DNA from: Bernardetiaceae bacterium
GTDB taxonomy: Bacteria; Bacteroidota; Bacteroidia; Cytophagales; Bernardetiaceae
Direction of reading: 5' to 3'
Assembly: GCA_020832465.1 (NCBI GenBank)
Contig: JAFIER010000012.1
Location: 1 to 34,541 of the forward strand
DNA length: 34,541 nucleotides
Notes under the pieces: generated by a model
Told to the model about the DNA's origin: nothing
The model's database searches: none
Seen by the model: only the letters and a program-made list of their open reading frames with translations
Shown here: positions 1-34,541 of the stretch, piece by piece
How positions within the stretch are numbered: position 1 is the stretch's first letter
Layout: each line of letters starts with the position of its first letter
Made by a program: the position numbers and the translations under genes

Positions 1-725
1 GTAGATCTTACATTTAAACGACGTGGATCTACGCCCAACAATGCAACTGTAGTCATGTTTATAGTCTCTTGTTTGTAGCTTCCAAATAGTATATGAGTAT
101 TTGTAGTACCTTCTTTAGTTTTTTCGGACTTTACTAATCCAATTATCGTTGTTCCTTTCCCTAAGTACTCGTTGAACAAATCTAAGGTAGCTTTATGAAC
201 TTCGTCCATTAGACTCCAATAAGGGTCATTAGAATTTTCGGGTCTTATCTTTATGCCTGTAATTAGACGTTTTTCTTTGTTATACTGAACTTTAACCTTA
301 TTATGAAAACTGCCTTCTATCATGTGTATAAACTCATCAATATAAGCATCTGAAGTCCCATCTTTAAAGCCTAAACCAAAGCTACTTCCCCCCATTTCTG
401 CCTGCATAGAAGCCACAAAATTGACAGCATCAGCACCTGTATAAGTTGTGGAATTACCGCTGGTAAAAATCTCCCTCCCATCAGGGTCAATAAAAATCAG
501 CGGATTATTAGCCACATGCGCAAACGGACTCAAGCTAAAATACTTACTCGCCAGCGCATCTACCCCCCAAAACCTACCCAACTGCGGGTCTTGCTGACGG
601 GCGTGGAAATCATACAAATGCAAACTCAAGGCGGTCTCTCGCTCTTTGCCATTAAACAAAAACCGATACTCCTCAGCACCCTGCACACTCTGCAAATCCC
701 GTTCCTCAATACCCACAAGACTCAT
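1..725 (-). CDS. RHS-repeat C-terminal tip, orphan, partial at window edge
   Basis: The open frame runs from a TAA at 771-773 to the window edge without a stop. It first encodes the end of an RHS core (motifs YYPFGM, FNGKERE, DPQLGRFWGVDALA, NNPLIFIDPDG) and then about 155 residues of a variable tip that I do not recognise. The first ATG in frame is at 723-725, inside the conserved core; no signal peptide or upstream RHS repeats are present, so this looks like a displaced tip rather than a full RHS protein. In polymorphic toxin systems the part after the conserved DPDG-type junction is the toxin. The core part is 97.5% identical in DNA to 2024-2227 in the next tip upstream. It lies downstream of the small gene at 761-1165. 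It may be silent and serve as a recombination donor. The 3' end and any cognate immunity gene lie outside the window. Confidence 0.75.
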   Translation of the reverse strand, partial: MSLVGIEERDLQSVQGAEEYRFLFNGKERETALSLHLYDFHARQQDPQLGRFWGVDALASKYFSLSPFAHVANNPLIFIDPDGREIFTSGNSTTYTGADAVNFVASMQAEMGGSSFGLGFKDGTSDAYIDEFIHMIEGSFHNKVKVQYNKEKRLITGIKIRPENSNDPYWSLMDEVHKATLDLFNEYLGKGTTIIGLVKSEKTKEGTTNTHILFGSYKQETINMTTVALLGVDPRRLNVRS

Positions 726-754
726 ACCAAACGGATAGTAATGATTTTCTTGTA
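551..754 (-). repeat. RHS core-end repeat, copy 1
   Basis: This 204-bp stretch matches 2024-2227 with about five substitutions and no gaps. It encodes the conserved RHS core end before the variable tip. The homology begins at the codons for Gln-Glu-Asn-His and stops just after the Val-Asp-Ala-Leu-Ala codons, exactly where the two proteins diverge, so it can serve as a recombination site for tip exchange. Confidence 0.95.
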
Positions 755-760
755 AGAAAT

Positions 761-1165
761 TTACATTTTCTTAAAAATCAGAGTTGCAGAAAAACTAAAA
801 TCAATTTCTTCTTTCTTACTTAACTTCATAGCAAAAGAATGAAAATCTACTATTTTTCCAATGCAAAAAATATCTAATGAGCTTGAGTTCTCATGCCAAT
901 CACTCGTTTTAAATAAAATATTTTTTACCAAAAAATCCTCCTCCTCAATACAAATATCTCCTCCAAATTTTTTCATTTCATTGGGAAAACTTTGATTTGC
1001 TAAACCCTGAGGTGTTCTTGTATGATTAAATGTCAAAGGATATAAATCAAAGTAAACATCTGTAGACTCAATAATTATTCTCCAAGTATTAGAATAATTA
1101 TCAAATTCTATTGTTGCCGTACTAATTCTATAGATAGATTTGTCTAATTTAAGGGTATTAGTCAT
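761..1165 (-). CDS. Hypothetical protein, candidate immunity protein for upstream RHS tip
   Basis: This 134-residue protein has an ATG start whose first bases overlap the stop codon of the RHS tip at 1158-2255 (8-nt overlap), which suggests translational coupling. It has no signal peptide or membrane segment, is acidic, and is rich in aromatic residues and beta-strand-like sequence, with a run of Glu-Glu-Glu-Asp near residue 75. I recognise no family. In RHS and CDI systems the small gene directly after a toxin tip normally encodes the cognate cytoplasmic immunity protein; that role is inferred from position only. The next tip starts immediately after it, which makes a tip-immunity-tip array. 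Confidence 0.6.
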   Translation of the reverse strand: MTNTLKLDKSIYRISTATIEFDNYSNTWRIIIESTDVYFDLYPLTFNHTRTPQGLANQSFPNEMKKFGGDICIEEEDFLVKNILFKTSDWHENSSSLDIFCIGKIVDFHSFAMKLSKKEEIDFSFSATLIFKKM

Positions 1166-2255
1166 ATTTAATTCGTGAAATTGTGCGATTAGGTGCTGTT
1201 AAACCCATTTTGTCTAACATCTCAGCTTGTTTAATTAACTGGCTACTACTGGGTCTATAATGTCCACTATGATTAGTAATATTAGTTATCTTTCCATTTT
1301 TAATCAATACTCTTCCTGCACCTTGAACATATTCAGCCCCGCCTGATAGATTATAATGCCCTTTTCCAAGTATAAAATGTCCCTCTGCTGTAATAACAAA
1401 GTCTAAATGACGTGGCTTACCTCCTTTTGTCAAAGGATTAGCAGGCAGTAGCTTACCATTTTTTTGCATTAAAATTTTACCGTCCTTAAGCGCATAATGC
1501 ATGATACCAAAGCGACTACCTCCTTGTAAAGCTCTATTTTTTACTTGAATTAAGGGTCTTGTAGATGCAACACTAATAGTTGCTGCAGTTAAAAGTAACT
1601 CAGGATTAGTCCATTGGCTAAGTGCTTCGGCTAAACTTGCTTCAAAAGCTCCTCCTAGTGTTGGATTTAACCAATAAGACACCGCTTTTTCACGAGACCA
1701 ATCAGAGTTTAGTTTACTTAGATGGCTAATCTGTTCACTCGAAAGTTGTTTATCTGCTAAACCTAATTCAGATTTCCAATAGTCATTCCACGCAGGACTA
1801 TCGTATACATCGGGAGACCTTGTATAGAATTCTGCATAAGACTTAAAATCTTCTAATTTATCATCGGGAACAACAACAATATCTTCGCTACCATCTTCTG
1901 TATGCATCAATACATTACCTTCGCCATCTGTGTACCAGGTATCTTGATTCCCATCAGGATCAACCCTCAAAAGGGGATTGTTTTGCACAAAATTGTACGA
2001 ACTCAGCCAATTGCGCTCCTCCGCCAGCGCATCTACCCCCCAAAACCTACCCAACTGCGGGTCTTGCTGACGGGCGTGGAAATCATACAAATGCAAACTC
2101 AAGGCGGTCTCTCGTTCTTTGCCGTTAAACAAAAACCGATACTCCTCTGCCCCCTGCACACTCTGCAAATCCCGTTCTTCAATACCCACAAGACTCATAC
2201 CAAACGGATAGTAATGATTTTCTTGTAGGATTTCAGGTTTGGCAGGCACATCCAA
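1158..2255 (-). CDS. RHS-repeat C-terminal tip (orphan polymorphic toxin module)
   Basis: This 365-residue frame has a TTG as its first usable start, and the frame opens right after the TAG of the upstream lipoprotein gene, in the same frame. Residues about 11-102 are an RHS core end (YYPFGM, FNGKERE, DPQLGRFWGVDALA, NNPLLRVDPDG). Residues 103-365 are a tip unlike that of the neighbouring cassette. The C-terminal 90 residues contain GGKPRHLDF, a Gly-rich YVQGAGRVLIKNGKI stretch and SGHYRP at 330-335. I have seen similar SGHY-type C-termini in RHS and other polymorphic toxins, but I cannot name the activity. There is no secretion signal and no RHS repeat barrel, so it cannot work alone as a delivered toxin. 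Its stop overlaps the start of the candidate immunity gene at 761-1165. Expression from TTG is uncertain. Confidence 0.75.
   Translation of the reverse strand: MDVPAKPEILQENHYYPFGMSLVGIEERDLQSVQGAEEYRFLFNGKERETALSLHLYDFHARQQDPQLGRFWGVDALAEERNWLSSYNFVQNNPLLRVDPDGNQDTWYTDGEGNVLMHTEDGSEDIVVVPDDKLEDFKSYAEFYTRSPDVYDSPAWNDYWKSELGLADKQLSSEQISHLSKLNSDWSREKAVSYWLNPTLGGAFEASLAEALSQWTNPELLLTAATISVASTRPLIQVKNRALQGGSRFGIMHYALKDGKILMQKNGKLLPANPLTKGGKPRHLDFVITAEGHFILGKGHYNLSGGAEYVQGAGRVLIKNGKITNITNHSGHYRPSSSQLIKQAEMLDKMGLTAPNRTISRIKYD
2024..2227 (-). repeat. RHS core-end repeat, copy 2
   Basis: Partner of the 204-bp repeat at 551-754 in direct orientation, about 97.5% identical. The differences are scattered single bases. 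Recombination between the two copies would delete the tip and immunity gene between them. Confidence 0.95.
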
Positions 2256-2273
2256 GAAATTTTCTTCTAATAT

Positions 2274-2831
2274 CTATTGGAACTCTTTACAATTGATTTT
2301 CGGTGTATTATACCCGCCTACAGCTGTACTTGTTCGAACTTTTCTGTATTGTGTCAAATCAGATTTACAAAAATAATAATCCACTCCTTTTTGAGCATCG
2401 TCTATTATTCTTTCAGAGAGTTTTTTTTGATAAATTACGGTATCCACTCTGCTCATTAAATACAGTTTATCAACTACTTCTTGTGATACTGACTTAGTAG
2501 TATCTTTCCAATAAAATAGTTTACCGTCAATCTCCAAAAAATTTGTTGGAAAATGACGATAATCATAGTTTATTTCGTCTTTCGTAAAAAGTGAGACTTT
2601 ATTGATTTTTCTGAAAATACTTACAGATAAAATATTTTTGTTAATGTCTTCAACGTAAATCGAAAATACACTATCTTGTTTTACATACTTTTTTTCAATA
2701 TTTACAAAATCAATTATAGCATTATATACTGCATCATTGGGATTACCATTTGAAACTAAGTTATTCTTCCAAGAAGTGCAACTTCCAAAAAATAACACAG
2801 ACAAGCACCAGAGTAATAATTGTAACTTCAT
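2274..2831 (-). CDS. Hypothetical lipoprotein at the head of the RHS tip array
   Basis: This 185-residue protein starts at the ATG at 2829-2831; a TTG one codon earlier is possible but less likely. The N-terminus is a lipoprotein signal: basic start, a Leu/Val/Phe-rich stretch, then FFGSC with the lipid-attachment Cys near residue 20. The rest is soluble and charged, with no family I recognise. Its TAG stop is followed in the same frame by the RHS tip at 1158-2255, so the two are separated only by that stop and a short spacer. It could be an immunity lipoprotein left over from a previous tip of the array whose toxin part has been lost; this is inferred from position. Confidence 0.65.
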   Translation of the reverse strand: MKLQLLLWCLSVLFFGSCTSWKNNLVSNGNPNDAVYNAIIDFVNIEKKYVKQDSVFSIYVEDINKNILSVSIFRKINKVSLFTKDEINYDYRHFPTNFLEIDGKLFYWKDTTKSVSQEVVDKLYLMSRVDTVIYQKKLSERIIDDAQKGVDYYFCKSDLTQYRKVRTSTAVGGYNTPKINCKEFQ

Positions 2832-2954
2832 CAATATTCAAAAGTTTTAGGGTTAGTAATGATGATAAATCGTTGAACACCACTTGATATCTGGGATGCT
2901 TTATATAGCTTATCAGCTCTTGAGGGTTTTAATCTGTGTTCGTCATCCCCCCCC

Positions 2955-3024
2955 TCTGTTCGTAGGGTCTCACTACGAATTTATTTACAAGCATTTAAGT
3001 TCTTAGCGAGACGCTAAGAACAGA
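2955..3024. repeat. Paired hairpins forming an inverted repeat with GTCTC/GAGAC centres
   Basis: Two 25-nt arms, 2955-2979 and 3000-3024, are inverted copies of each other (21 of 25 positions match), and each arm is itself a hairpin: TTCGTAG/CTACGAA in the left and GTTCTTAGCG/CGCTAAGAAC around an AGA loop in the right. A run of eight C residues precedes it at 2947-2954. It has no T-tract, so a simple terminator is unlikely. Confidence 0.75.
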
Positions 3025-3085
3025 AGGGATACATCTATTTTGTCTTTTTTTGACTATAAAACTCCTAAAATTCAATACTATCTAT

Positions 3086-3167
3086 CATACTACTAGCCCT
3101 TTTCCATCCAGAAATAACATTTCTCAAAGAAATGTTATTTCTAAGCTCATTTTTGAATAGTAGTATG
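3086..3167. repeat. Family C palindromic element, short form
   Basis: This 82-bp element has perfect 10-bp terminal inverted repeats (CATACTACTA at 3086-3095 and TAGTAGTATG at 3158-3167). It contains the 33-nt core hairpin at 3110-3142 (15-bp perfect stem, CAA loop). Compared with 23806-23911 it lacks the GC-rich second palindrome between the core and one end. Confidence 0.75.
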
Positions 3168-3215
3168 ACTATCGATAAAAAAACATAGTTTTTCCTATCT
3201 CTTATCTTAGTTTAA

Positions 3216-3920
3216 CTACTCTACCTCATAACGATTAGAAACAAATTCATTACGCTTTTCCCGTATAAAAAACATATCCATTTGCCAAAACATTTCATCT
3301 TTAGGACGTCGCATAATATCTACAATATCAGCGCATCTAAATCCTTTTTGACGCAAATAATCACACATTTCCCAAAAATGTAAACTATTTTCTGCAATCT
3401 GAAAATTATAAACCTCTACGATGATAAGCTCAAGCTGCTCCCAAATTTGAGCCGCGCCTTCAAAAATCGGTACTTCAAAACCATGAGTATCGAGCTTGAG
3501 AGCATAAGGAGGCTTAAGCTTGCGCTTGCGCACTTCTTTATCCACCCGCACAAGAGGTACAGAAATACAATCTGCAATATCCAAAGGAGTTTTGGATGCC
3601 AAGCCCGCATGAGGATCGCTCGCATCAAAATAAATTTCCCCCTCGCTGTCGCCAGCAGCAGCGATGACAAAATTTACAGCCACCTGCGCCCCCGTAAATT
3701 TTTCTAAATCCTTACGATGCACCTCCTGTGCTTCTATAAGCAAAAACTCCGAATTGGGAAAGTAACGCTGCGTCATGGCAGTCCAGCGTCCGTCAGATGC
3801 ACCAATATCTATAAAAGTAGCAATAGCAAGGCGTTGGGCTATGCGCTGCACTCCGCCTTCCATAGTCAGCGAATCGCGGTCTATTTTATCAATATGATAA
3901 CCCAAACGGCGAAAACCCAT
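3216..3920 (-). CDS. FkbM family methyltransferase
   Basis: A SAM-dependent methyltransferase of the FkbM family, usually acting on sugar or polyketide hydroxyl groups. The SAM-binding glycine motif FIDIGASDG lies at about residues 36-44, followed by an acidic residue in LLIEAQ at the next strand, VPLVRVDK in the middle, and the family motif LKLDTHGFE at about 141-149, then IIVEVYNF. I chose the ATG at 3918-3920 (234 residues). A TTG seven codons upstream (to 3941) would add a Leu/Lys-rich stretch that also fits the family's usual N-terminus. There is no signal peptide, so it is cytoplasmic. It stands alone between repeat-rich gaps, so the acceptor cannot be inferred. The family call is secure; the substrate is unknown. 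Confidence 0.9.
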   Translation of the reverse strand: MGFRRLGYHIDKIDRDSLTMEGGVQRIAQRLAIATFIDIGASDGRWTAMTQRYFPNSEFLLIEAQEVHRKDLEKFTGAQVAVNFVIAAAGDSEGEIYFDASDPHAGLASKTPLDIADCISVPLVRVDKEVRKRKLKPPYALKLDTHGFEVPIFEGAAQIWEQLELIIVEVYNFQIAENSLHFWEMCDYLRQKGFRCADIVDIMRRPKDEMFWQMDMFFIREKRNEFVSNRYEVE

Positions 3921-4209
3921 TTTTAATAATGATTTAAGCAAGGTGTAATCGGTGTTTATATCCTAAAAATAAAACGGAAAAGCAATGAAAAGTTTTACTT
4001 TAGATGTACAAAAACAGCTTAAAATAATTTATAACTTGCAAAATATATAGCAGTATAAAAAATGACAAACTCTGCGCACACCTGTCTCTTCCCAATGCAC
4101 TACAAATTTACACAAAACTCAAGATATAAAAAAAATAGTGAAACAAGAATGTCCACAATAGCGTTATATGCCGTAAATTTAGCTCATACTTTCTAACCTA
4201 TAAAAACTT

Positions 4210-4497
4210 ATGCTATTGTATTTACCTTTTGCCTTAGTTTTTGGTTTATCTACGCTACTACCAATTTATTTGTTGAGAATTAGAGCAAAATATAAGTTTT
4301 TTTGGCTTAATACCTTGCCTATGCTCCTGGCGAGCTTTGTGGCTTCGGCAGTGCATGCACACTATTGGAGGGAGCAATATTCAGGTTTTTGGGGACTCCT
4401 GACTTATTTTACTGTATTTGCCATAGTCATGGCACTTAATGTAGCGATTATTGTACTGACTTATCGTATTATTTTTGGCGAAAAGCCCCACTTTTAA
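4210..4497 (+). CDS. Small integral membrane protein, unknown
   Basis: This 95-residue protein has three predicted membrane helices, at about residues 2-22, 33-50 and 62-86, with the short basic stretch RIRAKYKF after the first. The C-terminus EKPHF is charged. I recognise no family or motif. It is the only plus-strand gene in this part of the window and is followed by a family C palindromic element. The ATG, the length and the clear hydrophobic pattern support it as real. Confidence 0.65.
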   Translation: MLLYLPFALVFGLSTLLPIYLLRIRAKYKFFWLNTLPMLLASFVASAVHAHYWREQYSGFWGLLTYFTVFAIVMALNVAIIVLTYRIIFGEKPHF

Positions 4498-4514
4498 GCA
4501 TTAAAAATCATATC

Positions 4515-4610
4515 ACTATACATTTTTCTATAGCGTGCGTGGGGGTTGCAACCTCAAGCTATGGAAAAATGAGCTTAAAAATAAGATTTCTCTGAGAAAT
4601 GTTGTTTCTG
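4515..4610. repeat. Family C palindromic element, degenerate copy
   Basis: It begins with ACTATACATTTTT at 4515, followed by an imperfect palindrome (CTATAGCGTGCG to CAAGCTATGG) and then a degenerate core hairpin around 4578-4609. The arrangement matches the family C elements at 23806-23911 and 29213-29329, but the right end has decayed. Confidence 0.6.
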
Positions 4611-4681
4611 ACCACCGAGTAAAACTCAGGATTTTAATCGTGGGAGCTAAAAAGCCGTACAAATCGTAGGAGAAGCAAATA

Positions 4682-4726
4682 AAAAACAAGTAGGGCATTT
4701 CATAAAGAAATTCCGTACTTGTTTTT
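4682..4726 (-). terminator. Rho-independent terminator of the Hsp20 gene
   Basis: An 11-bp stem (AAAAACAAGTA at 4682-4692 with its complement at 4716-4726) is extended inward by GG/CC and ATTTC/GAAAT pairs. On the minus strand it ends in a run of T, 28 nt after the Hsp20 stop codon. Confidence 0.8.
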
Positions 4727-4753
4727 AAGTTGTGATTTTACGATACGTTTGTT

Positions 4754-5185
4754 TTAGCCTACATTGATGCGCTTAGGCTGCTTAGGCTTTGCCTCTTCGC
4801 GTTTTGGAATATGCACGTACAAAATTCCATCTTCGTATTTGGCTTCTATTTTTTCGCCATCAGCCGACTGAGGGAGGGTAAAAGAACGCTTAAAAGATGT
4901 GTAGCTAAACTCTTTGCGTGTGTAGCGGTCGTCTTTAGTTTCGCTCTCTTGCTTTGCCTCCGAAGAGATACTCAGCACTTCGTTATCGAGTTCTATGCTA
5001 AAATCATCTTTTTGCATGCCAGGCGCTGCTACTTCAATGGCAAATTTATCCTCATCTTCGGCAATATTTACACGAGGGACTCTATCCTCTGCCAAACGCA
5101 AAAAGTCGGGCGTATCAGCATTTGTAAAAAAATCTTCCAACATACTTGGAAATCTACGTCTAAAATTATAATTGATAAGACTCAT
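4754..5185 (-). CDS. Hsp20/alpha-crystallin family small heat shock protein
   Basis: A small heat shock chaperone that holds unfolded proteins in a soluble, refoldable state in the cytoplasm. At 143 residues it has the usual family size. The alpha-crystallin domain spans about residues 36-128, with VAAPGMQKDDF at 52-62 and the conserved EDGILYVHIPK motif at 118-128. The C-terminal I-x-V motif needed for oligomer assembly is RINV at 139-142. The N-terminal arm has the usual Phe/Arg-rich start. It is monocistronic, with its own terminator at 4682-4726. A short palindrome about 120 nt upstream (5302-5318) might be regulatory. No CIRCE element is present. Confidence 0.95.
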   Translation of the reverse strand: MSLINYNFRRRFPSMLEDFFTNADTPDFLRLAEDRVPRVNIAEDEDKFAIEVAAPGMQKDDFSIELDNEVLSISSEAKQESETKDDRYTRKEFSYTSFKRSFTLPQSADGEKIEAKYEDGILYVHIPKREEAKPKQPKRINVG

Positions 5186-5301
5186 AATAATTTAAGGTTT
5201 TGAGTGTGAAAATTAAAATGTAAAAAATTAGTCTTGTAAAAAAACAGGTGAATCAACCGATTCGAATATTTCTTTTGCAACTCCTTTGCCATTTTTAAAT
5301 T

Positions 5302-5318
5302 CAAGACATTTTGTCTTG
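5302..5318. promoter_or_regulatory. Small palindrome upstream of Hsp20, possible operator
   Basis: CAAGACA-TTT-TGTCTTG, a perfect 7-bp inverted repeat, sits about 117 nt upstream of the Hsp20 start in the gap before the DUF481-like gene. It could be an operator for Hsp20 or a weak terminator for the gene ending at 5372. It does not match CIRCE. Confidence 0.3.
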
Positions 5319-5371
5319 TTTTAAAGCGATAATCATTTATTACACACTTCAAAAATGTCATTATGACTGTT

Positions 5372-6178
5372 TTATTTTTGTAAATTAAACGTGATTCCAT
5401 TTTCTAATGAATAGACAAGTTTTGTAATTGGCACTATAGGGGCTGTATCATAAGCTGCCATAACTGAAAACTTAAAGGCAAAGCGTTTGGCAATACTGAT
5501 ATTTAAGTTAGTGTCTATGTTCACACGATGCCGAAAGGCTTGAAAAAGATTATCACGCCCAACTTGATAATAAGCAATAGCATTCAAACTCACGGCATCG
5601 CTCAGGTCGATATGCGTAGATACATAATTCGTAGATTTCAAAAACTGTGTAGTTCGGACTTCCCCTTCTACTTTAGGATTCTGCCACTCTTCGTGCTCGT
5701 ACATAATCCCCATACCAATTCGTAAACGCGCTGATTTAGAATTGATTATTCTTAAACGTAGGCCACCACCGCCGAGGTAGCGCAGGTCTAAGCCACGAAT
5801 ATAATCAAACTGTACCTGCCCAAAAAGTTCATAAGATAAGGTTCTGCTACGCAAAATCTTGACCCTTGGGTGTAAATACCCCGTAGAACTAAACGTATTT
5901 TGATTGATAGAAAAAAAATCAAAATGCCCGAGTAGCATATAAGAATGTAGGGGTGAAAAATAAGATAAACCCAAATTGCTACCCATGCTTAAAAGCTGTA
6001 CGGGCGTATCTTCGTCGGCAGTGCGGTTAAAAGTTCTGATATTAAAAGAACCATTCGCAAAAAAATAGTGTGTGCTGTCTTCTTTGATGCGTGCACGCTC
6101 AATGTTTAAAATTTGGGATTCAGCGACATAATGGATACAAAAAAATAAAACAACAAAAAGAAACAAAGAACGAAACAT
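5372..6178 (-). CDS. DUF481-like outer membrane beta-barrel protein
   Basis: I place the start at the ATG at 6176-6178, which gives 268 residues with a clean signal peptide (MFRSLFLFVVLFFCIHYVAES, cleavage near residue 22). The frame stays open upstream to 6280, but those 34 codons fall inside a 94-bp dispersed repeat (6197-6290) and are not credible coding sequence. The mature part has alternating hydrophobic/aromatic strands and a Gly-rich LRYLGGGGLRLRI segment typical of DUF481 proteins, which are predicted outer-membrane barrels. It ends in a Phe-containing strand (GITFNLQK). The role is unknown. The same-strand Hsp20 gene lies 186 nt downstream but has its own regulatory gap. Confidence 0.65.
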   Translation of the reverse strand: MFRSLFLFVVLFFCIHYVAESQILNIERARIKEDSTHYFFANGSFNIRTFNRTADEDTPVQLLSMGSNLGLSYFSPLHSYMLLGHFDFFSINQNTFSSTGYLHPRVKILRSRTLSYELFGQVQFDYIRGLDLRYLGGGGLRLRIINSKSARLRIGMGIMYEHEEWQNPKVEGEVRTTQFLKSTNYVSTHIDLSDAVSLNAIAYYQVGRDNLFQAFRHRVNIDTNLNISIAKRFAFKFSVMAAYDTAPIVPITKLVYSLENGITFNLQK

Positions 6179-6196
6179 AAATAAAAAACGAGTTTG

Positions 6197-6290
6197 TAAG
6201 TAAAGGGACCAAAATAACAGCCCTTTTGAGTTATTTAATAAGCTCATACACAGCCTTCTGCTGAAATAATAAAAAAGCATTGGTGCTTAA
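6197..6290 (-). repeat. Family D dispersed repeat, copy 1
   Basis: A 94-bp sequence that recurs inverted at 25502-25595 with about 85-90% identity. It lies directly upstream of the DUF481-like gene. It starts (minus strand) TTAAGCACCAATGC and contains GGGCTGTTATTTT. No terminal inverted repeats are evident. Confidence 0.85.
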
Positions 6291-6354
6291 AATTAAAGTT
6301 GAGCCATATTTATTGACGAGGTTACACCAAAATCCTTAAAAATAATATTATCGG

Positions 6355-6480
6355 CCTAGCGAGTGTAGAAAAGCACTTTCCATAGCATAGGATTTGCAAA
6401 CCCTACACTATGGAAAAATAAGCTTATAAACAAGGTTTTTCAAAGGAACGTTGTTTCTGACTAACGAAATGTCTATTTAG
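6355..6480. repeat. Family C palindromic element, degenerate copy
   Basis: It contains a palindrome around GGATTTGCAAACCC flanked by CCATAGC and CTATGG arms, then AAAAATAAGCTTA and a decayed core hairpin ending in TTGTTTCTGACTAACGA. The order of modules matches the other family C copies. Confidence 0.55.
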
Positions 6481-6498
6481 TATGCTCTTGGTCTAAAC

Positions 6499-6600
6499 AG
6501 GTGTACGTCAAGTTGGTAAAACGACTTAGATAATTTCAGAAATAACATTTCTTTAAGACATGCTATTTCTGGGCACATTTAGCAAAGTTGTCGTACACCC
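6499..6600 (+). mobile_element. Family B MITE-like element, 102 bp, with 8-bp target duplication
   Basis: The left end is AGGTGTACGTCAAGTTGG and the right end is the imperfect inverse, AAAGTTGTCGTACACCC. The 8-bp direct repeat GTCTAAAC flanks it at 6491-6498 and 6601-6608. The interior carries a 33-nt core hairpin at 6538-6570. The ends match 32166-32288 (inverted), while the interior differs. Confidence 0.85.
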
Positions 6601-6625
6601 GTCTAAACCTATACTCATTTTGCTA

Positions 6626-9271
6626 CTAAGCCACTTGTTTTTTACGTCGTACAAATTTTAAAATTTCAATTATGACAATAATAATAGAAGCTGTAGCCAA
6701 AAGCTTGAGCCAGTCTTCAATACTTACGGGCTGCAAGCTTAATAAGTTTTGGAAAAAAGGAATATGCATAGCACCAATATGAATACCTTGTGCAGCGACT
6801 ATTGTAAACAGCACCGACCAGTTATTTTTTAGTGGCATTTTAAAAATAGACTTTGTCTCGGAGCGGCAGTTCAGTACGTGTACGTTTTGCAACATAACCA
6901 TCAAGAGCACAATAATATTACGCGCTTCGCCTTCATCATATTTGAGGTTATTGATAAGGTGATACCACAATCCGAAGCATAGCAATGCCATTGTCCCTGC
7001 GGCGACCAGTACTTGCTGTAGCATCATAGGGTTAAATATACCTTCGTTCGGATTGCGCGGCTTTTCTTTCATAATATCGGGGTCTCCTTTTTCAAAGGCA
7101 AGGGCTTTGTCTTGCACGCCGTTGGTTACGAGGTTGAGCCATAAAAGTTGAACGGCAATCAGCGGTAGAGGCAGTCCAAAAATCAATGCCAAGCCTACCA
7201 TAAGCACTTCTGCTGCTCCCGTAGAGACGAGCAGGTAAATAATTTTGCGCAAATTTGCATAAGTATAACGCCCTTCTTCTACACCTGCTGCAATAGAGGC
7301 GAAGTTGTTGTCTGTAATGATGATAGAAGCGGCATCTTTGGCGACATCAGTACCATATCCCATAGCTACTCCGATATTGGCAATTTTAAGGGCTGGTGCG
7401 TCGTTTACACCATCACCAGTAACAGCTACAAAATTGCCTTTGGCTTGCAGTGCTTCTACAATTTTTTTCTTTTGCGCAGGCGATACACGAGCAAAAACGT
7501 GCTTACCTTCTATGGCTTGGGCAAAGTCTTCGTCTTTGATTTCATAAAGTTCTTTGCCTGTAATTACCTCTTCTTGTGCTTTTGCCATGCCTAATTCTTG
7601 TGCAATAGATAGGGCAGTAGCGGGGTGGTCGCCTGTTATCATAGCTACATCAATTCCAGCCTCGTGGCAGGTAGCGATAGCCGTTTTGGCCTCAGGTTTT
7701 ATAGGGTCTATCAAGGCTACGAACCCCAGGAAGGATAATCCTTCGGGCAGTTTTTCTTCGTCAATATGATTGACTTTTCCACCAGCAACTGCAATTACTC
7801 TATAGCCCTTTTGAGCGAGGTCATCAGCTTTTTTTAATAGTTTTTCGGCATCTTGGACGGCTGTTTGCTCGCAAATGACCTCCGCTGCACCTTTGGCAGC
7901 GATATAAGTTTGTCCATCTTTTTCAAAATAGGTAGCTGCGTATTTATTGGCAGATTCAAAAGGAATTTGCCCTACGATTTTAGCTGTTTCTTGTATAGAC
8001 TGCGGTTTTTTACCTATTTTATAACTCAAAGCAAGTAGTGCGACATCTATAGCATCTCCCTCATGCACCCATTTTCCTTGGTCTTCATCGTAAGAGAGCG
8101 TACCTTCGTTGCAAAAAGTAACGGCTTCTATGAGTGGATAAATAGCTACTTGGTCTTCTTCTTGTATTTTTTGTCCTTCTGCCGTCTGAATTTCACCATC
8201 GCCTTTATAGCCTTCTCCTGTAATGACAAAGTTAGGCACCTGGGGCAGCACGATTTGCTTGGCAGTTTGCTGGTCGACGGTAAGCGTACCTGTTTTGTCC
8301 GTAGCGATATAAGTGCAACTCCCCAAGCCTTCTACGGCAGAGAGCTTGCGCACAATAACATCGCGCTTAGCCATACGAGACGTACCAATAGATAAAGCTA
8401 CAGTCATAGATATAGGTAAGCCCTCAGGAATAGCAGAAACAGCAACGGCTACTGCAATAAAGAAAATTTCCATAGGCTCGATACCTACGGCAACGCCAAT
8501 AACACCGATAATCGTACAAGCTATGAGCACAATAATACTGATTTTTTGCGCAAAACTCTCCATGCGTTTGACAAGGGGGGCTTGTACACCCTCCGAGCCT
8601 ACTAAGGAGGTTGCAATTTTACCGATTTCAGTAGCAGAGGCAGTAGCGGTGATAATGCCCGTACCTCTTCCGCTCATTACGATAGTGCCAGCGTGTGCCA
8701 TATTGAGCTTATCACCTATGCTTAATTTTTCGGGTTCAAGGACTTCTGTATTTTTTGTAACAGGTAAGGACTCGCCCGTGAGAAGGGCTTCTTCTATCAT
8801 CAAGTTTTGCGATTGAATCAGTCGCATATCAGCTGGCACTTTCGTTCCTGACTCGAGGCGTACAATATCGCCTTTTACGAGTTGCTCGGCTTCAATATGT
8901 TTGAACTCTCCATCTCGTAGCACCGCAGCTTTAGCCTTCATCATATTCTGCAAAGCAGAGGCGTTCTCCTCCGCCTGCCACTCTTGATACGTGCCGATAG
9001 CAGCATTGATAAAAATAATTACAAAAATAAAAGCTGCATCTTCGAGCTCGCCAATGGCTATAGATATAACACCAGCAGCAATAAGTACATAAATCAAAGG
9101 GCTTTTGAATTGATGCCAAATGACCTGCCATATCGTAACTTTTTTGCCCTGCGGCAACACGTTCTTACCCTCCCGCGCCATGCGTTCTTGGGCTTGCGAT
9201 GTAGAAAGTCCTTTTTCAGAACTCTCTAATTGTTTAAAAATTTCTTGTAAGTCTGCCTTGTGCCAATTCAT
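6626..9271 (-). CDS. Cation-translocating P-type ATPase (type II, Ca2+-ATPase-like)
   Basis: An 881-residue ATP-driven cation pump of the inner membrane. In order: N-terminal cation-ATPase domain, helices M1-M2 (about 52-98), actuator domain with TGES at 165-168, M3-M4 with IPEGLP at 281-286, phosphorylation site DKTGT at 325-329, nucleotide domain with KGA near 460, the hinge TGDGVNDAP at 618-626, and C-terminal helices M5-M10. M4 keeps the SERCA-type Glu and M6 reads NLVTNG (713-718), with Asn where SERCA pumps have a calcium-binding Asp. The full set of catalytic motifs says it is active. Ca2+ is the likely ion by family, but the M6 change leaves the ion uncertain. It is transcribed alone; a hairpin at 9392-9434 separates it from the upstream gene. 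Confidence 0.93.
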   Translation of the reverse strand: MNWHKADLQEIFKQLESSEKGLSTSQAQERMAREGKNVLPQGKKVTIWQVIWHQFKSPLIYVLIAAGVISIAIGELEDAAFIFVIIFINAAIGTYQEWQAEENASALQNMMKAKAAVLRDGEFKHIEAEQLVKGDIVRLESGTKVPADMRLIQSQNLMIEEALLTGESLPVTKNTEVLEPEKLSIGDKLNMAHAGTIVMSGRGTGIITATASATEIGKIATSLVGSEGVQAPLVKRMESFAQKISIIVLIACTIIGVIGVAVGIEPMEIFFIAVAVAVSAIPEGLPISMTVALSIGTSRMAKRDVIVRKLSAVEGLGSCTYIATDKTGTLTVDQQTAKQIVLPQVPNFVITGEGYKGDGEIQTAEGQKIQEEDQVAIYPLIEAVTFCNEGTLSYDEDQGKWVHEGDAIDVALLALSYKIGKKPQSIQETAKIVGQIPFESANKYAATYFEKDGQTYIAAKGAAEVICEQTAVQDAEKLLKKADDLAQKGYRVIAVAGGKVNHIDEEKLPEGLSFLGFVALIDPIKPEAKTAIATCHEAGIDVAMITGDHPATALSIAQELGMAKAQEEVITGKELYEIKDEDFAQAIEGKHVFARVSPAQKKKIVEALQAKGNFVAVTGDGVNDAPALKIANIGVAMGYGTDVAKDAASIIITDNNFASIAAGVEEGRYTYANLRKIIYLLVSTGAAEVLMVGLALIFGLPLPLIAVQLLWLNLVTNGVQDKALAFEKGDPDIMKEKPRNPNEGIFNPMMLQQVLVAAGTMALLCFGLWYHLINNLKYDEGEARNIIVLLMVMLQNVHVLNCRSETKSIFKMPLKNNWSVLFTIVAAQGIHIGAMHIPFFQNLLSLQPVSIEDWLKLLATASIIIVIIEILKFVRRKKQVA

Positions 9272-9391
9272 GTTTTTTTTTTTAGCGTAATAATTAGTTA
9301 TAAATCGAGAGATAGCTATAAAATCTTATTTTGTTTTGACAAATAAAAATATATTTTCAAGTGTTCGGTGTGAATACTAAACACGGTAAAA

Positions 9392-9434
9392 CATTTAGAA
9401 ATGATATTTCTTTGAGAAATATCATTTCTAAATG
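9392..9434. terminator. Hairpin, 20-bp perfect stem, third core variant
   Basis: CATTTAGAAATGATATTTCT pairs perfectly with 9415-9434 around a TTG loop. It is the same 5-5-5 core design as elsewhere, with loops TGATA/TATCA instead of TAACA/TGTTA. It lies just after the stop of the flavin-reductase gene (minus strand) and lacks a strong T-run, so termination is plausible but not certain. Confidence 0.6.
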
Positions 9435-9447
9435 GCGAAGAATGTCA

Positions 9448-10083
9448 TTACTCTATATAATCAAGCGGTTTGTAGGGTTTTGCATAGCTCAAACGAGCGA
9501 TTTTTTTGGTGCTATGATAACTATCTAAACCAGCGCAGGTGATTGTTCCAGCTTGTTCTAAATCTACAAAACCGTCTTTTTTGATATAGTTTTCACGTAG
9601 GCGCAACAATCTGATATGCCCTATGATAAGGCTTGTGTTATTGATTTGAATATCCATTTTTTCGGCAAACTCCAGTCCGATTTGTATATTAGCTTCGCCT
9701 ACAAAAGGGGCATCAAAACCTGCTATATGCTGTGAGGTGAGCCCTGTAACTTCAAACTCTGAAATTTCACGGTCGTAGCGGGCTGCGGTTTGGTGCGCTT
9801 GCTTAAAAATATGACTATTAACGTGATTAAGCGTATAGAACTTATGAGCTATGATATTTTCTAAGGTATGACGTGGCGATACATCGGGTCTTATAATCAT
9901 ACCTATAAGGGGTGGGCTTGCGCCCAAATGCACCACTTGCGAAAAAATAGCCAAATTTTCTTGTCCTTTTTCGTCTTGTGTGCCAACAAGATTAAGGCTT
10001 TTGAAGCCCGTAATAGAATTGATAAGCGTAGCGCGGTAGCGACTATCGAGGTTTTCAAAATCTTTAATTTCTATTTCATGCAT
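9448..10083 (-). CDS. Flavin reductase-like FMN-binding split-barrel protein
   Basis: A 211-residue protein resembling the flavin reductase (DIM6/NTAB) family, which binds FMN and often reduces it with NAD(P)H or serves as a partner to a monooxygenase. It has the expected features: an N-terminal strand with GFKSLNLVGTQDEKGQENL, the SPPLIGMIIRPD segment that contacts flavin phosphate, the HTLENI stretch, FYTLNHV, and a C-terminal LIIGHIRLLRL strand. It is soluble, without signal peptide. The ATG at 10081-10083 is the first in the frame. No partner oxygenase is nearby, so the physiological substrate is unknown. Confidence 0.8.
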   Translation of the reverse strand: MHEIEIKDFENLDSRYRATLINSITGFKSLNLVGTQDEKGQENLAIFSQVVHLGASPPLIGMIIRPDVSPRHTLENIIAHKFYTLNHVNSHIFKQAHQTAARYDREISEFEVTGLTSQHIAGFDAPFVGEANIQIGLEFAEKMDIQINNTSLIIGHIRLLRLRENYIKKDGFVDLEQAGTITCAGLDSYHSTKKIARLSYAKPYKPLDYIE

Positions 10084-10277
10084 ATCAAAAAAGCATTTAA
10101 AGTGTTATCAAAAGCACAATTAGAACTTTACAAAGTTATACAAAAATCGTTGAAATAGCTAACGATTGCTAAGGCTATTGATAGAATTTGTCAAAAAACG
10201 CAGGCATAGGATTTTTTTTTCTCTTAAAAAATCGTAACTTCAAACCCAGTATTTAGAGCACTTATTTTATTTTCATT

Positions 10278-12392
10278 ATGGTCAAGAAATTTATTCGCTG
10301 GGCACTTTTGCTTTGTATTTTTATTGGTTTATTTTTAGGGACGCTTATTTATTTTGATATTTCGCTTGAGCGTGTCAATCCTATGCAAGCTATTCCTCGC
10401 GATGCTATGTATATTATGCGTAGCGATGACCCTATTCCGGCTTGGAATGCCATGCGTAATAGTGCCGTATGGTCGCACTTACGCACACAAAAAACCTTTG
10501 CCGAGATTACAAAAGATGCTGATGCAATAGATGAGCTTATCAAAAACAACAGCCGTCTTTTTAATCTTATCAATAATGTTGATTGTTTTATTTCTGCCCA
10601 CCCCGTTTCGGATAGTACGCAAGAATATCTTTATCTTTTGGATATGAAAACCAATCTTACAGATTTTATGCAGGATTGGATTACGCCTTTTTTGAGTGAT
10701 CAGAGCCAAACCGTAAGAAAAGAATATGGACGTGCTGGTATTTTCGAGATTCGTAGCCCAAGCGATACGCTTTATCTTCATATTCATAAAAATTTATTGA
10801 TATGCGCTTATAACGAAAAGCTCGTCAAAAACGCTATAGATTTATTGGATAAAGATAAAGAGATAGAAAATTTTGTCTATGAAAGGCGGTTTATAGATGT
10901 CTCTCGCAGAGTAGGGGATTTGAATGGTTATTTTCGCTTGTATATCAACCACGCTTATTTAAATACTTTTGCCAATTATTATTTAGACGAGCCCAACGAA
11001 TATATTGCTTCACTTTCTAAGGCATTGGGTTTTACTATCGCTGATTTGAGCCTTAGCGATGACCGCTCTGGGCTATGGCGTTTTGAGGGTTCGACGGGGC
11101 TAAACGATTCAGTGCAATCCTTTCTAAACGCATCGCTTAAGGCAGGGCGGGGCGATGTTACGGCTATGCGCGTTGTACCAGAGCGTTCTGCTTTTTATAT
11201 CAGTTTGAGCTTTGAGAGTTTTAATAAATTCTATGAAGAGTTGTGGGACGGTATGCGAGAAAACGACCCTACGGCATTTGCAGAGTACGAACGGAACATA
11301 GAGCGGTTTGAACGATTTTTTGGTATTGACTTACAAGATGATTTTTTCTCTTGGATAGGCAACGAAATTGCTATCATACAGACAGCACCCACAGCACGCA
11401 GTAGCACAGATGATGAGTTTGCTTTTGTCATAAAAAGCAATAACATTTCGCAAGCTAAGCGCAAACTTGTGCATATCACGGAGCGCATCAGACGAAGAAG
11501 CCCCGTAAAATTTCGCACCGCTACGCATAGAGGTTATACCATTAGCTATATGGCTGTAAAAGGATTCTTTAAACTCATTATGGGAAAGTATTTTGAAAAA
11601 ATAGAACGTCCTTATTTTACGATTATAGAGGATTATGTAATTTTTAGCAACAACCCCGAGACCCTAAAAAATATCATAGATGACTACGAACTCCAGCTCA
11701 CACTCGCCTCCTCGCCCGAGTTTTTAGCATTCTGGAAAAACTTCAATAAGTCTTCTAATATTTTTGCTTATGTGCATACACCTACCATGTTTAAGACTGC
11801 CAAAACTTGGATAGACCCAGAGACTGAAAACCAGATCAATAAAAACAAAGATTATTTGGTTTGCTTTTCGCAATGGGGTTTTCAGTTTAGTAGAGACAAA
11901 AGGCAATTTCGTACGCAAATGGCAATACAGTTTGAAGACCCTAAGGAAATTATCAAAAGAGATAAGGAAAAAAGCGATGCACGCCAGCAGGCCGTTAAGA
12001 GATTAGATGAGCGCAAACCCAGTGCATTGAGTAGAATCAGTAGCCTCTTTGGCGATAGGCAGAGCGATGCCGATTCGGAAGCGACGGTTGCAGAGTTGCG
12101 TGTACTCCCCGCCTCGGATTTTATAGATATGGAAAAAATCAGTATTGAAGATAATCAAACGAAAAAACAAGTTTTGCGTTTTGAAAAAGATGGTTATGAG
12201 CATGAAACTGAAATCAAAGATGGCAAAAAGCACGGTTTTTATAAAGTCTATAAAGATGGATTGCTTTATATTGAAGGTTCGCATAAAAATGACCTCCCTC
12301 ATGGTGTGTGGAAGTATTACGATATAAATGGTAAAGTCATAGAGCGTAAGCGATTTAGAAATGGCGAAGAGGTTACAAAAAGTTTTTTTTAG
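10278..12392 (+). CDS. DUF3352-like membrane-anchored protein with C-terminal MORN-like repeats
   Basis: A 704-residue protein with an N-terminal membrane anchor (about residues 7-27) and the rest probably periplasmic. The large middle part resembles the Bacteroidota DUF3352 family, whose role is not known: PRDAMYIMRSDDPIPAWN near the start, repeated alpha/beta units, and an IGNEIAII strand after FFGIDLQDDFFSW. Residues about 555-600 are charged and linker-like. The last about 65 residues carry MORN/YwqK-type repeats (KHGFYKVYKDG, LPHGVWKYYD, then NGEEV), usually seen in separate small proteins. The fusion of these two parts is unusual. The ATG at 10278 is the only sensible start. It is the first of two plus-strand genes; the next begins 212 nt later. 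Confidence 0.75.
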   Translation: MVKKFIRWALLLCIFIGLFLGTLIYFDISLERVNPMQAIPRDAMYIMRSDDPIPAWNAMRNSAVWSHLRTQKTFAEITKDADAIDELIKNNSRLFNLINNVDCFISAHPVSDSTQEYLYLLDMKTNLTDFMQDWITPFLSDQSQTVRKEYGRAGIFEIRSPSDTLYLHIHKNLLICAYNEKLVKNAIDLLDKDKEIENFVYERRFIDVSRRVGDLNGYFRLYINHAYLNTFANYYLDEPNEYIASLSKALGFTIADLSLSDDRSGLWRFEGSTGLNDSVQSFLNASLKAGRGDVTAMRVVPERSAFYISLSFESFNKFYEELWDGMRENDPTAFAEYERNIERFERFFGIDLQDDFFSWIGNEIAIIQTAPTARSSTDDEFAFVIKSNNISQAKRKLVHITERIRRRSPVKFRTATHRGYTISYMAVKGFFKLIMGKYFEKIERPYFTIIEDYVIFSNNPETLKNIIDDYELQLTLASSPEFLAFWKNFNKSSNIFAYVHTPTMFKTAKTWIDPETENQINKNKDYLVCFSQWGFQFSRDKRQFRTQMAIQFEDPKEIIKRDKEKSDARQQAVKRLDERKPSALSRISSLFGDRQSDADSEATVAELRVLPASDFIDMEKISIEDNQTKKQVLRFEKDGYEHETEIKDGKKHGFYKVYKDGLLYIEGSHKNDLPHGVWKYYDINGKVIERKRFRNGEEVTKSFF

Positions 12393-12604
12393 GGTTTAGC
12401 AATCATATTCTTTGAGAAATATCCATTGCTATATGGCTAATGTATAGCAACATAATGAATGATTTATCTACTTTATAGGGGTGCTGGTCGCTTATAGGCT
12501 TAGTCTCGTCGAGTATGATTTGTTTTCACGAACTATGGATTAGAGTTTGCGATTTGTATGTATGTATTACGGACAAATTTTATCCATTTAAATCTAAGTA
12601 TCCA

Positions 12605-13057
12605 ATGAAAACGAAATTATTGTACAGTTTATTATGCCTTTTGTTTTTTGCTGTCATACAGCCCATGAAGGCTCAGGAGCAGCCTAATTTTTCACACATT
12701 TATCAAATAGACGCTGAGGCAGAGGTTTGTTTGAAGAAAAAAACGGGTCAGTCCTTAGTTCAAATAGAATGCGAAATCGAGCGGTATAAAAAGTGGAGTC
12801 AAGCACTTGATGAAGTCTATGATCACTTATCCAAAATCGTTTCAGACGAGGAGCGCAAAATTTTGGCGCAGCAGCAAGAGGCTTGGCTGAGCTTTCGCGA
12901 ACGCAAACTCGAGTTTGATGATTTACATTATGGAAATGCCCAAATGCTATTGGCAAGCCGTAGCAAAGCAGATTTTGTACGCACACGCACGCTCGAGCTA
13001 TTGCATTATATCGATACACAAAAGAAAAAAAATAATATGGGTTCAGCCCAGCGTTGA
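12605..13057 (+). CDS. LprI/DUF1311-like secreted protein
   Basis: A 150-residue secreted protein. I chose the ATG at 12605 because it begins a good signal peptide (MKTKLLYSLLCLLFFAVIQP, cleavage after MKAQ); the frame is open 30 codons further upstream without signal-like sequence. The mature part has two cysteines about 20 residues apart (EVCLKK, IECEIE) and the segment QQQEAWLSFRERKLEF, which resembles the lysozyme-inhibitor LprI N-terminal (DUF1311) pattern, where the motif is Q-x-x-W-x-x-x-R. The usual third and fourth cysteines are missing. A periplasmic role is likely; lysozyme inhibition is only a family possibility. It ends before a strong terminator hairpin. Confidence 0.65.
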   Translation: MKTKLLYSLLCLLFFAVIQPMKAQEQPNFSHIYQIDAEAEVCLKKKTGQSLVQIECEIERYKKWSQALDEVYDHLSKIVSDEERKILAQQQEAWLSFRERKLEFDDLHYGNAQMLLASRSKADFVRTRTLELLHYIDTQKKKNNMGSAQR

Positions 13058-13102
13058 GTAGCCTTACACATACATAGCTACTGCATACAAGCCAGAAATA
13101 GC

Positions 13103-13148
13103 AAAACAGCCATAACATTTCTCAAAGAAATATTATGGCTGTTTTTTT
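13103..13148. terminator. Bidirectional terminator between convergent genes
   Basis: AAAACAGCCATAACATTTCT (13103-13122) pairs with 13126-13145 with one mismatch, CAA loop, followed by a T-run on the plus strand. On the minus strand the stem is followed by TTTTGC. It sits between the stops of the LprI-like gene and the PspC gene and re-uses the common core sequence. Confidence 0.85.
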
Positions 13149-13165
13149 ATTTGAGTTTTGTAATT

Positions 13166-14035
13166 TTAGCTTTTGCTAAAAATATGCTTGACGTTATCTA
13201 AAAAGCTAAGTGCGTAGCGCTTGGCTTTTTCATTGTGCTTTTCTTTGAAAGCCGCACCCTGCATTTCACTATGCGCAGCAAGGCTATCAGCAGCTGGCAT
13301 CATGAGCCAAAGTACAAGATAAAGCGGAATGCCGACTTGGAAAAATATAGATGCTACAAAAGCAAGCCGTACCCAAGTAGTATCGAGGTTGAAATAAGTA
13401 GCTATACCTGCGGCGACACCTCCAATTTTTTTATCCATTATATTGCGATAAAACGGACTATGCGTTGGTTCTGTTTCCGTAGGATTTGCTTTGGGTGCTA
13501 CTGCCCATACCGAAAGATAAGCCAAAAGTCCAGCCCCTTTGAGTGGCAAGGTCAGAATAAATAGCGCACGTATCCAAAAGGGGTGTACGCCTAAATAGTT
13601 GGCAAGCCCCGAGGCTACACCGCCGATGCGTTTGTACTGCCTGCTAAGCGTAAGTCGCTTTTTTTGTGTCGGGGCATTACTTCCCTCTGTTTTTTGCCTC
13701 ATTTCCCTCCATTTTTGTTCGCGTTCGGGTTGCGCGTTATATGCGATACCCATTTCTTTAGCGATTTCAGATGCACTGCCAATTTGCTGGCGCACAAATT
13801 CTATATCGCTAAGATTGAGCACGGGGCTGCAATGTTTATTTTTAGCTAAGAAAAGCTCTGCCATGCGGTTCTCAATGTCGTGAAGCACAAGGTGCTTATC
13901 TTCTTGCTCACTGAAGCAACGTTGCAAATCTTGCATATAAGATGTCAAGGGTTGCAAAGCATCTTGCTCTATTTGAAAAATAATACCACCGACTTCTACG
14001 GGGCTTGTAGGCGAAATTTGATGTTTTTTGTCCAT
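13166..14035 (-). CDS. PspC domain membrane protein with two PspC domains
   Basis: A 289-residue protein likely linked to envelope stress. Residues about 1-105 are soluble, with a helical HDIENRMAELFL segment. Two PspC domains follow, at about 133-182 and 200-250, each with the GGVA(S/A)G start, a short helix, a W-R turn and a membrane helix (LFILTLPLKGAGLLAYLSVW, then the FVASIFFQVGIPLYLVLWL region). The start is the ATG at 14033-14035, 15 nt after the PadR gene stop, so both are one operon. PadR-PspC pairs are common in Bacteroidota. PspC proteins sense or help repair membrane damage in enterobacteria; here the role is inferred from the domain only. Confidence 0.9.
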   Translation of the reverse strand: MDKKHQISPTSPVEVGGIIFQIEQDALQPLTSYMQDLQRCFSEQEDKHLVLHDIENRMAELFLAKNKHCSPVLNLSDIEFVRQQIGSASEIAKEMGIAYNAQPEREQKWREMRQKTEGSNAPTQKKRLTLSRQYKRIGGVASGLANYLGVHPFWIRALFILTLPLKGAGLLAYLSVWAVAPKANPTETEPTHSPFYRNIMDKKIGGVAAGIATYFNLDTTWVRLAFVASIFFQVGIPLYLVLWLMMPAADSLAAHSEMQGAAFKEKHNEKAKRYALSFLDNVKHIFSKS

Positions 14036-14050
14036 GAATGTAAAATAAAT

Positions 14051-14410
14051 TTAGGCTTGTTTGTTTGTGGAATAAAAATTACTATCTGCAATAATTTTGC
14101 TTACGGATTTTTGCAATCCGTCCCAGGTCTGTCGCATACCTTGAAGTACGCTACTTCCTTTGTCGGTAAGCGTATAATATTTGCGTGGCGGTCCGCCGAG
14201 GCTTTCTACCCAGACATGCTCGAGCAAATCAGCACGCAATAAACGGTTGAGCAATGGATAAACCGTACCTTCTACGACAAGCATCTCTGCTTCACGCAAT
14301 CTTGAGATAAGCTCCGTAGCATAAATTTCACCCTCTGCTACAATCTGTAAAATACAGAACTCTAAAATACCTTTACGCATCTGTATTTGCGCATTTTCTA
14401 ATTCTTTCAT
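14051..14410 (-). CDS. PadR family transcriptional regulator
   Basis: A 119-residue repressor of the PadR-s1 type with only the winged-helix DNA-binding domain and a short C-terminal helix. Recognisable motifs are LEFCILQIVAEGEIYATEL, the recognition-helix region EGTVYPLLNRL (about 47-57) and the wing GGPPRKYYTLTDKG (about 72-85). It is first in an operon with the PspC gene, which it likely controls together with itself. A palindrome with 6-bp arms and an 8-nt spacer sits 46 nt upstream (14456-14475). Confidence 0.93.
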   Translation of the reverse strand: MKELENAQIQMRKGILEFCILQIVAEGEIYATELISRLREAEMLVVEGTVYPLLNRLLRADLLEHVWVESLGGPPRKYYTLTDKGSSVLQGMRQTWDGLQKSVSKIIADSNFYSTNKQA

Positions 14411-14455
14411 CGTTTATAAGCAGTAAATTAAAAAATTGCTAAATGCTTTAATGAC

Positions 14456-14475
14456 TTATACGAAACCGTGTATAA
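14456..14475. promoter_or_regulatory. Candidate PadR operator upstream of padR-pspC
   Basis: TTATAC and GTATAA are perfect inverse halves separated by 8 nt. The 8-nt spacing matches the geometry of known PadR operators (ATGT-N8-ACAT type), and the site is 46-65 nt upstream of the PadR start. It has not been shown to be bound. Confidence 0.45.
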
Positions 14476-14769
14476 AAAGTTACCTTGTTATGCAAAGTAG
14501 TGAAAAAAAATATTTATTTTTCGCCGAAAGTGGTTTTTTTTTCGCTAAATATCTTATTAAAAGCCCAAAACTACTATTTTTGAAAGTATAGCCCTACTTC
14601 ATTGGCTTTGTATAATAAGACTTGGCAGTTTTTTTGTCTATATATAATAAGTAAAACTTTGACAAAGTTTGTATCCGATTTAGGCTTAAACGTAAGAAGC
14701 AGTGTAAAAGGTTACGCATAGTAAAGCATAAATTTATATGTAAGTATTAAGAAAAAAGCTCGATAATTA

Positions 14770-14799
14770 TTTGCAATTATAAATTTTCTGTTATCTTTG
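14770..14799 (+). promoter_or_regulatory. Bacteroidota-type sigma promoter for the TPR gene
   Basis: TTTG at 14770-14773 and TATCTTTG at 14792-14799, 18 nt apart, match the Bacteroidota promoter consensus (TTTG, then TAnnTTTG). Transcription would begin near 14806, leaving a long 5' leader before the start codon at 14990. Confidence 0.65.
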
Positions 14800-14989
14800 C
14801 AATATGAAGTTTATAGCTTGTATTACAAGTAGTTTAGTATAATGTAATTCAAGCCACGTTTAAGACTTTTCAATAAAAAATCTTGGTTAAAGCCTAAATT
14901 TGTAATTGTAACTAATCATCTTTAAATTGAGTTTTACCCAAATTTTGTCATCAGAATCAAAGACTAAAAAATTAAGCAGTAACAGAATT

Positions 14990-16303
14990 ATGTATAAACA
15001 GTATTTGCTATTTATTTTTCTTTTCTTACACAGTCTCTATCTTTTTAGTGGTGTATTGCAAGCACAAGCACCTAGCGCAAACGGTTCAGAGTATTTTCTG
15101 AGAGCAGAAGAGTATAGGGTGCAGCAGCAGTATCAACATGCCATTTCGGCTTACGAGAATGCAATAAAAGCAGATCCTTCTAATCATAAGTATTTTCTAC
15201 AAAAAGGTAAATGCTATTATAACCTCAAAGATATAGACAAAGCTATTTATTGTTTAGAAAAGGCTGCCAAGCTCGAGCGCAAACAAGTAGATGCTTATGT
15301 GGGCTTATCTCAGCTTTACAAAGAAAAGGGGCAAGACGATAAAGTGATTTACTACCTGCACCAGGCCAGTATTTACGATGACGATGTCTCTAAAAAACTG
15401 GATTACAAATTGCGTGTGTTGCAAATTTTGTATCATAAAAATGCCTACAAAGAAGCACTTACACACATACGCGAGGCTTACGCCTTAGATACGAACGATC
15501 CAGAGCTACTCTACTATGCCGCTTGGGCTTCTAATCAAGATAAGCAATATCAAAAAGCCGTACAAGCGATTTTGCAAGCAACCCCAAAAATTCGTTATTT
15601 CAAACCGCAAGAAAGCGCAAAATATTATTACCAACTCGGATATGCCTATCACCATTTAGCAGCTTACGACAAGGCAAAAGAAGCCTTTGAAAAAGCAAGC
15701 TATGGCTCTCTAAAGGCTTCAGTAGCGCGTTTTATGCCCGAGCATCAATGCAAACTCGCCTATGCTTATCAAAAAGTATATGATATGGATAAAACAAATC
15801 AATACTTGAAGCAGGCACTTAAAATGGACGCACAAATGCCACAAGCAAAAAAACTGCTACTCCAAATAGAGCAAAATAACGCCACAGAGGATATGCTCGC
15901 GGCCATGATTCGCTCCGCTGAAATGGAAAGAAACGAAGACGAAAAGGTAAGAAGATATAGTAAAGTATTGGATATCTATATGTCAAAAGGAAATTACAAA
16001 GAAGCATTAGAAGTCGTAAACAGCTGTCTCGAAATTCAACCAGCAAGATATGACCTCAGATTCGTGCGTGCCATAGCAGTTTATAAAATCGGTAATAAAG
16101 AGCAGGGCATTAGCGAACTCTACCAACTTGCACACCTTTCAGTACTGAGTAGCGAGTTGCGCTCATTATTTTGCTTCTCATTAGGATTGCTATATAAAGA
16201 ACAAGGCGATAATAAAAATGCCTACAACTACTTCAAAAAAGCCACAGCAGGTGTATATAGAGTCGCTGCCTTAGAAGAATTAGCAGCTTTGCAGGCGCAG
16301 TAG
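14990..16303 (+). CDS. Secreted tetratricopeptide-repeat protein
   Basis: A 437-residue protein with a signal peptide (MYKQYLLFIFLFLHSLYLFS, cleavage near AQA) and about ten TPR units. The first is AEEYRVQQQYQHAISAYENA, and further repeats include YYNLKDIDKAIYCLEKAA and GYAYHHLAAYDKAKEAFEKA. I chose the ATG at 14990 because the longer frame from a TTG at 14927 would bury the signal peptide. It is probably periplasmic or on the outer membrane and serves as a protein interaction scaffold. The partner is unknown. It is the only gene of its transcript and is followed 27 nt after the stop by a family A element. Confidence 0.9.
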   Translation: MYKQYLLFIFLFLHSLYLFSGVLQAQAPSANGSEYFLRAEEYRVQQQYQHAISAYENAIKADPSNHKYFLQKGKCYYNLKDIDKAIYCLEKAAKLERKQVDAYVGLSQLYKEKGQDDKVIYYLHQASIYDDDVSKKLDYKLRVLQILYHKNAYKEALTHIREAYALDTNDPELLYYAAWASNQDKQYQKAVQAILQATPKIRYFKPQESAKYYYQLGYAYHHLAAYDKAKEAFEKASYGSLKASVARFMPEHQCKLAYAYQKVYDMDKTNQYLKQALKMDAQMPQAKKLLLQIEQNNATEDMLAAMIRSAEMERNEDEKVRRYSKVLDIYMSKGNYKEALEVVNSCLEIQPARYDLRFVRAIAVYKIGNKEQGISELYQLAHLSVLSSELRSLFCFSLGLLYKEQGDNKNAYNYFKKATAGVYRVAALEELAALQAQ

Positions 16304-16330
16304 TAGTAAAGCAAACAGGGTTCAAAATGT

Positions 16331-16421
16331 GGTAGTGTATAACAAGTAATGCTTAGAACTAACAGTTCTTTGAGAACTGTTAGTTTTGAAAGACTTTGAG
16401 CATTACATCTTTAAGACTACC
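16331..16421 (+). mobile_element. Family A MITE, 91 bp, copy 1
   Basis: It is bounded by GGTAGTGTATAACAAG at the left and the imperfect inverse, CTTTAAGACTACC, at the right, with inner GTAATGCT/AGCATTAC pairing. The core hairpin is at 16355-16387. An 8-bp target duplication CAAAATGT lies at 16323-16330 and 16422-16429. The sequence is identical to 22853-22943 and, inverted, to 27997-28087. Confidence 0.93.
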
Positions 16422-16803
16422 CAAAATGTTAAGATAATTTTGAGCCCTATTTTTAATTTTATGCTTTATTACAAAAATACTTACATATCCAGAATGGTAC
16501 TTTTTACTTGCATGAATGCCTGCTAATCATATTTTAACAAGTCTTAAACCTATAAATCCTGATTTAAGTTTTTAAGCCTATTCCTTGTTAAAGCATAAAA
16601 AATGCTAAAAAAGGGGTTTGTTTTATAAAAAAGTTACAAGATATTCAAAGAAAAGTTTTCGATTTTCTAAAACTTTAAAAATTAGCATACGTAAATATAA
16701 TCAACATAGCCAATGACTATGTTACCAATAGTATGCAGTTAGTTATTGAAAAAGTTTAAGTATTACATCGTTATATAGACTCTCTGAAATCGATGTTCAT
16801 AGA

Positions 16804-16839
16804 AAAACACCTTGCATTTTTTGCCAAGGTGTTTTTTTT
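16804..16839. terminator. Rho-independent terminator between convergent genes
   Basis: AAAACACCTTG pairs with CAAGGTGTTTT around a 10-nt loop and is followed by a T-run on the plus strand and by TTTTTC on the minus strand. It serves the anti-sigma factor gene on the minus strand and may stop read-through from the plus strand. Confidence 0.85.
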
Positions 16840-16898
16840 GCGATAAGTATCGAGGAGTTAGCGTCCATATAAATAAGGATGGCTAAGTATGTATCGTC

Positions 16899-17765
16899 TT
16901 ATACATCACCTTTGGCGCAAGCTGGTCCTTCGGCTTTGGGTACTCCACCACGTTTTTCGAGTGTAACGATAAACTGTTCTGCTTTATCAGCATTTTTGAC
17001 TTTGTGTAATTCTCCTGTTTCGAATATCCCCCCGTCAATGACTTTTCCGTCTCTGACAAACCAAAGTTGGTATTGTTTGCCTTCTGGCGGCTCGGGCAGT
17101 CCATTAGTTTGTATAAAAGTTTCTGTAGTTTCTGGATTCCAAAATACTGTAGCGACTTCTCCTGTTAGATTTTGAAAATCAGGAATTCCACTGAGTCTAA
17201 TGATTCTATTTTGTGGGTTTTTCAATACTTCGAGCTGTGCTATGGCTGCTTGATAATTTGCTTTTTGCACATCTTGTGCACTTGCAAACTGTGCATTTTC
17301 GGCACGCAGGCTTGTAAGTTGATTTTCTGCACCGCTCCATTTGGCATACAGGTATATATTTATACCTATGCTTATAGCGAGCAAAAGATAGGTAGCTGCT
17401 TTGAGCAACGTACTTTTTAGCTTTGCCATAATAGCTTTTTTAGCTATTTCTTGCACATCTGGTTTTTGTGTAGTTGTAGGCTCACGCGATATTTTGAGTT
17501 CGGGCGGTGCTTCGTCTTGTTCTTGCTTCTGCTCGGCTTCTTGTATGGCTTCCCATATTTTATCTTTGAGTGGCTCTGGCGGGTGAGCTTCATAAATTTT
17601 AGCATAACAGGCTATAGCTTCTTGGGCAGTACGAACTTCCTGACGCACTTCAGGATATTTGCGCATAAGTGCTTCGACTTCACGCATCTCTTCATCAGAA
17701 GCTACGCCTAAGACGTATAAGTTTAGAATACCGCTTTCTATATATTTTTCTATGTTTAGTGCCAA
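16899..17765 (-). CDS. Anti-sigma factor, RskA-like
   Basis: A 288-residue membrane anti-sigma factor that would hold its partner ECF sigma factor inactive at the membrane. The N-terminal part (to about 75) is a cytoplasmic helical anti-sigma domain with LNLYVLGVASDEEMREVEAL. Residues 121-141 are a single membrane helix. Residues about 145-285 form the periplasmic RskA C-terminal domain, with the motifs YQLWFVRDGKVIDGGIF and FIVTLEKRGGVPKAEGP. The start is a TTG, 4 nt after the sigma stop; no ATG is available. The tight spacing shows a sigma/anti-sigma operon. Confidence 0.9.
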   Translation of the reverse strand: MALNIEKYIESGILNLYVLGVASDEEMREVEALMRKYPEVRQEVRTAQEAIACYAKIYEAHPPEPLKDKIWEAIQEAEQKQEQDEAPPELKISREPTTTQKPDVQEIAKKAIMAKLKSTLLKAATYLLLAISIGINIYLYAKWSGAENQLTSLRAENAQFASAQDVQKANYQAAIAQLEVLKNPQNRIIRLSGIPDFQNLTGEVATVFWNPETTETFIQTNGLPEPPEGKQYQLWFVRDGKVIDGGIFETGELHKVKNADKAEQFIVTLEKRGGVPKAEGPACAKGDV

Positions 17766-17769
17766 TGTG

Positions 17770-18327
17770 TTATATTAGTTTTCGGAGTGAATGAATAGCT
17801 GTACGGATTCTTGTCTTGACAGTGCCAAGTGGAATATCCAATACATCTGCTGCCTCTGCTTGGGTAAACCCCTCAAAATAAATCAAATCAATAACATCTT
17901 TTTGATTTTGACCTAAATGCTCGAGCAGTTCGCTGATGCCTATACGATCAGTTTGCTCTTCGGCTTTATTGCCGTCAGAGATTTGCTCTTGCAGTGCTTC
18001 AATATCGCTATCATAAAGCATTTTTTTATAGCTTTTAGAGCGCAATTTATCAATAGATGTATTGCGTGCAATATTGAGCATCCAAGTAAATAATGTACCT
18101 TTTGTGGCGTTATATTGTTCTATATGTTTCCATATCTTTATAAAAACTTCCTGTAGCGTATCCTCTGCTACTTCTTTATTGCCCACAATGCGCAGCACTA
18201 CGCCATAGAGCGTAGGTGCATAATTTTCATAAAGTAGAGAAAAGCCTTTTTTGTCCTTTTGCTTGAGCAAATTGATAAGACTATTTTCTTCTGCGATGGT
18301 TTTTGAAGTATTCAAAATTCTATCCAA
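17770..18327 (-). CDS. ECF RNA polymerase sigma factor (SigK-like)
   Basis: A 185-residue sigma-70 factor of the extracytoplasmic-function group, paired with the RskA-like anti-sigma factor at 16899-17765. Region 2 covers about 25-95 (LLYENYAPTLYGVVLRI, EDTLQEVFIKIW, LFTWMLNIARN) and region 4 about 130-183, with the helix-turn-helix EGFTQAEAADVLDIPLGTVK. The frame has only a TTG start at 18325-18327; an upstream start is blocked by lack of any start codon in frame. It probably responds to an envelope signal, releases from the anti-sigma and drives its own operon. The target regulon is unknown. Confidence 0.92.
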   Translation of the reverse strand: MDRILNTSKTIAEENSLINLLKQKDKKGFSLLYENYAPTLYGVVLRIVGNKEVAEDTLQEVFIKIWKHIEQYNATKGTLFTWMLNIARNTSIDKLRSKSYKKMLYDSDIEALQEQISDGNKAEEQTDRIGISELLEHLGQNQKDVIDLIYFEGFTQAEAADVLDIPLGTVKTRIRTAIHSLRKLI

Positions 18328-18892
18328 AAATGGTGCTTTGATAAGGTTAAAAAAAAGCCATTAAGACTTCAAAAGCATAATTACGAAATTATTAGAATTT
18401 TTACAACCTTTATAAGCAATTTTATTCAAAATTGTTTGCATTGTATTGTATTATACCCACAATAGCTACTCAATGTTAGCAATAAGAGTTCTGAAAAAAA
18501 CGTTTAACACTACGATTGAGTTTTGCCCAATATGACAACTTACTTGACAAAATTTTTAAAAGCTACGGCAGTACATATTGTCTTATTAAAGTTATTAACT
18601 GCTTATTGGACTTACTTGTTATGATTTTGCCTAAATTTGGACAAAATTTTCGTATAATAGCAGGGTTATATAGCTACGGCTAAGGCTTTTATTGTCTTTG
18701 ATTTATCTACGTAAGTTTACCCGCTTTTGGATTGCATGCATCAGCATTTTATGTATTTTTATTTTAAATTTTGCGTATAAATAGTGAAAAACAGGCGTAT
18801 TTTTATTAAATTTGAAGTCTATTGGTTTGGTAAACCCACCATATAGAGGCGTTATAAATCCTTATTTCAAAAAAATAGATAGCATAAAATTC
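18328..18892. other. Intergenic region upstream of divergent sigma and kdsA genes
   Basis: This 565-bp gap separates the minus-strand ECF sigma gene from plus-strand kdsA. It is AT-rich. I see no palindromic element, no terminator, no tRNA and no supported frame. The TTG that would extend kdsA upstream to 18812 is not convincing. Confidence 0.6.
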
Positions 18893-19705
18893 ATGTCTAA
18901 GTCCGTATCAAACTTGTATCAGTTGCTTTGCGATAAGCCGTTTTTAATTTCAGGTCCTTGTGTTATTGAGAGCGAGGCTTTGCTTATGCGTGTGGCCGAG
19001 CAGGTCAAATCCATGTCAGAGCGTTTGGGCATTACCTATATTTTTAAGGCATCTTTTGATAAAGCCAACCGCACTTCGCTTGAGTCTTTTAGGGGGCCTG
19101 GTCTGGACGAGGGTTTGCGTCTTTTAGAAAAAGTCAAACAAAATTTTGAACTGCCGCTTTGTAGCGATATTCACGAGTCTGCGCAGGCTAAGGCAGCGGG
19201 CGAGGTTTTGGATATTGTACAAATACCCGCTTTTTTGTGCCGTCAGACCGACTTACTTTTAGCTGCTGGCGAGACGGGAAAGATTATAAATATCAAAAAA
19301 GCACAATTTCTTTCGGGAGATGATATGATATATCCCGCTAAAAAAGTTACCTCTACGGGTAATACAAAAATTTTACTCACCGAGCGCGGTAATATTTTTG
19401 GTAATAAAGACCTTGTGGTAGATATGAGAAATATTATTGATATGAATACCTTGGGCTATCCCGTCGTTATGGACGTAACGCATGCGACTCAAAAGCCCGG
19501 TGCGGCTGGGGGGCGCAGTGGTGGAAGCCCGCATTATGCCCCTTATTTTGCAGCTGCGGCGGCAGTTTTAGGTGTAAAGGGATTTTTCATCGAGACTCAC
19601 CCTAAGCCAGAGGAAGCACTCTCTGATGGCTCAAATATGATTCCGCTTGAGAAGCTCGAGGCTATGCTTGAAAAGATTATACCACTCACAAAGTTGGCTT
19701 TGTAG
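18893..19705 (+). CDS. kdsA: 3-deoxy-8-phosphooctulonate synthase, metal-dependent class
   Basis: Condenses phosphoenolpyruvate and arabinose 5-phosphate to Kdo-8-phosphate, an early step in lipopolysaccharide inner-core synthesis in the cytoplasm. At 270 residues it has the family length. The start ATG at 18893 gives MSKSVSNLYQLL, whereas a TTG at 18812 would add unrelated residues. Motifs: SGPCVIESE at 20-28, FKASFDKANRTS, DVTHATQKPG and IETHPKPEEALSDGSN. Cys23 in GPC, the His in DVTH, the Glu in IETH and the Asp in SDGSN match the four metal ligands of metal-dependent enzymes such as that of Aquifex aeolicus; the E. coli enzyme lacks the Cys. Two SGNH hydrolase genes follow in the same direction. 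Confidence 0.96.
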   Translation: MSKSVSNLYQLLCDKPFLISGPCVIESEALLMRVAEQVKSMSERLGITYIFKASFDKANRTSLESFRGPGLDEGLRLLEKVKQNFELPLCSDIHESAQAKAAGEVLDIVQIPAFLCRQTDLLLAAGETGKIINIKKAQFLSGDDMIYPAKKVTSTGNTKILLTERGNIFGNKDLVVDMRNIIDMNTLGYPVVMDVTHATQKPGAAGGRSGGSPHYAPYFAAAAAVLGVKGFFIETHPKPEEALSDGSNMIPLEKLEAMLEKIIPLTKLAL

Positions 19706-19755
19706 ATGCAAATTTGCAAATAAAAAAATTCCAAAAACAAAAAAAAGAAAAATCT

Positions 19756-21279
19756 ATGGTTCAGCCTTGGCGCGCCTTGCTGTTGCTTTTTTATGTAATG
19801 TGTATCGCTGTGCTTATTATAGCACTTTCGCCAGAGGAGTTGCCTTTAGGCAAAGATACTGTTATGCGCGTTTTTTCAAAAAATGATATAAATCCTTCGC
19901 GCAAACCGCCTAAAAAAGCAGACATCAATTTTATCGATGAGTTGCAAGCACAAGTAGATGAAGCTGCTGAAAAGCAGGCTGACAGTGAAGCTAAAAATAC
20001 AACACAAACAACTAATGATAGCATTCCGGAGGAGCAGTCGGAGTTGCCCAAAGAACGCCCAGAACCAGGCAATGCACCTCGCCAGCCTATTGAGTATGCT
20101 GAAAATCAACCTAATACATTGGATAGTTTTTTTCAACGGCTTTATAAGCTCAGTAGCAAGCCCGAGTTGGTTCGGGTTGTGCACTACGGCGATTCTCAAA
20201 TCGAGGGCGACCGTATAACGAAGTATTTGCGAGAGCGTATGCAAAACCGCTTTGGAGGTTGTGGGGTCGGAATGTTGCCAATTGTTGCACGTAAGGGCGC
20301 AAGAGCCACTATTGGTTATAATTTTTCTAATAATTGGAAAAAATATGCTTATGTAGATAGCGAAAACAAACCCAAGCACAATCAGCTGGGCATGCTTTTG
20401 CAGTACAATCGTTTTTCAAAAAATACGCAAGCCGCTACCGATAGCACAACACAAAAAACAGATTACGCTTGGATAAAATACTACGACAACAAACTTGGCT
20501 ATGCTAAATGCAAAGAAATAGAGCAATTGCGATTGCTTTACAAAGGCAATGAAGCACAGATTAAGCTACAAATCAAACTCAATAAGGATAGCATTGCTTA
20601 TCAGGGCGAGCTCAAGCCTTCTGCTGGTGCTGATCATTTATCTATTTTTAGACTACCGCTCAAGACCAAATTTTCGGAAATAGATATACAATTTGATGTG
20701 CGTGGAAATCCTGATTTTTATGCCGTATCTTTAGATTGCAACTACGGTATTGCTGTTGATAATATCGCTTTACGGGGCAGCTCGGGGACGGAGTTCTCGA
20801 AGCAGCAACGTCAGATTTTTAGCGAGCAGATACAAAAAATGAATGTTGGGTTAATTATTGTTCAGTTCGGAGTAAATGTAGTGCCTAATGTATTAGAAAA
20901 TTACGGATTTTATGAGCGCATGATGTACCAACAGCTAAACTATTTGCGTTCTCTTAATCCAGATGCTTGTATTTTGGTGGTAGGCGTATCGGATATGGCA
21001 CGCAAAAAAGGCACGGAGATGCAGTCTTATCCTAATATTCCGGCGGTGCGTGATGCACAGCGTCGTGCGGCTTTTCGCACGGGCTGCGCTTTTTGGGATT
21101 TGTATGAAGCTATGGGAGGCGAAGGCTCAATGCTGGCTTGGGTACAAAATAAGCCCGCCCTTGCTGGCAGGGATTACACCCATTTTAATGAAAAAGGTGC
21201 AAATTTAGTAGGCGAGATGTTATATAACGCCTTGATGAATGAATACGATTTATATAAAGAAAAAAATGCGTATAAATAA
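19756..21279 (+). CDS. SGNH/GDSL hydrolase family protein (first of two)
   Basis: A 507-residue protein with one N-terminal membrane segment (about 8-24) followed by a long acidic, Pro- and Gln-rich linker (about 50-120) and a SGNH hydrolase domain. The nucleophile motif is GDSQ at 145-148, and the Asp473-xx-His476 pair near the end (DYTHFNEKGA) completes the catalytic residues; a G-x-N block III reads FGVN. I chose the ATG at 19756; the frame opens from a TTG 14 codons earlier. SGNH enzymes act as esterases or acetyltransferases, often on extracytoplasmic polysaccharide. It starts 50 nt after kdsA and overlaps the next SGNH gene by 14 nt, so an operon is likely. Confidence 0.85.
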   Translation: MVQPWRALLLLFYVMCIAVLIIALSPEELPLGKDTVMRVFSKNDINPSRKPPKKADINFIDELQAQVDEAAEKQADSEAKNTTQTTNDSIPEEQSELPKERPEPGNAPRQPIEYAENQPNTLDSFFQRLYKLSSKPELVRVVHYGDSQIEGDRITKYLRERMQNRFGGCGVGMLPIVARKGARATIGYNFSNNWKKYAYVDSENKPKHNQLGMLLQYNRFSKNTQAATDSTTQKTDYAWIKYYDNKLGYAKCKEIEQLRLLYKGNEAQIKLQIKLNKDSIAYQGELKPSAGADHLSIFRLPLKTKFSEIDIQFDVRGNPDFYAVSLDCNYGIAVDNIALRGSSGTEFSKQQRQIFSEQIQKMNVGLIIVQFGVNVVPNVLENYGFYERMMYQQLNYLRSLNPDACILVVGVSDMARKKGTEMQSYPNIPAVRDAQRRAAFRTGCAFWDLYEAMGGEGSMLAWVQNKPALAGRDYTHFNEKGANLVGEMLYNALMNEYDLYKEKNAYK

Positions 21280-22597
21280 TATTTTTTACCGAAGTGTTTT
21301 GATTTTTTTGTGGATTATACCACTTTATTCGCTCAAAGCGCAAAAAGATGATTTGACTTTGCGTGCGGAGGCACTGCTCGATAGCATAGAGCAACAGCTA
21401 CGCCCAGAAGCACTCAATGCCCAAATCGTAAACTATGATGCAAATGTATTGCACACCCAAGACAATCAAACCTTAGCCAACTTTTTTGAAGCGCTTTATA
21501 GCTTGCAAAAAAATAACAATAGAAAAGTCAATATTTTGCATATAGGAGACTCCCATTTGCAAGCTGATTTTTTCTCAGGGCAGGTACGCAGGCAATTACA
21601 AGAAATTTATGGCGATGGAGGGCGTGGTTTTATTTTTCCCTATACTGCCGCCGGCACAAATAATCCTACGGATTATAAAGTTAGCGTTACGGGCGCATGG
21701 ACGGGCAAAAAAATGATTTCTAAAAAAGACTTTAGCCGATGGGGAATTGCAGGAATTACAGCCGTAGCGACGCAGCCAAATGCGACAATTACGATTCAAC
21801 CTCGTAAGTTTCGTGAGCTTATGCCCTCGCCAATTACCTCTGTAAAGGTATTTTATCCCGTAGCAGACCCGCGTTCATATAGCGCAAGCCTGCTGTGTGA
21901 GACAACAGAAATCGCTTCGCAGCGCATCAGTCCTTTTGGATTTTATGAAGTTAAGTTTAAGCAACCGCAAACAGAAGTGCATATCGGACTCGATAAATCC
22001 GCACCTACACAAGAATATTTCATTATGCAGGGAATCATGCTTGAGAACGACCAGCCCGGCATTGTGTACAATACCGTAGGTGTAAATGGGGCTGAATTTA
22101 TAAGTTACTTTAGGTGTGAAGATTTTGAACGTCATATTAGAGCCATTAATCCAGACTTGGTTATTGTATCGCTCGGCACAAATGATGCTTATGTAACCAA
22201 CTTCGACGAAGAGCTTTTTCAGAGCAATATTGAGTTTATGCTTGGCAAAATAAAAGCAGGCGCACCAAAAAGTTCAATTATTTTTACCACTCCTAACGAT
22301 GTCTATAGATACAAACGCTATCCTAATTATCATACCGAAAAAGTTTGTAAGCATATAAAAGCCCTCGCTAAAGATAGAAATTTGGGATTTTGGGATTTTT
22401 ATGAAATTATGGGTGGGTTTAAGTCTATACGCACTTGGCAGCGCGAAAAACTGGCACAAGCTGACCTCGTACACCTTACTATAAGTGGATACGAGTTGCA
22501 AGGAGAGTTGTTTTTTAATGCTTTACAGCAAGCCTATTACGACTTTTTGATTCACAAAAAAGAAAACTTAGAGCAAAAACAAAAGCGAAACCCCTGA
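21266..22597 (+). CDS. SGNH/GDSL hydrolase family protein (second of two)
   Basis: A 443-residue secreted or membrane-anchored SGNH hydrolase with an N-terminal signal (about 8-25, cleavage near KAQ). Motifs are GDSH at 94-97 (block I), a Gly in NGAEF (block II), the GTND block III (SLGTND) and D400-xx-H403 (DLVHL) near the end. The ATG at 21266 lies inside the last codons of the preceding SGNH gene (14-nt overlap), showing translational coupling; the frame opens a little earlier at 21239. The two paralogues are diverged but have the same layout, as expected for acting as a pair on one substrate. No MBOAT acyltransferase lies nearby, so the substrate is unknown. Confidence 0.87.
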   Translation: MRINNIFYRSVLIFLWIIPLYSLKAQKDDLTLRAEALLDSIEQQLRPEALNAQIVNYDANVLHTQDNQTLANFFEALYSLQKNNNRKVNILHIGDSHLQADFFSGQVRRQLQEIYGDGGRGFIFPYTAAGTNNPTDYKVSVTGAWTGKKMISKKDFSRWGIAGITAVATQPNATITIQPRKFRELMPSPITSVKVFYPVADPRSYSASLLCETTEIASQRISPFGFYEVKFKQPQTEVHIGLDKSAPTQEYFIMQGIMLENDQPGIVYNTVGVNGAEFISYFRCEDFERHIRAINPDLVIVSLGTNDAYVTNFDEELFQSNIEFMLGKIKAGAPKSSIIFTTPNDVYRYKRYPNYHTEKVCKHIKALAKDRNLGFWDFYEIMGGFKSIRTWQREKLAQADLVHLTISGYELQGELFFNALQQAYYDFLIHKKENLEQKQKRNP

Positions 22598-22695
22598 AAA
22601 AAGATGTTTGAGCATAGCAATAACATATCGAGACTACTTAAAAAACTATGTCAAAACAAAATTTCACCTCTTAGATATAGTCTTCAAACACTCCC

Positions 22696-22765
22696 AGCCC
22701 CTCCTAATCTTAGTAGGTGAGCTCGAAACTCCCCTACTTTTCAAGGAGGGGACTAAGGGGTGGTT
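22696..22765. repeat. Family E repeat (CCCCTCC type), copy 1
   Basis: Contains CCCCTACTTTTCAAGGAGGG and GGACTAAGGGGTGGTTG, a pattern common in Bacteroidota intergenic DNA. The last 22 bp of the window (34520-34541) are an inverted copy of its GGGGTGGTT/TCAAGGAGGG end. Confidence 0.65.
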
Positions 22766-22852
22766 GAAAAATGCCTTACAAAAGCACACAAGCAAATGTA
22801 CACCTGTAGCTATTACAAAAGCTAATTTTATTGCGTTTTAAGAACTATTTTT

Positions 22853-22943
22853 GGTAGTGTATAACAAGTAATGCTTAGAACTAACAGTTCTTTGAGAACT
22901 GTTAGTTTTGAAAGACTTTGAGCATTACATCTTTAAGACTACC
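22853..22943 (+). mobile_element. Family A MITE, 91 bp, copy 2
   Basis: Identical to 16331-16421. The 8-bp target duplication CTATTTTT is at 22845-22852 and 22944-22951, perfect. The core hairpin is at 22877-22909. Confidence 0.95.
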
Positions 22944-23013
22944 CTATTTTTAAACAGCCTCATCTCAAAGAAATGTTATTGCTAAAATTCGGTACTCAAT
23001 ATCTATTATAGCC

Positions 23014-23037
23014 GTGTTTGGTGTCTCCACCAAACAC
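23014..23037. repeat. Hairpin, GTGTTTGGTG stem
   Basis: 10-bp perfect stem with TCTC loop. A related hairpin with GTATTTGGT stem lies at 23322-23345. Neither is followed by a T-run, so I do not call terminators. Confidence 0.7.
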
Positions 23038-23131
23038 AAACCAAGTCACCAAGACCTGAGTAGTTACTAGCAATTTATTTTTTTTTGTTTTGATAATTTT
23101 TGTTTTGATAATTATTTTGTATATTACGTGC

Positions 23132-23318
23132 AAATTGATTTTATCAATAAAAACCTGAGTGCATTTCATGCTAACGCAATAGCATAATTTTGAGAATAAC
23201 TGCTCACTCCGCTTTTGATGCGGATAGCAAACATCAAGTAAGTAGTTTTGAACTACAGCCTAAAAATGCTATCACGTTCGTGAAGTTTTATTTTGTTTTT
23301 TTGATAAAAAATCAATTT
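23132..23318 (+). ncRNA. Candidate structured RNA upstream of the DUF4870-like gene
   Basis: A closing stem pairs AAATTGATTTTATCAA (23132-23147) with TTGATAAAAAATCAATTT (23301-23318). Inside are GAGTG/CACTC (23157-23161 with 23205-23209), hairpin ATGCTA/TAGCAT (23168-23185), TCCGC/GCGGA (23208-23224), GATAGCA/TGCTATC (23223-23229 with 23267-23273) enclosing GTAGTT/AACTAC (23242-23256), and TCACG/CGTGA (23272-23283). Some neighbouring stems share two or three bases, so the exact fold is unclear. The density of pairing is high for AT-rich DNA. No known RNA family is recognised. Confidence 0.35.
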
Positions 23319-23321
23319 TAA

Positions 23322-23345
23322 GTATTTGGTAAATACACCAAATAC
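23322..23345. repeat. Hairpin, GTATTTGGT stem
   Basis: 9-bp perfect stem with a 6-nt AAATAC loop, 65 nt upstream of the DUF4870-like gene. It has the same form as 23014-23037 and flanks the candidate structured RNA on the other side. Confidence 0.65.
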
Positions 23346-23409
23346 AGTAAGCAGGAATGCGAACTCTCTGTTCTAATTCTTAATACTAAACCATTAAAAA
23401 CAGAAAATT

Positions 23410-23796
23410 ATGAGCAATTTAGAAGAAAAACAAGGCAATCGCCCGCAGCGAAGCGAAAGGCGAGATGTTTCTCACAGTGAGGGAATGAGTCCTAAGACTA
23501 TAGGTATTGTTTCTTATATTACGATCATAGGCTGGGTCATAGCCTATATGAAAAACAAAGACAATATGACTGATTACGGTACATTTCATATACGTCAATC
23601 TTTAGGACTTTCAGTAGCGGGCATAGCCCTCTCTTTTGTAAGCGTAGTTCCATTTTTGGGATGGGTTATAAGCACTTTAGGTAGTTTAGTGCTCATTGTA
23701 TTTTGGATTATGGCTATTATTTCGGCTATTAACGAGGAACAAAAACCTCTGCCCCTTGTAGGTGAGTTTTTTCAAGATTTATTTAAATCTGTTTGA
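23410..23796 (+). CDS. DUF4870/Tic20-like membrane protein
   Basis: A 128-residue protein with a charged N-terminus (about 1-28, many Arg, Glu and Ser) and three membrane helices at about 30-46, 66-87 and 88-106. The segment KNKDNMTDYGTFHIRQSLGL matches the DUF4870/Tic20-like family, whose members are small membrane proteins of unknown function. The ATG at 23410 follows an 800-bp gap. It is transcribed alone. A family C element begins just after its stop codon. Confidence 0.75.
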   Translation: MSNLEEKQGNRPQRSERRDVSHSEGMSPKTIGIVSYITIIGWVIAYMKNKDNMTDYGTFHIRQSLGLSVAGIALSFVSVVPFLGWVISTLGSLVLIVFWIMAIISAINEEQKPLPLVGEFFQDLFKSV

Positions 23797-23805
23797 GCAG
23801 TTAGT

Positions 23806-23911
23806 TGCCATCCAGAAATAACATTTCTTTGAGAAATGTTATTTTCTAAGCCCATTTTGCCATAACGTGGGGTTTGCAAACCCCACGTTATGGAAAAATG
23901 TATAGTAATAT
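23806..23911 (-). repeat. Family C palindromic element, full form
   Basis: Read on the minus strand it begins TACTATACATTTTT, then has a perfect 34-bp palindrome at 23860-23893 (17-bp halves around TTTGCAAA) and then the core hairpin at 23814-23847, which has one extra T. This is the best-preserved full copy in the window. Confidence 0.75.
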
Positions 23912-23936
23912 GATTACTCAATTATATTGCACTGCA

Positions 23937-24929
23937 CTACTCGCTTAAAACCCAAGCATTAGGGTAAGTATTAAGGATACGGTCGAGTGCATTTTTCGCT
24001 TCTTGCTTAGTATTATAAGACTCGAGTGCAATACGCAATCTTCCACTTTCAGAACTTGGCAAAATACGTGCATCAGCAAATCCTGCATTTTGGACATCAC
24101 TTAGTGCGCTATTTGCATAATTATCAGAGCCGTAGCTACCGTATATAATATGAAAGCTTCCTGTATTTGTATTGTTGTTGTTGTTGTTGTTGTTGTTTGA
24201 GGGTTTCGGTGTTTCCTCTTTTATAACTACAGTTTCTTCTGTTGGCTGCTCGTTTGATTTTTGTTCTTGCGTTGTTGTTGTTTTATCTTTATTATCGAGG
24301 TGTGAGAGGTCTGCTTTTGCCCAGTTTTCGAGGTCATCTGCGCAGTAAGAAGGCGAGGGTAATGGATCTTTTTTCTCACCGACCCATATTACCACCCAGT
24401 CTTCATATACAGCAAGCCCTATGGCAGTCCAGTCAAAGTCTTTCCAGTCTCCTTTATTGGCGAGGATATCGAGTTCGTTTCCTCCTTTTTTCCATTCGTT
24501 CACGACTTGTCTTACTCTTTTTTTACCGTAATATACGATTTCGTAGGCTTCACCAGCGTATCCACTTACTTCTTTGGCTTTTTTCCACATGCAATTTGCA
24601 TCTTCGGGTTTTGTAGTGTGGCAGCATGCAGTCCATTTTCCATCACCTTGGTCAGACCAGCTATGTACAGTACAGTCATCATTTTGTTTATAATGATTAG
24701 CAAGGTCTCTGGCGTGCATTTTAGCCGTATAAGTTAGTGCTTTTGATATTGGAATTTGGTGTTGCTGAAAAGTATTTCTGAGGTCATCAATGGCCTGATA
24801 GAGTTGCATTTCGTCTTGTATGAGGCAGAGGTCTTCGGGCACTTTTTGCGCATTTACCTTTGCAAAAGAAAATAGAAGTAGGCACAAAATACTTGCAAAT
24901 TGTACATTAAATAAATGGCTTTGGGTCAT
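23937..24929 (-). CDS. CAP (SCP-like) domain and SPOR domain secreted protein
   Basis: A 330-residue secreted protein. I chose the ATG at 24927-24929, which begins a good signal peptide (cleavage near KVNAQK); the frame opens three codons earlier at a TTG. The N-terminal CAP domain (about 30-190) has LTYTAKMHARDLANHY, CTVHSWSD and VNEWKKGG. It includes several cysteines (CTVHS, CCHTT, CMWKK), which could form disulphides. A linker (about 200-245) is rich in Lys, Thr, Glu and Asn and ends in a run of nine Asn. The C-terminal SPOR domain (about 250-330) binds denuded peptidoglycan in its family. A secreted cell-wall-associated role follows by inference. The Asn run is encoded by a trinucleotide repeat at 24172-24198. 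Confidence 0.87.
   Translation of the reverse strand: MTQSHLFNVQFASILCLLLFSFAKVNAQKVPEDLCLIQDEMQLYQAIDDLRNTFQQHQIPISKALTYTAKMHARDLANHYKQNDDCTVHSWSDQGDGKWTACCHTTKPEDANCMWKKAKEVSGYAGEAYEIVYYGKKRVRQVVNEWKKGGNELDILANKGDWKDFDWTAIGLAVYEDWVVIWVGEKKDPLPSPSYCADDLENWAKADLSHLDNKDKTTTTQEQKSNEQPTEETVVIKEETPKPSNNNNNNNNNTNTGSFHIIYGSYGSDNYANSALSDVQNAGFADARILPSSESGRLRIALESYNTKQEAKNALDRILNTYPNAWVLSE
24172..24198 (-). repeat. Trinucleotide microsatellite (TTG/CAA)n coding poly-Asn
   Basis: Eight TTG units on the plus strand encode Asn (AAC) codons on the minus strand in the linker of the CAP-SPOR protein. A change of whole units would keep the frame. Confidence 0.9.
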
Positions 24930-24964
24930 GGTTTTCAATTTTAAAAATCTAAGTTATTTTGTAT

Positions 24965-25477
24965 TTATTTGAGTAATTTTTTTGCTTTGGCATAATCGAT
25001 AAGAATTTCAATATCACGAGGGTGTTGAAAATCAGCTTTGGGGAGCAAAAAAGTCAAATACTTATTTTTATAAATCAGAATCCAGTTGTGTAATACCCTA
25101 AATCTATAAATCCGTTCCCATTGATAGCTACTTTTGGAGTAGCTTGTCAGGATACTAATTTCGCTTGTATCGAAGTGATAGGTTACGGGTTTTGAGAGTG
25201 TAGAGTCTGAATGAAAATAGTAATAAGTTCTTATTAACGTATGCAAAGGCAATACCAAAAATATCAATGTAAGGTAAGTAGCCATTAAAATAAGTTGCCA
25301 ATTAGCTACATCTTCGAAACCAGTAGGCTCGAGCGCACGTTCTATTAGGGATATAGAAAATCCTACTGCTAACACAAGCCCTAAGATTACAAGGCGGCTT
25401 CTAATGAGTAAAGCAAAATTGAGTTTAAGATATTTGAGTAGCGTCATTTCTACGCGTACTGTAACGTTTTTTTCCAT
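24965..25477 (-). CDS. YcxB-like membrane protein
   Basis: A 170-residue protein with two membrane helices at about 27-45 and 63-86 and a soluble C-terminal domain. The latter has the family pattern of YcxB-like proteins: YHFDTSEISILTSYSKSSY, then WERIYRFRVLHNWILIYKN, then FLLPKADF. The function of the family is unknown. The start is the ATG at 25475-25477. The stop lies just upstream of the CAP-SPOR gene (36-nt gap), so the two may be co-transcribed. Confidence 0.72.
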   Translation of the reverse strand: MEKNVTVRVEMTLLKYLKLNFALLIRSRLVILGLVLAVGFSISLIERALEPTGFEDVANWQLILMATYLTLIFLVLPLHTLIRTYYYFHSDSTLSKPVTYHFDTSEISILTSYSKSSYQWERIYRFRVLHNWILIYKNKYLTFLLPKADFQHPRDIEILIDYAKAKKLLK

Positions 25478-25501
25478 ATAAATATATAGCGATTTATTGT
25501 A

Positions 25502-25595
25502 TTAAGCACCAATGCTTTTTTATTATTTCAGCAGGTGTCTGTTTATGAGCCTATTAAATAACTAAAAAGGGCTGTTATTTTTGTACCCTTACTTA
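25502..25595 (+). repeat. Family D dispersed repeat, copy 2
   Basis: Inverted copy of the 94-bp repeat at 6197-6290. It lies between the YcxB-like gene start and the DinB stop, so it is not a shared promoter of a conserved gene. Confidence 0.85.
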
Positions 25596-25661
25596 TTATC
25601 GTTTACTGTTGTTTGAAAACAAAGTTTGTGCCTTGTTTAATCATTGATTGGGATATGATTG

Positions 25662-26267
25662 TCAAAGATTTTCATACACATTAGCAAATGTTTCTTTGAC
25701 TTTGCTTAGTTCGGGCTGTGCGGCGAGTAGTTTTTGAATCTGAACAAAATGCCTTTCGTTATGCAAAACAACAATTTCGAATGCAGAGCCCATGCGCATG
25801 CGTATTAGTTTGAAAAGAGGCATAGGTATTTTTGCTTTTTTAAGGTCTATGCCATCGGCTTCAAGGCATAGCTTTTTGAGGTGCGCTAACTGCTTTTCAA
25901 AATCATCAATTACTTTCGGCATAAGCGTAAGCTCTCTAAGATTGGGGCGCAGCGATAGGGGTGCGGGAATAGATTTATGATTTTGAGGTTTAATTTGATG
26001 AATAAACTGAATTTCTGCCCAGCTGGGCTTATATTTATCCCTGCCCTGAATATTATTTTTTTTAGCTTCAACGATATACTTTTCAAGCATATCTATATAA
26101 CCTTGATTAGATGTAATAAGATGCCATAAGCATTCTAAAATATTCCAAGATTTAGCATCTGGTTTATATTTGAGTTGCTTGCTGTTGAGCAGGTGTAGAT
26201 GATGCGCATGCTCAATAATTACATCTATGCGTCTCGATATTTGTATAAGATGCAAATCTTTAGGCAT
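25662..26267 (-). CDS. DinB family protein
   Basis: A 201-residue protein of the DinB/DfsB four-helix-bundle superfamily, usually metal-binding and involved in thiol or damage responses. The conserved WNILECLWHLITSN segment (about 41-54) supplies the first His, and VVLHNERHFVQIQKLL near 167-182 carries the second pair (HNERH), giving the metal triad. It is soluble with no signal peptide. The actual substrate of this member is unknown. It is a single gene; the upstream nucleotidase gene ends at 26383, 115 nt away with a degenerate hairpin between. Confidence 0.8.
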   Translation of the reverse strand: MPKDLHLIQISRRIDVIIEHAHHLHLLNSKQLKYKPDAKSWNILECLWHLITSNQGYIDMLEKYIVEAKKNNIQGRDKYKPSWAEIQFIHQIKPQNHKSIPAPLSLRPNLRELTLMPKVIDDFEKQLAHLKKLCLEADGIDLKKAKIPMPLFKLIRMRMGSAFEIVVLHNERHFVQIQKLLAAQPELSKVKETFANVYENL

Positions 26268-26334
26268 AATATTAGGTGTTTTGGATATTCGGTATCGTTA
26301 AAGTAAATTTTAGCACTAACATATCCACCGAGGC

Positions 26335-26359
26335 CTAACAGTTTTTGAAAATCTGTTAG
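26335..26359. terminator. Degenerate core hairpin after the nucleotidase gene
   Basis: CTAACAG (26335-26341) pairs with CTGTTAG (26353-26359), with an inner TTTT/AAAA pairing and one mismatch. It is a decayed version of the type 2 core and lies 24 nt after the nucleotidase stop. Termination is possible. Confidence 0.4.
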
Positions 26360-26382
26360 TTCTATGGTAGATTAGCGTACTT

Positions 26383-27930
26383 TTATTGCAATGATTTCAA
26401 ATATGCAATAAGCACTTTGCGTACGTCAGCCTCTATGGCTTGTGCATTTTTCGGTTGGCTTATGTTTTTTAAATCTTGATTAGTTTTGGGATTCATAAAG
26501 TTCATGTTTCGCTCATTTCCGCTAATAAGATATTCGTTTAAGCCTACAGTATAACGTTTTTCGAGGCTTAAGGGTTCATTATTGAGCGTCCAGCGATTTT
26601 CTGTTTCCTCATATCCCAAATTGGGCGAGCGGTGCAAATAGCCCCCACTACCCTTATTTTTTTCGCCTGCATCTAACAATCGTGATAGCGTGCGCCCACT
26701 CATTTCTACGGTATGCACAGCACCCGCAAAAGGCAACATACGCATAATATCATACTCACTGATACTACCCTCGAGTACATCATCTATGCGCACTGAGCCA
26801 CCTGCCATAACATATACATCGGCATCAGGCAAGGCATATTCAAGCGCACGCACAAAAAGCTGACCCGCACTGCCCTGTTTATGGCGCACTTCTGACTCGC
26901 GCAAATCTAAGGCACTATCTAAGGTTAAGAGTACATTATCAGGCTCAAAACCCTCCTCTTTAAAAATTTCCGTTGCAATTCGCATCCATTTTTGTATAAC
27001 TTGGTTCGCATTTTTTTGCAAAGGCATAGGGCGTTCTACAGAAATTAAGTCTGATAAAATGCTCAATTCTTTTGTTTTAGGATAAAAAAGTACGTGGTGC
27101 AAATAAGCAGTACGTGCATTAGCATCGGCTTTTGCAATGACTGTGCGTTCTACTTTTTCATACATATTATCGTGGTCGTGCCCTCCCATAAGTAGGCGTA
27201 GCTTTGGTACTTGCCGTGCTAACTCCCTATCTTCTCGCAAGTTGAGGTGTGTAAGTGCGACTACGCCATGCGTTATATCAGATAAGCTATCCGTAAGACG
27301 TGCTGCGGTTTGATTGACATCGGTAAAATACGTATAATCAGGATTGTTATAATCCAAACAAAGCCCAAGCATCGCTATTTTGAATGTATCACTTTCGTTA
27401 TAAGGCAGTTTAAAAACATGAGAGCGCGGCATAGGCTTACCCCTGTGCATAAAGGCTTGCCATTGGTTGCTATCAGTTTGGTGAAATACGTTCGAAGATA
27501 TCCAAGTACACTCCGACTCTTCGATGCGTGCAAGCAACTCCTCTTCTTTAATATCAAACTCATGATTACCAAAAGTTACAAAATCTACCCCTGCGGCATT
27601 CATAGCTTCTATCATCTGCCGTCCTCTTATGGCTTTTCCCTCGTATTGCAATGCGCCAAAAACAGAGGGGTTTAAAAAATCACCAGAGAGTACGAGATAA
27701 AGATTGGGATAAATTGCTTTTAAAGAATCTTTGAGATAAGCAATACGCGCCATATTGCCGTACTTTCCATCGGTGATGCCTGCAATTTCATAGACATCAT
27801 TGATGTGTAAAAAAGAAATTTCAACAATTTCTGCTTCTTGCTCTTTTTGAGTTTGTGAGCAAGCAGTAAGCAGTAATACTAAACTCAGATTATAAAATGC
27901 TACGTATAAAAGTTTGTGTAGGCGTATCAT
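26383..27930 (-). CDS. Metallophosphatase/5'-nucleotidase family lipoprotein
   Basis: A 515-residue lipoprotein of the bifunctional UDP-sugar hydrolase/5'-nucleotidase family, which removes phosphate from nucleotides outside the cell or in the periplasm. The signal ends in the lipobox LLLTAC with lipid Cys near residue 24. The metallophosphatase motifs are FLHINDVYE (Asp at 44 or so), VLSGDFLNPS, TFGNHEFD and GGHDH, giving the two-metal site. The C-terminal domain (about 330-510) has the substrate part with VYVMAGGSVRIDDVLEGSI and LLDAGEKNKGSGGYLH. The start ATG at 27928-27930 is unambiguous. It is transcribed alone and ends near a weak hairpin. Confidence 0.92.
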   Translation of the reverse strand: MIRLHKLLYVAFYNLSLVLLLTACSQTQKEQEAEIVEISFLHINDVYEIAGITDGKYGNMARIAYLKDSLKAIYPNLYLVLSGDFLNPSVFGALQYEGKAIRGRQMIEAMNAAGVDFVTFGNHEFDIKEEELLARIEESECTWISSNVFHQTDSNQWQAFMHRGKPMPRSHVFKLPYNESDTFKIAMLGLCLDYNNPDYTYFTDVNQTAARLTDSLSDITHGVVALTHLNLREDRELARQVPKLRLLMGGHDHDNMYEKVERTVIAKADANARTAYLHHVLFYPKTKELSILSDLISVERPMPLQKNANQVIQKWMRIATEIFKEEGFEPDNVLLTLDSALDLRESEVRHKQGSAGQLFVRALEYALPDADVYVMAGGSVRIDDVLEGSISEYDIMRMLPFAGAVHTVEMSGRTLSRLLDAGEKNKGSGGYLHRSPNLGYEETENRWTLNNEPLSLEKRYTVGLNEYLISGNERNMNFMNPKTNQDLKNISQPKNAQAIEADVRKVLIAYLKSLQ

Positions 27931-27996
27931 GAATTGATTTTTGTGTTAGCTATTTGATTAAATTTTCGTACTTTTTGATTTTGTAGTACTAAAATT

Positions 27997-28087
27997 GGTA
28001 GTCTTAAAGATGTAATGCTCAAAGTCTTTCAAAACTAACAGTTCTCAAAGAACTGTTAGTTCTAAGCATTACTTGTTATACACTACC
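27997..28087 (-). mobile_element. Family A MITE, 91 bp, copy 3 (inverted)
   Basis: Exact reverse complement of copies 1 and 2. The 8-bp target duplication CTAAAATT is at 27989-27996 and 28088-28095. The core hairpin is at 28031-28063. Confidence 0.95.
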
Positions 28088-28126
28088 CTAAAATTTAAAC
28101 GTAAAGCTCAACACAAAGTTTTTTGA

Positions 28127-29143
28127 TTAGTGTAAAATTTTGAATACTAACTCTTTAAGAATAGCCGCATCATTAGCAGTACTATTGATGCCTTTAGATT
28201 GTAAATCTGCTTCGCGCAAATAATGAATAATTTTTAGAATTTTGCCCGCAGAGTATTTTTGTTTGGCTAAATTGTATTCTTTGATAAAAAAAGGATTGAC
28301 TTTCAGTTTTTTAGCTAAATCATTAGCACTTGCTGCGCCATATTGGTGCATAATCAAGACTTTGCAAAAATAAGAATAAAGCGATGCGATAATCGGGATA
28401 ACAGGGTGCTCTTTCGGATTTTCAGCAAAATAATTTACCATACGGTAGGCTTTACTTACATTTTTCTGACCCAGCACACGTTGCAACTCAAAAACATTAT
28501 ACTCACGACTAATACCGATATAAGTAGAAATTGTATCGGCAGAAATCAGACTTTTAGCATCTATATTGAGTAGCATTTTATCTATCTCATTGGTAATGCG
28601 CGAGAGGTCGTTGCCAATAGACTCGGCTAAAAGATAGGAAGCATCAGGCGTAGTGCGCAGCTGTTTGGATTTAAAATATTTTTCTATCCAACCGGGCAGT
28701 GCATTATCATAAATTTTTTTAGATTCTACGAGTACGCAGTGCTTGGCAATAGATTTAGCAAGTTTAGTTTTGCCATCGAGCTTTTTATATTTGTAAGCAA
28801 ATACTAAAACTGTGGAAGGTACGGGCTTTTCAATATAAGATTCTAACAATTTTCGGGCACCCGCCTTATTAAAATCAGATACTTCTTGCGCCTCACGCAC
28901 AATAACAGTTTGACGCTCGGACATCACAGGAAAACGACGTGCAAAACTCAATATATCCTTCATTTGCACATCTTTTCCATAAATAACCGTTTGGTTAAAA
29001 CCTTTCTCGCCATTATTGAGCGCATTCTCCTCGATATAATCGGTTATCAAATCGATATAATAAGGCTCATCACCTTGCAAAAAATACAAAGGTGAGTATT
29101 TACCTGCCTTTAACGCTTCTAATACTTTATCGGGTTTGTCCAT
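28127..29143 (-). CDS. holA: DNA polymerase III subunit delta
   Basis: The delta subunit opens the sliding clamp within the clamp-loader complex during replication. At 338 residues it has the usual length. The N-terminal domain shows GKYSPLYFLQGDEPYYIDLITDYIEENAL, the family start. The central AAA-like part includes TVLVFAYKYKKLDGKTKLAKSI and the region LLAESIGNDLSRITNEIDKMLL; the C-terminal collar domain follows. It is soluble. The start is the ATG at 29141-29143. A family C element lies between its start and the membrane protein gene upstream. Confidence 0.93.
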   Translation of the reverse strand: MDKPDKVLEALKAGKYSPLYFLQGDEPYYIDLITDYIEENALNNGEKGFNQTVIYGKDVQMKDILSFARRFPVMSERQTVIVREAQEVSDFNKAGARKLLESYIEKPVPSTVLVFAYKYKKLDGKTKLAKSIAKHCVLVESKKIYDNALPGWIEKYFKSKQLRTTPDASYLLAESIGNDLSRITNEIDKMLLNIDAKSLISADTISTYIGISREYNVFELQRVLGQKNVSKAYRMVNYFAENPKEHPVIPIIASLYSYFCKVLIMHQYGAASANDLAKKLKVNPFFIKEYNLAKQKYSAGKILKIIHYLREADLQSKGINSTANDAAILKELVFKILH

Positions 29144-29212
29144 AATTCGGTTTGCGGTGTCTTTGTAGAAAACATGCGCAATATAATTGAATTTGTTTTA
29201 TAGACAAAATTA

Positions 29213-29329
29213 TACCACTATACATTTTTGCATAGCGTGGGGTTTGCAAACCAAAATCCATGCAAAAATGGGCTTAGCAATAACAGGTCTCAAAGAAATG
29301 TTATTGCGCCTAGCGAATGTATAGTAGTA
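29213..29329 (+). repeat. Family C palindromic element
   Basis: It begins TACCACTATACATT and ends with the near-inverse AATGTATAGTAGTA. The inner palindrome around GGGGTTTGCAAACC is imperfect on its right arm; the core (about 29277-29305) is decayed. ACAAAAT lies on both sides but not at matching distances, so no target duplication is claimed. Confidence 0.65.
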
Positions 29330-29342
29330 GGAAACAAAATAA

Positions 29343-30464
29343 TTAACGGCTTTGCGAAACTTTGGATTGAGAATCCCAAGATAGCCCAACACTTACAACC
29401 TCATTATAAGTGCGAAAATCTAAAGCATTTTTATAAAAACGAAAGCCCGAAAAAAGTATAAAAACCACTAAAAACATCATAAAAACATACTTTATATCCA
29501 ACCAACGGCGCATAAACCATTCTATCACAAAAACAATAAGCAATACAAAAAAGGGATAAACCACTGCCAAAAGCCGTGCTAACTCTGCTACTTGCAAATG
29601 AAAAATACCCAAAAACAAAATATAACCCACAACAACTACATACAAACTCCGAAAACGAAAATTTTGTACAAAAGCAAAGAATAATACTAACACAATTAAA
29701 AATAAATATTCGCTATATGGCAGCACAGCGGGCAAAAAATTATAACTATAATGTTGAAATACAGACCACAAACGCTCATAATAAGCACGCTCGGGCGCGG
29801 CTATATCCCAAAGGTCGCGCCACCAATTACTCTGCACAACGACATAAACATTCCATAGCGCAGAAGGAAAAAAAAGCAATACAATACGCCACAAAAAAGA
29901 GCGATTAAGACGTGGAAGTCCGCTACCTATAATCCAAAAAAATACTAAAACCAACCCCACATTACGCACAAGCATAAGCATTATACCCAAAAAAATAACT
30001 AAAAGACTTAGCTTTTCTCTCGCATAAAAATAACAAAAAGCAGCAAAAAAACCCATAAAAACCGATTCAGACCATAAAAAATGAGATACCAAAAGCAGGG
30101 GGGGCGCAGAGGCAAGCAATAGCGTAAAAGCCCAGCGTGCAAAGTTCGTAACCAGAAAAGAATCCGATAATTTGAGTAAAAAATAAAATGCACCACCCAT
30201 AAATAAAATATTCAAAATAGCCGCCCAAAGGCGAATATGGACAATACCAACGGATAAAATTACAGGATAAAGTGGTGCCCAGTGCGTAAAGGCACTCCCA
30301 TCAGGATTTTGAAGCTGCGCATGCGCAGCAAAACTTTGTGCCGCTGCTTCATAAAAATAGCTATCGTTTGTGTATCGCAAACCCGCACCCCAGACTACAA
30401 TATAAGACCAAGCCAAAAAAAATAACAAACAAGCAAACAGCCAACGCACTAAAAGGTTGTTCAT
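29343..30464 (-). CDS. Multipass membrane protein, GT-C glycosyltransferase-like
   Basis: A 373-residue membrane protein with about ten hydrophobic helices. The first external loop has YTNDSYFYEAAAQSFAAHA, which resembles the Asp-containing loop of GT-C fold enzymes that use polyprenyl-phosphate sugars (PMT/GT39-like). The protein is shorter than classic family members and lacks a clear C-terminal soluble domain. It could add a sugar to an envelope glycan or lipid; the substrate is unknown. The start is the ATG at 30462-30464. The C-terminus ends right next to a family C element. Confidence 0.55.
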   Translation of the reverse strand: MNNLLVRWLFACLLFFLAWSYIVVWGAGLRYTNDSYFYEAAAQSFAAHAQLQNPDGSAFTHWAPLYPVILSVGIVHIRLWAAILNILFMGGAFYFLLKLSDSFLVTNFARWAFTLLLASAPPLLLVSHFLWSESVFMGFFAAFCYFYAREKLSLLVIFLGIMLMLVRNVGLVLVFFWIIGSGLPRLNRSFLWRIVLLFFPSALWNVYVVVQSNWWRDLWDIAAPERAYYERLWSVFQHYSYNFLPAVLPYSEYLFLIVLVLFFAFVQNFRFRSLYVVVVGYILFLGIFHLQVAELARLLAVVYPFFVLLIVFVIEWFMRRWLDIKYVFMMFLVVFILFSGFRFYKNALDFRTYNEVVSVGLSWDSQSKVSQSR

Positions 30465-30473
30465 GGATATTTC

Positions 30474-30572
30474 GGGTGTACGTCAAGTTGGTAAATCGAC
30501 TTAGGACGATTCAAAACTAACAGTTTTTCGAAAACTGTTAGTTATTGATAATTAGTAAATTTTAGAACTAAC
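30474..30572 (+). mobile_element. Family B element, right end truncated
   Basis: Its left end (GGGTGTACGTCAAGTTGG) and interior follow the inverted copy at 32166-32288 up to about ATTAGTAAAT. After that the right terminal repeat is missing and replaced by another palindrome. The core is at 30513-30545. Confidence 0.75.
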
Positions 30573-30603
30573 AGTTCTGGCAGAACTGTTAGTTCTAAAA
30601 TTT
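30557..30603. repeat. Perfect 47-nt palindrome with 23-bp arms
   Basis: The two 23-nt arms (30557-30579 and 30581-30603) are perfect complements around a single G. It contains the type 2 core (AGAAC-TAACA-GTTCT). It lies 27 nt after the Sel1 gene stop on the minus strand and may function as a terminator. Confidence 0.85.
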
Positions 30604-30630
30604 AACTGTTAGTTTGCGTTTATTCATTAT

Positions 30631-32070
30631 TCATCTATTGATAAGCAGTGCATATTCTCTGGGGAGTTTGTGTCCTAAGTTATCAGCTAATTTAAATTTA
30701 TTGATAGCTAATTCTCTTTTTTGATTTTCCCAATATGCTTTACCGAGATAATAAAAACCTTCACCATCTTTATTTTTCACATTCACATATCGCTCTAAAA
30801 GAAGTACAGATTCACTTATACTTGCTTGAGGGATTTGATTTTCTAAATGAATAATACCCAAGTATTTTAATACTTCGGGATAGTATTGCGGTGCTACACG
30901 CTGAAATAATCTATAAGCCTTTACAATATTTTTTTCTACACCATAACTCCCTGTCCAATACATTTTTCCGAGTATAAACATGGCTTTTTGATTACCAATT
31001 TCAGCCATAATTTCTAAATCGCTAATAGGCATATCTTCTCTTGCCCAATCTTTAAAGAGTTTACTCCTAAGTGCATCTTTGGCTGCGCTATGTCCGGCGG
31101 CGGCGGCTTCTAAGAAATAAGAAGCGGCTTTACTTTCACCATTTTTTTGATTTTGGTAATACAATCCTAAATTATAGGCTTGTGCAGCACTATTAGCTAT
31201 TTTATACGTAGATTTATTGTTTTTACTATTCACTAATTCCGCATCTTCTTTATCCATTCTTTTTCCATATTTTGCTATCACAGCAGGTGCTTGGGCATGT
31301 CCTTGTGCAGCGGCTTTTTCTAAAATTAGAATAGCTTTATTGACATTTTGCTCACCTAAAGTACCTTTTTCGTAAGCTATACCCAATAAATAAAGTGCGT
31401 CCGTATGTCCTTTATCGGCAGCTTGCTCAAGCCAATGGAGCGCTTGCTGTTTATCACTTTCGGATTTATTTCTATTTTTATAATAGTGTTTTGCTAAATG
31501 ATATTGCGCAGCGGCATCATCATTTTTAGCTTTAAAAGTGATAATATCCAAACTATTATCTGGAGTTTTATAGTGCTCTAAGGGGAGATAAGTCAGTGCA
31601 ATAGCAGCTTCTTTGTTATCTGCTTTCCATGCTTTGAGATAATAATCAATAGCCACGTACATATTAGCGGGCAGGAGCTGCCCCTCTTCGTAAAATACGC
31701 CCATTCTATAAAGCGCCTCCGGACTACCATAAGTAGCGGCTTTCTGATAATAGTACAAAGACTTTTGATTGTCTATTTCGCCTAAATTTCCATTTTCATG
31801 TAGCATAGCAGCCCTTAAAAGTGCTGGTGCATAGTTCTGCTCCGCAGCCTCTTCGTAGTAAGCAAGCGCAGCGTGATAGTAACGAAGTTCTTGTTGTGCT
31901 TCTAATTGTTTGCCTTTGCGATATTTTTCAGAAGCATTTTGTGTATTTTGAAATCCACTACTTGTATGAAACTCGCCCTGCGCCTCTACCCTATTTTCTA
32001 AGGCGATAAACACTCCGCAAAGTATCAAAAAGATGCTGACTTTATGGCTTAAAAAAGTAAATTTTTCCAT
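30631..32070 (-). CDS. Secreted Sel1-like repeat protein
   Basis: A 479-residue secreted protein with a signal peptide (about 1-31, cleavage near VEAQG) and Sel1-like TPR repeats over most of the length. Units start at YYEEAAEQNYAPALLRAAML, followed by LYYYQKAATYGSPEALYRMG, AIDYYLKAWKADNKEAAI, LHWLEQAADKGHTDALYLLG, and others. Sel1 proteins act as adaptors, often outside the cytoplasm in signalling or host contacts. No catalytic motif is visible. The start is the ATG at 32068-32070. It is the only gene of this stretch and stands between two family B elements. Confidence 0.88.
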   Translation of the reverse strand: MEKFTFLSHKVSIFLILCGVFIALENRVEAQGEFHTSSGFQNTQNASEKYRKGKQLEAQQELRYYHAALAYYEEAAEQNYAPALLRAAMLHENGNLGEIDNQKSLYYYQKAATYGSPEALYRMGVFYEEGQLLPANMYVAIDYYLKAWKADNKEAAIALTYLPLEHYKTPDNSLDIITFKAKNDDAAAQYHLAKHYYKNRNKSESDKQQALHWLEQAADKGHTDALYLLGIAYEKGTLGEQNVNKAILILEKAAAQGHAQAPAVIAKYGKRMDKEDAELVNSKNNKSTYKIANSAAQAYNLGLYYQNQKNGESKAASYFLEAAAAGHSAAKDALRSKLFKDWAREDMPISDLEIMAEIGNQKAMFILGKMYWTGSYGVEKNIVKAYRLFQRVAPQYYPEVLKYLGIIHLENQIPQASISESVLLLERYVNVKNKDGEGFYYLGKAYWENQKRELAINKFKLADNLGHKLPREYALLINR

Positions 32071-32165
32071 TGTTCCTGTGTTTTTGTTATGAGTATAAAA
32101 TGAGACTTGACCTAATTACCTAATAAACTAAAAATTCGTTTTGTATTTGCATATCCGAATAAATG

Positions 32166-32288
32166 GGGTGTACGACAACTTTGCTAAATTAGCTCCGAAA
32201 TACTTACTAATCATCAAGAACTAACAGTTTTCGAAAAACTGTTAGTTCTGACACTATCTAAGTCGATTTACCAACTTGACGTACACCC
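32166..32288 (-). mobile_element. Family B MITE-like element, 123 bp, with 8-bp target duplication
   Basis: It begins GGGTGTACGACAACTTTG and ends CAAGTTGACGTACACCC (read on the plus strand). An 8-bp flanking repeat AATAAATG (32158-32165) and AATAAGTG (32289-32296) differs at one base. The core at 32217-32249 is type 2, whereas the related element at 6499-6600 has type 1. Confidence 0.85.
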
Positions 32289-32523
32289 AATAAGTGAGCC
32301 TACCTACTTCGCAAATCAGGGCTAACATATCTTTAAACACTGGGCTTAGCCATAACATGTTTCAAAGAAACCTTATTGCTGGCTGGCCGATGTCTAATAG
32401 CCTGCTATTGTTTAATAATTCAAACTTAGTACCTAAATCCACAAACATACAAAAGTAATAGACATAAAACGATAAAATGACCTATAACAACGACAAAGCA
32501 GGCTATTGTATCGATTGATACTC

Positions 32524-32566
32524 CTTTTAGAAACAACATGGCCCTAAGCCATGTTGTTTCTAAAAG
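32524..32566. repeat. 19-bp perfect hairpin upstream of mdh
   Basis: CTTTTAGAAACAACATGGC pairs with GCCATGTTGTTTCTAAAAG around a CCTAA loop. It lies about 190 nt before the mdh start. No T-run is present. It could end a transcript or act in the leader of mdh. Confidence 0.75.
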
Positions 32567-32754
32567 AATCTGTAGCCACTTTGTTACCTTTAAAACGTAT
32601 GATAAAGGCTAATAGTTGTATGGTACACGAAAAAAAATTTATAAAAAATTTACAACTTTATTAGCGTTTGGATTAGAAAATACGGTAAAAATACTGTATA
32701 TTCGCACTATTAGCAAAAAAATTTATCAAACACTTAATTTTAAATACAAAAACC

Positions 32755-33684
32755 ATGAAAGTAACCGTTGTAGGAGCTGGAAATGTAGGCGCAACTTGCG
32801 CAGATGTATTGGCTCATCGAGAAATTGCCAACGAAATCGTATTATTAGATATCAAAGAGGGCGTTGCCGAAGGAAAAGCCTTAGATATATGGCAAACCGC
32901 ACCTATCAATTTATATGACTCGCGTACCGTTGGCGTTACAAGTGATTATGCTAAAACTGCTGGATCAGAAGTAGTTGTTATTACCTCTGGACTGCCACGT
33001 AAGCCAGGTATGAGCCGTGATGACCTTATCGCTACGAATGCTGGTATCGTAAAAAGCGTTACAGAAGAAGTCGTAAAACACTCGCCTGATGCAATTATTA
33101 TTATTGTATCGAATCCCCTTGATGTCATGACTTATGTAGCGCACGTTACATCTGGTAAATCAAGAAACCACGTCATCGGAATGGCTGGTATTTTAGATAC
33201 AGCAAGATACAGAGCCTTCTTAGCAGAAGCCTTAAATGTATCTCCAAAAGATATTCAAGCACTTTTGATGGGCGGCCACGGAGACACAATGGTGCCACTA
33301 CCCCGATATACAACCGTAGGCGGTATTCCTGTTACACAGCTCATAGATAGCGATAAGCTCGAGGCTATAGTACAGCGTACTAAAACTGGCGGCGGTGAGC
33401 TCGTCAAACTTATGGGCACCTCTGCTTGGTACGCACCAGGCGCAGCAGCGGCTCAAATGGTTGAAGCTATTGTCAGAGACCAAAAACGTGTATTCCCTGT
33501 TTGCGTAAAGCTCGAAGGAGAATACGGTATTGATGATTGCTACTTAGGCGCACCCGTAGTATTGGGAAGAGGCGGAGTAGAGCGTTTGATTGAAGTCGAC
33601 CTCGATGAAGACGAAAAACAACTCCTCGCCACATCGCGTAAGCACGTAAGAGAAGTTATGGAAGCTTATGACAAAATGAACTAA
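32755..33684 (+). CDS. mdh: Malate dehydrogenase (LDH-like class)
   Basis: Oxidises malate to oxaloacetate with NAD+ in the TCA cycle, in the cytoplasm. At 309 residues it has the size of the LDH-like MDH group. The Rossmann motif VVGAGNVGATCADVLA is at 5-20, with Asp32 expected to bind NAD. The substrate loop GLPRKPGMSRDDL contains Arg82, which favours malate over lactate, and Arg88. Asp148 and His175 (MGGHGDTMVPLPRYTTV) form the catalytic pair with Arg151. The start is the ATG at 32755. It converges with the hemolysin III gene, and two hairpins lie between them. Confidence 0.97.
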   Translation: MKVTVVGAGNVGATCADVLAHREIANEIVLLDIKEGVAEGKALDIWQTAPINLYDSRTVGVTSDYAKTAGSEVVVITSGLPRKPGMSRDDLIATNAGIVKSVTEEVVKHSPDAIIIIVSNPLDVMTYVAHVTSGKSRNHVIGMAGILDTARYRAFLAEALNVSPKDIQALLMGGHGDTMVPLPRYTTVGGIPVTQLIDSDKLEAIVQRTKTGGGELVKLMGTSAWYAPGAAAAQMVEAIVRDQKRVFPVCVKLEGEYGIDDCYLGAPVVLGRGGVERLIEVDLDEDEKQLLATSRKHVREVMEAYDKMN

Positions 33685-33715
33685 AGACCGACATAAGCAA
33701 CTCAAATATAGGCTT

Positions 33716-33748
33716 AGAAATAACATTTCTCAAAGAAATGTTATTTCT
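33716..33748. repeat. Core hairpin type 1 downstream of mdh
   Basis: 33-nt perfect hairpin identical to the core at 3110-3142: 15-bp stem, CAA loop. It sits 31 nt after the mdh stop and lacks the outer arms of family B or C. Confidence 0.85.
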
Positions 33749-33777
33749 GGAGAGCCTTTCTATAAGGTGAAACTGCA

Positions 33778-33826
33778 ATAAGCAATTTAAGCACTAACAA
33801 AACTGTTTAGTGCTTAAATTGCTTAT
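33778..33826. terminator. 20-bp perfect hairpin between mdh and hemolysin III genes
   Basis: ATAAGCAATTTAAGCACTAA pairs with 33807-33826 around a 9-nt loop. It lies just after the stop of the hemolysin III gene (minus strand) and could end transcription from both sides. No long T-run is present. Confidence 0.65.
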
Positions 33827-33832
33827 GACATT

Positions 33833-34468
33833 TTATACATAAACCAAAACCGCTACAAAATGGCAAGCACTGCCACCCATCACAAAAAGATGCCATATTG
33901 AGTGATGATACGGAAGGCGTTCCCACAAGAAAAAAATTACGCCTGCTGAATAGGCAAAACCGCCAGCTACAATCCAAGCAAAACCCTGCTCTCCTAAATT
34001 ATCTATCAAAGGTTGAATCGCAACAAGGGCAGTCCAACCCATAAGTACATAGCAAATCGTAGAAAAATACTTGAACCTACCGATAAAGAATATCTTATAC
34101 ACAATCCCCAGAAGCGCAAGCCCCCAGATAATGCCTAAAAGACTCCAACCCCAAGGGCCCCGCAACGTTACAAGCGCAAAGGGCGTATAAGAACCCGCTA
34201 TCAAAAGGTAAATAGCGATATGATCGAGCAGTTTGAAAAAACGCCTAAACTCCGAAGAGCTCGCATGATAAAGCGTCGAAGCCCCATAAAGCAAAACCAA
34301 CGACGAACCAAAGATGCCTACACTCACAATTTTGTAAGTATTTTTGCTCTCAGCAGACCACGCCACAAGCACAGTCAAGCCAATAACGCTCAATAAAAAC
34401 CCCAAGCCGTGCGTAAGAATATTTGCCAATTCCTCGCGCATATTTCTTTTAATGTCTCTGTTTTCCAT
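33833..34468 (-). CDS. Hemolysin III family protein (PAQR-type membrane protein)
   Basis: A 211-residue seven-helix membrane protein of the hemolysin III (HlyIII/YqfA) group of the PAQR superfamily. The conserved motifs are THGLGFLLSVIG near residue 19, STLYHASSS near 65, LDHIAIYLLIAGSYTPFAL and the C-terminal WHLFVMGGSACHF with two His. These are the His and Asp residues that bind a metal in PAQR proteins. The name is historical; haemolysis is not implied. The start is the ATG at 34466-34468. It converges with mdh and is alone in its transcript. Confidence 0.93.
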   Translation of the reverse strand: MENRDIKRNMREELANILTHGLGFLLSVIGLTVLVAWSAESKNTYKIVSVGIFGSSLVLLYGASTLYHASSSEFRRFFKLLDHIAIYLLIAGSYTPFALVTLRGPWGWSLLGIIWGLALLGIVYKIFFIGRFKYFSTICYVLMGWTALVAIQPLIDNLGEQGFAWIVAGGFAYSAGVIFFLWERLPYHHSIWHLFVMGGSACHFVAVLVYV

Positions 34469-34516
34469 AGCTCATAAAACAGCAAGCAAGTCCATAAAGT
34501 TTGATATTTTGAAAAA

Positions 34517-34541
34517 AACCACCCCTTTATCCCCTCCTTGA
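34517..34541. repeat. Family E repeat, truncated at window edge
   Basis: AACCACCCCTTTATCCCCTC-type sequence at the right edge, which is the inverse of part of 22696-22765. Only its end is within the window. Confidence 0.6.

Follow-up and report, generated by a model that had tools for sequence, protein, structure and literature searches.

Tandem orphan RHS tips with linked candidate immunity genes in a member of the Bernardetiaceae: a probable fragment of a silent toxin cassette reserve

The stretch of DNA analyzed here, referred to as the window, is a complete contig of 34,541 bp (C122) from a 4.6-Mb draft genome that comprises 289 contigs and is 99.3% complete. Its left edge is the end of the contig, and the genes located there read, on the minus strand, as a lipoprotein, an RHS tip (tip A), a small gene (ImmA) and a second RHS tip (tip B), in that order. 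The lipoprotein gene (2274..2831), a candidate orphan immunity gene, more likely starts at the ATG at position 2831 than at the TTG at 2834. The frame of tip A (1158..2273) opens just past the lipoprotein stop and ends in a putative toxin domain (1158..1547) that is called SGHY hereafter. ImmA (761..1165; 134 aa) is the candidate immunity gene of tip A and overlaps the stop of the latter by 8 nt (1158-1165). Tip B (3..770) is an orphan tip that lacks a stop in its frame (770-3), and both its toxin end and its immunity gene fall outside the window because the contig ends at this point. Ahead of the lipoprotein gene, a short minus-strand segment (2831..2941) possibly represents what is left of a further tip.

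Beyond these genes, the window contains ten or more intergenic palindromes of about 35 nt (e.g., AGAAATAACATTTCTCAAAGAAATGTTATTTCT), among others at 3108-3142, 4575-4609, 6536-6570, 9395-9429, 16353-16387, 22875-22909, 23812-23846, 28029-28063, 30562-30596 and 33714-33748, and they are found in other contigs of the genome as well. They form sub-families in which the two arms vary together (AAATAACATTT vs AACTAACAGTT), and by their sequence they look like interspersed hairpins of the REP/MITE type. One palindrome is also contained in each copy of a 93-nt element that occurs three times within 12 kb (16330-16422, 22852-22944 and 27997-28092), comprising two direct copies that are 100% identical and one inverted copy with 98-100% identity.

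Both tips share a direct repeat of core sequence, with copy 1 in tip A (2022..2230) and copy 2 in tip B (549..757), the latter starting about 4 nt after the ImmA stop. Positions 2022-2227 and 549-754 align without gaps over 206 nt at 97.6% identity (about 206-209 nt at 97-97.6%), which is far beyond chance. The core is of the RHS type, and against the RHS core model TIGR03696 the copies score 46.6 bits (tip A) and 40.7 bits (tip B), above the curated cut-off of 32.5 bits. Past the DPDG motif, the two frames are unrelated. The sequence-only reading of this DNA had described two tips with a common core end of about 204 bp at about 97.5% identity followed by unrelated C-termini, as well as a small gene overlapping the stop of the first tip by 8 nt, and both descriptions hold.

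Each tip frame begins at the stop of the preceding immunity gene, and, as read from the sequence, an export signal of its own is absent. No ATG occurs ahead of YYPFGM in either tip, while tip A has one in-frame TTG at 2255 and an ATG is present at YYPFGM in both tips. As the tips start about 4-30 nt after the preceding stop, these codons would allow the tips to be translated in place as small independent toxins, either through coupling to the immunity gene ahead of them or from the TTG/ATG starts within the core. We consider such translation decidedly unlikely, given that the products would have no export signal and that the product of a comparable orphan in Salmonella was undetected before recombination (PMC3967940).

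Comparison with other contigs of the genome reveals a mosaic. Tip A is 99.6% identical to a tip on C197 over 227 nt, up to position 1948 just past the DPDG motif, after which the two diverge, and tip B is 94.6% identical to a tip on C80 over 260 nt, up to position 382, before diverging as well. The break points thus differ between both pairs, as expected of recombination. Beyond the core, the C-terminus of tip B, of which the end is missing, gave weak matches and no toxin class was assigned to it. The C80 tip also contains a stretch resembling H.H...S..D, with no detectable kinship to the JAB tips described below. RHS core of any kind is present at 22 places in the source genome. The core of the window recurs on five other contigs (C62, C197, C249, C80 and C213), mostly at contig ends, and at the ends of four contigs (C197, C249, C213 and C148) the core extends further upstream, in pieces that only ever form short frames. 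Many of the RHS tips in the genome have a small gene that overlaps them or lies just behind. The sole long RHS frame, of 536 aa, is located at the end of C161 and has a different core. A full-length RHS gene with the core of the window was not found in the assembly, in which several contigs end inside this core, and a query for such a gene with the upstream 1134 aa of G001 gave no match in the own genome, which is uninformative. Near RHS fragments (L037, L039, L043 and L078), transposase-like genes of the Rpn/PD-(D/E)XK type with variable EEGxEKGxEKG repeats are observed, which may help to move or break RHS arrays.

Since the draft consists of 289 contigs, several of which end inside the core of the window, a short-read assembly might have joined unrelated RHS tips via the shared core repeat, making the gene order an artefact. 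This is highly unlikely, as each junction between a tip and its immunity gene is located in unique sequence outside the repeat, and a relative of the same family that is assembled as one contig (G004) displays the same architecture. In this relative, an RHS head with a signal peptide and a YD region is followed by about eight tips that carry the same core end; a small gene lies behind almost every one of them. Moreover, a misjoin would alter which tips adjoin, not the nature of each cassette. Further arrays occur in G028 and G002.

The lipoprotein at the head of the window's array has, as read by eye, a signal peptide and a lipobox (...LFFGSC), of which the cysteine is invariant in six homologues, and it keeps every invariant column of its alignment. 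Homologues are present in four out of the 394 other Bacteroidota genomes searched. In two of these, G028 and G113, a homologue lies directly behind an RHS tip with a JAB-like C-terminus, and G113 comprises two copies of the lipoprotein in tandem; in G179 and G064, the homologues are located apart from any RHS tip within the stretch examined. The C-termini of the G028 and G113 tips are 47% identical and contain the pattern HxH...S..D. Among 296 sampled genomes, the JAB-like tip domain was found in these same two, each time with the lipoprotein homologue directly behind. Neither the lipoprotein nor the JAB tip had a match in searches of plasmids. A structure model of the JAB-like domain, built from two sequences, was too poor to use (pLDDT 38.8), and the JAB call consequently rests on the HxH...S..D motif. 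Tox-JAB-1 toxins have been described as RHS-borne, confined to Bacteroidetes and strictly paired with the lipoprotein Imm65 (Zhang 2012, PMC3482391). Based on this published pairing and on the linkage in G028 and G113, the lipoprotein of the window is interpreted as an orphan, Imm65-like immunity gene whose JAB-type tip has been lost. At the corresponding position, the window lipoprotein reads YYFC, and YxxC is the pair that is invariant across the alignment, versus the YxC listed for Imm65 (PMC3482391). Imm65 is the only lipoprotein immunity family in that collection. Behind RHS tips in the genome's other arrays (L031, L033, L038, L040 and L041), about eight different lipoprotein-like immunity candidates are recognizable by eye.

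The segment ahead of the lipoprotein gene (2831..2941) may retain a trace of this lost tip. Within 2001-4300, the best tblastn match of the G028 JAB tip falls at 2840-2935 (E 0.010; 32% identity), although the profile score of the segment is equalled by six out of 1000 shuffles of the region when all frames are considered and is thus statistically weak. A frame of 37 codons (DEHRLKPSRADKLYKASQISSGVQRFIIITNPKTFEY) aligns with the final part of the JAB tip, and its stop TGA (2833-2831) overlaps the lipoprotein ATG as TGATG. Both the place and the frame of these codons are as expected, which favors a JAB-tip remnant, but the case is suggestive only. Exactly where the possible remnant ends, a separate hairpin-rich stretch is observed (2955-3022; CTGTTCGTAGGGTCTCACTACGAA...TTCTTAGCGAGACGCTAAGAACAG), of which no other copy was found in the loci examined.

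In tip A, the C-terminal 130 or so residues constitute a domain that has H...AAG...N.SGH[YF].P as its conserved pattern, in which G, N, S, G, H and P are invariant across 11 sequences. Relatives are found in Chryseobacterium, Flavobacterium, Legionella, a Roseovarius MAG, an alphaproteobacterial MAG and Desulfonema. On plasmids, the domain forms the C-terminal end of three kinds of protein, namely a full-length RHS protein of Janthinobacterium (WP_176386534.1), which the next gene overlaps by 4 nt, LXG proteins of Listeria innocua and a Nocardia protein encoded behind two WXG100 genes; in the latter two cases, a small gene follows. A small gene is thus located directly downstream of the SGHY domain in the window and in Janthinobacterium, Listeria, Nocardia, Flavobacterium and Chryseobacterium. 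Given that one and the same C-terminal domain is attached to different delivery N-termini (RHS, LXG and WXG100-linked, besides further Bacteroidota proteins) and is accompanied by a small downstream gene, SGHY has the hallmarks of a polymorphic-toxin domain.

When the tips and the immunity genes were compared with Pfam, NCBIfam, PADLOC and PHROGs, the RHS core was matched and no toxin or immunity model was; SGHY itself has no model in any of these libraries. A sequence search of the PDB returned nothing, SGHY gave no match in phage and viral scans, and a literature search with the SGHY motif strings retrieved no relevant paper. An AlphaFold2 model of the domain is of moderate quality (pLDDT 69.5), and no convincing fold match was obtained for it with Foldseek against the PDB or against VIA-align. 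A single row from a viral fold library (G8DGH9; probability 0.98, TM 0.45, E 0.07) is too weak to build on. We conclude that SGHY is a widespread and widely shuffled putative toxin domain that is uncurated in the four libraries searched.

More distant similarity to the domain (RHSEH...SAGEI...NQSTGYCP) is seen in standalone proteins of about 180 aa from genomes of the same family and the same order (L130-L133), which have a C-terminal CxxC pair and, in three cases, shared neighbors. In G322, a second kind of orphan-tip array (L081:4032-9001) comprises tandem tips that share the pre-toxin segment 'AIKGGLRKSAKEVLEH', one of which carries the SGHY domain. The C-terminal region of plant IQM calmodulin-binding proteins presumably also contains a similar motif (HSSF...AAG...SGHY.P). 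A tentative extension, which we hold somewhat less probable than its opposite, is that SGHY constitutes an undescribed toxin family, which may represent a new fold or a new class of enzyme. The family would span several phyla, RHS, LXG and T7SS carriers and several unrelated immunity families, would also occur as standalone proteins and would possibly include the C-terminal domain of plant IQM proteins.

No signal peptide is evident by eye in ImmA, which suggests a cytoplasmic target for the toxin of tip A. Homologues of ImmA were not found in the 394 other Bacteroidota genomes. The small genes behind SGHY toxins fall into several unrelated groups, and ImmA has no similarity to those behind other SGHY toxins. 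From its position, ImmA is likely the antidote of the tip A toxin.

The tips could also be regarded as decaying, functionless remains of earlier RHS genes, in which case chance would have decided whether an immunity gene was retained. The genome is indeed littered with short RHS fragments, some of which have internal stops, and the tip at the head of the window has been almost wholly lost. Yet, the frame of tip A is open to its end with a conserved SGHY motif, ImmA is intact and retains its 8-nt overlap, and the lipoprotein preserves all invariant columns, making mere decay improbable. The reading we prefer, with a probability of about 0.82, is that the window holds a fragment of a silent reserve of orphan RHS toxin/immunity cassettes that can be recombined onto full-length RHS proteins. 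The displaced tip/immunity array proposed from the sequence alone finds support in the shared core with unrelated C-termini, the 22 places with RHS core, the small genes beside the tips and the array in G004. Likewise, the JAB-like tips of G028 and G113 and the published pairing (PMC3482391) support the proposal that the lipoprotein served as immunity gene to a tip that is now lost; the possible remnant adds weakly to this.

Under this cassette reading, each unit would consist of a short, near-identical piece of RHS core, a C-terminal toxin that differs between units and an immunity gene in close linkage. With neither a signal peptide nor an RHS shell, and without any obvious start codon, the cassettes are probably silent as toxins where they stand. 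Recombination through the core of about 200 nt would put the toxin of a cassette onto a full-length, Sec-exported RHS protein, which would deliver it to neighbors, and the linked immunity gene would move along with the toxin. A silent store is the likeliest role in view of the orphan rhs-CT of Salmonella, for which expression required prior recombination with the main gene across a segment of 522 bp that is 95% identical (PMC3967940). In the window, the head lipoprotein would have belonged, as immunity gene, to an earlier tip of the JAB type, tip A would supply the SGHY toxin with ImmA as its likely antidote, and tip B would be a further cassette cut by the contig end. Toxicity and neutralization by these pairs are inferred from sequence. 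Possibly, the immunity genes are expressed and shield their host from kin that use the same tips. Points that weigh against this reading are that no full-length RHS gene with the window's core was found in an assembly of which several contigs end inside that core, the weak JAB remnant, the lack of ImmA homologues and a possible misjoin at the repeat of about 210 nt.

Toxin cassettes are known (PMC3482391), and arrays of orphan cassettes have been described as well; the additions made here are the likely identity of the lost tip and the uncurated SGHY domain. Under the cassette reading, the model by which RHS proteins diversify through orphan cassettes would also apply to a lineage of Bacteroidota with large arrays of RHS tips, and an orphan lipoprotein immunity gene would be linked to a lost toxin class. 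In addition, attention is drawn to a widespread, putative C-terminal toxin domain, absent from the four libraries searched, that is open to a simple expression assay.

Among known systems, the polymorphic toxins resemble SGHY in that their C-terminal domains are swapped among carriers, here RHS, LXG and WXG100-linked proteins, with a small gene behind, whereas SGHY differs by having no model in Pfam, NCBIfam, PHROGs or PADLOC. The Tox-JAB-1/Imm65 pair (Zhang 2012, PMC3482391) likewise places a lipoprotein immunity protein beside a JAB-like, RHS-borne toxin in Bacteroidota; in the window, however, no more than a remnant of the toxin is present, a Pfam model is not matched, and the alignment has YxxC at the place of the listed YxC. 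A further comparison is with the orphan rhs-CT/rhsI modules of Enterobacteriaceae (Salmonella LT2; Koskiniemi 2014, PMC3967940). The present array differs from these in its Bacteroidota background, in a shorter shared segment (about 206 nt vs 522 bp), in its many lipoprotein immunity candidates and in a main gene with the window's core that was not found in the draft. Nonetheless, both have a near-identical core fragment among the copies, unrelated C-termini after a DPxG motif, a linked immunity gene and no clear translation start for the tip.
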